IMG/VR virus record: IMGVR_UViG_3300043496_000139
Location: 1 to 42,725 of that record
DNA from: a virus
Strand: one strand, 5' to 3'
DNA length: 42,725 bases
Position 1 is the stretch's first letter. The number at the start of each line of letters is the position of its first letter. The notes under the pieces were generated by a model, which saw only the letters and a list, made by a program, of their open reading frames with translations, was not told the DNA's origin and did not search any database. Both the position numbers and the translations under genes were made by a program. Shown piece after piece: positions 1 through 42,725 of this stretch.

Positions 1-112
1 ATTCATAGCCTAGCACCATCTGAGGACAGGCGTCAAGAGGTACCCCCGCCCCCGGCCTCGCGGCATGACTGGAGACCCTATCTGTATGGACTCATGCGCG
101 CATTGTGGACGC

Positions 113-259
113 GGTTGGCGCTGGCCTCGCAGGTCGTTCGCTGGCGGTTGGCGCTGGCCTCGCAGGTCGTTCGCTGGCGGTTGGCGCTGGCCTCGCAGGT
201 CGTTCGCTGGCGGTTGGCGCTGGCCTCGCAGGTCGTTCGCTGGCGGTTGGCGCTGGCCT
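113..259. repeat. 33-bp tandem repeat, 4 full copies plus 15 bp
   Basis: Four identical 33-bp units begin at 113, 146, 179 and 212, followed by a 15-bp partial unit at 245-259. Each unit contains the 9-mer GCGCTGGCC. The units are contiguous with no spacers, so this is not a CRISPR array. The block lies just upstream of the first early promoter. Because 33 is divisible by three, several frames stay open across it, which produces artificial reading frames. It could be an iteron-like origin, a packaging site or a regulator-binding array; the sequence does not decide. Confidence 0.95.
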
Positions 260-261
260 AT

Positions 262-285
262 TGTGGGTACGATTCCCACATTTTT
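262..285 (+). terminator. Rho-independent terminator upstream of first early promoter
   Basis: A 6-bp stem (TGTGGG at 262-267 with CCCACA at 275-280) encloses a 7-nt loop and is followed by five T residues (281-285). It would stop rightward transcripts coming through the tandem repeats or across a circular junction before the early promoter at 287. Confidence 0.6.
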
Positions 286-286
286 C

Positions 287-316
287 TTGACACGTTCCGC
301 GCTGGCGCGCTACCTT
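287..316 (+). promoter_or_regulatory. Early promoter P1
   Basis: TTGACA at 287-292 is a consensus -35 box. The best -10 is the weak TACCTT at 311-316, 18 bp away. The choice is supported by geometry: the shared leader begins 7 nt later at 323, as in P2. The spacer carries the palindrome CGCGC-TG-GCGCG (298-309) instead of the GACTCCAT palindrome of P2 and P3, so P1 may answer to another regulator. Confidence 0.55.
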
Positions 317-322
317 CTAAAT

Positions 323-354
323 ATTCCGTGGCGCTGGCCACAACCTGAAAGGAA
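323..354 (+). promoter_or_regulatory. Conserved early leader hairpin, copy 1, with RBS
   Basis: The leader begins ATTCCGTGGC, forms the hairpin GTGGC (328-332), loop GCTG, GCCAC (337-341), and continues AACCTGAAAGGA, which supplies the Shine-Dalgarno for the ATG at 362. The same element precedes two other early genes with the stem intact and the loop changed. Confidence 0.7.
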
Positions 355-361
355 TCACACC

Positions 362-985
362 ATGCTCTTAGTCGAAAAGTATAAGCCAACCAAAGTTGCC
401 GATTTTATCGGTATGCAAGACGCAAAAGACCTTGCAATGGAACTGCTGAATGATCCATACAGCACCGCACTCCTGTTTGTGGGAGCTCCGGGAACTGGTA
501 AGACTTCGCTGGCGCTGGCGCTGGCAGATGAAATGGGAGCTCAACTCCATCACGTACCGTCTCAGAGTTGCACCGTTGACACCGTCAAGGCATTGCGCTC
601 CAGACTGGCCTATAAGCCTATGTTTGGCGGATTCCATGTTGTCCTAGTGGATGAGGCAGACCAGATGAGTCCAGCCGCACAACTCGCTTGGCTGTCGATC
701 CTTGATTCCACTAACAGGCCAGAAAACACTGTCATTATTTTCACCTGTAACGAAACAGAGCGATTTGAGACACGTTTCACGTCCAGATGCGAGGCTGTTC
801 GTTTCTCCACTCAGGGTATCTCTAAAGAGACTGCAGACCTGCTAACGCGCGTGTGGAGCGAGGAAGTTCCCGGCATCGAAGCACCGAACGTCCAGCGCAT
901 CGTCAAGGAAGCTAACAACAATATCCGGGAATCTTTGCAGCAACTCCAAAAGCACATAAGGCGCGCGCGGTTAGCGCGCGCCTAG
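362..985 (+). CDS. Clamp-loader-like AAA+ ATPase, minimal
   Basis: The 207-residue protein resembles the ATPase module of clamp-loader subunits (RFC small subunit, T4 gp44, DnaX), which use ATP to open sliding clamps onto DNA. It starts with the RFC-like signature VEKYKPTKVADFIG, then Walker A GAPGTGKT (41-48), Walker B VVLVDEAD (93-100), a sensor-1 asparagine near 130, the clamp-loader SRC motif (141-143) and a sensor-2-like NNNIRESLQQLQ (185-196). The start at 362 is set by the GAAAGGA Shine-Dalgarno; the frame stays open upstream only because it crosses the tandem repeats. It ends right after sensor 2, so the C-terminal collar domain of usual loaders (about 300-350 residues) is missing. 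It is the first gene of the early block. Family assignment is firm; role as a loader of the host clamp is inference. Confidence 0.88.
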   Translation: MLLVEKYKPTKVADFIGMQDAKDLAMELLNDPYSTALLFVGAPGTGKTSLALALADEMGAQLHHVPSQSCTVDTVKALRSRLAYKPMFGGFHVVLVDEADQMSPAAQLAWLSILDSTNRPENTVIIFTCNETERFETRFTSRCEAVRFSTQGISKETADLLTRVWSEEVPGIEAPNVQRIVKEANNNIRESLQQLQKHIRRARLARA

Positions 986-993
986 TGCGCGGT

Positions 994-1021
994 TTGACTC
1001 CATCATGGAGTCATGTATAAT
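994..1021 (+). promoter_or_regulatory. Early promoter P2 with operator in spacer
   Basis: TTGACT (994-999) and a perfect TATAAT (1016-1021) are separated by 16 bp. Overlapping the -35 and filling most of the spacer is GACTCCATCATGGAGTC (996-1012), a perfect 8-bp inverted repeat around one base. The same string with the same geometry recurs in P3. A dimeric regulator binding here would block polymerase directly. Confidence 0.88.
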
Positions 1022-1027
1022 CAATCT

Positions 1028-1058
1028 ATTCCGTGGCGGATGCCACAACATGAAAGGC
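1028..1058 (+). promoter_or_regulatory. Conserved early leader hairpin, copy 2
   Basis: ATTCCGTGGC followed by loop GGAT and GCCAC (stem 1033-1037 with 1042-1046), then AACATGAAAGG as Shine-Dalgarno for the GTG at 1067. The predicted start of transcription, 7 nt after the -10, coincides with the first base of the leader. Confidence 0.7.
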
Positions 1059-1066
1059 AGTTCACA

Positions 1067-1960
1067 GTGTCCATTTACGAAACAATTACTGACCGCATAA
1101 TCTCAACTCTTGAGTCCGGTAAAATTCCGTGGCGCAAGGAATGGCGAACCTCTGGAAAGACTTCAGGGATGCCCTACAACCTTGCATCTGGTAAGCCGTA
1201 CCGTGGCGCGAACGTGTTTTCTCTCCTCTGCTCTGGGTATACGTCACAGGGTTGGTGTACCTACAAGCAGGCTTTGGAACTGGGTTATCAGGTTCGCAAG
1301 GGTGAGAAATCATCTCCCGTAATGTTCTGGAAGTTCCCGGATAAAAAGGCAGTCATCGAGGCCAAGCTACAGGGCAAAAATGCTGCTCCACTGGCGCGCG
1401 GTTATGCCGTATTCAACATCGAGCAATTAGATGGTGTACCCGCTGATTTACCCTTTGAGGGTGAAGTATTTGATCCAATCGCGGAGTGCGACGCGGTTGT
1501 CTCTAAGTTCATGGCCTCAGACTCGCATCCTACGCTGGCGCATGGTGGCGATAGCGCGCACTTCATTCCTTCACGGGATCACGTCCAGATGCCTAACCGC
1601 GAGACGTTCGCCTCCGCTGGCGGTTACTACGCTACCCTGTTCCATGAGTTCGCTCACAGTACCGGCATCAAGTCTCGCTGTAACCGCGCGGAGCTAATCG
1701 CTATGACTGGCTTTGGTTCTGAGGACTACAGCAAGGAAGAGTTAACGGCTGAATTTGCAGCCGCGTTTCTTTGCGCGGAGACTGGATGCTCCAACGAGGA
1801 GCGAATTAGCAACTCGGTTGCGTACATCCAGACGTGGATCAGCAAGCTAAAAAATGATAAGACGCTGGCCATCCAAGCGGCTCAACGGGCACAAAAGGCG
1901 GCTGATTTCATTCTGGGCCGCACCTTTGCCGCTGCCTCAGAGGAAGAGGTGGCGGCATGA
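1067..1960 (+). CDS. ardC-like: ArdC-family antirestriction protein (ssDNA-binding plus metallopeptidase domain)
   Basis: The 297-residue product has the ArdC layout. The N-terminal ssDNA-binding domain (about 1-125) begins SIYETITDRIISTLESG and contains PWRKEW, NLASGKPYRGANV and VRKGEKSSPVMFW. The C-terminal zinc metallopeptidase-like domain has HEFAH at 193-197 and the downstream acidic motif EELTAE (224-229) for the third ligand. ArdC proteins protect incoming plasmid or phage DNA against type I, and in part type II, restriction. The start is the GTG at 1067, 9 nt after GAAAGG; an upstream ATG at 1013 lies inside the promoter and is excluded. It is expressed from P2 and overlaps the next gene by 4 nt (ATGA), so the two are translationally coupled. 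Early expression fits a protein needed as DNA enters. Confidence 0.9.
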   Translation: MSIYETITDRIISTLESGKIPWRKEWRTSGKTSGMPYNLASGKPYRGANVFSLLCSGYTSQGWCTYKQALELGYQVRKGEKSSPVMFWKFPDKKAVIEAKLQGKNAAPLARGYAVFNIEQLDGVPADLPFEGEVFDPIAECDAVVSKFMASDSHPTLAHGGDSAHFIPSRDHVQMPNRETFASAGGYYATLFHEFAHSTGIKSRCNRAELIAMTGFGSEDYSKEELTAEFAAAFLCAETGCSNEERISNSVAYIQTWISKLKNDKTLAIQAAQRAQKAADFILGRTFAAASEEEVAA

Positions 1961-2823
1961 ACAACAGCAAACAGACTGTGATGGAGATGCCCAAAGACCT
2001 TGGGCATCTCCCCTCCACGGTGGCGGAGCTCGTGCCGCTCTATCGTGATTGCATCATTCGCTTCGATGCGGCTGTACGTGCGCGGGACTTTGAGACGGCG
2101 GGATCTGTTTATGGTGAGGCTCAAGATATCATCGAACGCGCGGAGTCCTTTGAGCGTTTCACCTCTAGGGGCTTCCGATATTGCTTCCATGACGTGGCGC
2201 AAATCTTCGACTGGCTGACGCGCGCGCGCCCTGGCTCCGTTCCATTGTTTGGCCAGAAGGGTAACTTTGAGACTTTCGTGTCGATCACAAAGGTTAACTT
2301 TCAGACTGAGGGGCTGGGCGGCTCCCTCGGCATGTCTGCCTATAACGCGCGCGTCTGGGGCTTTGAGATTGGCGCTGTTGAATGGGATCGTGGTTTCTAC
2401 TCTGCTACTGGGTACAGGTCGTTTCTGTGCTCCTCGCTAGAGGTTGGTGAACGGTCTGATGACGTTCGGCAATGGTGTATTGGACATCTTCGCCACTGGT
2501 GGAATGGATCGGGCGGAAAGCCTACAAAGTTCGCGCTGCATCGCATCCAAAAGCACGATTTCAGACCTTCCAATCCGCTGCCGGTCCCGGTGGATGATGA
2601 CACAATGGAGTGCTCCGCCTGTGACGCTGACCTCTCCCAGATGGATGAATACGGGGAGTGCTCTGAGACTGGCGCGGTCTTCTGTACGTCCTGCTCTGCC
2701 AAGCATGGGGAGTCCTGCGCTGAATGTCTTCCACCTGCAGAACCTTTCGAGGATGAAGGGCGAACGGATGCGGGTAACGGTTATCCTGCTGCACCTGCAA
2801 GCAAACAGCTTTCACTCTTCTAA
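1957..2823 (+). CDS. Zinc-finger protein with C-terminal beta-clamp-binding motif
   Basis: The 288-residue protein is not assignable to a known family. Residues 1-205 look globular, with tryptophans and FRYCFHDVAQIFDWL; two Trp-rich segments (AVEWDRGFYSATGYRS and LRHWWNGSGGKPTKFALH) stand out. From about 215 comes a cysteine cluster (CSAC, C, CTSC, C, C) fit for one or two zinc sites. The last five residues are QLSLF, an exact match to the bacterial sliding-clamp-binding consensus QL(S/D)LF, after a Pro/Ala-rich flexible tail. An exposed C-terminal motif is the common arrangement in clamp partners. It overlaps ardC by ATGA and follows the clamp-loader-like gene, which supports a replisome-targeting role. 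That role is inference; the motif itself is plain. Confidence 0.85.
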   Translation: MNNSKQTVMEMPKDLGHLPSTVAELVPLYRDCIIRFDAAVRARDFETAGSVYGEAQDIIERAESFERFTSRGFRYCFHDVAQIFDWLTRARPGSVPLFGQKGNFETFVSITKVNFQTEGLGGSLGMSAYNARVWGFEIGAVEWDRGFYSATGYRSFLCSSLEVGERSDDVRQWCIGHLRHWWNGSGGKPTKFALHRIQKHDFRPSNPLPVPVDDDTMECSACDADLSQMDEYGECSETGAVFCTSCSAKHGESCAECLPPAEPFEDEGRTDAGNGYPAAPASKQLSLF

Positions 2824-2827
2824 CGTG

Positions 2828-2855
2828 TTGACTCCATCATGGAGTCATGTATAAT
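2828..2855 (+). promoter_or_regulatory. Early promoter P3 with operator in spacer
   Basis: TTGACT (2828-2833), a 16-bp spacer and TATAAT (2850-2855). The operator palindrome at 2830-2846 is identical base for base to that of P2, and the match runs from before the -35 through the -10 into TCAA. Co-regulation of both transcripts is therefore likely. Confidence 0.88.
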
Positions 2856-2862
2856 CAACTTT

Positions 2863-2894
2863 ATTCCGTGGCGGATGCCACAACCTGAAAGGAC
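2863..2894 (+). promoter_or_regulatory. Conserved early leader hairpin, copy 3
   Basis: ATTCCGTGGC, loop GGAT, GCCAC (stem 2868-2872 with 2877-2881), then AACCTGAAAGGA as Shine-Dalgarno for the ATG at 2902. Apart from the loop it matches copy 1. Confidence 0.7.
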
Positions 2895-2901
2895 TAACAC
2901 C

Positions 2902-3051
2902 ATGTCTCCTGAGCTTGCTAACCTGATCGCCTCCATCCACCTTATCTCCTCTCTCCGCTCCAAAGCTGTCGGAATTGATTTCGCATGGGATCGGCTTTAC
3001 TCCGCTGAAAAGTACCTACAAAAACAGGTCGCCTCGCATCTCGCGGAGTAA
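2902..3051 (+). CDS. Small early protein, unknown
   Basis: A 49-residue protein, largely helical in appearance (SPELANLIASIHLISSL near the start, then charged). The start is fixed by AAAGGA 8 nt upstream within leader copy 3; an ATG at 2839 in the same frame lies inside the promoter and is not used. No family is recognised. As the first gene of the P3 transcript, with the strongest-looking promoter and RBS in the window, it is a candidate host-takeover protein expressed immediately after infection. Confidence 0.7.
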   Translation: MSPELANLIASIHLISSLRSKAVGIDFAWDRLYSAEKYLQKQVASHLAE

Positions 3052-3079
3052 GCCCACCTTTTTCTTTTCTCTAACCGGC

Positions 3080-3099
3080 GCGCTGGCCGTCTCCAGCGC
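3080..3099 (+). promoter_or_regulatory. Hairpin abutting the next RBS
   Basis: GCGCTGG (3080-3086), a 6-nt loop and CCAGCGC (3093-3099) form a perfect 7-bp stem ending immediately before the Shine-Dalgarno AAAGGGG (3101-3106) of the next gene. It has no directly following T-run, so it is more likely an RNA-stability or translation element than a terminator. It contains the GCGCTGGCC 9-mer of the tandem repeats. Confidence 0.5.
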
Positions 3100-3111
3100 A
3101 AAGGGGTTTTT

Positions 3112-3504
3112 ATGGCCAAGCTGGGTCATCAAGAGGCTGTGCTTATTCTTCAACACGCAATAAACCACGTTCTAAACGTGCCTGACGCTGTTTTTATTAT
3201 GGGTAATTCCATCTGCAGTGTTGTGGCGGATGGCTGCGAAAACGGGATTATTGTTGATCCTCTTTACGAGGCTAATGATCTGGCGGCGATGGCTTGCGCT
3301 GGGGGTTCCAATATGGCCGAAGAATTGACTGATGAACAGCGGGACGAGGCGCAATCTCTTTATCGCCAGATGGCGGCGGTTCAAAGCAAACTGTGGGCGT
3401 TGTCTCAGGAGTTGGAGGAGCTTATCGGGTGTGCTGTCGATACTACGGAGGATTTGCAGGATCGTAATTTGGATTACTTCATAGACAAGGATGAACCTGT
3501 ATGA
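3112..3504 (+). CDS. Hypothetical early protein
   Basis: A 130-residue acidic protein with no recognised family. Residues 1-65 are mixed and hydrophobic; residues 67-110 (EELTDEQRDEAQSLYRQM onward) look like a long amphipathic helix or coiled coil. The ATG at 3112 follows AAAGGGG by 5 nt. It overlaps the next gene by 4 nt (ATGA), so it belongs to the P3 operon. Confidence 0.75.
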   Translation: MAKLGHQEAVLILQHAINHVLNVPDAVFIMGNSICSVVADGCENGIIVDPLYEANDLAAMACAGGSNMAEELTDEQRDEAQSLYRQMAAVQSKLWALSQELEELIGCAVDTTEDLQDRNLDYFIDKDEPV

Positions 3505-3842
3505 GCGATAAACCTTTGGATCATCGGCGCGCGCTGCAATTGCTGGCGGAGGCTCAAGTCTTCGCTCCTGCGGTTGTGCCTGGGCTGGGTGTCGGCGGCT
3601 TCTTCGTCTTCAGTGCGGCCAAGGAACTGGGTCGCGGCGAGACGATAGACGACGCGATGATTGACGCGCGGGAACGGGGGAACATTCCCGACCTGCCTCC
3701 CCGTCCTGCCTTTCGGATCGGCTTCGACGTTCGCACGATTACAAGGAACGGGGAGATTGTGGCCACTTGCACATCTCGAAGTCTGGCCATGCGGATAGTT
3801 AACGCGCTGAATCAATACAATCCAAACTCGCGGGGTCTCTAA
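3501..3842 (+). CDS. Hypothetical early protein, last gene of rightward left block
   Basis: A 113-residue protein. The middle segment VVPGLGVGGFFVFSA is hydrophobic, and the C-terminal part (FRIGFDVRTITRNGEIVATC) resembles a small beta-rich fold followed by a helix (SLAMRIVNALNQY). The ATGA overlap with the preceding gene sets the start. It ends 33 bp before the bidirectional terminator. No function is assigned. Confidence 0.75.
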   Translation: MSDKPLDHRRALQLLAEAQVFAPAVVPGLGVGGFFVFSAAKELGRGETIDDAMIDARERGNIPDLPPRPAFRIGFDVRTITRNGEIVATCTSRSLAMRIVNALNQYNPNSRGL

Positions 3843-3874
3843 CTGGGGGCAAACTGGCTGCTAGGCTGGGGCAA

Positions 3875-3911
3875 AAGAATGGCCGTGGGTACATTTCCCA
3901 CGGCCATTCTT
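3875..3911. terminator. Bidirectional terminator between convergent gene blocks
   Basis: A perfect 15-bp inverted repeat (AAGAATGGCCGTGGG at 3875-3889, complement at 3897-3911) with a 7-nt loop. A-run and T-run flanks serve both strands, better for the leftward transcript, where CTTTT follows the stem. It sits exactly between the end of the rightward early block (3842) and the end of the leftward operon (3924). Confidence 0.92.
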
Positions 3912-3923
3912 GCGTCTGGTTGG

Positions 3924-4724
3924 TCATCTTGGCAGTAGTCGCATGGCCTCCTGTACCTGCAGCTCCAGCGCGGCCACACCTTCAGGGCCGTCATGCTGCT
4001 CTGCTGTGGCTCTCAGGAGCGGTAAGCCGGTCTCAATGCTCTCCAGTATCTCCGCGCGCGTAGCTGGCCTCCCACGGGCGAACCATTCCGTTTTGAATGG
4101 CCTTCCCAGTCTGAATAGGACTCCTGCGTTTGCGCCTTTGCTTGGTAGGTGTGGGCTGGATATCAGGGTATGCCGGCGAGTGTAGTACAGCAGGGATACG
4201 CCTGGGTTCCGCTCGATCATCACCCCAGCGGGGGCAACCTTTATTTCTGGGAGTCCGTCCGTTCGCCGTACCATCTGGGGTTTCGATAGGAACGGGCAAT
4301 TTGTTGCGGAATAGATGGCACATTCCCGGTGGCTGGGCGGCTCGGAGCTCACGCGGTTAACCAAGCACATTGGACCGATCACAAACACTTCTTCTCCGAA
4401 TAACGGATTTCCGCAAGTCCAGCAAAGTCTCTGATTGATCGCCTTCACCAGCTTGCGACCGTCAGCCGCGCGAAACTCTGGCTCTCCTCCAACCCATTCA
4501 ATGAACCACGGGCAAGGATAGCCGCGCTTGTCGATTGGGAGATGCTGCATAAACTTCGGCGGCGCCTGTATGTCCTGGCGGAGCGGGTGTGCTACGGGGC
4601 AAACTCCCATCTGGGCTCTCCTCCTGGTGGCGGTGTCATCTTCCTCTCGGCATCCGCAAACGATTCCGCCTCTTAGTATTCCGGTGCCGGCGCACTGATC
4701 GCAATTGGTTAAGGCTCTGGCCAT
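3924..4724 (-). CDS. Conserved phage protein with cysteine pairs
   Basis: A 266-residue protein, last gene of the leftward operon. It opens with CDQCAGTG (CxxCxGxG) and a further cysteine pair, and has a second cysteine-rich region (LCWTCGNPLF, PMC, HRECA, NCPFL) around residues 100-145. This pattern suggests one or two structural zinc sites. I recognise the layout (KFMQHLP, RGYPCPWFIEW, FVIGPMCLVNR, EPPSHRECA) as that of a conserved phage and prophage protein without assigned function. The C-terminal 40 residues are helical. The start follows GGAGCAAA. Confidence 0.8.
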   Translation of the reverse strand: MARALTNCDQCAGTGILRGGIVCGCREEDDTATRRRAQMGVCPVAHPLRQDIQAPPKFMQHLPIDKRGYPCPWFIEWVGGEPEFRAADGRKLVKAINQRLCWTCGNPLFGEEVFVIGPMCLVNRVSSEPPSHRECAIYSATNCPFLSKPQMVRRTDGLPEIKVAPAGVMIERNPGVSLLYYTRRHTLISSPHLPSKGANAGVLFRLGRPFKTEWFARGRPATRAEILESIETGLPLLRATAEQHDGPEGVAALELQVQEAMRLLPR

Positions 4725-5293
4725 TTTGCTCCTTCGAGATACGCTATTGCAGATTCGAGGATATGAACGCTGTCTTTTGCATGTCCCAGCATCAGGTTGC
4801 AGCGGCTACAGAGAATCCCTCTCACTTTGCCGGTGACGTGGCAGTGATCGGTATGCCAAGCATTTCTCATAGTTTCTGTACCCTTGCAGATTTTGCAGCA
4901 ACGGCCTTGCTGCTCAAACATCTGCTCCCATGCTTCCATCGTGAGGTTATAGAGTTTCAATCTCCAGCGCCGTCTGGATTTGGCTATTATTTCTGGGTTC
5001 TGCTTTCGATATTCCCTGTCTTGCTTTCGCGTTTTTTCAATATCCTGATGCCTATATTTTTTTTCTAATTCTCTTCTTCCTTCCAAATATTTCTGCTTTA
5101 CCTCATGGGGCTGGCTGTCTCTGACGGCCTTCTCTCTGCCTGGATTTTCCGCTCTCCATTGGCGCTGGCGTTCTCTGAATCGTTCTCTATTGGCGGCTCT
5201 ATATTCGCTCTGTTGTTTGCGTAGATGTTCTCTGTTTTTTTCTCTCCAATTACGGGCATAGTTCTTTGATTTTTCACCCCTATTTATCTCCAT
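4709..5293 (-). CDS. Endonuclease VII-like HNH nuclease
   Basis: A 194-residue protein. The C-terminal half carries the recombination-endonuclease VII signature: CKIC (133-136), DHCHVTGKVRG (149-159), LCSRCNLMLGHAKD (161-174) and a closing helix. These are the two zinc-binding cysteine pairs and the His-Asn catalytic core of the beta-beta-alpha-metal fold. T4 endonuclease VII resolves branched DNA before packaging. Residues 1-110 are an unusually long, highly charged Arg/Lys/Glu helix, probably for DNA binding or oligomerisation. It overlaps both neighbours slightly. AGGTAAGGG precedes the start. Homing or free-standing nuclease activity is an alternative. Confidence 0.88.
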   Translation of the reverse strand: MEINRGEKSKNYARNWREKNREHLRKQQSEYRAANRERFRERQRQWRAENPGREKAVRDSQPHEVKQKYLEGRRELEKKYRHQDIEKTRKQDREYRKQNPEIIAKSRRRWRLKLYNLTMEAWEQMFEQQGRCCKICKGTETMRNAWHTDHCHVTGKVRGILCSRCNLMLGHAKDSVHILESAIAYLEGAKWPEP

Positions 5294-5499
5294 CCCTTAC
5301 CTGAGCACCCCACACATAAACATTGTTTTTTTCCATCCCATCCACTCCCAGAGCAATCTTTACATGCTGTTACGGTCCCGGTGCCGTGACACTTCGGGCA
5401 CATCTTATTTGGTTTTCCCATCTTCGTCTGTTTCCGACAATTGCACTTCGCTCTCAGGTCGGGTTTTAGGGCTGCGGCTGCTAAATCGCTGTTGTCCAT
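5284..5499 (-). CDS. DnaJ-type zinc-finger mini-protein
   Basis: A 71-residue protein consisting mainly of three CxxCxGxG repeats (34-41, 46-53, 62-69) plus a CNC at 19-21, the zinc-binding motif of DnaJ's cysteine-rich domain, here without a J-domain. The start is the ATG at 5499, preceded by GGAGG 4 nt away; an upstream in-frame ATG has no RBS. It overlaps the previous gene by 95 bp. A zinc-chaperone-like or nucleic-acid-binding role is possible but unproven. Confidence 0.8.
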   Translation of the reverse strand: MDNSDLAAAALKPDLRAKCNCRKQTKMGKPNKMCPKCHGTGTVTACKDCSGSGWDGKKQCLCVGCSGKGWR

Positions 5500-5626
5500 C
5501 GGGCCTCCTGTTGTATGGCTCGTAATTCGGGGTTCCGGTGAACGCATGACAGTTGCCACAGTATCCCGCGCTCTCGTCGTTTGGGTTGTAGCTGACGCGG
5601 TGACAGACTGGGCATTTGAAACTCAT
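5405..5626 (-). CDS. Small zinc-ribbon protein
   Basis: A 73-residue protein with an N-terminal zinc ribbon (CPVC at 5-8, CGNC near 23) and a disordered, polar C-terminus. It starts with a 4-nt ATGA overlap to the upstream gene, and its tail shares 95 bp with the downstream zinc-finger gene in another frame. The N-terminus matches a small family common in phages of many hosts, function unknown. Confidence 0.8.
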   Translation of the reverse strand: MSFKCPVCHRVSYNPNDESAGYCGNCHAFTGTPNYEPYNRRPDGQQRFSSRSPKTRPESEVQLSETDEDGKTK

Positions 5627-5958
5627 ACCTCTTTCCCTGTGTCTGGATCTGAGTAGCGGGTGTCCACCTTCTCCATGTCCAGGGCATGGCGGAAGTCTCG
5701 AAAGTCCATCATTAACGCTCCGAGTGCTCCCTGTTCTATCCCATGCTTTTTAAAGAATCCATGTAACATCGCGTCGGCCTCGGCGTAGCTGGCTGCGCGG
5801 AAGAGGTCCAGGGCGATGCTGCGCGCCTCGGCAATGGTTAGCTGTGCGATCATGGCGTCCTGATTGGAGAGTTGCACGTATGGCTTCCCATTGCGCGCGG
5901 CAACTATACCCTGCACCCAGAAGTTGATTCCTGTCGGCTTATCCTGCGGTTCGATCAA
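5623..5958 (-). CDS. Hypothetical phage protein
   Basis: A 111-residue protein. The probable start is TTG at 5958: it overlaps the preceding stop (TTGA) and follows GGAG by 6 nt. The GTG at 5991 would create a longer overlap without a better RBS. The sequence has a small beta segment (NFWVQGIVAARNGKPYVQLS) and then helices (TIAEARSIALDLFRAAS). I recognise no function. Confidence 0.72.
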   Translation of the reverse strand: MIEPQDKPTGINFWVQGIVAARNGKPYVQLSNQDAMIAQLTIAEARSIALDLFRAASYAEADAMLHGFFKKHGIEQGALGALMMDFRDFRHALDMEKVDTRYSDPDTGKEV

Positions 5959-6311
5959 TGTTGGCTCCTCTCGCGGCTGCGCTTTCCCCACTCCATCCCC
6001 AGGCGTAAGGCTTCCTCTGGAGTGGGGTGAGTCCTGCCAAAAATCGGATGTTCCGTGTTAAACAGGTCATAGGCTTTATCTGCTATCTCCTGGCTGTAGT
6101 AGCCGGCGAAGTATCCGATATTCGCAAGGATCCTGCGGGTGGCCTCTTCCTCCGATACTCCCAGCTTTACAATCTCGGCAACCTGCTCCGCGAGTAGCGT
6201 TGTGGCTTCTTCTTTCGTCATGCCGGCCGCAACTCGATCCATGATTTGCTGCAGGGATAGCATATTTTCGTTTACCTTTCCTTCCATGCTTCGGCTCTGC
6301 CTTTCCGTCAT
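5955..6311 (-). CDS. Hypothetical helical phage protein
   Basis: A 118-residue protein from the ATG at 6311, which overlaps the previous stop by ATGA; the ATG at 6263 (MLSLQQIM) is an alternative with an AAAGG upstream. The body is helical (AEQVAEIVKLGVSEEEATRRI) and ends with a motif HPIFGRTHPTPEEALRLGMEWG. No function recognised. Confidence 0.72.
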   Translation of the reverse strand: MTERQSRSMEGKVNENMLSLQQIMDRVAAGMTKEEATTLLAEQVAEIVKLGVSEEEATRRILANIGYFAGYYSQEIADKAYDLFNTEHPIFGRTHPTPEEALRLGMEWGKRSRERSQH

Positions 6312-6517
6312 CGCGTTTGATTTGCTTCTGAATTTCGTTCTTCATCTAACACGCGATAAGCCTCCGCTTGTAGTAGCTCTCGGAGTTCTCTGGAGTCTGC
6401 TTGCTGCTTTGCTCTTGTTGCCAGTGCGCGCGCGCGGCGGTGAATGAGTCCGGTGGATGGTAGGAACAAAACAAGGAACGCGATAGTGGCGAGTCCTGCG
6501 AGGTTGTAGTCCATCAT
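6308..6517 (-). CDS. Small membrane-anchored protein
   Basis: A 69-residue protein with an N-terminal hydrophobic segment (NLAGLATIAFLVLFLPSTG, about 5-23) followed by a basic, strongly charged helix (RALATRAKQQADSRELRELL). This is the shape of a single-pass inner-membrane protein with a coiled-coil tail. A GGAG 9 nt upstream and an ATGA overlap set the start at 6517. It could be an inner-membrane spanin or another accessory lysis protein, but the position outside the holin cluster makes that weak. Confidence 0.7.
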   Translation of the reverse strand: MMDYNLAGLATIAFLVLFLPSTGLIHRRARALATRAKQQADSRELRELLQAEAYRVLDEERNSEANQTR

Positions 6518-6726
6518 TTTTTGTTTCTCCTGAATTGCGCGGCTTTTGGACAATCGGAAAAGTGGGAGACTGCAGGATCTTCGTCGCCACTCATGGGGTT
6601 CATAGGCATAGTGGCTCCGTTCGGCGTTAACCAGAGCTCCATGCTGGATCCACACGGGCACGTTTTGTTTGCGAGGTACTTGTAACCGGCCTCGATCAGC
6701 TTCGCTTTGGTCGCGGGGAATGGCAT
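6514..6726 (-). CDS. Small cysteine-containing phage protein
   Basis: A 70-residue protein. CPCGS (residues 23-27) with a later SDCPKA provides four potential metal ligands with nearby histidine. The start follows GGAG by 5 nt. Unknown function; one of a cluster of small putative zinc proteins. Confidence 0.72.
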   Translation of the reverse strand: MPFPATKAKLIEAGYKYLANKTCPCGSSMELWLTPNGATMPMNPMSGDEDPAVSHFSDCPKAAQFRRNKK

Positions 6727-6727
6727 C

Positions 6728-7294
6728 TCAACTCCACCAATCGGTTAGCATGTCGGATTTGCTCTTGTTGTCTGGGCCGTCCCATTCAGGATGAGTCGGC
6801 ATCCATTCAATCGTGTCATTCGGGCCTTCCTTGTACGGGGCCATCTGAATGGTGATGGGGATGCCTGGGCCATTGGTAAAGACCACAACGGCCTCATCCC
6901 ATATCTCGCGGGGTAGGTTCTTCATCTCTCCGCCGTGGGCTGCGAGGGTACGTTTATAGTGCGCCATGAATTTCTCAACTCCCATTTCTTTGGGAGCGGG
7001 GAGGTTGTAATACTTCCCATAGGCATCTGAATTGATCCAGCGAGAATCCGTGACGAAACTAAGGCTCTGGGCCTTGCGGGTGCGCGCCATCATATTGGCG
7101 GATGCGGCCATCTGGTACTTCTCTTTATTGTCCTTCCAGCCCAACATCATTATGGTGATTTCATCTCCGTAGATGAACGCCATCGGCAACATCTGTTCGT
7201 CTCCGCTGTACTTGAAACTCTCGCGCTGATGTTTAGCGAGGTCCAACAGTGTAGTCATCATTTCTTTGGTGTCTTGGTTAGTCGTCGTCTTCAT
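6728..7294 (-). CDS. Hypothetical phage protein
   Basis: A 188-residue protein from the ATG at 7294, overlapping the upstream gene by 17 nt; ATG codons at 7261 and 7258 are alternatives. Contains MLPMAFIYGDEITIMMLGW, a long central helix region and a C-terminal segment rich in prolines and tryptophans (EWMPTHPEWDGPDN). I see no catalytic motif. Confidence 0.72.
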   Translation of the reverse strand: MKTTTNQDTKEMMTTLLDLAKHQRESFKYSGDEQMLPMAFIYGDEITIMMLGWKDNKEKYQMAASANMMARTRKAQSLSFVTDSRWINSDAYGKYYNLPAPKEMGVEKFMAHYKRTLAAHGGEMKNLPREIWDEAVVVFTNGPGIPITIQMAPYKEGPNDTIEWMPTHPEWDGPDNKSKSDMLTDWWS

Positions 7295-7841
7295 CGTCCC
7301 AGCGTCTCCAGGTCTCTTGCCGGCCAACCGTCCACAACAGAAAATGTCTCCATCGTGGCGGTATCAGGCATTGCATTGTTAGTTCTTCGTGCTTGTCTCG
7401 CGCTTCGTTCTCCGTGGTGTAGCGGATTTGAAGCTGGTCGTCTGGGAAGTGTTTTTTGTTGTAGGCTTCGCGCTTCTGTCGTTCCTCAAACTCCAGTTTT
7501 AAGTCTTCGGGCATGGTTCTTTTGGACCCGCGCGTGAAATGTTCGCGCATATCGTTCAACAGCCATTCCCCATACTCGCGGGAGAATCGGAGCGGTTTCG
7601 TTGGGGCAAATAACATGGTCTCGAATAGCAGGGGTTTTCCCCATCCCCAGTTATGATCCATTCCCAGCCATACGGTACTCAGGCGTTCTCCGTAAAGTGT
7701 TTTGGTGCTGCCTACGATCCGGGCCGCGCTGTCCTCGAACATGATTCCCCACTGTTCGGCGGCGGTCAGTAGTTCATTGTCCAGGATCGGCTTACCGTCG
7801 CGGTGGTAATACCTGATTGGGGATTGGTCCAGGGTGAACAT
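7278..7841 (-). CDS. Conserved phage protein, function unknown
   Basis: A 187-residue protein. The segment GERLSTVWLGMDHNWGWG followed by PLLFETM (about residues 52-78) is a strongly conserved-looking block; the rest is charged and ends in an acidic tail (DDEDDD). The start follows GAAGG closely. The upstream 160 bp are non-coding and hold a hairpin, so this gene may begin its own transcript or mark an attenuated junction. Confidence 0.75.
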   Translation of the reverse strand: MFTLDQSPIRYYHRDGKPILDNELLTAAEQWGIMFEDSAARIVGSTKTLYGERLSTVWLGMDHNWGWGKPLLFETMLFAPTKPLRFSREYGEWLLNDMREHFTRGSKRTMPEDLKLEFEERQKREAYNKKHFPDDQLQIRYTTENEARDKHEELTMQCLIPPRWRHFLLWTVGRQETWRRWDDEDDD

Positions 7842-8004
7842 TCCTTCGTCTTTTCTCCGGTCTTAAGTTAGGTGGGGAGTGAACAACAACTAGTATGTTG
7901 CCCACTCCCGTAACCTGCGTAGCAACTTCATGCGTTCGATTACTCTCCCGCGTCCATCCGCCACGCCCTGCGGCTCAGGGTTTAGTCCTTCGCCGCAACC
8001 TCGA
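7842..8004 (-). promoter_or_regulatory. Intergenic gap with hairpin
   Basis: A 163-bp gap without a convincing gene. It holds an inverted repeat GGGAGTG (7875-7881) with CACTCCC (7903-7909) and an inner CAAC/GTTG pair. No T-run follows, so it is an attenuator or processing-site candidate. A 13-codon frame ends inside the hairpin but lacks support as a gene. Confidence 0.45.
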
Positions 8005-8193
8005 TCACTTGGTTTCCAACTTGGCCTCGACCTTGGCCAGTCGATCAATCAGGTCAATAAACTTTCCGGTCAACAGGCTGATATCGGTATGCAGTTCCCT
8101 GCGTACATCGTCAGCCTTCCGGTTGTTAATGAACACGCCTACCACGATGGCTCCCAGGGTGACGGCGAATTGCCAGTTATTGCTATCGTGCAT
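8005..8193 (-). CDS. Small membrane protein with coiled coil (XhlA-like shape)
   Basis: A 62-residue protein. An N-terminal hydrophobic segment (WQFAVTLGAIVVGVFI, about 7-22) is followed by a coiled coil (SLLTGKFIDLIDRLAKVEAKL). Similar architecture occurs in haemolysin XhlA-type and spanin-like phage proteins, usually with the membrane segment at the other end. It starts 1 nt after the ATPase gene ends. Function not certain. Confidence 0.7.
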   Translation of the reverse strand: MHDSNNWQFAVTLGAIVVGVFINNRKADDVRRELHTDISLLTGKFIDLIDRLAKVEAKLETK

Positions 8194-8194
8194 A

Positions 8195-9598
8195 TTACTT
8201 GCTCACTTTCTTTTTGGTGGCCTTCTTTGCCGTCTTTGCCTCTGGGAGTCTGTCCAGGGGCTCATCGTTGACGGTCTTTACTTCGCCGTCTTCCATGTAG
8301 AAACCAACATTGCCCGTCAAATCGACACATTCTATGAAAACTTGGAAATCGCGCTCGTGGGCCATATCCGCGATGATGGCGAGGCTGGCATCATCCAATA
8401 GGCTCCCGTCCTTGATCCTCATGACTCGGACCTTGCGGTTAGTCGTCATGCCTATGGCTGCGCTGACCTTGATCTGTTCGGCGTTGCTGGCCTGTTCAAA
8501 CGGTAGGTTGTTATACATCACTTCCTGATTGCCAAACCCCAGACCTTCGACGGGATACTTCGCGTGGGCAATGGCTTCCTTCTTGCGGCGTTCGCCTTCC
8601 TTCACGGCCGCGTCCAGCTTGCTCCATTCCTCATGCGCCACCTTGTAATCAGCGTCAATCTTGGCGCGCATCTGGCCGCGCTCGATCGCTCGGTTAAGGA
8701 TTCGGGCTTCCTCGATCTGCGCGGCGAGTGCGGCGGCATCCTTCGGCTCTGCCAGGGGCTCCCATGCCTTCTCCGTCTTCTCCATCTCTACCAAGCGGTC
8801 AAGGTCTTGGCGAAGTGCTATCTCCATCCGCTCAATCTCGAGGCGCAATTCTCCAAGACGGTCCGCGCGTGATCTAGTGGCTTCTTTCATCCTTTCGTAT
8901 TCGCGCTGGTAATCCTCGCGTTCGCGCCTCTCGCGTTCAATCTCCAGGTTGTAGTTGCTAACCTGGGCAAGTTCCTCCGTCATGCCTTTCACGTCGCGGG
9001 GCTCGGTGGGGAGACCTTCGGGGATCTGGATAGCATCGCGCTGGGCCTCTAGCTGGTCGCGCTTGCGGCCGGCAATGGTGCGCGCGTCAAACTCGCCTTG
9101 TATCTTCTCGTCCAGCGCGTCCATGTCGATATCAGGGGTGGAGATGCGGCGAAGGATGTGATATTGCTCCTTCGGTTTCATCCGCATAAACTCCAGCGGG
9201 TCAAAGCTGACCTGTTTCAATAGCGCGTCTTCGAGCTCATCCGGTGTGGTGATCTTCTGCCGGCGCTCCTGGAGCTCCGTGGCATCCGCTCCAGGCATCT
9301 GCTCTACGTGGAGACGGCCGGCGCGCTTAGATGATCCCTCGAAGAATTGGCGGGTAAGCACAACCTCTGTCTTAGAGTCCTCCCCCATGTCTATCTTTAT
9401 GCCTCCGCGCGCGGCTCCGGTGCGAACGGGGCGGCTGGGGATGCTCTTGCCGCCAACCAAAACCATTTCGATCATGTCTAGGGTTGTGGTCTTCCCTGTC
9501 CCGTTGCCTCCGCTGATGCGGTTCACGTACTTGTTAGGGGTAATGTCGATTACCTTGATCTTCTTTACGTTGCTTCCCTGCAGCCGAATAATTCTCAC
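8195..9598 (-). CDS. SbcC/RecF-type ATPase
   Basis: A 467-residue SMC-like ATPase. Walker A GGNGTGKTT lies at 30-38 after a beta strand (MRIIRLQGSNVKKI), then a long charged coiled coil (about 200-345), then a C-terminal lobe with MRIKDGSLLDDASLAII and FQVFIECVD, which fits a signature/Walker-B region in degenerate form. The protein ends in a lysine/alanine-rich tail. Phage proteins of this type usually work with a nuclease in recombination or end processing (T4 gp46, SbcC, RecF families). No Mre11/SbcD-like nuclease partner is encoded next to it, so it may act alone or with the host's. Confidence 0.87.
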   Translation of the reverse strand: MRIIRLQGSNVKKIKVIDITPNKYVNRISGGNGTGKTTTLDMIEMVLVGGKSIPSRPVRTGAARGGIKIDMGEDSKTEVVLTRQFFEGSSKRAGRLHVEQMPGADATELQERRQKITTPDELEDALLKQVSFDPLEFMRMKPKEQYHILRRISTPDIDMDALDEKIQGEFDARTIAGRKRDQLEAQRDAIQIPEGLPTEPRDVKGMTEELAQVSNYNLEIERERREREDYQREYERMKEATRSRADRLGELRLEIERMEIALRQDLDRLVEMEKTEKAWEPLAEPKDAAALAAQIEEARILNRAIERGQMRAKIDADYKVAHEEWSKLDAAVKEGERRKKEAIAHAKYPVEGLGFGNQEVMYNNLPFEQASNAEQIKVSAAIGMTTNRKVRVMRIKDGSLLDDASLAIIADMAHERDFQVFIECVDLTGNVGFYMEDGEVKTVNDEPLDRLPEAKTAKKATKKKVSK

Positions 9599-9614
9599 TT
9601 CTGTTTCCTCTTTC

Positions 9615-9914
9615 TTAAAACTCTTCGCCTGTCATCGAGTCATATTGTTTAGCCTTGCCGAAGATAGTTACGGCGCGCCCTTTTGCGTCGGTCAGTTTTT
9701 CCCCATCGCGCGTCAGGATGATTTGATAGGCGCGGTATGCTGGCCTTGTTTCGCCACTCGTAAAGACAATCTCCGTCTCGCTGATCTTCTCTACAAATAC
9801 GGCGTCGCGGTTGTCGTCAGAGTCGGTGAGGTTGATACAGAATCCCGCCTTTAACTCACTCGGCTTAAGGTCTCTGGGTTCGTTGGTTTTTTCCAGCGTT
9901 CTGCGAATTTCCAT
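9615..9914 (-). CDS. Hypothetical protein between TA pair and ATPase
   Basis: A 99-residue, polar, beta-rich looking protein (FVEKISETEIVFTSG, IILTRDGEKLTDAKGRAVTIFG). It starts directly after the toxin stop (TAGATG) with GGAG 12 nt upstream. An in-frame continuation of the toxin operon is likely. No function recognised. Confidence 0.7.
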   Translation of the reverse strand: MEIRRTLEKTNEPRDLKPSELKAGFCINLTDSDDNRDAVFVEKISETEIVFTSGETRPAYRAYQIILTRDGEKLTDAKGRAVTIFGKAKQYDSMTGEEF

Positions 9915-10187
9915 CTAGTTTTGGGCTCCATGTTTTATATCGGTGATGCGTATTTCTTTGGGTGTGAGGGTATAGCGGATGATGTACGGGGTTCCGGTTA
10001 CTACCATCTCGCGCCGGTTGATAAAGTTTGTGGTTCGCCCACTCTTGGGGAAGTCAACTATCCGTCCAAAGGTTTTATAGATTCTCTGCCGCACGTTTAA
10101 AGCGTTCTGTAAACCGCTGTCCTCTGCGATGTATTGAAAGATTTTCTCCTCGCGTTGGCGGATGACGGGCGTTAGCGTGATCTTCAA
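9915..10187 (-). CDS. parE-like: ParE/RelE-family toxin
   Basis: A 90-residue protein with the compact ParE/RelE fold pattern: an N-terminal helix pair (RQREEKIFQYIAED, ALNVRQRIYKTFGRI), then VDFPKSGRTTNFINRREMVVTGTPYIIRYTL and the C-terminal strand ITDIKHGAQN. These match chromosomal ParE toxins, which poison gyrase, better than mRNA-cleaving RelE, but the target cannot be settled by sequence. It overlaps the antitoxin gene by 4 nt (ATGA), the usual antitoxin-toxin order. Confidence 0.9.
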   Translation of the reverse strand: MKITLTPVIRQREEKIFQYIAEDSGLQNALNVRQRIYKTFGRIVDFPKSGRTTNFINRREMVVTGTPYIIRYTLTPKEIRITDIKHGAQN

Positions 10188-10447
10188 CTAGCCTTCCTCC
10201 GCTCCGCACGTTCCAGTTTTTTAAAGAAGCTATCCATATGGGTTTCGTGCTCCTCCATCGTGATCCAGCCCACGCGGTCAGCCTCGGCAATGATGGCCTC
10301 ATGCTCGGCATGATCGGCGCGTACTCGTTCCAGGTATTGCTCAATTGCAAGGTTGATAACAAACGTCCTATCGCGTTCATAGGCGGCGGCGATGGTGTCT
10401 AACTCGTCCACTATCGCCTCATTGATTCGGAAACTTACGTTTTTCAT
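10184..10447 (-). CDS. parD-like: Ribbon-helix-helix antitoxin (ParD/CopG type)
   Basis: An 87-residue protein. The N-terminal strand KNVSFRINEAIV and the two helices (DELDTIAAAYERDRTFVINLAIEQYL) form an RHH DNA-binding domain; the C-terminal acidic helices (HEAIIAEADRVGWITMEEH) are the expected toxin-wrapping tail. Start choices are 10447, 10453 and 10474; 10447 puts the first strand right at the N-terminus. An inverted repeat upstream (10462-10483) fits autoregulation, as known for this class. Confidence 0.88.
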   Translation of the reverse strand: MKNVSFRINEAIVDELDTIAAAYERDRTFVINLAIEQYLERVRADHAEHEAIIAEADRVGWITMEEHETHMDSFFKKLERAERRKAS

Positions 10448-10461
10448 TCCCATGTGTGGAG

Positions 10462-10496
10462 CATAGCACATCATAACGCTATGTATGACAACTATA
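10462..10496 (-). promoter_or_regulatory. Putative TA operator and promoter
   Basis: CATAGC (10462-10467) and GCTATG (10478-10483) form an inverted repeat with a 10-bp gap; the inner CATAACGCTATG (10472-10483) is itself a near palindrome. On the minus strand TTGTCA (about 10486-10491) can serve as -35, with a weak -10 overlapping the repeat. The site is directly upstream of the RHH antitoxin and downstream of the late terminator, so a separate promoter is needed here. Confidence 0.5.
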
Positions 10497-10505
10497 TTTC
10501 ACGCA

Positions 10506-10546
10506 AAAATATGCCCTTTCCGCCTGTGGCATCCTTGGGAAAGGGC
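10506..10546 (-). terminator. Late-operon terminator after holin
   Basis: GCCCTTTCC (10513-10521) and GGAAAGGGC (10538-10546) form a perfect 9-bp stem; on the minus strand it is followed by ATATTTTT. It lies 30 bp beyond the holin-like gene and would separate the structural operon from the toxin-antitoxin and small-gene operon. Confidence 0.88.
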
Positions 10547-10576
10547 TAATCAGAGAGGATGCAGCGTCTGCGCGCC

Positions 10577-10891
10577 TTACTCGATATGAACCTTATAGTT
10601 TTGTGCCGGCGTCCCGCTGGGTGTGGGGTTCTCGTGTGGGCTCGGATAGTCGCTGATCTTGGTCGCGGTCCCGTGGATGCCGGCTGCGGCCAGACCTATC
10701 AGGAGATAGGTGGCCAGCGTCGTCCAGGTGAACTCAAAGCGAAAGACCACAAACAATCCCACGGCCGTCAGTGTGGCATTGCCCAGAACGCCTCCCCAGC
10801 CATTTAGCAGGGGAAGAAACAACTTCGCCAGTTGCAGGGATCCCGCAACGATGACGGCCAGCAAGAGGATGCGTTCTGGATCGGTAAACAT
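10577..10891 (-). CDS. Putative holin
   Basis: A 104-residue protein with three predicted membrane spans (about 8-28, 36-50 and 57-73) and a polar, proline-rich C-terminus (SPHENPTPSGTPAQN). Size, topology and position at the end of the late operon, after the tail fibre and lysin genes, fit a class I holin. No holin family is named, so the call rests on topology and context. Confidence 0.7.
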   Translation of the reverse strand: MFTDPERILLLAVIVAGSLQLAKLFLPLLNGWGGVLGNATLTAVGLFVVFRFEFTWTTLATYLLIGLAAAGIHGTATKISDYPSPHENPTPSGTPAQNYKVHIE

Positions 10892-10905
10892 AGGATCTCC
10901 AGATT

Positions 10906-11103
10906 TTAACTCGGTTCGGATTTAACCAGACCTTCGGGGTCGTTCCACCTGTAACCAGGGTGGGCCTCCTCGATGGTGTTGATAAACGCCACGCGCTCTA
11001 ACAGGTTCGCCTGTACCTGCTGCTGCAGGATGTTGTTTTTCAGTGCGAAATTCTCCAGCTTTACGCGCTCAAACTCGCTTAGGGTTCCGTTGCTTCCGCT
11101 CAT
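10906..11103 (-). CDS. Small coiled-coil protein next to holin
   Basis: A 65-residue protein: polar N-terminus, a helix with heptad spacing (FERVKLENFALKNNILQQQV, then ANLLERVAFINTIEE) and a short C-terminal tail. The ATG at 11103 overlaps the tail-fibre stop (ATGA); longer in-frame starts run back into the fibre gene and are not supported. Similar short proteins occur beside lysis genes in other phages. Function unknown. Confidence 0.75.
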   Translation of the reverse strand: MSGSNGTLSEFERVKLENFALKNNILQQQVQANLLERVAFINTIEEAHPGYRWNDPEGLVKSEPS

Positions 11104-14042
11104 GCTCTCTTTTTCTCCTTCGTCTTTGGTGTTGCGGCTTCTATAGGCTCCGGGGCTGGCTCCGGGGCCGGGGCTGGTTCCCGCTTGGCCTGGGCAACCT
11201 GCAATCTCTCTACTCCGATTTTGCGAACGGCCTTGACTTCCCACGCCACGGTTGCAACCGGCGCGGAAGACTGAACGGTAAACTTGCCATCGACTACACG
11301 CGAAGCTGCAAGCATCGTGAGTACCGCACCCGTCTCGAATACCTGGGTGAGTTGCACACTGCGGTCTTCGGGGAACGTGAGGGATTCAAAGTAATCGGGG
11401 AGTGTCACTTCTGCGATGCCGTTCGAGGTCACAACTTCGCCGCGATAGTAGACGCCGTTCTCTGGCCCCTCCAGACAGGAGTGCCACAAGTCTTTTGTGT
11501 CATCGAGCGGGTGAGGGATTACAAATGCTTTGGTGCCGGTGCAACTGATTCCGCCTTTGACGTTGAATCCACCTGCGGGGGTAAATTCCATGTACTCCAC
11601 AAACTCCAGACTTCCCCCCGGCCCTATCCCTCCCCACATGAATTGGCCGCGAGAACCGCCGTCGCCAGTCGAAGCATTTACCGTCCACGTACCGACGTTG
11701 TATTTGTAGCAGGAGTAGGTACGTAGCCCGGATGACGGCGGGTGGGCGGCTATGCTGCCGCTAACTAGTCCTGTACCGGAGCTAACCTGTCCGACACAAC
11801 CGGCGTCTCCCGTTGCCGAAATTGTGAGTGCGGTTAGAAGATTAGCGGCGTTGGCCGAAGCTACTCTGAATTGGAAGAGTCCCCTTCCTCCACCCGCACC
11901 GAAGGAATCTATATATGTGGTGTCGGATGCCCAGCTAATCCCTCCTACAGAGGTCAGTGCGCCCACTCCTCCGGTGCCGGTTCTTATAGCTTGACCTGCG
12001 TATACCGTTCCAGTGGCTTGTAAGTTTCCTTGGATAGTCGCACCAGTACGGGTGAACAGTGCAAGCTCACGTACGTCTGTCTGATCTGCACTTAGAGACA
12101 TTAGCTGAAGATTGGGTGCCAACGTCGGAGTACCTTGGCCTCCGAACATTACTATCCTGCTCACGCCGTTATAAAAATCTATAGAGGTTGAGGCGATCGT
12201 GTTGGATGTAAGAGCGCCCCCGGATGTAACAGCGCCGCCAGATTTAACACCGGCCTTTACTGATAACTGTGCCGATGAGTCAAGGAACATGAACGGTGGG
12301 GTGGCAGTCGTAACAGCTGTGCCGGGAGCTACGTTGTACCATGCATGTCCTCCCCCTGCTCCCCCGCTGTAGTTGATGTAATCGGTTTCGCCTACTCCAT
12401 TACCGATGTTCCAGCCTATTTGTAATCCCGAACCGCTAACGGGTGCGGCTACAGAACCGAGGGTATTTACATCGGCATGAAACAGTGCGTTAACGGTTTG
12501 CTTTGCAGTGAAGACGTTGGCAGTGTTAAGGCGCGGTATGGTTGCGGGGTCAATCGGCGTTCCCCATGCGCTTCCACTTGAGACAGCGATGCCAGCGCCT
12601 GGGTAGACCTGTGCCGGGGCTGTGTATATGGGAACATTTAAAGTGTTTCCCGCAAGAGTGGCCGCTCCACTTGTGCCGTTGGTTGTTAGGGTGAGCTTCC
12701 CTTGCAGAGTGTTGGGGTTGATCGAAGCTCCCCATGCATCTCCAAGAGAGACGCCTATACCTATTGGCGGAAACTGCATCCCGCCAGAGTCGCCGGTATT
12801 GGCGAAGGTGCGAACGGGTGAGTTATTGACAAGGCATGTTTCAAAGGATGCGTCGGCTGCTGACACTTCGCCATCGACCACCCAATCTCCTGTAACGTGT
12901 CCATCTCCTAGTATCTTTACGGGGGCGGGGTTTCCTGCATTGTCTTTGCCAGTAATGGATATGCAGGTTAATTCTCCCATGTTGATCTGACCGGCGATTC
13001 CAATGCTTCCGGTGATATTAAAGTTGCCGAGCATACCGACATTGCCGGTTATATCTAGCTCGCCCTGAATGTCGGTGTTGTGCATATGGGTATTGCCCAC
13101 GACCGTGAAATTGGTGGCAACGTGCAGGTCGCTGAGAATCTTTACAGCGTCGGGGTCGCCTGCGTTGTTTTTTCCAGTAATGGATATGCAGGTTAATTCT
13201 CCCATGTTGATCTGCCCTGCCACCCCAATGCTTCCGGTGATGTTGAAGTTACCCATCATGCTTAGGTCGCCGGTCAGTTCCATATCGCCGTGAGCGTGTA
13301 TGTCTCCAACATTCGTGATGCCATTCGGAGTAAGCCACACGTCGCCGCCAAGATGGTTAAGCCGTATGGTCTGGTCGTAGGTTCCACCTACTGTCTCCCC
13401 CTGTAAATCAATCGCGTTCTCTGCGGGTCTGCCAAAGGTGTACATTCCTTTCGCGCCATTTTGGAATGGGTCGCCAACCCATAGGTTGATTTCATTATTG
13501 AAGTTGAAGAGATACAGACCTTGCGGCATGAGGATGCGATAGTTGCCCACTCCCGGCACTACTTCTCCGCGCATCAGGATGTGGGGAGCTTGCCCCTGCT
13601 GCTGAATCCCCAACTGCATTGATGGCACATTTGCGTCCTGTTTTCCCGTTGCAAAGATATTCGCCGTTCCTTGGCCGCTGGTGCCGTTCGGGTCGAATCC
13701 CATCTGTAGGGTTGCCGGTTGCGTTGCCGGTGTGCCGTGTGCCACGTACCCGGATAGCTGGTCGAAGTCCTTCGGAACATACCTCGTTCCATTCCACTGC
13801 CAAAGCTGGTTATTGCCGGTGCGGTTGTCCCATAGCATGATGCCGGCATTGCCTCCGGTGACGAGGGCTATATCGTCGGCAACGTTAATGCCCTGCGTGA
13901 TGACAACCGTTCCGTATCCAATCGTGTTGCGCGCGAAATCAACTCCAGCCTGGATGGTTTGGAGAGCACCGTTGCCTACCACATAAAACGTAGTGTTTAT
14001 CTGGTCGATTCCGATTGGTGCGGTGTGTGTGGTCGTCGCCAT
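11100..14042 (-). CDS. Tail fibre protein
   Basis: A 980-residue, low-charge, Gly/Thr/Asn-rich fibre. The N-terminus (about 1-90, GIDQINTTFYVVGNGALQTI) probably attaches to the virion. The middle holds repeated beta strands, including a tandem duplication (about 260-302 and 336-376) with NFNITGSIG and AGQINMGELTCISITGK. Two later GxGIxVSxGxAWGxxIxP motifs suggest another repeat family. At about 835-940 is a conserved fibre C-terminal module (KAFVIPHPLDDTKDLWHSC, EGPE, VYYRGEV, LPDYFESL) found near fibre tips of many phages and in cyanobacterial proteins. It ends with a Pro/Ala/Lys-rich tail. Predicted receptor-binding protein. The start follows AAGGAGC. Confidence 0.9.
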   Translation of the reverse strand: MATTTHTAPIGIDQINTTFYVVGNGALQTIQAGVDFARNTIGYGTVVITQGINVADDIALVTGGNAGIMLWDNRTGNNQLWQWNGTRYVPKDFDQLSGYVAHGTPATQPATLQMGFDPNGTSGQGTANIFATGKQDANVPSMQLGIQQQGQAPHILMRGEVVPGVGNYRILMPQGLYLFNFNNEINLWVGDPFQNGAKGMYTFGRPAENAIDLQGETVGGTYDQTIRLNHLGGDVWLTPNGITNVGDIHAHGDMELTGDLSMMGNFNITGSIGVAGQINMGELTCISITGKNNAGDPDAVKILSDLHVATNFTVVGNTHMHNTDIQGELDITGNVGMLGNFNITGSIGIAGQINMGELTCISITGKDNAGNPAPVKILGDGHVTGDWVVDGEVSAADASFETCLVNNSPVRTFANTGDSGGMQFPPIGIGVSLGDAWGASINPNTLQGKLTLTTNGTSGAATLAGNTLNVPIYTAPAQVYPGAGIAVSSGSAWGTPIDPATIPRLNTANVFTAKQTVNALFHADVNTLGSVAAPVSGSGLQIGWNIGNGVGETDYINYSGGAGGGHAWYNVAPGTAVTTATPPFMFLDSSAQLSVKAGVKSGGAVTSGGALTSNTIASTSIDFYNGVSRIVMFGGQGTPTLAPNLQLMSLSADQTDVRELALFTRTGATIQGNLQATGTVYAGQAIRTGTGGVGALTSVGGISWASDTTYIDSFGAGGGRGLFQFRVASANAANLLTALTISATGDAGCVGQVSSGTGLVSGSIAAHPPSSGLRTYSCYKYNVGTWTVNASTGDGGSRGQFMWGGIGPGGSLEFVEYMEFTPAGGFNVKGGISCTGTKAFVIPHPLDDTKDLWHSCLEGPENGVYYRGEVVTSNGIAEVTLPDYFESLTFPEDRSVQLTQVFETGAVLTMLAASRVVDGKFTVQSSAPVATVAWEVKAVRKIGVERLQVAQAKREPAPAPEPAPEPIEAATPKTKEKKRA
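12949..13214. repeat. 41-bp exact direct repeat inside the fibre gene
   Basis: The 41 bp at 12949-12989 recur exactly at 13174-13214, inside two longer similar segments 225 bp (75 codons) apart. Identity at synonymous positions suggests a recent duplication or gene conversion within the fibre gene. Confidence 0.9.
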
Positions 14043-14054
14043 CGTCTTGCTCCT

Positions 14055-14186
14055 TTAGGTCTGATAAATCTTTGCGATGCACCATCCGAGAAATGCCAGT
14101 ATCAAAGCCAGTGCCCCCGCGAGGATCTTCATAAACATTCGCGTTGCTGGATCCTGGGGGTCATACTGGCCGTTTCGATATGGCAT
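14055..14186 (-). CDS. Small single-span membrane protein
   Basis: A 43-residue protein: polar N-terminus (PYRNGQYDPQDPATRMF), then a hydrophobic span (ILAGALALILAFLGWCIA) and a short tail. GAGG 6 nt before the ATG at 14186 supports it. It sits between two fibre-type genes in the late operon; a holin-accessory or spanin role is possible but not shown. Confidence 0.6.
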   Translation of the reverse strand: MPYRNGQYDPQDPATRMFMKILAGALALILAFLGWCIAKIYQT

Positions 14187-14189
14187 CCG

Positions 14190-14270
14190 TCACCTCTTCA
14201 CCGTCATCAACACAACGAGGAAGACTACAAAAGCAAGCGACATAATCACGCAAACCGCTAGGGCTCTCAT
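14190..14270 (-). CDS. Very small membrane peptide
   Basis: A 26-residue peptide that is almost all membrane span (ALAVCVIMSLAFVVFLVVLM) with a basic C-terminus (TVKR). The ATG overlaps the upstream stop (TGATG), the coupling typical of this operon. With its 43-residue neighbour it forms a pair of tiny membrane genes beside the lysis and fibre region. Confidence 0.5.
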   Translation of the reverse strand: MRALAVCVIMSLAFVVFLVVLMTVKR

Positions 14271-14578
14271 CAAGGTTGGCTCCAGGTTCCGGGAATATCT
14301 GATTTCAGAATCCCTCCGGTGTCGGCAACAAAGCATTGGGTAGTCACGCTAAACGGCCGCGGATCCAGCGCGGAGCCGTTGCGAATCGAGCTCCCCCAGT
14401 TGATTCTGTGGCGTCCCCTGTTGTTCTGCTTCAGCACGAAAACGTAAAGCTGCCCTGGCGTTATGTTCTTGACGCGGATCTTGCTTATGGAGGTCTCCAT
14501 GCTGACCACGAAGGTTTCGCCGGCGAGGGCATCTATGACCATTGACTGTGCCGCGTCCACTTGTAGGAGTCTTCTCAT
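14270..14578 (-). CDS. Fibre-associated beta-domain protein, paralogue of upstream C-terminus
   Basis: A 102-residue protein. From about residue 15 it follows the C-terminal domain of the gene upstream: NITPGQLYVFVLKQN against NMQPGNLYTFIIVQN, shared FVAD, and a common ending (D/G)PGTW or IPGTW. The start at 14578 overlaps the preceding stop (ATGA) with AGGA 8 nt upstream; an ATG at 14584 is an alternative. Likely a virion surface or fibre-tip domain duplicated as a separate gene. Confidence 0.8.
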   Translation of the reverse strand: MRRLLQVDAAQSMVIDALAGETFVVSMETSISKIRVKNITPGQLYVFVLKQNNRGRHRINWGSSIRNGSALDPRPFSVTTQCFVADTGGILKSDIPGTWSQP

Positions 14579-15243
14579 TGCCATGTTCCTGGGCCTATCG
14601 GCCAGAGTGCTGAGTTTTCATCGGCCACAAAGGTCTGGATGGTAGTGGAGTTCGGAAGGGGATCGACCATAGCGGCATTGTGTACGCCTGGGGGCCATAC
14701 AAAGGTCCAGTGCCCTGTTGCGTTCTGGACAATGATGAAGGTATAGAGGTTCCCCGGCTGCATGTTCTGAATTGCGGCGTTAGTGACATTGCCGGGGAGT
14801 GTGGTCTTGAATGATATGTAAGTTCTGCCACCATCAAAAGTCATCACGTCATTTGCCGGGATAACTTCGAGAAGATTGGACAGCAACGGCGGCAAGGGCG
14901 GCGGCGGCTGGTTCGGGTCGTAAGGATCTATGAGGTTGAGGTCATAGGTTCCCGGTACGCTCAGAAAACGATAGGCGTTGACCTGGGCCACGTCGCCATT
15001 CTCATCCTTGATTGTCACCGTGTAATACGTTGCTGCCGGCGATATCTCATCGTTCGGCGCAACCGTGAAGGTGAACGTGCCGGCGGGGTCAATGGTGATT
15101 GCATCATCCTGCAGCCGCGCAACCAGGGCAACTCCGTTGTGTCGCGGAACGCGGCTCCCGTACCCGCACAGCATTACCTCTACCTGCCCTTTTACGGCGG
15201 CGGCGTTGATTGCGGATTGGAGTTTGCCTGTAACCGTGACCAT
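14575..15243 (-). CDS. Tail fibre or virion surface protein, two-domain
   Basis: A 222-residue protein. Residues 1-105 resemble an Ig-like or carbohydrate-binding beta-sandwich that begins VTVTGKLQSAI and includes FTFTVAPNDEISPAATYYTV. A proline-rich linker (DPYDPNQPPPPLPP) leads to a second beta domain shared with the next gene. The start at 15243 follows GAGG. The N-terminal pattern is common in short phage fibre proteins. Host recognition is a sound guess. Confidence 0.78.
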   Translation of the reverse strand: MVTVTGKLQSAINAAAVKGQVEVMLCGYGSRVPRHNGVALVARLQDDAITIDPAGTFTFTVAPNDEISPAATYYTVTIKDENGDVAQVNAYRFLSVPGTYDLNLIDPYDPNQPPPPLPPLLSNLLEVIPANDVMTFDGGRTYISFKTTLPGNVTNAAIQNMQPGNLYTFIIVQNATGHWTFVWPPGVHNAAMVDPLPNSTTIQTFVADENSALWPIGPGTWQ

Positions 15244-15253
15244 TGCTCTTACC

Positions 15254-15679
15254 TCATCCAAAAAATGTCATCTGGCCTACTGTTGCAAGACGCGGGTGGC
15301 TTTCGGGATCGCTGAGAATCGTGTCCGTAAACCAGGGGCAATTGACGTTGTGGAGCTCTGCGTAATAAAGAGACTTCTGGCCTTGCTCGTTATTCACGGC
15401 CGAGTCGTCGGCGGTGCCGTAATACACATCGTCAATGCGGCGGAGCAAGTCTCTGAATCCTCCATCGCGCGGGTTTGGCTCCTGAATCGTGTGGACGGTT
15501 CCGCGAAATTCGTCGGCCGTGATGATGACTTTCAGCCAGTCGCCTCCCTGCCAGCCGGCCGCTACGCGGTTAGCGAGTACCTGGGCCACGGCAAGCATGG
15601 TGTCTGTGCCTCCGTGGTGGTAAGCCTCCTGCACCACAAAATCAGCGAGTTTACCTTTTACGTAACTCTCGTATGTCAC
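15254..15679 (-). CDS. SleB-like cell wall hydrolase, putative lysin
   Basis: A 141-residue protein. The helix with FVVQEAYHHG (Glu18 as candidate catalytic acid), then AVAQVLANRVAAGW and LKVIITADEF, match the SleB/hydrolase-2 pattern (E near a helix, then VLNRV and VI..QF). The F-domain-type catalytic asparagine-arginine is at ANRV (36-39). It lacks a signal peptide and a binding domain. The start is GTG at 15679 with a GTGA overlap and GAGGG 8 nt upstream. This is the only peptidoglycan hydrolase candidate in the window, but it could instead be a virion-associated lysin. Confidence 0.65.
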   Translation of the reverse strand: MTYESYVKGKLADFVVQEAYHHGGTDTMLAVAQVLANRVAAGWQGGDWLKVIITADEFRGTVHTIQEPNPRDGGFRDLLRRIDDVYYGTADDSAVNNEQGQKSLYYAELHNVNCPWFTDTILSDPESHPRLATVGQMTFFG

Positions 15680-15933
15680 TTGCTCTGCCCTCTCTTCGGG
15701 ACCACAGACAGCTCTGCCGCGCAATACTGCTTCTGCTCTGTGGTTAGTTCGGGTGGCGAATTGGTGAGGAGAACATTGGGAGATAGCAGCGCGAGGCAAT
15801 ACGCTTGCGAAGTCATCGGTACACCCTGGGCCGCTGCAATCTTGTTGGCGAATCCCACATTGATAACCAGCATGTGGTGATAACAGCCAAGCGTGGGGAT
15901 CAGGAGAACGATGCTGGCGCCGGCCATCTTCAT
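15676..15933 (-). CDS. Small hydrophobic N-terminus protein
   Basis: An 85-residue protein with a hydrophobic N-terminal region (GASIVLLIPTLGCYHHMLVI) and a polar C-terminus. It could be a membrane anchor or a buried strand set. ATGA overlap with the upstream gene sets the start. It precedes the lysin candidate; a lysis or head-tail role is undetermined. Confidence 0.65.
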   Translation of the reverse strand: MKMAGASIVLLIPTLGCYHHMLVINVGFANKIAAAQGVPMTSQAYCLALLSPNVLLTNSPPELTTEQKQYCAAELSVVPKRGQSK

Positions 15934-16640
15934 ACTCTCCCCCTGGCCTTGCGGTACTCCTCGAGTTGTTCGCGGTAGAGGAGGCTTACATCTCCCATGC
16001 TCACGGGGCCAAAGGCTCTATCCACTTCCTCCTCAGTCAAGACGCCTTCCTGAATCAAGCGCAACATCGCTGTCCTCCAGCCGCGATATCTCTCCGAGGT
16101 CGGCACATCAAATTCATCGAAGCGCATCAAACTCCACTCAGGACCGCGCGGATATTGGAGATACGTGACATATTTCACGGTTCGTACACCGTCCTGCCAC
16201 ACCCATGCCCAGATTCCAACCCGATCCATAATCACGTTGTCACCCAGCCAGAAGCGCGCGTTTGATAGATTGCGCTGCTTCTGCACGATCAATCTGGTTT
16301 TGTCGTCTGGCTCCCAGACATAATCCACGGCCGGCTCTATGCTGCAATTGATTCCTGCGTTTCTGAGTTTCTGAAAGACGGCATGAGGATGCAGGATGTT
16401 GACTAGACGGGCCTCTTCGTTCTCTTTCCCCATCCATCGCTCTTGCCCCTTCCATCGGTTCGGGGCGCGCGCGGCATAGTTCTCCGCAAATATGCGGCTC
16501 TCTTCGTCCATAAGCTGCTGGTTGTTGGTATCGACATAGGGCAACGGCTCCGCGACTACGGGCGTGGGTAGTTCCTCGTCGTAACTCATCTCGACGCGCT
16601 TCAGGTTGCTGCGGATCTCGCCGGCCAGTTGCTCACTCAT
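15930..16640 (-). CDS. Conserved structural-operon protein, unknown
   Basis: A 236-residue protein that is Trp- and Arg-rich (NRWKGQERWMGKENE, VGIWAWVWQDGVRTVKYVTY). The N-terminal 75 residues are helical. The start overlaps the upstream gene (ATGA). Position between ejection-type proteins and lysis genes suggests a virion or assembly role. No family recognised. Confidence 0.75.
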   Translation of the reverse strand: MSEQLAGEIRSNLKRVEMSYDEELPTPVVAEPLPYVDTNNQQLMDEESRIFAENYAARAPNRWKGQERWMGKENEEARLVNILHPHAVFQKLRNAGINCSIEPAVDYVWEPDDKTRLIVQKQRNLSNARFWLGDNVIMDRVGIWAWVWQDGVRTVKYVTYLQYPRGPEWSLMRFDEFDVPTSERYRGWRTAMLRLIQEGVLTEEEVDRAFGPVSMGDVSLLYREQLEEYRKARGRV

Positions 16641-17011
16641 TTTGATCCCTTCTTCGGTGTCTCGTCTGCGATTACCTTTCCGTTCTTGTCAATCAATCTG
16701 TCGCCTTCCCAGTGTGGAGCGTCGGCGGGTGCGTACTTCGATTCGTTTGAAAACGTGTGGTGATATGGCGTCTTGTAGGTATCGGGGAAATGTGGCCTGT
16801 TGTCGAACTGGCTTACCTTGGTCTTTCCCCCTCCCTGGCCGATTACGTTGTCCTTGTAGTAACCGCGCATATCGTAGTTATTGTCTGAAGCGGAAAATGT
16901 TGGATCTGGTTTTTCGCTTGCCGTCTCGGATGGGATCTTGTTGGCTCTTACCCATGTTTGAAAATCCTTCTCCTGCTCTGGCGATAGCTTCGTTGCATAG
17001 GGGCTATCTAC
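16637..17011 (-). CDS. Conserved phage protein with apparent non-canonical GTA start
   Basis: The conserved-looking frame reads DSPYATKLSPEQEKDFQTWV near its N-terminus, then YDMRGYYKD, SQFDNRPHFPDTYKTPYHHT, FSNESKYA and WEGDRLIDKNG, a pattern I know from phage structural operons. No ATG, GTG or TTG occurs in frame before the ATG at 16870, which would discard 47 residues. A perfect AAGGAGG (17018-17024) sits 6 nt before a GTA codon at 17011, exactly where a GTG would be expected. Translation may initiate on GTA, or a G>A change or read error has altered the start. The frame then overlaps the upstream gene by 8 nt. From 17011 the product is 124 residues. Confidence 0.75.
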   Translation of the reverse strand, partial: VDSPYATKLSPEQEKDFQTWVRANKIPSETASEKPDPTFSASDNNYDMRGYYKDNVIGQGGGKTKVSQFDNRPHFPDTYKTPYHHTFSNESKYAPADAPHWEGDRLIDKNGKVIADETPKKGSK

Positions 17012-18671
17012 TTTCTGCCTCCTTATCTGAAGTGGACTGCTTCAGTACAGGTTGCGGGGATGGCTGGGCTTCCTGCCGATATGCGTCATGCGCCCCAATA
17101 AAACTAGGGAGAATGACTGGGAACATCGCTTTAGTCACTTTCCCGTTTTTCGCAACGTCTTCAACAAAATCCGCGAACCCTGGATTTGTGGCCAGCCTAT
17201 TGAGCAATAGCTTGCGCGTTGCGTTGATTGTGCCTTTCGGGAGTTTGCCGGCTGCTATAGCCTCGCCTCCCATCTCATCAAGTGCGGAGTTAAAGGCTTC
17301 GGCGTTTGGAACGGATTTAGTGAGGTCGGCAATCTTGGTTAGCGTATTTAGAGCATCGGGACCGATCGCATCCTTAACGGCCTGAGTTCCATATTTCATC
17401 TGCACACGATTCAATCCTGTGCGAAGTCTTGTACCTACTATGTTGCGCGGTACGTCCGCTCCTTTAGCTACGCCTTCATCCAAGTTGTCATAAGCTCTGT
17501 CGATCACATCTCCCACGGCATCATGGATAAAGCTCTTTGCGTAAGCGGCTTTTGTGGCGCGATAAACTTTTGGTCCCAGTTCGCGCGCGTGAGTCCTTAG
17601 CAGGTCATCCATATCCACCTGCAGAGAATCAACTAGCGAGTAGTCGCGGTTTTTGTATGCCTTCTTAATCTTCTGCTGCAGGTCTGCGAAATTGTTGCCG
17701 GTCTCTTCGTTGACTTTGGTATAGAAGTGCTCTTTTGCAGCGTCCTTGATAGCGTCTCCGCTCTGGCTGTAGCTCTCAACCCCCTGGGCGTACTGCTCTG
17801 GGTCAAAGTCAAGGTGTTCGCTCAAATCATCTAGCGTCTTTTTTGCGCTCTCATTGGCGAGATTCTTTACGGCCTGTTTACTGGCAGCTTGTTGCTGACG
17901 CGCAATCACGGGCTGCTCGCCAATAGTCGTTACTTTCGCCGCAAGTGGATCCGGTTCTGATCCCTGCGAGGCGAGGATTGGGGCTTTCTCTCCAGCAAGA
18001 TTCACCTCTCCCGGCCGAATCCTCTCCGTAACATCTCCCGCATATCTCTCTGTGCGTCCTAATCCGCCTCCTATCAGGGTCGCCACTCCTGCCCCTATTG
18101 CGGCTTCTCCTGGCGTTGCTCCATGCTCCAACTCTTGCGCTCCGGTGACGGCTCCCTGTCGCAATCCGATAGTCAAAGCCTTCGCTGCTGCTGGGTGTTC
18201 TGCAGCTATGTTTAGGAAGGACTGGACACCTTTCAACCTTGATAGATAACTACCTTTGAATAAGGGTAGGAGTTTCGTTCCCAGCCACTCCAGTTCCTTA
18301 TCTCCAAACGCATATTCCCCAGCCTGTTCCCCAAATCCGCCTATCATTTTTCCAGCTGTATCAAGTGGCTGGGCGGCCTCCCGCTGCAATACTTCGGGGG
18401 GATGAGACAGGCTTAATCCTTCGGGCTGCAATATGCGGGGTAGATGCGCCATCCCTTGCGATGCCATCGTGCTTGCACCTTCGCGCAAGTCGCTAAAAAA
18501 ACCCTGCTCGGATGGCTTCGGTATTACTACGCCAGCGTCCTGCGCTTGCTGTGCGGCGGTATCTTCCACGGTTGCGCCTGGGGGAAGTCCTGACGCCTGA
18601 CCGTTGCCCACTGGCGGTGCTGCTGCTGGTTCCGGTGCTGCTGCTACGCTGGCTCCTGGGGGTAGAGGCAT
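17004..18671 (-). CDS. Internal virion (ejection-type) protein
   Basis: A 555-residue protein. It has an Ala/Pro-rich N-terminus, a glycine-rich hydrophobic patch (GEAAIGAGVATLIGGGLG, near 195) and long helices to the end. Coupled to the upstream 577-residue gene (TGATG). This is the layout of podovirus internal proteins that form the DNA-ejection conduit, such as T7 gp14-16 or P22 gp7, gp16 and gp20, though sequence similarity to a named one is not evident. GGGAGG 6 nt ahead favours the ATG at 18671 over the GTG at 18674. Confidence 0.72.
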   Translation of the reverse strand: MPLPPGASVAAAPEPAAAPPVGNGQASGLPPGATVEDTAAQQAQDAGVVIPKPSEQGFFSDLREGASTMASQGMAHLPRILQPEGLSLSHPPEVLQREAAQPLDTAGKMIGGFGEQAGEYAFGDKELEWLGTKLLPLFKGSYLSRLKGVQSFLNIAAEHPAAAKALTIGLRQGAVTGAQELEHGATPGEAAIGAGVATLIGGGLGRTERYAGDVTERIRPGEVNLAGEKAPILASQGSEPDPLAAKVTTIGEQPVIARQQQAASKQAVKNLANESAKKTLDDLSEHLDFDPEQYAQGVESYSQSGDAIKDAAKEHFYTKVNEETGNNFADLQQKIKKAYKNRDYSLVDSLQVDMDDLLRTHARELGPKVYRATKAAYAKSFIHDAVGDVIDRAYDNLDEGVAKGADVPRNIVGTRLRTGLNRVQMKYGTQAVKDAIGPDALNTLTKIADLTKSVPNAEAFNSALDEMGGEAIAAGKLPKGTINATRKLLLNRLATNPGFADFVEDVAKNGKVTKAMFPVILPSFIGAHDAYRQEAQPSPQPVLKQSTSDKEAESR

Positions 18672-20404
18672 CACTTACCTCCCTGGGTTATGGGCTGATA
18701 GTCGTTCCCTGCTGCATCTGCGGAATGGCCAATAGTCGCGCCACTTTTATCTTTAACCCTGAACCTTCCCGCTGGTATCGTCGGCTCTTGCGGTTTTACT
18801 CCGCCTTCGCCTGGGGTGATGCCTCTTGCTGTGGCGAGATTGCCCATCGTATTTACGATTTCCTGGCGCTGCTCTGGGGCAAACCATGTGCCATGCAGTT
18901 CGTGATAAGCGCGCCCCTTAAGTGATCCCATCCAGCTACGCGCATTGATGAGCATGCTTTGTTGTGGCCCTGACATGCGGAATCCGGAGCTGGGTTTAGC
19001 CAACTCAAAGTATTTATCCATCAGGGCTTCATCACCCGATCCGGTAAACGCTTTTGGGTTCTGTGCTCCCTGCCCCATATAAAGATCCGCATACTCCATC
19101 GCATCTCTAGCTGGCTTCGTCGCCTTTTCTACGGCGGCATCCTGTTTGGCCTTGGTTCCAAGTTTGTTAATGTTGTCTGGAGCATTAACCATTTGCGTTG
19201 GGTTTTTGCTGTTGTAGAAAACGGTTTTTCCGTCTTTATCCTCCCCAATTACCCAGGTCGGCTCCGCTCCGCCTGTCTCCTTCAGCCGCTCTTTACTCTT
19301 CTGTATTTCCTTCGTCGCCTCGTCCAAAGCCTTCACGGGGTCATTCGGCAATAGCTTGTTCCATTTGGCTATGATTGCCCCATCTTGGGTGGTAGGCGTC
19401 TTCTCGCGGTCAGTCCTCGCCTTCGCCTGTTCGTTCCTGAACGCTTCGCTTGTTATCTTGTCGTTGGCGGCTTGCTGCCCCATCGTTCGCTTGAAGTAAT
19501 CCGAATACTTTTCTCCTGCTGGCGCGATATGTTCCGTCTTTACCGTCTTCGTCTTGTCGTCGGGGTCAAGCGATAGGGAGAACCAAGGAGTAGTGCTTGT
19601 GGTTCTCTGATTACCGGCTGTGCCTGGGATATTCCAGAAGTTCGCTCCACCTTTGCCGTTCGGCTCCACAAATACATTGCCTTCCATGTGGGCTTTCATT
19701 GATTTCGGGTCGGCTATCCCCCTCTGTGCAAGGTCCTTGGGATCGCTCACGTTCATGGCTATAGGTGTCGCGCCCATTTCATCCAGAGTTTTTGCGTGAT
19801 TCAATGCCCGTTCTGCCTGTTCGTCGGCATACTTTTGGGGAAGATTCTTGTAGTTCCATGCGTTTATTACGTTGTCCTGATTCAGCTTCACCATCTGCGC
19901 CTGGTGGAGTACCTGTTTATCAGCGTCTTCCTGTCGCTCTTTATTAACCTGTAATCCATACTCTGTGCCGGCTGCTGCACCCTTAAATGCTCCTCCTGGG
20001 CCTCGTGAATTGGCTGCTCCCTGTGCCGCTCCTCCGAGGGCTGCGGCCGCTATGCGGGACCACTTCTCTCCGGTAGTGGAGGGATCGTGGGTCATGGTCA
20101 CATTTCCATCCTTATCCTTGGTCACATGGATGGTGGTATCGCCTCCCAGAATCCCTCCAACTTTATCCAGAATGTTGCGCCATGTTGACTCGTGATAGCT
20201 GCGCTCAATGTCGGGATTATTGGGTGCGGTTTCGCTGGGAATAGAGGTGGGATATGAGGGGTCAATCGTGGCCATCGGCTCGGCTGCGGCGGGTGCTGCG
20301 GCGGGTGCTGCAGGGGCCGCAACCATAGCATCCGGGGGAACGGTATTGCCGGGGTTCCACGTAGGGTCCGGGGGTGCCAACATTGCCAGTGGATCGTTCT
20401 CCAT
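18671..20404 (-). CDS. Internal virion (ejection-type) protein
   Basis: A 577-residue protein: a low-complexity Ala/Pro N-terminus, a glycine/alanine patch (AAAALGGAAQGAANSRG, near 120-140) that can insert in membranes, a charged helical centre, and a compact C-terminal part (QSMLINARSWMGSLKGRAYH, then WFAPEQRQEIVNTMG). Composition and place, between the tail genes and the lysis genes with a similarly built neighbour, point to an ejection protein. Specific family not identified. Confidence 0.72.
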   Translation of the reverse strand: MENDPLAMLAPPDPTWNPGNTVPPDAMVAAPAAPAAAPAAAEPMATIDPSYPTSIPSETAPNNPDIERSYHESTWRNILDKVGGILGGDTTIHVTKDKDGNVTMTHDPSTTGEKWSRIAAAALGGAAQGAANSRGPGGAFKGAAAGTEYGLQVNKERQEDADKQVLHQAQMVKLNQDNVINAWNYKNLPQKYADEQAERALNHAKTLDEMGATPIAMNVSDPKDLAQRGIADPKSMKAHMEGNVFVEPNGKGGANFWNIPGTAGNQRTTSTTPWFSLSLDPDDKTKTVKTEHIAPAGEKYSDYFKRTMGQQAANDKITSEAFRNEQAKARTDREKTPTTQDGAIIAKWNKLLPNDPVKALDEATKEIQKSKERLKETGGAEPTWVIGEDKDGKTVFYNSKNPTQMVNAPDNINKLGTKAKQDAAVEKATKPARDAMEYADLYMGQGAQNPKAFTGSGDEALMDKYFELAKPSSGFRMSGPQQSMLINARSWMGSLKGRAYHELHGTWFAPEQRQEIVNTMGNLATARGITPGEGGVKPQEPTIPAGRFRVKDKSGATIGHSADAAGNDYQPITQGGK

Positions 20405-20416
20405 AACGCCTCTCTT

Positions 20417-21235
20417 TTAAGCCTGGGCCAGCTTCAGGAAATGATTGAATACGCGGGTAAATATCCAGCGTATTGAGCGGTGTTTCCGTACCATCGCGGC
20501 CGCGCGCTCACCAAAGCGGATATAGAGATTCAATAACCAGTGTCCCGTAAAGTTGTTCTGTAGCCATTTGCGAATGGTTACGGTGCGCGGGTCATACCAT
20601 CCGCCATATATCTCTGCGGCTATCCAGCACATCGGAATCTTGGTAGCGGCTCCCGCTCCAATGGCTCCCAGAGCTCCGAAAGCTGCTCCCCAGGGTGCAA
20701 ACGCGGCATCGGACGCGGCTTTGGCGGTGGCTCCTGCGTTGGCTCCTGAAGTATTGGCTACTCCTGCGTAGCCTGTGGGGTTTAGGAGGCCGGCTGTGGA
20801 TCCCAGAACATTCGCGGCGGCGTTCCAGTTCTGGTATCCCTGCGCGTAATTCTGCATGGTGATCGAGTTGTCTCCCGCTGCTCTGGTGGCGGCGGCGGCG
20901 TTAGCGTTCTGGGCTATAAGGTTGGCGTCCACGCTCGACGGTAGGAGAGTATTGCCGCCTCCTCTTGCCGCGAGGATCTGGGCTGTCGCCTTCTGCGCCT
21001 GGGCGTAATCCGTGGCCACTCCCTCTACATTCTGAGTACGCATGGCGTTTTCTTGTCCCTGGCTGAATCCGGTCTGGGACGGGCCGGCCGCTAGGATCGG
21101 CTGAAAGATGCTCGTTAGCGCGCCGGTAATGGCTTGGTTTTGCCCAAAAACCTGGGTGTACTGGGTGGAAAGCTGCTTGTAAAACTCGTTTTGCTCGTCG
21201 CTTATGTTTTTGAGGTCGGTATTATCTCCGCACAT
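20417..21235 (-). CDS. Internal virion-type protein with CFI-like C-terminal domain
   Basis: A 272-residue protein. Residues 1-185 are Ala/Gln/Asn-rich helices. The C-terminal domain (CWIAAEIYGGWYDPRTVTIRKW onward, about 205-265) matches the CFIATAxYG module found at the end of many phage and bacterial surface proteins: a cysteine, an aromatic-glycine pair and an amphipathic RFGERAAAMV helix. It overlaps the GNAT-like gene by 14 nt. Probably a virion component ejected with, or attached to, the ejection proteins. Confidence 0.75.
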   Translation of the reverse strand: MCGDNTDLKNISDEQNEFYKQLSTQYTQVFGQNQAITGALTSIFQPILAAGPSQTGFSQGQENAMRTQNVEGVATDYAQAQKATAQILAARGGGNTLLPSSVDANLIAQNANAAAATRAAGDNSITMQNYAQGYQNWNAAANVLGSTAGLLNPTGYAGVANTSGANAGATAKAASDAAFAPWGAAFGALGAIGAGAATKIPMCWIAAEIYGGWYDPRTVTIRKWLQNNFTGHWLLNLYIRFGERAAAMVRKHRSIRWIFTRVFNHFLKLAQA

Positions 21236-21758
21236 TGGGGGGTACCTCGCTACTTTCTAATGCTTGTGGGAACGCTTCCCAAGCCTCTGTGTCGCCTTTT
21301 TGGGGGTTATCTGGTGTCACCGGCCATATCGAGCGGATGAGAAGTCCTGGCGACTCCCGGAATCCGAGACGCTTTTTGGCGAAATTTGCCAGTTCCACGC
21401 CTTCGGTATCGAAGATGACCTCCCGGAAACGGTTGTTGCGGAAGATATCGCCTATCCAAGCGAAGCCTTTGAGGAGTGCGGAACGGTTGCGCGCCTTGTC
21501 TTCGGCTCCCTCTATAGCCGGGAACTGGATCGAAATACGGACGGCGGTGGCGGTCTTGAAGTAGAAAACAACTATTCCCTGCTCGTCCTCCAGTGCCCAC
21601 GCATCCTCTCCGGGGTTCAATTTGAGGAAGTAATCCGCGTCCATCCTGCCCTGGTGGTACTGGTCGGCTCTGATCTGAACCTCCAGATATGGCCTGTCCT
21701 TCTCGCTCAGGGGGCGAACGGTATAGCCGGCGAAGGTGAACGCTTGCGGTGGTCTCAT
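21222..21758 (-). CDS. GNAT-like acetyltransferase fold protein
   Basis: A 178-residue protein with the GNAT pattern: TVRPLSEKDRPYLEVQIRAD, a beta meander (DAWALEDEQGIVVFYFK, VRISIQFPAI), then a helix after the expected acetyl-CoA loop and a C-terminal FREVIFDTEGVELANFAKKRLGF. The central Q/R-x-x-G-x-G/A loop is not clean (AEDKARNRSALL), so cofactor binding is uncertain. GNAT-like proteins occur in structural operons of many phages without known targets. ATGA overlap with the upstream gene. Confidence 0.68.
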   Translation of the reverse strand: MRPPQAFTFAGYTVRPLSEKDRPYLEVQIRADQYHQGRMDADYFLKLNPGEDAWALEDEQGIVVFYFKTATAVRISIQFPAIEGAEDKARNRSALLKGFAWIGDIFRNNRFREVIFDTEGVELANFAKKRLGFRESPGLLIRSIWPVTPDNPQKGDTEAWEAFPQALESSEVPPNVRR

Positions 21759-22390
21759 GCTCCCGCCTCCAATCCCAGAGATTGCTGGCTTCCCAGATTG
21801 GTCACGGCATAGCCGAAAGTTCTCATCCTGTCATTGGTCCAGAGCGGGAAACTGGTATCGCAGGAGTCGGACTTTACGCGATAGGCATGACCCAGCTTTG
21901 CCGGCGTTGAAGCGCGGCCATAGTGAAATTTCTTGCAGTGTTTATGCGCGAGTTGTGCCCAGCGGTAGGCCGTCGCTTTGAATCTGTCACTGCCGCCTAA
22001 GAAGATTCCAGAGAAGAGATGCAGGGAGTTTTCGACTTCCGCCAACTCCATCCCGTCCTGAACGGCCAGATACCACGGCCATCCGTTCGGCAATTTCATT
22101 CTCCATTCCAGCGAAAACTCTAGGGATTCACAGCCGTTTGCAACTATGTCCGGGGTTACGGCCATGTAGGGATCTGACGCCACGGCAAAAGCCTGATCCA
22201 GCCGCTTTTCAAAGGTCTCGGTGGGGAATCCCTCGCCATGTAGATATGACCCAAACGCTCCGTTATCAAAACCCCAGGGCTCGTATGCGAATGGGGTGGG
22301 TTTCCGGGCTACAAACATCCTTCCCCAACCCCTTTCTTGAAGGGTTTGCAGGTTGCGGGATGAGCGGGTTTCTCCTAGTAAAATCTTCAT
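21755..22390 (-). CDS. DpdA/TGT-like protein (queuine tRNA-ribosyltransferase fold)
   Basis: A 211-residue protein with features of the TIM-barrel transglycosylase superfamily that includes bacterial TGT and DpdA, which insert 7-deazaguanines into tRNA or DNA. Visible are FDNGAFG (41-47), MAVTPDIVANG (76-86, with Asp81 at the usual nucleophile/contact position), LAVQDG (108-113), IFLGGSD (129-135), YGRASTP (157-163) and SCDTSFPLW (176-184). It is shorter than TGT (about 370) and lacks the CxCxxC zinc motif. No preQ0/queuosine synthesis genes (QueC, QueD, QueE, FolE) are encoded, so any base would come from the host. It overlaps both neighbours by 4 nt. The superfamily link is probable, the activity unproven. 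Confidence 0.62.
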   Translation of the reverse strand: MKILLGETRSSRNLQTLQERGWGRMFVARKPTPFAYEPWGFDNGAFGSYLHGEGFPTETFEKRLDQAFAVASDPYMAVTPDIVANGCESLEFSLEWRMKLPNGWPWYLAVQDGMELAEVENSLHLFSGIFLGGSDRFKATAYRWAQLAHKHCKKFHYGRASTPAKLGHAYRVKSDSCDTSFPLWTNDRMRTFGYAVTNLGSQQSLGLEAGA

Positions 22391-22635
22391 GCTCCCGCTC
22401 CTCTCTTGGCTGGCAGAATCCTTTGCGATGGAGTGTTCCCCTGGCCGTAAAACTGCCGGGCAAATGCGTCTCCCGTGGAGGCCATAAGCGGCATCGAAGA
22501 GAGCATGAAAGGACTGCGCGCGGTGGGGTCTGTAGGGGTGGGGGAGGAGGGCGAATTATTGCCCTGCTGCGGGGGTGCTGAGGCTGGCTCCCATCCCTTC
22601 AAATCGACCTTCGCGGATGCCTTGATAGAGGGCAT
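22387..22635 (-). CDS. Small Pro/Ser-rich protein
   Basis: An 82-residue protein, mostly disordered (Pro, Ser, Ala, Gln), ending KRGAGA. The start at 22635 overlaps the preceding stop (TAATG) with GGAG 8 nt ahead. Position just after the large tail protein suggests a minor virion component. No family. Confidence 0.68.
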   Translation of the reverse strand: MPSIKASAKVDLKGWEPASAPPQQGNNSPSSPTPTDPTARSPFMLSSMPLMASTGDAFARQFYGQGNTPSQRILPAKRGAGA

Positions 22636-25247
22636 TATTGGCTCCTCATTTCCTGCCACGTTTGGCCAAAAATAGTGAAGGTCAAGAGCTCGTTTGCGGC
22701 GTCTTCAGCCGGCCACGAAATCTCCATCTGAAAGTGTCTGCACCATGCCGCACTTTGGCTCTGCGCGAAGTGGTATCTATCGCTGTAAAGTGTCTTGCTC
22801 GGAGGGAGATTAGTAGGGTCCTGGCGGGTACGATCCAGAGGCTCAAAAGGCTCTGAAACTACCCCCGCAAACTCCCCGCTAATCTCCCCCAAAAGCAGTG
22901 CGAGGCTGGCGCGAGTTCCGACGCGAACAGCCTCTAGGGTGATAAATGAAAGGGCGGCTAACTGACCCGGCTGGGCCAGTACAATACTCCCGAAACGGGA
23001 CGAAACGGGGTACGGCGTACCATTGTCCAGCCGGCTCGTTATATCCCGCTTCATAATTGGGCCGGCTGCGGTTCCTGCCCACAAAAGCAGAAACTTTCCG
23101 GGTAGGACTTCGACACTCTGAACACATCCCATGCCGGCGATATTGGCGCGAGGGCTCCACGCGCTCCCCTGTTCGGGTGCATTGTTCGAGTTCATCCTGT
23201 ACCAGTAGCCATTTCCATTGGCTACATAGAGCGCGGTTTCTCTGCTGGATTGGGTGTGGAAGGTAACAAAAGCCTGGGCGGGGTCAAATTCTTCTTCAAA
23301 CCTGTCTGCAATTGGAAAGCCAACTTCGATGATTCCCGCCGAGGGATCAAGGGCGATAACCATGTTGTTGCCCTGCATAAGCAGGGGTGTGGTCTTGTTG
23401 ATCGTGAAAGCGTCATAGTGGAGCAACGGCAATTGCTCCACGAAAACAACCATGTAAAGGGGATCGCTGGAGGTCGCGGAACCAAGGATGATGTACGCAT
23501 CTCTTACCGTGAAAACCACGAGGCCGAGGGTGCAAACCCAGAATCTCGTAATCTTTGATTGCGCGGTAAACGTGGTGTTGAAACCTGAGTTTCCGCTTGA
23601 TCCGCTAACAATGGCATCCGGGCCGCTGGAGACGTAAACGACGTTTCCCACGGCGGCAAAGATCCTTCCAAGGTGATACCCCAGGCATGTGGCTCCCGCT
23701 GGGAGTGGCGTACCTTCGCCGGCGCGCTGCGCCTGTATTGCGGGATTCAATCCAGAGTCCGGGGTGTGGTCGAGATAGGACCATTTCACTCCGGGGGCGG
23801 GGTTCGGAATGGTATCGAGATAGAGAAAAGTTGATCCGCCTTGCGGGGTGCGATAGATGACAACCTGGGTCACTCCCGGCTGTGTTGATCCGTCACCCTG
23901 TACCAGTACCTCGTTGCCCTGAATGACGGTTATGGGAATGGACGCGGGACTCATGTTGCTTATGTCGCCGGTGGTCGGGTTCTTAAAGGCGTATCCATAG
24001 CTAACGGGCGCGGTGGATGGTACGGAATACGGGCCTTTGTTCTGCCAGATAACCAGCGCGTCTCCGGTCAGCGCGCCTATTTGGTTCTCGAATTTCGCGG
24101 GTGCGCTTGGACTCGTCGTACCCAGTTGGTAAACGGTCTGTAGGTAGCCGTTAGGGTCAAGAATCGTCGGGGCGGTGGTAATGTTGTTCGATACTCCGCT
24201 GGGATTGCCGGCGAGTGTAGCTATGTCGGTCCAGCTCAGGACGCGGCCAACGTTCTGCCAGATGAGGCCGTTGGTGCCGTCGCTGATTTGCATGTTGACC
24301 TTGCTGGCCGCTCCCCAGTTCGGTGCGGTTCCGCTGCCGTTAGCGGTGCCTCCGTGGATCGCTACGAAAAGTTGGTCCGGGGTTCCTGGCGGGTTTGTGA
24401 TGTGGCCTATTACAAGGTCTCCCAGACCATAGCCAAAGCCAGACACCCATGCTCCTGCGCCTCTGTTCGTCCATGAAATCGTCCCGTCAAGGGATGAGAC
24501 CGGCCAGTTTGGTTCTCCTGATCCAAGGTGCCCAGTCATTGCAGGATCGCCGGCAAGGGCGAAGTGACCATAACTATGGAGGTTCGCGTCGCTGCCTCGA
24601 ATCACTACAAAGTTCCAGAACACTGTGGGAACATCGGGGCGGGGAACCCATGCCGCCTGAATCGTACTTGCTGCCCAGGAGGGATAGGGATTCGGGCGCG
24701 GCTGCTGGACGGCGGTGGGCGCGGTGGTCGGCGCGGTGATTCCCCAGGTCCACACGTTCCCGGTGTCGTAATGCCAAAGCATGTTATCGACGCCATTCGT
24801 GAAATAGAGGGTGTTTCCGACGCCTAAAAAGTAGGTTGATCCCGCTCCCGCGCTCTTGGTAAAAAGCACGTTCTTTGTGTTGGGGCCGGTGGCGTCAAAG
24901 ACCTGTCCTCCACCCATGCCGGTATCCGCTAAAACCTTGATGAACTCGGTTGTAAGGGTGAAGGTATTGAAGCTGTAAAAGCGATTGACCGGGGGAAAAG
25001 TCTGGTTGTTATAAACGGTGTTTCCGCATCGGCGGCGGAGAGTGAGACGCGGGGTTATCTCTGCGTTCTGGCCGGCCAGAATCGAGTCCTGGCGGCTCAT
25101 CCCGTACTTCTCCTGATACTCACTGGTGGCGGCATCGCGCAATTGGCTGCGGTTCGTCCAGAGCCCGGTAAAGATCCGGTTAGTATGCAGGGGCGCGAAG
25201 CTGGTAGGTTCGCCGGCCGCTCCTGCTTGCTGGAGAAGATTGGCCAT
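22635..25247 (-). CDS. Large beta-rich tail protein (tail stabilisation or tubular-B-like)
   Basis: An 870-residue protein, low in charge, with many Trp/Tyr/Gly beta motifs (NTLYFTNGVDNMLWHYDTGN, VSSLDGTISWTNRG, TAQSKITRFWVCTLGLVVFT) that suggest beta-propeller or stacked beta domains. The N-terminal LHTNRIFTGLWTNRSQLRDA is typical of the podovirus tail protein located after the head-tail adaptors (T7 gp12, P22 gp10). It follows two adaptor-like genes, as expected. The C-terminus FTIFGQTWQEMRSQ resembles a beta strand end. The start overlaps the upstream gene's stop (TAATG). Confidence 0.78.
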   Translation of the reverse strand: MANLLQQAGAAGEPTSFAPLHTNRIFTGLWTNRSQLRDAATSEYQEKYGMSRQDSILAGQNAEITPRLTLRRRCGNTVYNNQTFPPVNRFYSFNTFTLTTEFIKVLADTGMGGGQVFDATGPNTKNVLFTKSAGAGSTYFLGVGNTLYFTNGVDNMLWHYDTGNVWTWGITAPTTAPTAVQQPRPNPYPSWAASTIQAAWVPRPDVPTVFWNFVVIRGSDANLHSYGHFALAGDPAMTGHLGSGEPNWPVSSLDGTISWTNRGAGAWVSGFGYGLGDLVIGHITNPPGTPDQLFVAIHGGTANGSGTAPNWGAASKVNMQISDGTNGLIWQNVGRVLSWTDIATLAGNPSGVSNNITTAPTILDPNGYLQTVYQLGTTSPSAPAKFENQIGALTGDALVIWQNKGPYSVPSTAPVSYGYAFKNPTTGDISNMSPASIPITVIQGNEVLVQGDGSTQPGVTQVVIYRTPQGGSTFLYLDTIPNPAPGVKWSYLDHTPDSGLNPAIQAQRAGEGTPLPAGATCLGYHLGRIFAAVGNVVYVSSGPDAIVSGSSGNSGFNTTFTAQSKITRFWVCTLGLVVFTVRDAYIILGSATSSDPLYMVVFVEQLPLLHYDAFTINKTTPLLMQGNNMVIALDPSAGIIEVGFPIADRFEEEFDPAQAFVTFHTQSSRETALYVANGNGYWYRMNSNNAPEQGSAWSPRANIAGMGCVQSVEVLPGKFLLLWAGTAAGPIMKRDITSRLDNGTPYPVSSRFGSIVLAQPGQLAALSFITLEAVRVGTRASLALLLGEISGEFAGVVSEPFEPLDRTRQDPTNLPPSKTLYSDRYHFAQSQSAAWCRHFQMEISWPAEDAANELLTFTIFGQTWQEMRSQ

Positions 25248-25969
25248 TAGGCGTTCCCTCTCGCCTGTGCGCCTTGCTGCGCGGCCATCGTCTCGCGTCC
25301 CTGCTGGGTGATGAGGTCAAGCCAGTTGCCGAGGAAGATATTTCTCTGCAGGGCGGTTAATCCGTCCTGTTCACCTAGCAAATGGCTGGTGAATTTTGAG
25401 AGGAATATCGGCGCGCGCGCGTCTTTGGTGAGAAGCGAGACAATCCCCAGGAATCCCCAGTCGTAGATGTAGCTTTTGTGGTCGGGAATCGGCTTCCAGG
25501 TACTTGCCAGCGAGGTCATCGGTACGGCTGCGCGCTGGTAGAAAGCATCAATGATGTACGGCGCATCGGGAATTGAGTTGAGGCGGATGACAATGCCGTC
25601 CTCGTCGTCGTTCTGGACGGCGGCTGATCCGGGCCGCTTCACTGTGGCATCTTCCGCGAGTGCCTTACGGACTTCGATTTCTTTTTTGTCGCCGGTCTTT
25701 GGGTCGGTAAGCCATACCTGCTCCAGAAAACCAAAGTCTGTAACCGTGTCGATTAGATAGTCCTGCCCCCAGTCGTCAACGGCCGGGTCCAGCTCCAGAT
25801 GAATCTGGCCACGGTTGAAAGACCATTTGAACGGTGGGCCAAGGATGGTTTGCTTGACGATGTTGGCCGCGCTCAATGCCGGCTCCGCGTTCGATATGTC
25901 CACGGGCTGATAGCCAAGGAAGGGCATCGACCAAAGCGCGCTTGACATGATGTTGCGGGTTGCGCTCAT
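25247..25969 (-). CDS. Head-tail adaptor-like protein, paralogue B
   Basis: A 240-residue protein. AEPALSAANIV, then PFKWSFNR, a QDY motif and DFGFLEQVWL align in order with the next upstream gene. The end (NIFLGNWLDLITQQGRETM) also matches the WLAALDAQA helix there. These proteins look like podovirus adaptor or tail-tube-A proteins (T7 gp11, P22 gp4 type), which join portal to tail. GGAGATAAGCG precedes the ATG. Confidence 0.75.
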   Translation of the reverse strand: MSATRNIMSSALWSMPFLGYQPVDISNAEPALSAANIVKQTILGPPFKWSFNRGQIHLELDPAVDDWGQDYLIDTVTDFGFLEQVWLTDPKTGDKKEIEVRKALAEDATVKRPGSAAVQNDDEDGIVIRLNSIPDAPYIIDAFYQRAAVPMTSLASTWKPIPDHKSYIYDWGFLGIVSLLTKDARAPIFLSKFTSHLLGEQDGLTALQRNIFLGNWLDLITQQGRETMAAQQGAQARGNA

Positions 25970-25972
25970 CGC

Positions 25973-26980
25973 TTATCTCCATCCGTAGCGATACGGCCAA
26001 GGACCGGGATCGCTGGTGTAGCTGGGTGCCATTACGCTCTTGTCGGGGAAGAATCCTTTGGCCTCATCTTCGCGGTCATTCTGGCGCGCCTGGGCATCGA
26101 GCGCGGCCAGCCATTCGCCTTTCATCTGCGGATAACGGGCCTTCACTGCGGGATTGGTGGAGTAGCGGTGGGCGTAGGCCACGCATCCATCCCTGAACCA
26201 CTTCGCCTGATCGTCGGGAACGGGATCAATCTTTTGCTTCATGTTCAAAAACGGAATGGCCTTCTTCTGACCCCATAGCCTGATAAGCCATACGTTTCCA
26301 CATTCGGGCGGAATCGGGTTGAAGCGGAATCCCTGGGCGTGTGGATCCACAACCAGCCAAACGCATGTCCCGTCTGTGATCGTCTGGCCGGCCGGCCAGT
26401 TGTCGGGCTGGGTGGCTGGGTCTGGCCACAGCGGAGCGGCGGGGGGAATCAGTCCCGTGGTTCCGTACTGCACAAGGATGAGGATGTTTCCCTGGGCATC
26501 GAGTATGTTGGTCGGCGGGTTCGACGGCGCGGAGGCTGCGCCTATCGGCTGCGTGTAGACTTCCTGCGGTCCTGGCCACGCGCCTTGTTCAAGGTCACTG
26601 TTGTAGAACCATGCCGCCTGATAGGGGAAACCCGATTGCACGTTTGCCATTGGGAGATCCCTGACAACGTAGATTGGCCATGTCGGGGGCGGATAGGTCG
26701 AATTGTTCACGTCAATCCGTAAACCATTCTCCAGCCATCCAAGCTCGTTGATCGGTGTTGCATAGTCCTGTTGGTAGCTCGTTAGAGGGAAGGGCGGAAT
26801 TTTGAGGCGGTTCCACTTCCACGGGAAACGTACACTCAGCAACTCGCTCATCACATCGTTGGCGATAGTCAAAGCGGGTTCGGCGGCAAAACCTCCTGTG
26901 TTGTTAAACAGGGGGTTGAGGTCTCCAATAGCGGAGACCCCATCCATGATTTGCTGCAGCCTTATCGTGCTGTTTCCCAC
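25973..26980 (-). CDS. Head-tail adaptor-like protein, paralogue A
   Basis: A 335-residue protein starting at a GTG behind GGGGG. It contains AEPALTIANDVM, PWKWNRL, QQDYATPINELGWLENGLRID and a C-terminal helical part (GCVAYAHRYSTNPAVKARY, EWLAALDAQARQ). A Pro-rich insertion of about 80 residues (150-235; PPTNILDAQGNI, then WLVVDPHAQG) is absent from its downstream paralogue. It probably forms one of the two stacked tail-neck rings. Confidence 0.75.
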   Translation of the reverse strand: MGNSTIRLQQIMDGVSAIGDLNPLFNNTGGFAAEPALTIANDVMSELLSVRFPWKWNRLKIPPFPLTSYQQDYATPINELGWLENGLRIDVNNSTYPPPTWPIYVVRDLPMANVQSGFPYQAAWFYNSDLEQGAWPGPQEVYTQPIGAASAPSNPPTNILDAQGNILILVQYGTTGLIPPAAPLWPDPATQPDNWPAGQTITDGTCVWLVVDPHAQGFRFNPIPPECGNVWLIRLWGQKKAIPFLNMKQKIDPVPDDQAKWFRDGCVAYAHRYSTNPAVKARYPQMKGEWLAALDAQARQNDREDEAKGFFPDKSVMAPSYTSDPGPWPYRYGWR

Positions 26981-26999
26981 GGCTCCCCCTTATTTACCT

Positions 27000-27488
27000 T
27001 TAGCCGGCTGCTTGTCCCTGTTTGAAATCCGCTGATGTGGGACTGGCTTTAGTGCCGGCTTCCTTGGTGGACTTGTCTGCCTTCTCGCGCGCCTTCTGCT
27101 GGTCGTCAAATTCCTTTCGGCGCACGTCTGGGTCTTCGCGGGTGAGGGCATTGATCGCCGTTTCCATCGACTCCTCGCGCATCACATCCGGGTCTTGAAG
27201 GGTGTTTTGTGCGAGTTGGACCTTTTTGTTTTGCTCGGTCTGGATGGCGTTGAGCTCATCATTGGCGGCTTCGTTCTTCTCCGCCTGGTCGATGAGGTAA
27301 GCGCGGCGGTCACGAGCGGCCTTTATCTCGGAGACCTGCCCCAGCGTTTTTTCTTCAGGGTCGATCCTGCCTTTGTCGATATCGCCTTTTTCGTATTCCG
27401 CTGGTGTCTGGTTGGATTTGCGGCCGCGAATGGCGTTGGCGTGTTCGCCGCTGCCGGCTCCGCGAGGTTCGGCGGTTTGCGTGGTCAT
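27000..27488 (-). CDS. Hydrophilic helical virion-assembly protein
   Basis: A 162-residue protein with no hydrophobic core: charged Lys/Glu/Asp/Gln helices (EIKAARDRRAYLIDQAEKNE, NAIQTEQNKKVQLAQ). The ATG at 27488 is chosen because the longer in-frame extension is basic, repeat-poor sequence overlapping the neighbouring gene. Its place between capsid and adaptors would suit a scaffold-like or internal protein. No family. Confidence 0.68.
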   Translation of the reverse strand: MTTQTAEPRGAGSGEHANAIRGRKSNQTPAEYEKGDIDKGRIDPEEKTLGQVSEIKAARDRRAYLIDQAEKNEAANDELNAIQTEQNKKVQLAQNTLQDPDVMREESMETAINALTREDPDVRRKEFDDQQKAREKADKSTKEAGTKASPTSADFKQGQAAG

Positions 27489-27553
27489 GTCTGGCTTCAC
27501 TTTCTGCGGAGGTTTCCGCTTTGGGGTTTGTGGTTCTCTCGTGCGTGGTCGTA

Positions 27554-28024
27554 TTAAGCGGCGGGTTCGGCCTTGGTGATGACGAACAATTGCGTTCCGC
27601 TTGGCTCGTTGTCGGTTGGGAGGTTTACTGCCCACTGGTATTCCTCATAAAGTTTTCGATAGAGGGCTTTGTCTTCGACGGATGCCTTGCGCGCGTTCAA
27701 TGCGGTATCCGGTGGCTCCCAGACCTTCGAGCATCGTTGGCAAAGGACGATCATGGGACCGTGGCTAAGCGTGTGCTTGATGACGGCATAGTTGTGGTCG
27801 TTGCCGTGAGCAAGCTGCTGCACACCCTTGCCGCCTTTCTTGTGCCAGCAATTCGCCTGGATTGCCTCCTGACGCGCGCGCGCATCAAGCAGGTCAACAT
27901 TGCGGCGTTCCGCGCGGAGATGCCTTGCGGCTCGGTTGTTCCGCATCTCCTCCACGCGCTCCCGCGTCTCTTCAAGCTGGAGGGCTTCCAACTCATCCGT
28001 GATTGACTTCTTATCAAGTGCCAT
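27554..28024 (-). CDS. Hypothetical protein downstream of capsid
   Basis: A 156-residue protein. The N-terminal half is a charged coiled coil (ITDELEALQLEETRERVEEM). The central NCWHKKGGKG and later VLCQRCSKVW supply cysteine and histidine ligands for one zinc site; the C-terminal half contains KALYRKLYEEYQWAVNLPTD. GGAG 7 nt before the ATG at 28024. Possibly a capsid-binding minor protein. Unknown function. Confidence 0.72.
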   Translation of the reverse strand: MALDKKSITDELEALQLEETRERVEEMRNNRAARHLRAERRNVDLLDARARQEAIQANCWHKKGGKGVQQLAHGNDHNYAVIKHTLSHGPMIVLCQRCSKVWEPPDTALNARKASVEDKALYRKLYEEYQWAVNLPTDNEPSGTQLFVITKAEPAA

Positions 28025-28050
28025 GACGTTTCTCCGTGGCTTCAAATTTC

Positions 28051-28088
28051 GGAACTGGGGGAGTGCTGGTGGGACACTCCCCCGTTCC
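28051..28088 (-). terminator. Strong hairpin after the major capsid gene
   Basis: GGAAC-T-GGGGGAGTG (28051-28065) pairs with CACTCCCCC-GTTCC (28075-28088) around a 9-nt loop with one bulged base: a 14-bp, very GC-rich stem in the 100-bp gap after the capsid stop. No T-run follows on the minus strand. It may be an attenuator, or a 3'-end stabiliser that raises capsid mRNA relative to downstream genes. Confidence 0.65.
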
Positions 28089-28125
28089 GCGTCTCAGTGG
28101 GGTGAGGCGCGGCGTTCCGTCTCTT

Positions 28126-29271
28126 TTAGGTCAGTGCGGTTGCGGCATCGAAGTAACGGATGCGCTGGACAGGATCCGGTGGAAGGGTCGCCGTATACAT
28201 GGTGTTATAGCTGGCGAAACCTCCAATCATTTTCGACGGATCATAGCCTGAAGGCTCGGTAATCCTTCGGACCCAGACCTGGATGTTGCGCCAGTCGCCG
28301 TCTCCGATGGCGGTATTTTCTTTCGCGCCAAACGAGATACCGATTACGCCATCCTTTGCGATCACATACGTCCGTAGCTTCACGGGCGCGGTGCCGGTCT
28401 GCTTAACCAGGGTTGACTGGTGGAAGCTGACGCCACCCCAATCAATGACCGTAAGCGAGTCACCATCGGGGCTTGGGAGCTCGCGCAGCTTCTCCTGGCC
28501 TTCGGCTGTTCTCTTCAGAACATCCGTGATGCCGTTCGGCTGGGTTGACATGAGAATGTCACCCACAATTAGCGGATGGATTACACCCGTGTAGCGGCCA
28601 TTATCAAAGGGCAGGGCATTGACGGCCGCAAGCGATTGCGCTGCTGCTGTAATGTCCTGTGCTGTGACGTTGGCTCCAAGCGGAACCATCGCAACCTTGG
28701 GATCCACGGCTGCAGCCCCATCCGCCGTGTTCTGGATGATAAGGTTGATTACCTGCGCCAAACGGTACGCCATCTGGACGCCAAGAGCCTCCAAAGCGGG
28801 GTCGATGGCGGTCTGTAGGGCATACGTGGAAATATTCGCGTAGTCTGCGTAATTTCCAATCGTGCTGGTGTTCTGCACAACCGTCACAGTCAACCCAGTT
28901 TGTATGGTTCCCTCTGGAGCCTGGGTGAGCGGCGGGGCCGGTAGGTTCTGGTACATGAACAAAGCAAGTTTGTTGCCGCTTGCTTCATCCAATTGCCGGC
29001 GAGACGTGCATCTTACCCAGGGCGTCTCTGCCTTAAGGTTTGCGATAAAAACTTTGTCCCACTGGGTAACAACAGACTGGGGCAAATTAGTTGTAAGGTT
29101 CGACGCTGGGGAGACTCCAACTCCCAGCACAAGGGCAGAATGAACCTTGCCCACTTGACCCGTGAACGAGATAAATGAGCCGCCTACGGCACAAATAAAC
29201 TCGATCACGGGAATGAGAAACTTCTTGAAAAACACCTTGCCGCGCTCTGCGGCTGACGATGTGTAGCGCAT
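28126..29271 (-). CDS. Major capsid protein, N4-gp56 family
   Basis: A 381-residue protein with the N4-gp56 family N-terminal signature from about residue 58: SNLTTNLPQSVVTQWDKVF, NLKAETPWVRCTSRRQLDE and LFMYQNLPA, then the HK97-fold E-loop and A-domain region and the conserved VIAKDGVIGISFGAKE end. Upstream of the usual start lies an extra segment of about 55 residues with a hydrophobic stretch (FLIPVIEFICAVGGSFISF, 18-36). The ATG at 29271 has AGGGGG 9 nt ahead and no internal ATG, so the extension is probably translated. A cleaved delta-like domain or a signal for assembly is possible. The preceding gene is the scaffold candidate. Confidence 0.9.
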   Translation of the reverse strand: MRYTSSAAERGKVFFKKFLIPVIEFICAVGGSFISFTGQVGKVHSALVLGVGVSPASNLTTNLPQSVVTQWDKVFIANLKAETPWVRCTSRRQLDEASGNKLALFMYQNLPAPPLTQAPEGTIQTGLTVTVVQNTSTIGNYADYANISTYALQTAIDPALEALGVQMAYRLAQVINLIIQNTADGAAAVDPKVAMVPLGANVTAQDITAAAQSLAAVNALPFDNGRYTGVIHPLIVGDILMSTQPNGITDVLKRTAEGQEKLRELPSPDGDSLTVIDWGGVSFHQSTLVKQTGTAPVKLRTYVIAKDGVIGISFGAKENTAIGDGDWRNIQVWVRRITEPSGYDPSKMIGGFASYNTMYTATLPPDPVQRIRYFDAATALT

Positions 29272-29296
29272 GTGACTATCCCCCTAACGGGTGAGG

Positions 29297-30160
29297 TCAC
29301 GCGGTTTTAGAGTTGGAGTTATACCAGTCCCGGAATCCCGGCTCGTTTAAGAGCTTGTCTTTAAATTCCCCCTGGCTCATCCCCTCTATCTCAGCGCGTG
29401 TATATCTCGGTGTTTTCTGCCGAGGGGCAACCGGGGCATTTGCCGAAGCATCTGCGTTGCGGAGTCCTGTGGCAACCGTACGAGGTCTGGGAGAGGGGGC
29501 CGCTACTGCTGGCGTTGGCCTTCCGTTAGGTGGTGTTGCGGGTGGTGCGTTCGGCGTACCGTCATCCTCGCTTGAGGATTCCGGGTTCTCCCCGCTATCG
29601 TCGGGCCAGGGAACCATGTCACCACGGTCCCATAGGGTTGTGAACGCTATAGCGAGATTGTTGCGGGTAAGATCCCAGCCGTTCGCGCGCAACTCACCAA
29701 AGAGAGCATCGCGGTTTTGGGGCACAGGATAAAACTCTGGGTGTTCTTCGCGGAACGCACTTGATTCCGCGATGTAATACGCATCGCGCTCCTGCTGGCT
29801 CATCTCCGTAAACTTGCGCCCGATATTGTCGGGGGAGATGCCCTGGCGCGCGGTAACGATTTCTTCGATGGCTTCGACCACCCTTTCCGGGTCGGTGATA
29901 TCGGAGGAGAGGCGCAGACGATCAGCGGCGGTGAGCTGCTTCGGTGGCTCAATCTTCAGTTGAGGTCTCGCCGCGTCTGGCTTTCGCAATTTTGTAAACT
30001 CCATGTTGACGTGAATCTGGGAGTCAGCTAGTTTTTCGGCTACTTCGTCAATCGTCTTACCTTTGAAGGTGGAGACGCGCGCGCCTTTGGCGTTCTCGAT
30101 CACCAGAATGTAATCGCCGTTTTCGTCGGGTTGCTTGTCATTCAGCCAGCGTCTTTGCAT
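29297..30160 (-). CDS. Putative scaffolding protein
   Basis: A 287-residue protein directly upstream of the capsid gene, the usual place for a scaffold. It has a helical N-terminal domain (about 1-160), a disordered Pro/Ala/Ser/Asp linker (PPATPPNGRPTPAVAAPSP, about 205-240) and a short C-terminal helix (EFKDKLLNEPGFRDWYNSN) that could dock on capsid. Family similarity is not evident; the call rests on order and composition. Confidence 0.62.
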   Translation of the reverse strand: MQRRWLNDKQPDENGDYILVIENAKGARVSTFKGKTIDEVAEKLADSQIHVNMEFTKLRKPDAARPQLKIEPPKQLTAADRLRLSSDITDPERVVEAIEEIVTARQGISPDNIGRKFTEMSQQERDAYYIAESSAFREEHPEFYPVPQNRDALFGELRANGWDLTRNNLAIAFTTLWDRGDMVPWPDDSGENPESSSEDDGTPNAPPATPPNGRPTPAVAAPSPRPRTVATGLRNADASANAPVAPRQKTPRYTRAEIEGMSQGEFKDKLLNEPGFRDWYNSNSKTA

Positions 30161-30175
30161 TGTTTGGTTTCCTTT

Positions 30176-30568
30176 TCAAATTTCCGCATAGTCCTCTTCC
30201 GCGAGGGGTCTTGTGGGATCAAGCAAATTCTCTTGTCTCCGCTCCTCTGGGGATAGTTGGGATATGGGGTTTGGTTTAGCAATAGACGCCAGGAAAGTTT
30301 GTGACTCCAGTTGAATCCGGTCTTGCATGTGCGTGAATATCTGCCATGCAGCCTTAGCCATTTTGTGATTGGCAAGTACAGCGTTCTCGTCGGCGGGATC
30401 GGTGTTGATGAGCTTGGTTTCGGTCTCAATGCACACCATCTCCAGCACGTCCAAAAGGTCCGGGTAAATCTCTGAGTTGGCGAGGTTGTGGAGGTTACGA
30501 CGCTGAACGGACGAGAGTTCGGCGGTCACGCCAAAGGTTCTCTCCGTTCTGGTCGTCGTCTCTTCCAT
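30176..30568 (-). CDS. Hypothetical protein between portal and scaffold
   Basis: A 130-residue helical protein (SVQRRNLHNLANSEIYPDLL, DVLEMVCIETETKLI, HKMAKAAWQIFTHMQDRIQL). The N-terminus is polar and the C-terminus acidic. It starts next to the stop of the acidic mini-protein (TAAATG). A structural or assembly role is inferred from position only. Confidence 0.72.
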   Translation of the reverse strand: MEETTTRTERTFGVTAELSSVQRRNLHNLANSEIYPDLLDVLEMVCIETETKLINTDPADENAVLANHKMAKAAWQIFTHMQDRIQLESQTFLASIAKPNPISQLSPEERRQENLLDPTRPLAEEDYAEI

Positions 30569-30688
30569 TTACTTGTCCTCGTCCTCTTCTTCTTCTTCCT
30601 CTTCGTTGCTTTCGTCGCCGTCTTCTTCGTCGCGGGTGTCTTCAAGCGGTTCGTTGGTGGGCTGCTTCTTGCCCTTTAGCTCTGCCAC
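30569..30688 (-). CDS. Acidic mini-protein downstream of portal
   Basis: A 39-residue protein with 20 Asp/Glu residues, including a run of seven Glu near the C-terminus (29-35). The start is a GTG at 30688, 6 nt after GGAGGAGG, and that SD lies inside the last glycine codons of the portal gene. The dense charge suits a DNA mimic or an ion-rich spacer. Coding is supported by the strong RBS and tight packing between two sound genes; no family applies. Confidence 0.68.
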   Translation of the reverse strand: MAELKGKKQPTNEPLEDTRDEEDGDESNEEEEEEEDEDK

Positions 30689-30690
30689 CT

Positions 30691-32802
30691 CTAGCCTCCT
30701 CCGTAGTATTGGCTTGCTTGCATCGTGCGCTCGTCGGCGGTGCGCTCTGCAAAAGCGGCTGCGCGCTCTAGCGGCGACTGCACTAATGTCTTGTGTGTTG
30801 TGTCCACGGTCTTGGCTGCGATGCGGCCGGCAATCTTCTTGTCTTCGAGCTCCATGTCATTCTGGTGCTGCTTATCCATTTCGGCGGATTTAGCCTGGGC
30901 CTGGATCGCGGCGGGGTTCTGCATCATCTGTTGCTGCTTTTCCTGGTCGGTCATGGGCACAATCAAATCCCGCTTGTTCTTCCACTCACTCATGTCCAGA
31001 ACCATATTGACCAACTCCATAGCGTTGATCTTCCATCCGGTCTCTGAGAGTTGCTGGACGAGCGCCTGATTGCCCAGGACTTCAAGCAGGAAGGGGAGGG
31101 CTTGCGCCATGCGGTTGCGCGCTGCAAGTTTGGTGCCGGCCAGGGTCTCAAACTTGACGGGCATCGACATAAAATCCTGGAAGTCGGGCACGAGGTCTTC
31201 TGTGCGCTCTGCCAGAACATCGCGGATTTCGCTTATCGGCATCCGCTCTTTAATCATCTGGAACACGAATTTGAGGAAGGGGATTAGAACCCCGTCGCAA
31301 ACCCTGTCCACGGGAGACTGGATGCGCGCGCTCGAGGCGGCCGCTACTGCTCCCGCGCCGGTGCCTGACCTTACAATGCTCGATCCTCGTCCTGGGATAG
31401 AACCTTGCACTGTCGCCTGATCTGCTCCTGTCGCGCCTTCGGCGGAAGCTACAACGGATTGAATGGCGCGCCAAGCATCGGGCGGGACTTGTGGCTGGGC
31501 AACAAGAGCAATGGCTTTGGTCGCGTCATTACCGTCCACCATGCGGATGCCACCCAGCCTCCTACGTTGATCTTGCGTAGGAACGTTCGCGCCACGAGCC
31601 ACGGCGTACTCAGGCTGAACAGCGAAAGCCAAAATATCCAGAAGGGCGTTCAACATCCCCTGCTCAACCCTCTGGTCTGCGCCGGCAATGCGGCCAACTC
31701 CCATGCCATAGCCGGCGTTATCAATGTCCCAGTAGTTCGCGGAGAAAAATGGTTTGTCGGGGAGTTTGTGCGGGTTCTTGCGAATCACGCATTTTTGCTG
31801 CAGTACCACGCGAACCTCAGTCTTACTCCACCATTCCAAAACCTGCATCGGTTTCATTAGCGGATCTTCGCTGTAGGTATCGTCACGGCGCGCGGCGTGA
31901 TGGACGCTGGTGTTTGCGCTCAAAGATTCTTCGGTGCCTTCGATGCTTTCGGTCTGCTCCTCATCGTTGGGCATGAAGATGGCGCGCAAAACATCGTCAC
32001 TGGGAATGTCGTACTCGTCATTTTCGCGGAGACGCTGAAGGTCGTCGTAGTTCAAATATCTTTCGTGGATGATCCACTTGGCTTTCCAAAGCTGGTTTGG
32101 GTTGCGCCACGTTGGATCCACAAAGACGGTTCCCAGTTCGCACTTTTCGAAGATGGGCCGGTTGCGGGTTACTTCCACGTCCACGGCTTCGAACTCGTCA
32201 CTGGCCTCGGTGAAGACGGTCATGGGTTTGCCGAACGGCATATCGACCTGGGGCGGTGCCACTTTGCGCTTGTAATGCGTCTCGACGCGGGTTTCAGTTT
32301 CCCAGCCGCCTTTGAAAATCACGGTTCCCTGGTTGGTCATGCCCTGGATGCCGTAACTGAGCTCCTGCTTGAAACTGATCTGGTCCAGAAGTTCGGCTAT
32401 CAGTTCCTTCCACGCGCGCGCGGAGTCCTGGTGCGATGACGGCCGGGGGCGTATGTCGAAGGGGGTCGGGTCCGAAAAAACTGCCCCCGATATCGCGGGG
32501 GCCAAGGCGTTCACTTGTCTGGCAACGGAGAACCTTGAAACGTTCGCGCGCGTCACGCTGGAGTTCTCGAAGACGCTTAAGGTGCGCGGGGATTGGTACA
32601 AAATATCGGACTCGTTCCACATGAGCGGCCAGCGGCGGTCATTCAGCCATGCGCTTGCGCTCAGGTAGTCCTGGACCACGATGGAGAGGACGGCTTCATC
32701 TGTGTACTTCGGAGGGATGGCGGGGTTGCGGGGCGTCTCAACGTCCTTAGCATAAACGGGTTGTGACCAATTGCTAGCCGCCGCTAGCGTGGCTGTGGCC
32801 AT
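30691..32802 (-). CDS. Portal protein
   Basis: A 703-residue protein with podovirus-type portal layout: a helical N-terminus (DYLSASAWLNDRRWPLMWNE), a wing/stem region with TVFVDPTWRNPNQLWKAKWI, a long C-terminal helical crown (MVLDMSEWKNKRDLIVP onward), and an Ala/Gln-rich tail (QAQAKSAEMDKQHQ). Length matches P22-like portals with a barrel. It forms the dodecameric packaging and ejection channel at one capsid vertex. GGAGCG lies just before the ATG. Between it and the upstream gene lie about 115 bp of non-coding DNA. Confidence 0.85.
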   Translation of the reverse strand: MATATLAAASNWSQPVYAKDVETPRNPAIPPKYTDEAVLSIVVQDYLSASAWLNDRRWPLMWNESDILYQSPRTLSVFENSSVTRANVSRFSVARQVNALAPAISGAVFSDPTPFDIRPRPSSHQDSARAWKELIAELLDQISFKQELSYGIQGMTNQGTVIFKGGWETETRVETHYKRKVAPPQVDMPFGKPMTVFTEASDEFEAVDVEVTRNRPIFEKCELGTVFVDPTWRNPNQLWKAKWIIHERYLNYDDLQRLRENDEYDIPSDDVLRAIFMPNDEEQTESIEGTEESLSANTSVHHAARRDDTYSEDPLMKPMQVLEWWSKTEVRVVLQQKCVIRKNPHKLPDKPFFSANYWDIDNAGYGMGVGRIAGADQRVEQGMLNALLDILAFAVQPEYAVARGANVPTQDQRRRLGGIRMVDGNDATKAIALVAQPQVPPDAWRAIQSVVASAEGATGADQATVQGSIPGRGSSIVRSGTGAGAVAAASSARIQSPVDRVCDGVLIPFLKFVFQMIKERMPISEIRDVLAERTEDLVPDFQDFMSMPVKFETLAGTKLAARNRMAQALPFLLEVLGNQALVQQLSETGWKINAMELVNMVLDMSEWKNKRDLIVPMTDQEKQQQMMQNPAAIQAQAKSAEMDKQHQNDMELEDKKIAGRIAAKTVDTTHKTLVQSPLERAAAFAERTADERTMQASQYYGGG

Positions 32803-32916
32803 CGCTCCAGTACCTCACGCCAAAATAAGAAGCCCCAAAGCCCGTTCAAATGAAATTGCTTACTGTTTCAATTCGGGTTCGGGTCGGCGGTGTTACTGGT
32901 CGGCCACTTCCGGTCT
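32803..32916 (-). other. Short non-coding gap before portal
   Basis: About 114 bp with no gene. The inverted repeat GGTGAC/GTCACC around 32925-32945 lies just upstream, overlapping a tiny frame. No convincing promoter consensus was found on the minus strand. Confidence 0.4.
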
Positions 32917-32997
32917 CTACTGGGTGACAATCCCCTCGTCACCATTATGGAAAGTTAGGCGGATATTACCCTTCTGGGATGAGCATTGCAAACTCAT
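32917..32997 (-). CDS. Possible 26-residue peptide
   Basis: A 26-codon frame whose ATG shares one base with the preceding stop (TAATG), with an AGG just upstream. The peptide contains GNIRLTFHNGDEG, a beta-strand-like motif reminiscent of tiny DUF2292-type proteins, but truncated. It could as easily be chance. Confidence 0.3.
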   Translation of the reverse strand: MSLQCSSQKGNIRLTFHNGDEGIVTQ

Positions 32998-33299
32998 TAA
33001 CCTAACCTTCTCCGTTCTTGCGCTTTTTTGGTCAGTCCACACCTGCAGCCGTCGCGTCTACCGGAAAATTCGGCTATCTGCGCGCCGTAGCACGATCCCC
33101 TTGCACAGATGGGGTGGCCGTTGATTCTAATGGCGTGGAACGCTCCAACGGCGAAGCCGGGGCCGTCGCAATCGTCTCCACAACTACAGCACATATCCCC
33201 TGGCTCAACGGGTTTCAGCCTGGAGAGGCGGTGACTGTAGTTGGCGAGTTGATTTTCGGTATACAGTATCCCCTGTTCTGTAGGCTGATCCTGGCTCAC
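32997..33299 (-). CDS. Cysteine-rich phage protein
   Basis: A 100-residue protein. CCSCGDDCDGPG and later CARGSC, CRCG provide a dense set of cysteines in the C-terminal two-thirds, likely zinc-binding. The start is a GTG at 33299 overlapping the upstream stop (GTGA) with GGGAAG 7 nt away; a GTG at 33314 is possible but unneeded. Unknown function, between terminase and portal. Confidence 0.72.
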   Translation of the reverse strand: MSQDQPTEQGILYTENQLANYSHRLSRLKPVEPGDMCCSCGDDCDGPGFAVGAFHAIRINGHPICARGSCYGAQIAEFSGRRDGCRCGLTKKAQERRRLG

Positions 33300-33631
33300 G
33301 GGACAACTTCCCACTTTTCGGCCAGTTCGGTTGCATCGTAAGCGTCGGACGCGGCGTAACCGTCAACCAGTATCGTTACCTCTTGGCCGTCATCGTAGAT
33401 AACCGTTGCGAGGTCGCCTGTCGTTTTATTCCTGAGCCTCGTCCCTCTGCCTTGGGATGGGGTGGACGTATTTGCTGCCGCTATTCGCGCATTGTGATGC
33501 GTAAATTTGTACTCACCAAATGCTGCCTCATGGCATCTACTTCCTGCTGGTGCGTTACACCGAGGGCACTCGATGTTTAGAGGATCGGTTGCTTCCCCAC
33601 TCACACCCTCAACACTCGCCGCTTTATCCAT
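33296..33631 (-). CDS. Small zinc-finger protein after terminase
   Basis: A 111-residue protein with CPRCNAPAGSRC (22-33) and HH at about 45-46. This CxxC-APxGxxC-H-H arrangement is a known small phage zinc finger, common in actinobacteriophages and others. The C-terminal 50 residues look beta-rich (DLATVIYDDGQEVTILVDGY). It overlaps terminase by 8 nt. A DNA-binding or packaging-regulation role is possible. Confidence 0.75.
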   Translation of the reverse strand: MDKAASVEGVSGEATDPLNIECPRCNAPAGSRCHEAAFGEYKFTHHNARIAAANTSTPSQGRGTRLRNKTTGDLATVIYDDGQEVTILVDGYAASDAYDATELAEKWEVVP

Positions 33632-35372
33632 TCAATCCACCTAAAATGTTCTCTAGCCCAAGTTCGTTATAGGGCTCGTCGTTCGGGTCGGTGTATTCGG
33701 CCTCTTCTTCTTCTGGCTCCGGTTCGGGCCTCGCGTACTGGCCTCTCCCATAAATCATGTTGTACTTGTCGCGCTCTCTGACGGCGTTCCACGCCTCGTC
33801 TTCATCGTCCATTTCCCTGGCGATACTCTGGGGCAACAGGGCATCCGCCACGCGCGCTATGCAGTCGGGAATGGCGTTGTTCGGGAGCATCCCGTACTGG
33901 GTCAGTTGCAGCATAAGCGCGCGCAATTGCTTCATGCCGGCATTGAAGTAAAGCCGTCCCGTGGCGAGGTCTGCTTCGATGTTGCGGATTCTCAGGTCTC
34001 TCTGTCCGGTGTCGTCGTTGAAGTCCTGCCAGTCGATCCCTACATCCCAGCCCGTTGTAAGGGAGTAGTTCTGTATGGCTGACTGCATGAGGATGGCGCC
34101 TGGGGAGTCCTCGACGCTTATCCGGTGCATCTGGTACTTCCGCGCGAGAGTGACAACATGGTTAGCGAGAACGCTGGGCTTGTAGTGGCCTTCGATGGCC
34201 TCGACAATGTAACAGCGATTGCGGTACTCGATTCCGACAACAGCGGCCGCTGTCGTCCACTGGTGGCGGGTGCAAGGGAATCTCCAGTGGATGAAGGTTC
34301 GGCCTTCGAGCGGCAAAGCATCCTCATTCACCATCGCGCGCAAAATCTGATCCTGCGAAAACACAACCTCGGCCGCGCCATACTCGTCGTTCTGATACTG
34401 CGTCATAAACGAATCGAATCCGTTGTCATATTCTGCGCGGAGATAGTCGTAACTGAGGATCTTCGGAAACAGCAAGACCACTTCGTCCTCATCGGGAAAA
34501 CCGTTCTGATCCAGCCGCTCTCCGCTCTTGAGAATCAATGACGGCTTAACGATCCGCCTCACTTCGCCTGGGCGCGTGGTCAGTACCTCGTCTGCAAAAA
34601 CATCTCCGGTTCCGTATGAAGTCCCGCACTTGGTTTCCAGTCCCAGGGGCAAGAGAACCTTACGCGCAAGTTTGTATTTTTTGGTGATCTGAGCTCGGTT
34701 CTCGTACTTCTGGGAGTTGCGATTATTTGAAATATCGTCAATGACGAGATAGTTGGGGTGATACCCCGATAGTCCTGACTCCACGGATTCCCCCCATATC
34801 GCCGGCTCAATGATGCGGGGCTCGTCCTGGCGGATAGCGGCGGTAAACTCGCCGGTGTCGGGTTCCTTGCCCACGCAGAGCTCTGGGAAGAGTGCTTGAA
34901 AGAGGGTAGGGGGGCGGTTCGGTCTCCTGACAAAGAATCCACCAACCTGTTTCACAAAGTCCCATGCAAGGTCTCTGCGGCCGCAAAGGATCATTATTGA
35001 AATGGTCCTCGGCCAGCAAATGATGAGTTGCGCGCAATTGGCGAGAGAGATGGTGGTTTTGTAGACGCCACGGGGAAGCAAGAGGGATCCACGGCGTTTA
35101 CCCTGCTTGATACTCCCCGATATCCACTCATCGAGTGATAGCCCTGGCTCTTTCTGCAGGAAGAAGCCTATGGCCTCGTGGTGTATCTCTTCATCGACTA
35201 AGCAGAATCCCAGTACCCAGCAAAGCGCAAGTAAATTGGTCTGGCAGACGCGCCGGCCGTCATCACGGAGTTTTTCGTCTTCCTGTACCAGTACGGTGAG
35301 CTCCGCGCGCCATCGCTTGTTATCGTGTTGGTCCTGGGTCTCGTCCTTCAATCGACGCCAGTTGAAGGGCAT
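33624..35372 (-). CDS. terL: Terminase large subunit
   Basis: A 582-residue protein with phage terminase motor features: Walker A-like LLLPRGVYKTT (97-107; the KTT form of PRG-type terminases), Walker B YLVIDDISN (208-216), and a C-terminal RNase H-like nuclease domain from about 370 with metal-site candidates (ISVEDSPG near 425, DCIARVADALL near 520). It ends in a Glu/Pro-rich tail. It cuts concatemers and pumps DNA through the portal. No small subunit is recognised next to it. AAGGTTG precedes the ATG. Confidence 0.88.
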   Translation of the reverse strand: MPFNWRRLKDETQDQHDNKRWRAELTVLVQEDEKLRDDGRRVCQTNLLALCWVLGFCLVDEEIHHEAIGFFLQKEPGLSLDEWISGSIKQGKRRGSLLLPRGVYKTTISLANCAQLIICWPRTISIMILCGRRDLAWDFVKQVGGFFVRRPNRPPTLFQALFPELCVGKEPDTGEFTAAIRQDEPRIIEPAIWGESVESGLSGYHPNYLVIDDISNNRNSQKYENRAQITKKYKLARKVLLPLGLETKCGTSYGTGDVFADEVLTTRPGEVRRIVKPSLILKSGERLDQNGFPDEDEVVLLFPKILSYDYLRAEYDNGFDSFMTQYQNDEYGAAEVVFSQDQILRAMVNEDALPLEGRTFIHWRFPCTRHQWTTAAAVVGIEYRNRCYIVEAIEGHYKPSVLANHVVTLARKYQMHRISVEDSPGAILMQSAIQNYSLTTGWDVGIDWQDFNDDTGQRDLRIRNIEADLATGRLYFNAGMKQLRALMLQLTQYGMLPNNAIPDCIARVADALLPQSIAREMDDEDEAWNAVRERDKYNMIYGRGQYARPEPEPEEEEAEYTDPNDEPYNELGLENILGGLNG

Positions 35373-35375
35373 GGA

Positions 35376-35591
35376 TCAACCTTTTTCTGTTGTGATTTTT
35401 AGCGTAGAGAACGGACGGCCAGCCGGGTCTGTGAATGTCCCTGCTATGTATGTATCCTCTACCGTTTTCACGCGAATCAATCCTCCATGTTCGGGGGTGA
35501 TGATGAGGGGTTCGCGTTTCTCGCCAAGATAATGCTTCTTCAGCCAGTCGCTAAATTCGTAAATGTCGGTGAGCTCTGGCAACTTCTCCAT
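35376..35591 (-). CDS. Hypothetical protein upstream of terminase
   Basis: A 71-residue protein that looks like a helix (LTDIYEFSDWLKKHY) followed by strands (EPLIITPEHGGLIRVKTVED, TYIAGTFTDPAG). The start is the ATG at 35591, sharing a base with the preceding stop (TGATG) and with GAGGAG upstream; a TTG at 35594 is less likely. Size and place fit a small terminase subunit or accessory protein, but no HTH is visible. Confidence 0.7.
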   Translation of the reverse strand: MEKLPELTDIYEFSDWLKKHYLGEKREPLIITPEHGGLIRVKTVEDTYIAGTFTDPAGRPFSTLKITTEKG

Positions 35592-35854
35592 CAAGACTCC
35601 TCGGCCTCGTCGGGAATATCCGCCATGTGGTCCTTCATGTGGGCCAGAAGTTCGTCATGGTTGGCGAGGGCGTATTCAGCCTCTCCGCGCTGCCCGTCCA
35701 TTGGGTAGTTGCCGTGTTTGTCGCGGAGCATGTGGCGCGCGATATAGCCCTTGTTCTCGGTGCGCCTGACGTGAATCTCGTGAGCGTGTAGCTTCTTGCC
35801 TTTGCCGCCCAGGATCTTCTGTACTTCCTGCGGTGCTGCGGTGGTTCGATCCAT
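35591..35854 (-). CDS. Conserved small phage protein
   Basis: An 87-residue protein. The core KKLHAHEIHVRRTENKGYIARHML resembles a small conserved family of phage proteins (short beta hairpin with HEIHVRR and GYI). The C-terminal acidic helix carries repeated His residues. The start is the ATG at 35854 with a perfect GGAGG 7 nt away; a longer in-frame extension overlaps the membrane-protein gene and is dropped. Confidence 0.72.
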   Translation of the reverse strand: MDRTTAAPQEVQKILGGKGKKLHAHEIHVRRTENKGYIARHMLRDKHGNYPMDGQRGEAEYALANHDELLAHMKDHMADIPDEAEES

Positions 35855-35865
35855 CGCGCGCCTCC

Positions 35866-36015
35866 TTACCGTACAAGATGGCCGGCCAGAATGACCGACA
35901 GTACCCAAAAGGCTAGGCCGGCTGCAACAAGACGATTGAACCAGGGCGGGGGATTCCAAAATGCGGCGAGGGTAAAGCACACAAACGCGAAAACCAGAAG
36001 GATGAGAGTTAACAT
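35866..36015 (-). CDS. Small two-span membrane protein
   Basis: A 49-residue protein with two hydrophobic segments (LTLILLVFAFVCFTLAAF and LVAAGLAFWVLSVILAG) separated by a short NPPPWFN turn: a compact hairpin membrane protein. The start overlaps the previous stop by 7 nt, and the next gene's RBS follows its stop. A holin-like shape this far from the lysis genes is odd. Confidence 0.68.
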   Translation of the reverse strand: MLTLILLVFAFVCFTLAAFWNPPPWFNRLVAAGLAFWVLSVILAGHLVR

Positions 36016-36251
36016 TTTGACCTCACAATGCAAAAGCGATTGACGTAGGCTTTATGTCCGTCTTCAAACTCGATTTGGGCGAGTGTGCCGCTTTGGTGGA
36101 GGATGCGGCATTTCTGGCCTTTCCGTTCGTTGATCCCGTGGCGGAGTACGTGGCGGAAGGCGTTGGGTGTTTCGGGGGTGATTGTAGCAGTACCCAAACG
36201 CATTATGCCTTTTTCGGCCAGCTTGCGGAACTCTCTATCTTCCTCCTCCAT
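36009..36251 (-). CDS. Small conserved phage protein
   Basis: An 80-residue protein. GGAGG 6 nt before the ATG. The C-terminal part (GQKCRILHQSGTLAQIEFEDGHKAYVNRF) looks like a small SH3/OB-type barrel; the N-terminus is acidic and helical. Function unknown. Confidence 0.7.
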   Translation of the reverse strand: MEEEDREFRKLAEKGIMRLGTATITPETPNAFRHVLRHGINERKGQKCRILHQSGTLAQIEFEDGHKAYVNRFCIVRSKC

Positions 36252-36266
36252 CTTCGGCCTCCATGT

Positions 36267-36539
36267 TCACTGAGTTTTTCCAAGGTGGCAGGGTAGTTTT
36301 ATGCTCGTGGGATCGTCGGGCCTTCCTGCAGTGGTCACGATTACCCGGAAGCCGCATAAGCAACACTCCACTATGTATTGACCGCAGCGTTTCGCTGGAT
36401 AGGGAAGGTCTACGGTGCAGGTCTGCGTAGCCCCTTCGCTAACGTCTAGCTTTATGCCGTCGGGATAGTTCGGGTTTGGCGCGCATTGTGGCTCCCTGCC
36501 GGCGTCGTTCCATTGCACGATAAATTGATCCTCACTCAC
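36267..36539 (-). CDS. Conserved cysteine-containing phage protein
   Basis: A 90-residue protein: EDQFIVQWND, then NPNYPDGIKLDVS, then CTVDLPYPAKRCGQYIVECCLCG and KLPCHLG. I recognise this as a small protein common in phages of Proteobacteria and Acidobacteria-like hosts, function unassigned. The start is a GTG at 36539, 6 nt after GGAGG. The cysteines may bind zinc. Confidence 0.75.
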   Translation of the reverse strand: MSEDQFIVQWNDAGREPQCAPNPNYPDGIKLDVSEGATQTCTVDLPYPAKRCGQYIVECCLCGFRVIVTTAGRPDDPTSIKLPCHLGKTQ

Positions 36540-36792
36540 TTGTAGCCTCCTCCTTTGCCGTCTTCTTCTCTGCGCGCCTCCATGCCATGTACCGCGCGCG
36601 CTCCTCGGCTGTCGATGGTCTGAGGCAGTAGCGGCATTGCTTCTGATCCAACTTGCTCCGCATGAAGTCTCTGCGCGCCTTGGTACAGGCTTTCGAGCAA
36701 GTTATTGCATCGCTCTTACGGTCTGTTGGGATCGGATTTTTGCAGTTGACGCAAAACATTGTGTTGCCGGTGAAGCTGTCTTTTCGTGCCAT
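36532..36792 (-). CDS. Small zinc-finger protein
   Basis: An 86-residue basic protein with FCVNCKNPI (CxxC), CSKACTKAR, and CRYC, plus a Lys-rich C-terminal helix (RRAEKKTAKEEATSE). GGAGAAAGA precedes the ATG. It is a putative nucleic-acid-binding zinc protein. Confidence 0.75.
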   Translation of the reverse strand: MARKDSFTGNTMFCVNCKNPIPTDRKSDAITCSKACTKARRDFMRSKLDQKQCRYCLRPSTAEERARYMAWRRAEKKTAKEEATSE

Positions 36793-36801
36793 TCTTTCTC
36801 C

Positions 36802-36984
36802 TTATTCCTCGTCTTCTAGCCCCAACTCTGGAAGGTCTTTACTGAGACGTGCGCGCGCTACTTCAATGTTCGCCGCCTGGGTCACTACTCGCGCCATCGC
36901 TGAATAGGTCTTCGCCACTTCCATATCTATCTCGCCGTTCAAGACTCTGCTGCAAACGGCGTTCACTTGTTGGGCGAACTGCAT
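36802..36984 (-). CDS. Small helical protein overlapping upstream gene in another frame
   Basis: A 60-residue helical protein (QFAQQVNAVCSRVLNGEID, MEVAKTYSAMARVVTQAAN). The frame could begin at an ATG at 37092 (96 residues) but the upstream part is compositionally poor, so the ATG at 36984 is preferred. It shares 122 bp with the 3' end of the previous gene in another frame. The ELxxxxL pattern is common among phage proteins of unknown role. Confidence 0.6.
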   Translation of the reverse strand: MQFAQQVNAVCSRVLNGEIDMEVAKTYSAMARVVTQAANIEVARARLSKDLPELGLEDEE

Positions 36985-37255
36985 GATTGTTTTCGGCTGC
37001 TTCCAGTGCTCTTTCGAGTTTTTTGGTCGCGTTGCGGAGTGCGTGGAGCTCCGCTGGGATGTAGTACCCGGTTTTTTCCCTGTATCTGACAACTCTTCTC
37101 ATCCTCCGTTCTGGGTGTCGCCGTACAGATGCCTTGTCTGCTCGACGGATGGCATCCTTACCGGATTCGGTGTTTTTGTACGTCTTTCGGTAGCAGTTCG
37201 GACAGGGGCCGTTTTTGCTGCGCTTGTGATCCCTGCCGCATTTCGGGCAACTCAC
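36863..37255 (-). CDS. Zinc-ribbon phage protein with extended C-terminus
   Basis: A 130-residue protein. The start is a GTG at 37255 (GTGA overlap with the previous stop; GGAGG 7 nt away). CPKCG and CPNC around residues 3-20 form a zinc ribbon, then a charged Arg-rich helix (DAIRRADKASVRRHPERRMR) and a coiled coil (ATKKLERALEAAENN). The last 40 residues look random and overlap a better-looking frame, so either the ending is marginal or a frameshift exists. Confidence 0.65.
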   Translation of the reverse strand: MSCPKCGRDHKRSKNGPCPNCYRKTYKNTESGKDAIRRADKASVRRHPERRMRRVVRYREKTGYYIPAELHALRNATKKLERALEAAENNHAVRPTSERRLQQSLERRDRYGSGEDLFSDGASSDPGGEH

Positions 37256-37764
37256 TCCTGCTCCTCCTGATGCTTGTAGTTCTTGAAACTCCATCGTTTC
37301 GGCTTTCCAACCTGTGTCACCACAACAAAGCGAAACTCTGGGAACATCTCGGCCGCTATCTTGGTCTTAACTCTCGCGTCGTCTTCCCAGTGCCCTTTGG
37401 TCTCGTGGAGCTCCAGCCGGCCGTCATTCTTGACCACCAAAAAATCTGGGTTGTAGAAGGTCGCGCGCGCCAACTTCAGTTTGATCCCCTCAAACTTCCA
37501 TCCCGCTATCTCTCCGCACAGCCGGCGCGTTTCGAGGTAGGCGGCATATTTCTTTTCGATGCCGTTCATTTCGTTGGCAACGTGGCGGCGGCGGCTGTCG
37601 ATCGCTCCCGCAAGTTCCTCCCGTTCCGCCATCCTATCGACGTGTCCCACGGGTTTTTTTGGCGGCAAAGGATCTGGTGTCGGCGGGGTTCTAATCTTGA
37701 TCCCCAGCCGCGCGTTTTGCTCTGCGATAGCCTCTCTCCACGTTCCGCTTGACATAACCTCCAC
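37252..37764 (-). CDS. PD-(D/E)XK nuclease-like protein (DUF1064-type)
   Basis: A 170-residue protein. ATFYNPDFLVV, then RLELHETKG (E-x-K) and ARVKTKIAAEMFPEFRFVVV match the PD...ExK core of DUF1064-type phage nucleases, which are often placed near replication or packaging genes and resemble T7 endonuclease I-like enzymes. Residues 1-85 are a charged helical domain (GHVDRMAEREELAGAIDSRRR). The start is the GTG at 37764 preceded by GGAGG; an ATG at 37755 with a close GGAGG is an alternative. First gene of the leftward operon. Confidence 0.75.
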   Translation of the reverse strand: MEVMSSGTWREAIAEQNARLGIKIRTPPTPDPLPPKKPVGHVDRMAEREELAGAIDSRRRHVANEMNGIEKKYAAYLETRRLCGEIAGWKFEGIKLKLARATFYNPDFLVVKNDGRLELHETKGHWEDDARVKTKIAAEMFPEFRFVVVTQVGKPKRWSFKNYKHQEEQE

Positions 37765-37785
37765 CTTACCTCCAGTATGGCTCTT
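37749..37785 (+). promoter_or_regulatory. Possible promoter of rightward operon, near-leaderless
   Basis: A consensus TTGACA (37749-37754) is followed, 18 bp on, by the weak CAGTAT. Predicted initiation near 37785 would give an mRNA starting at or next to the ATG at 37786, and neither ATG here (37777 or 37786) has a Shine-Dalgarno. The divergent starts are only 12 to 21 bp apart. Confidence 0.4.
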
Positions 37786-38010
37786 ATGGCAAATAAAAAA
37801 GTGCCGGTTGGCGGTGCGCCTAGACCGGATTTATACAGCAAAAAACGGAGTGGGACGGTGAAGACCGGGATTCGCATTTCGGTGGCGGATAACAAGCTGC
37901 TGCGGAAGGCTGCGGAACTGGAGCGCATGTCTCAAAGTCTCTGGATGGTGAGGGCGTTACTGGCTGCGGCAAAGGAACGCATCGCAGAGGAGGGGGCTGA
38001 TGGCAAATAG
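37786..38010 (+). CDS. Ribbon-helix-helix type small protein (DUF1778-like)
   Basis: A 74-residue protein. VKTGIRISVADNKLLRKAAEL then SQSLWMVRALLAAAKERI follows an RHH pattern (short strand, two helices) like DUF1778 antitoxins, with a basic N-terminal arm. No toxin is next to it, so a solo transcriptional regulator at the divergent promoter is more likely. An ATG at 37777 would add three residues; neither has a Shine-Dalgarno. Confidence 0.7.
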   Translation: MANKKVPVGGAPRPDLYSKKRSGTVKTGIRISVADNKLLRKAAELERMSQSLWMVRALLAAAKERIAEEGADGK

Positions 38011-38596
38011 TTATCCGCTGGAGTGGCCTCTTGGCTGGGACAGGGCGGGGATTCAGGTTCAATCCCGCTTCGACACTCCAACCTCGAAGGCTTATAGCCT
38101 CATTGTTTCTGAAGTGCATCGCCTGGGGGGAACGTCTCTTGTCATCTCCACCAACCTGCCACTTAAGAACGATGGGACTCCGCGCCTGGACCGTGAGCCC
38201 GTGGACCCAGGTGTGGCCGTCTACTTTATTCGGCGGGGCAAACAGACCGTGTTTGCCTGTGACAAGTTTGATGCTCTACGCGACAACATGACTTCCATCG
38301 CCAAGACGATTGAGGCCATGCGCTCCATCGAGCGGTGGGGAGCGTCGGAGATGATGGAACGCGCCTTTTCCGGTTTCAAGGCTCTACCTCAGACGGCCGG
38401 CGCGGGAGAGGACTGCTGGATCGTCCTCAATGTTCCTCCCATGTCGCCGGCTCACCTTGTCACCCTGGCGCATCGTGATCTGATCCGCAAGCTACACGCG
38501 GCAAACGCAGAATCAGCCGCTTTTTCTCGCGTGAACGTGGCGAGAGATGACGCTTTGAAGGCATTACTAGCAGCACAAAAAGGAGCAACAACGTAA
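38000..38596 (+). CDS. Conserved phage protein (often annotated DnaJ-domain)
   Basis: A 198-residue protein: YPLEWPLGWDR start, then SLIVSEVHRLGGTSLVISTN, DPGVAVYFIRRGKQTVFACDKF and a strongly conserved IEAMRSIERWGASEMMERAFSGFKALP helix. Phage and plasmid homologues of this pattern sit beside replication genes and sometimes carry a C-terminal J-domain; here a short helical end (HRDLIRKLHAANAE) is too brief to be certain. The role may be in single-strand-templated replication or recruitment of host DnaK. GGAGG precedes the start. Confidence 0.78.
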   Translation: MANSYPLEWPLGWDRAGIQVQSRFDTPTSKAYSLIVSEVHRLGGTSLVISTNLPLKNDGTPRLDREPVDPGVAVYFIRRGKQTVFACDKFDALRDNMTSIAKTIEAMRSIERWGASEMMERAFSGFKALPQTAGAGEDCWIVLNVPPMSPAHLVTLAHRDLIRKLHAANAESAAFSRVNVARDDALKALLAAQKGATT

Positions 38597-38802
38597 TGGC
38601 AAAGACCAGCACACTAACCCGCGATACTCAACCGAAGGTCGCGGCTGCTCTGATTCCCAGGGCAACCGATCCCCGCTCAGAATTGTTTTGGCTACTCGGC
38701 CGCATCGAAGGCCAGGGAGTTGAAGGGGCTGCGCGAATCGCAACGCTCGTCATTGAACTTTTGGATCCACCAACGGCCGGCGAAGTACAGGAGACTGAGT
38801 AA
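38596..38802 (+). CDS. Small hypothetical protein
   Basis: A 68-residue protein with a helical middle (RSELFWLLGRIEGQGVEGAA) and a short tail. TAATG overlap with the previous stop and AGGAG upstream. No family. Confidence 0.7.
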   Translation: MAKTSTLTRDTQPKVAAALIPRATDPRSELFWLLGRIEGQGVEGAARIATLVIELLDPPTAGEVQETE

Positions 38803-39096
38803 ATGAGCACGATGCTTTATCAACCGGACGGCCGCACGAGGGAATTGCGGCCGTCCAATGGGGTTCACTGGACGCGGGAAGAGTTGCAGGATCTTGTGGG
38901 CGGTCCTATCGAAGAGGTTTGTACGATTGACGGGCGTTTCATGGTCGTCAACGATCTGGGGAAGCTGCAGAAACTAGAATTGAACATACCGGCAACCAGG
39001 CTCTACATCCACGGCCGCAAGGACGTGATTATGGGGAACGCTGTTGTGGTGGATACTCGGCAGGAGTTGGACGAGCCAGAGGAGGCTGTGCGATGA
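38803..39096 (+). CDS. DUF3846-like protein
   Basis: A 97-residue protein resembling DUF3846: a beta strand ahead of LQDLVGGPIEEVCTI, then MVVNDLGKLQKLELN and ATRLYIHG... IMGNAVVVD. The family is frequent in phages and plasmids of many hosts, function unknown. It starts directly after the preceding stop (TAAATG). Confidence 0.78.
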   Translation: MSTMLYQPDGRTRELRPSNGVHWTREELQDLVGGPIEEVCTIDGRFMVVNDLGKLQKLELNIPATRLYIHGRKDVIMGNAVVVDTRQELDEPEEAVR

Positions 39097-39290
39097 CTAT
39101 TGAGTTGACTGATGACGAGTACGGCGGGTTGTTAGTCCTCATGGGCTTTGCTCTGGCCCAATCGAGCAATAACAGGATGCTACAGAACAGCTTCCTGATA
39201 ACGGCTAACGCTGTGGGCCGCAACAGCCCCAACTTTACAGCCTACAAGGTTGTTAACGTCAAGGAGCGAAAAGAGAAGCGTGGCGAATGA
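39093..39290 (+). CDS. Small hypothetical protein
   Basis: A 65-residue protein. Helical (DDEYGGLLVLMGFALAQ), then TANAVGRNSPNFTAYKV and a Lys/Glu end. ATGA overlap on both sides of the gene. Unknown. Confidence 0.7.
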   Translation: MTIELTDDEYGGLLVLMGFALAQSSNNRMLQNSFLITANAVGRNSPNFTAYKVVNVKERKEKRGE

Positions 39291-39568
39291 AGACACCGGG
39301 GAAGTCGCTCACCACTAGAACGGAGCTCCACTGGTGTCCAGTCTGCTTTTATCGGCTGGACGCCTGTACTTCGCTGCTGGATGAGATTGTGCCTGGGCCC
39401 GGCGATTTTACTGTCTGTTTAGGTTGCGCCTCGGTGTTGCGGTTCACGGGCGCGATGGATTTTGAGGTCTCCAGCCTCGAATCCATCCCCATCCATTCGC
39501 GTCTTCCATTCGCTCGTGTTGTGCAAGCTGTGAAGGAGAAGCCTCAACGTGCCTACAGAATCACCTAA
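39287..39568 (+). CDS. Small zinc-ribbon-like protein
   Basis: A 93-residue protein with CPVCFYRLDAC and later CLGCASVL, four cysteines in CxxC pairs about 25 residues apart, the layout of a zinc ribbon found in small phage proteins. ATGA overlap to the previous gene. Confidence 0.72.
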   Translation: MKTPGKSLTTRTELHWCPVCFYRLDACTSLLDEIVPGPGDFTVCLGCASVLRFTGAMDFEVSSLESIPIHSRLPFARVVQAVKEKPQRAYRIT

Positions 39569-39761
39569 GCCTAAAAACATGAAACATGAGTGGAGTTGGC
39601 AATCAGCCGAGTGGAGCACGTTACCGGATACCTTGGAAGATTTGGAGGGTCGCGGCTGGGAGATATTTTCAGTCGTGGATATTGGTGACATTTCTGGGCG
39701 ATTCTGCAAAGTGATCTATCGCAAGCGAATAAAAGTGCGGCGGCGGAAGGTGCGAGTATGA
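39549..39761 (+). CDS. Small hypothetical protein
   Basis: A 70-residue protein. The segment LPDTLEDLEGRGWEIFSVVDIGD resembles the DUF4177-like ELN-WE pattern (a strand-helix-strand unit) and ends in Lys/Arg-rich KRIKVRRRKVR. GTG start with AAGGAG 10 nt away, overlapping the previous gene by 20 nt. Confidence 0.65.
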   Translation: MPTESPKPKNMKHEWSWQSAEWSTLPDTLEDLEGRGWEIFSVVDIGDISGRFCKVIYRKRIKVRRRKVRV

Positions 39762-39799
39762 CGGAAGATCAAATAAGCGAATTGCTTTCTCTCCATTAA
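39758..39799 (+). CDS. Possible 13-residue peptide or remnant
   Basis: ATG overlaps the previous stop (ATGA) and the frame reads MTEDQISELLSLH before TAA. It looks like the first helix of a longer gene whose remainder has been lost. It ends inside the inverted repeat at 39794-39813, so it may be a regulatory leader peptide or a truncated gene. Confidence 0.3.
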   Translation: MTEDQISELLSLH

Positions 39800-39813
39800 C
39801 ATTGGTGTTAATG
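39794..39813. promoter_or_regulatory. Inverted repeat, operator-like
   Basis: CATTAACA (39794-39801) and TGTTAATG (39806-39813) form a perfect 8-bp inverted repeat around TTGG. The position, at the end of an operon and before an AT-rich stretch, fits an operator or a weak terminator. Confidence 0.6.
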
Positions 39814-39890
39814 TTCAAGGTTCACATCTAATCTCTTAAAATTTATTAACTTACCCACAAAACTTAAAGCTATATTCTCGATTTAGGTTT
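39814..39890. other. AT-rich stretch, candidate origin region
   Basis: Compared with the GC-rich surroundings this stretch is strongly AT-rich. It contains TTACCCACA (39851-39859), one mismatch from the DnaA-box consensus TTATCCACA. An AT-rich unwinding region next to a DnaA-like box beside a predicted initiator gene (40293) would suit a host-dependent origin. No box cluster is seen, so this is tentative. Confidence 0.4.
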
Positions 39891-39990
39891 CCTCTACCGC
39901 TTGCGGCGGCGGGGAGCTGAATGAGGCAAAACGCCGGCTGATCCCCGGTGTATTGGGTCGGGGGAGACATCCCTCCCCCATCCGCCCTCA
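39891..39990 (+). ncRNA. Possible structured leader or ncRNA
   Basis: Several hairpins are adjacent: CCGC/GCGG near 39898-39908, a GGGGAGC...GCTGATCCCC long-range stem with inner GGC/GCC, and a perfect GGGGGAG/CTCCCCC stem (39960-39966 with 39973-39979). The RNA would lead into the small gene at 40012. Its shape does not match a riboswitch class I know. Short, GC-rich and without covariation data, so a low-confidence call. Confidence 0.35.
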
Positions 39991-40011
39991 AGGATGTTTG
40001 AAGGGAAAAAT

Positions 40012-40182
40012 ATGCCTCAGCAAGTCAAGTCGATTTCCCACGTAAAAAAGATTCTGCGAAGATCGCGCCGAGTGTGCGCGGATCGCCGGCCAAGTGTTCT
40101 CCAATCGTCAAGTGAAGCAATGATCCCCCAGGACGAAACCCTGGCCGGCTCTCTTGCTCACTTCAGCTTTAAAAAAGTATGA
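40012..40182 (+). CDS. Small basic hypothetical protein
   Basis: A 56-residue protein starting MPQQVKSISHVKKILRRSRR, basic in the first half and mixed after (ETLAGSLAHFSFKKV). AAGGGA 5 nt before the ATG at 40012. It lies alone between the structured region and a terminator. The first ATG at 39994 in the same frame has no RBS. A small DNA-binding protein is possible. Confidence 0.5.
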   Translation: MPQQVKSISHVKKILRRSRRVCADRRPSVLQSSSEAMIPQDETLAGSLAHFSFKKV

Positions 40183-40243
40183 GGGCCACGGGCGGAACCC
40201 CGTGACCCCCTCAAACTAACTGTTATCACCCAGTTCGTTTTTT
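40181..40243 (+). terminator. Terminator hairpin pair ending in T-run
   Basis: A stem CACGGG (40187-40192)/CCCGTG (40199-40204) within a GAGGG/CCCTC outer arm is followed by a second short stem AACTG/CAGTT and CGTTTTTT (T-run 40238-40243). It ends the small-gene transcript just before the initiator-like gene. Confidence 0.6.
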
Positions 40244-40292
40244 CTATCCAAACCCCCCTACTCGCTAGTAACGAGTGGCACAGGAGAGCCTC

Positions 40293-40985
40293 ATGTTGAG
40301 ACCGATTGTACAAACGCGCGCGTCAAAAATCAAGTCAAAATCACATCAAAGTCGCGTCAATTCTAGACGTTGGGACAAAGCCCCGCGCTGGGTACAGGGG
40401 CGTTTGAGCCCCCAGGCACTCTCCACATACCTTGTGTTTCTCCACCTGATCCAGGGCCATTCGAAGCGCATACCCCTGCGCCTTCTGGCGAGTCGCCGGC
40501 GTGTGTCGCAAAAGACGATTTACAACCATGTGATTGAGATGATCGACGCCAAGGTGATGCGCGTTATGCGGTTCAAGATTGAGAGATGCCGCAATGCCCC
40601 TAACCTTTACATACTGTTGGACATGGATGGTGGGGACCTGAATTTAGCATCGGAAAAAAATTGCAGGGAGAAGAGAGTACAGAACTTAAAACCAAGTACA
40701 TCCCTCGCGCCGAGCGCGCGGGAGTCGAATAATTCTCCTGCGGTGAGGAAACTTTTCGAACAAAACGGCCGGCTCTGGAAGCTGCTGCGGAAAGTTCGGG
40801 ACGCGAAGCGCGGGAAACACCAACTCCACGCGGCGGAGGATCGCTGCAGACGGGCTATGATGGCCACTGTTGGCGTGTATACAGGGCCAAAGACTCCCGA
40901 TCCTACGCCCGAAGAGATAAGGGCATTTTGGGAGCGTCAAGCGAAGCATAAAGCCGAATCTCAGCGAAAGATGGGGGTTGCGTGA
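40293..40985 (+). CDS. Winged-helix replication-initiator-like protein
   Basis: A 230-residue protein. A basic N-terminus (KIKSKSHQSRVNSRRWDK) precedes a winged-helix domain (about 40-115) with helix-turn-helix IPLRLLASRRRVSQKTIYNHV and the wing YILLDMDG, the arrangement seen in phage replisome organisers and initiators. The C-terminal half is charged and unordered. The ATG at 40293 has GGAG 6 nt upstream; the GTG at 40275 lacks one. Next to a candidate origin, with iteron-like repeats in its own 5' coding region, and with no polymerase encoded, an initiator that recruits the host replisome is the best guess. A transcriptional regulator is the alternative. Confidence 0.68.
   Translation: MLRPIVQTRASKIKSKSHQSRVNSRRWDKAPRWVQGRLSPQALSTYLVFLHLIQGHSKRIPLRLLASRRRVSQKTIYNHVIEMIDAKVMRVMRFKIERCRNAPNLYILLDMDGGDLNLASEKNCREKRVQNLKPSTSLAPSARESNNSPAVRKLFEQNGRLWKLLRKVRDAKRGKHQLHAAEDRCRRAMMATVGVYTGPKTPDPTPEEIRAFWERQAKHKAESQRKMGVA
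40322..40366. repeat. Iteron-like repeats inside the initiator-like gene
   Basis: Four variants of (A/G)TCAAAAT start at 40322, 40334, 40345 and 40356, spaced 12, 11 and 11 bp, about one helical turn. In lambdoid phages the origin iterons likewise lie inside the initiator gene (O). Confidence 0.45.
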
Positions 40986-41263
40986 TGGTGAAGGACCGAG
41001 TGGGGAACGTGTTGGCGAAGGGAAACAAGATTTTGGTGGCACTGCCTGAGTCGCAAATCTTTGGTTTTGTGGCCGAAGTGAAGGAATCGAGCATTGTGCT
41101 TGGGAGTAGGCGTGGCGGAGCGGAGCAAACGCCTGGAATGGTTTTGGTGAGTTGTGTTCTCGCGCTTCCCGTGGATCCAGAGAGCGGCCAAGTGGCTCAG
41201 TGTGTGCGCGTCGTTGATCCCGACAAGCACGATGATGTGAGGGTTGTGGATACGTTGAATTAG
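40985..41263 (+). CDS. Small hypothetical protein, SH3/OB-like
   Basis: A 92-residue protein. The run of strands (VKDRVGNVLAKGNKILVAL, FGFVAEVKESSIVLG, VLVSCVLALPVD) suggests a small beta barrel. Start at the ATG at 40985 with GGGGG 7 nt ahead (a GTG three bases earlier is possible); it overlaps the previous stop. It ends just before the next promoter. Unknown function. Confidence 0.68.
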   Translation: MVKDRVGNVLAKGNKILVALPESQIFGFVAEVKESSIVLGSRRGGAEQTPGMVLVSCVLALPVDPESGQVAQCVRVVDPDKHDDVRVVDTLN

Positions 41264-41271
41264 GCTATAGT
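41244..41271 (+). promoter_or_regulatory. Promoter for the structural-protein-like gene
   Basis: TTGTGG (41244-41249), a 16-bp spacer and TATAGT (41266-41271), just inside and beyond the end of the previous gene. Transcription would start near 41278, about 44 nt before the ATG at 41322. Confidence 0.5.
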
Positions 41272-41321
41272 GGGTTTGCGTCGGACCCATGTTGCTCAAT
41301 CCACCAGCAAGGAGCATTTCT

Positions 41322-41882
41322 ATGTCTGACACAATCGACAAGGCACCAGCGGCCGCGCCTCTCTCTCTCACCTCCACCAGCCCGGAATTTTTCAAGGTTC
41401 GGGATGAAAAGTTTGTGCCGGCGACGGTCACAGTACCGGGTAGCAGCAATCTGGAGCTCGTCCTGCTCGATGTGACGGCCACGGGCACCGTAAAGGCTGC
41501 TGTGCCTGGGATGCTCACCTTGACGCTCTTTGGCATGTCTAAAGCCATCTCTGGGGAGAACCTGGATGATCTGTTGCCGTTGGCGTCGTCGGTTGCTGAA
41601 CCGATTGGCGGCGTAGGCGACCTACCGGAGACCATGTGGATGATCCAGGGGCATGACCTGTTGATCTGGGCGGGATCCGGGAAGCTGCAGGGCACATTCA
41701 AGAGCAACGTGGCCAGCAACCCCCAGCCAGCCGTAGACCTGGACCAGCACCCAGGCAACATCACCGAGGTTGATCCGCTTTACATCTTCGCTGTAGCTGC
41801 TCAGTTCACGCCAGACGCTGACCCTGGGGATGGTTCCGAACTATGTTCCCTGACGCTGCATGGTTTCACTGTAGGTGGCTGA
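41322..41882 (+). CDS. Structural or decoration protein candidate
   Basis: A 186-residue protein, low in charge and beta-rich: PAAAPLSLTSTSPEFFKVRD, VPATVTVPGSSNLELVLLD, ATGTVKAAVPGMLTLTLFGM and LYIFAVAAQFTPDADPGDG. The composition (Ala, Val, Thr, Gly, Pro) resembles phage decoration or minor capsid proteins. AAGGAG sits 8 nt before the ATG; an in-frame ATG at 41289 has none. It lies outside the leftward structural operon with its own promoter, which is unusual for a virion protein, so a secreted or host-directed role cannot be excluded. Confidence 0.62.
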   Translation: MSDTIDKAPAAAPLSLTSTSPEFFKVRDEKFVPATVTVPGSSNLELVLLDVTATGTVKAAVPGMLTLTLFGMSKAISGENLDDLLPLASSVAEPIGGVGDLPETMWMIQGHDLLIWAGSGKLQGTFKSNVASNPQPAVDLDQHPGNITEVDPLYIFAVAAQFTPDADPGDGSELCSLTLHGFTVGG

Positions 41883-42064
41883 TGGAAAAAATTGATATTG
41901 ATTCACTAGAGATTAGGTGGATTCCCGCTGCCGGGGCTTTCTTCGTGGATTTTGGAAATGCTCGGTTCGCGCTCTCACCAACGGCGGCAATCTTGTTGGC
42001 GGATGGGTTGCGCGAGGCGGTTCGTCTCCATACACCCTCATTGGGAAGCGTTCCCAAGCTGTAG
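41882..42064 (+). CDS. Small hypothetical protein
   Basis: A 60-residue protein: IDIDSLEIRWIPAAGAFFVDFG and then a helix (PTAAILLADGLREAVRLHT). The ATG shares a base with the preceding stop (TGATG), indicating translational coupling with the structural-like gene. Unknown. Confidence 0.68.
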   Translation: MEKIDIDSLEIRWIPAAGAFFVDFGNARFALSPTAAILLADGLREAVRLHTPSLGSVPKL

Positions 42065-42074
42065 TATTAGCGGT

Positions 42075-42569
42075 ATGCCAAGTCTGATCTTCATGGGCGT
42101 CACCATGCCTGATCCTGATTACATGCTCGTCCCTGTGGGTAGGGATGGACGATACTTTGCGGCCGTAGATGTGTCTGATTGGGAGCTCGTTCGGTGGCGT
42201 CGTTGGTCGCTGCAGAGGAGTGGAGAGTGTCTTTACGCCACCACTGGAACGTACAAGGGATCGACTAGCCTACATCGTTTCCTGATGAGGGAATCAACCG
42301 CGCCCGTGATCGACCATAGAGACGGGTGTGGCCTCAATTGCCGGCGTTACAACCTGAGAGAAGCCAGCCACGAGCAAAACGGAATGAATCGCGCTGGGTC
42401 ACACGAGGGCATAGGTGTGATGGGCGTGACCTGGGTGGAGTTGCGGAGGCTATGGAAGGTGACGATTGGGGATGAGTTGGTGGGCTATTTCCGTGATCGT
42501 GATGAAGCGGTACAGGCAAGATTCAAGGCTGCGGCGGAGAAGTATGGGGAATACGCGCGCCTGAGTTGA
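42075..42569 (+). CDS. HNH homing endonuclease with AP2-like domain
   Basis: A 164-residue protein from the ATG at 42075 (42105 is an alternative). It holds the HNH_3 motif: LHRFLM (66-71), VIDHRDGCGLNCRRYNLREASHEQN (split across 78-102), followed by an AP2-like DNA-binding segment (VMGVTWVELRRLWKVTIG with FRDRDEAVQARF). These free-standing nucleases invade phage genomes and cut homing sites in related phages lacking them. No intron boundary is obvious. It is the last gene of the window. Confidence 0.85.
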   Translation: MPSLIFMGVTMPDPDYMLVPVGRDGRYFAAVDVSDWELVRWRRWSLQRSGECLYATTGTYKGSTSLHRFLMRESTAPVIDHRDGCGLNCRRYNLREASHEQNGMNRAGSHEGIGVMGVTWVELRRLWKVTIGDELVGYFRDRDEAVQARFKAAAEKYGEYARLS

Positions 42570-42725
42570 TTGGGAGATGAGATCGCGTCCGATCCCATTC
42601 CCACGGGGCCACGGTTTCCTCTCCGGTAGAGAATCCCGTACAATCTAGCCCCGTCCCACGGCGAGGGTTTAGGCCGCGCCGTGATGTGGATGTTTCCCAC
42701 GGTCGTAATTATCGGCAAGTGGAGA
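42570..42725. other. Non-coding right end with repeated CCCACGG and possible promoter
   Basis: No gene. CCCACGG occurs at 42600-42606, 42655-42661 and 42696-42702. ACGGGGC (42603-42609) and GCCCCGT (42648-42654) form an inverted repeat. TACAAT at 42639-42644 is a -10-like box with a weak -35. If the ends join, a transcript from here would cross the 33-bp repeats and stop at the terminator at 262-285. Confidence 0.4.

Follow-up and report, generated by a model that had tools for sequence, protein, structure and literature searches.

The window analysed here, that is the whole stretch of DNA, comprises positions 1 to 42,725 of the 42,725-base virus record IMGVR_UViG_3300043496_000139. At its left end, a gene for a clamp-loader-type AAA+ protein, the antirestriction gene ardC and the gene for a KlcB-domain protein that we named P0001 follow one another in this order, all on the plus strand (Table 1). 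The middle gene was recognised as ardC with profiles of both Pfam (ArdcN, 2.8e-33; MPTase-PolyVal, 3.6e-33) and PHROG (anti-restriction, 1.2e-76), and its stop codon overlaps the ATG of the P0001 gene in an ATGA at 1957-1960, which bears out the coupling to an ArdC gene described in the initial annotation. Together, ardC and the P0001 gene look like one regulated operon. The promoter-like site ahead of them and the one ahead of the next operon have the palindromic spacer TTGACTCCATCATGGAGTCATGTATAAT in common, and none would be expected by chance. The presence of two exact copies with this palindrome suggests that one regulator acts on both operons. The leader TTCCGTGGCG...CTGAAAGG, or a similar one, precedes all three transcription units, of which the clamp-loader gene apparently forms one apart from ardC and P0001. 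Because the latter two have their own promoter, the clamp-loader gene is better described as a neighbour than as a clear operon partner; the earlier statement that P0001 follows a clamp-loader-like gene holds for the gene order and the phrog_168 match. It is nonetheless a possible functional partner of P0001.

Genes for clamp-loader-type AAA+ proteins were also found in nine further related viruses, and on most related virus contigs the gene lies within about 700 bases of the contig end and faces inward, which fits a genome terminus with entry-side genes. In the AAA+ protein of the window, and likewise in the related proteins of nine other viruses (201-211 residues; L005-L014), the chain stops right after the second AAA+ subdomain and seems to be devoid of the collar that clamp-loader subunits need to oligomerise; the copy in the window retains Walker A, Walker B and SRC. 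A 33-base unit (GCGCTGGCCTCGCAGGTCGTTCGCTGGCGGTTG) is repeated in tandem at about 103-270, close to the left end of the contig and 5' of the first gene, and shortly 3' of the start of the klcB-like gene an inverted repeat (GGAGATGCCC..GGGCATCTCC; 1983-2011) may form a hairpin in the mRNA. No polymerase, helicase or clamp was recognised among the genes of the window. The protein encoded at 40275-40985 has a winged-helix-like stretch that resembles phage replication initiators by eye, and it had no match in the profile libraries.

Table 1. Features at the left end of the window
Feature	Position	Strand	Details
Clamp-loader-type AAA+ gene, neighbour of ardC	362..985	+	207 aa; phrog_168, 3e-33
Promoter-like site ahead of the ardC-klcB operon	994..1021	+	TTGACT-16 bp-TATAAT; palindrome GACTCCATCATGGAGTC in the spacer region
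Antirestriction gene ardC, coupled in translation to P0001, which it precedes	1067..1960	+	GTG start; Pfam and PHROG matches
CDS of KlcB-domain protein P0001	1957..2823	+	intact ORF, 288 aa; ATGA overlap with the ardC stop
KlcB domain, residues ~18-185	2008..2511	+	helices, four strands, one helix; PxxGQxGxF and FxSxTGYRS
Cysteine cluster, residues 219-257	2611..2727	+	CxxC-x12-C-x7-CxxC-x7-CxxC
Disordered linker, residues 258-283	2728..2805	+	AlphaFold2 pLDDT below 50
C-terminal QLSLF, residues 284-288	2806..2820	+	predicted beta-clamp-binding motif; consensus from PMC12309361, PMC3716654
Second, identical promoter/operator-like site, next operon, just 3' of P0001	2828..2855	+	exact copy, 0 expected

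Sequence comparisons place P0001 in the KlcB domain family, which is known from broad-host-range plasmids. When P0001 was compared with plasmids by tblastn, KlcB was found with E-values of 7e-4 to 1e-2 and 45% identity over residues 90-155, and the reverse search with a plasmid KlcB led to a 98% relative of P0001 (27% identity over residues 22-154, E 2e-6 among candidates). A family HMM (A2) also matches P0001 with an E-value of about 3e-58, but P0001 is itself one of the 18 rows of this HMM, and the independent evidence for homology therefore consists of the two tblastn results. Profile matches to the KlcB domain were obtained in the window and its relatives. According to the alignments, the domain shared by P0001 and the plasmid and chromosomal KlcB proteins carries PxxGQxGxF and FxSxTGYRS, with P96, Q100, F104, F147, S149, T151, G152 and R154 being invariant in an alignment of 38 rows. 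The relationship to non-phage KlcB is distant, with identities of mostly 15-28%. No model in Pfam, NCBIfam, PHROGs or PADLOC names P0001; to this extent the initial annotation was right in assigning it to no known family, but the tblastn results, alignments and profiles reveal a KlcB domain. With P0001, plasmid KlcB and alphaproteobacterial KlcB as queries, we found no KlcB domain in INPHARED phages at the sensitivity used. With P0001, a phage-borne form is added to a family that is known but lacks a functional explanation, KlcB still being listed as of unknown function (PMC7213743).

The AlphaFold2 model of P0001 has an overall pLDDT of 67, which is mostly 85-95 in the KlcB domain and mostly below 50 in residues 193-288. 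For comparison, the model of the short KlcB L064 has a pLDDT of 90 and shows a four-stranded sheet together with helices; order is poor in its last ~20 residues. Foldseek searches with the P0001 model against the PDB and BFVD, and with the L064 model against the PDB, gave no confident match. The cysteine cluster that had been noted before was confirmed and comprises seven residues (C219, C222, C235, C243, C246, C254 and C257), whose spacing probably reflects zinc-binding knuckles. A FYVE zinc finger was rejected (Pfam, 17.8 bits at a cut-off of 27.8; E 0.0035), and a PDB profile match to 9lp2 in a helical stretch (E 0.003) was discarded as probably due to chance. No DNA-binding domain was recognised in P0001, and there was no evidence for or against FxSxTG/GQxGxF being a catalytic motif.

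P0001 ends in ...PAAPASKQLSLF followed by the stop codon, the last eight residues being ASKQLSLF. The exact QLSLF at a flexible C-terminus, as originally proposed, was thus found again in the 288-residue frame at 1957-2823, within the poorly ordered end of the model; the terminus is accessible and disordered, and the motif is of the QL[S/D]LF type. QL[S/D]LF is the consensus clamp-binding motif of bacteria, and QLSLF is the C-terminal motif of PolC and binds DnaN of Escherichia coli with submicromolar affinity (PMC12309361). On the basis of composition, an exact C-terminal QL[SD]LF has a probability of ~1.3e-6 per ORF. Among the 1,248 non-overlapping ORF ends of all fetched loci, 0.0016 such ends would be expected and two were seen, namely P0001 and its 98% relative; since these loci were fetched because of those genes, the count is informative by the absence of the motif from the other ORFs. 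Other clamp-type C-terminal ends among the 1,248 ORFs (QLSMF, QQSLF and Q-h-x-h-x-F) were confined to KlcB-domain proteins and the post-ardC gene of a related phage. QLSLF is retained in the 98% relatives of P0001. The terminal motif of P0001 is not due to chance.

Within the KlcB family three architectures stand out, and some further KlcB-domain proteins fit none of them. Group (i) consists of short KlcB proteins from the IncW plasmid pIE321, pA82, Acidiphilium, Burkholderia, Advenella, Shinella, Brevundimonas, Caulobacteraceae and Thalassospira. Twelve such proteins end in Q-h-[AG]-[FL]-x-F, two having G at the second place. Examples are QIAFGF (pIE321), QLGLGF (pA82), QLAFGF (Acidiphilium), QMAFGF and QLGFSF (Burkholderia), QMAFLF (Brevundimonas) and QIGFQF (Thalassospira), and the variant QGAFGF also occurs in the family. 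The last six residues of the short KlcB proteins are 64% identical, as opposed to 13% for the linker before them. QLGLGF and QMAFGF resemble QLVLGL, the clamp motif of Pol IV, in which the glycine lets the peptide bend and the flanking leucines fill the pocket (PMC3716654). Group (ii), the alphaproteobacterial KlcB proteins, carries Q-L-[GS]-F-x-x-L-L or close variants (QLGFDALL-like) at the N-terminus, and the phage member L057 has QFAFDF at this end. The textbook clamp consensus is matched neither by the hexapeptide form, in which positions 4 and 6 are F, nor by the QLGFxxLL form at the N-terminus. The long IncP KlcB proteins make up group (iii); they have a TrbA/KorA-like segment as well as a C-terminal region that is conserved, and no terminal motif. 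The C-terminal QLRLI seen in long IncP KlcB was rejected as a clamp motif because it is not conserved (DSLEPI, DALRIL and DDLEPV in relatives). A TrbA model matched the IncP-type KlcB L068 but not P0001, and neither the KorA/TrbA-like segment nor the conserved IncP C-terminal region is present in the 288 residues of P0001. L140, a divergent KlcB relative, ends in WGQQSLF. The initial annotation had regarded homologues without the terminal motif as speaking against its proposal. Such homologues do exist: the long IncP forms, and besides them several other proteins with the KlcB domain, have no terminal motif, which implies that the domain can work without it, but many short relatives keep a motif at the one or the other end. 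In the tree, P0001 is placed on the side of group (ii) (support 97/94), on a long branch together with the phage proteins L057 and L058. Because of this position, the motif was probably either gained separately at the C-terminus of P0001 or moved there.

Antirestriction genes are frequent neighbours of klcB. In the window phage and in L067, L105, L107, L114, L118, L122, L136, L137 and L147, klcB has ardC as its same-strand neighbour; klcA (ArdB type) precedes klcB on IncP plasmids; and one region of the IncW plasmid pIE321 holds ardC, ssb and klcB. An antirestriction neighbour like that of P0001 is thus present in many other KlcB loci. The genes that follow ardC were surveyed. Seven distinct ones overlap it by ATGA, and each of these encodes a clamp-type motif at one end of the protein; among the post-ardC genes without overlap, this was the case only for three group (ii) KlcB genes. 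For two of the seven, which belong to related phages, no homology of the protein to KlcB was detected, and these two proteins are homologues of each other with the motif at opposite ends: the 227-residue protein of L006 (2161-2844) ends in QLSMF, preceded by a CxxC...CxxC stretch, and its relative in L125 (2056-2529) starts with MIGQLGLF and has no C-terminal motif. A test for homology between P0001 and the L006 protein, its counterpart in the slot, was negative, a cysteine stretch of 18 residues being all that looks alike. It seems that selection on the slot after ardC favours a clamp motif over any given domain.

We consider the best explanation of these findings, and a moderately probable one, to be an ArdC-KlcB establishment or entry module whose KlcB member docks on the host beta clamp (DnaN). 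The module would be expressed when foreign DNA enters the cell, with P0001 as its second member, in which a KlcB domain is followed by a cysteine-rich, probably zinc-binding segment, a disordered linker and QLSLF. The QLSLF would occupy the peptide groove of the beta sliding clamp of the host and park the KlcB domain, and possibly also ArdC, on freshly replicated phage DNA that is still unmodified. Parked in this way, the KlcB domain might help the incoming genome to survive restriction or to be taken up by the host replisome. We hold clamp binding by P0001 itself to be very likely; that tethering is the purpose of the docking is a closer call, which we lean towards only slightly. For a phage without a recognisable polymerase, helicase or clamp, the host clamp or replisome is a plausible target. 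ArdC of R388 binds single-stranded DNA and counters restriction on entry (PMC7213743), and klcB of R388 is among the plasmid genes reported to be induced just after conjugative entry, although an overshoot was not observable for klcB (PMC3937220). Deletion of both klcA and klcB from pB10 had no measurable antirestriction effect (PMC11602122), which counts against an antirestriction role, but the KlcB of pB10 is presumably the long, tail-less IncP form. Of the early module envisaged in the initial annotation, the clamp-type motif in a disordered tail, the coupling to ArdC and the early-type operon were upheld, with the clamp-loader gene not being a clear partner in the operon.

The same motif could serve other ends. 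P0001 might guide the beta clamp of the host to the origin of the phage and so let a phage without its own polymerase replicate, in the way that RK2 TrfA uses a QLxLF-type motif to recruit the clamp for its plasmid (PMC4980987); the adjacent clamp-loader-type ATPase would then act in the same step. The failure to recognise a polymerase or clamp gene in the phage and the adjoining AAA+ gene, found again in the nine further viruses, agree with such a role, as does the TrfA precedent. We nevertheless regard it as unlikely, since on plasmids and chromosomes KlcB-domain genes accompany ardC or klcA and have no such clamp-loader gene next to them, plasmids possess their own Rep, and P0001 has no recognisable DNA-binding domain. 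The recurrence of KlcB outside phages also speaks against the initial suggestion of a new class of host-shutoff factor. In a shutoff role, the QLSLF tail would halt host replication by competing for the groove of the clamp with Pol III. Phage proteins that block the clamp exist, and a consensus motif at a free C-terminus, encoded by an apparently early-type gene, would suit this purpose. However, the same domain with similar tails and antirestriction neighbours is found on conjugative plasmids and in chromosomes, where the host is not killed; a protein of 288 residues with a conserved domain exceeds what a competitor needs; and the phage is probably itself dependent on the host clamp. We therefore think it quite improbable that P0001 serves host shutoff, and since domain, tail and neighbours recur on plasmids that spare their hosts, establishment or maintenance is indicated rather than killing.

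It is also conceivable, if very improbable, that the tail acts as a structural signal or directs localisation, serving something other than the clamp (for example binding to ArdC, SSB or a protease adaptor), the match to QLSLF then being a convergence. Family variants that lie off the textbook consensus, such as QGAFGF, QIGFQF and the N-terminal QLGFDALL, would be in line with this idea. It is opposed by the fact that separate variants hit recognised clamp motifs (QLSLF, QLSMF, QQSLF, QLGLF and QLGLGF) and that the motif occurs at different ends, as was reported for transposases (PMC4549789).

Among known systems, IncP-1 KlcB (klcA-klcB-korC operon) resembles P0001 in its N-terminal domain with PxWGQxGxF and FISxTGYRSH, the antirestriction gene (klcA/ArdB) upstream and the repressor-controlled operon. 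It differs in its length (roughly 350-520 residues), its KorA/TrbA-like segment and its conserved C-terminal region (often ..FDQLRLIT), whereas P0001 has the cysteine cluster and QLSLF, and IncP-1 KlcB has no terminal clamp motif. The short IncW KlcB of pIE321 has, like P0001, the KlcB domain and then a short tail with a terminal motif, here of the form Q-h-x-h-x-F, and its gene lies in one plasmid region with ardC and ssb, but it has the hexapeptide QIAFGF instead of a pentapeptide and no cysteine cluster, and ardC lies about 5.6 kb from klcB, uncoupled; a klcB is also named for R388 (PMC7213743). The alphaproteobacterial ardC-klcB pairs (L107, L114, L118, L136, L137 and L147) are like the phage in having ardC directly upstream, with an ATGA overlap in four, and their domain is on the same side of the tree as P0001, but their motif is N-terminal (QLGFDALL-like) and none is C-terminal. 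RK2 TrfA and IS transposases are likewise mobile-element proteins that reach the host clamp through a QLxLF-type motif (PMC4980987, PMC4549789), which in the transposases is C-terminal and can arise at distinct places (PMC4549789). Their domains are unrelated to P0001, in which neither initiator nor transposase activity was seen.

KlcB sits on some of the most promiscuous resistance plasmids. A conserved clamp-docking tail, reached via its phage homologue, would give KlcB a partner and a place of action; it would tie antirestriction to the replication fork and suggests a job for the whole KlcB family. On a bolder reading, which we hold to be less likely than not, KlcB may be the founder of an unrecognised family of clamp-tethered establishment proteins. 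If so, the antirestriction protein of a mobile element, ArdC or ArdB/KlcA, would be paired with a partner riding the host clamp, and DNA that is newly made and unmodified would receive its protection at the replication fork. We found no link between KlcB and the clamp in the open-licence literature, where a helper-plasmid sequence report mentions both, and co-mentions of antirestriction and the sliding clamp in this literature concern other topics, by title and abstract. As far as seen, the link is unreported in the open-licence literature. A further connection of KlcB to nucleic-acid modification is provided by L058 (3186-5447), in which a viral MT-A70 methyltransferase domain is fused to a C-terminal KlcB domain.
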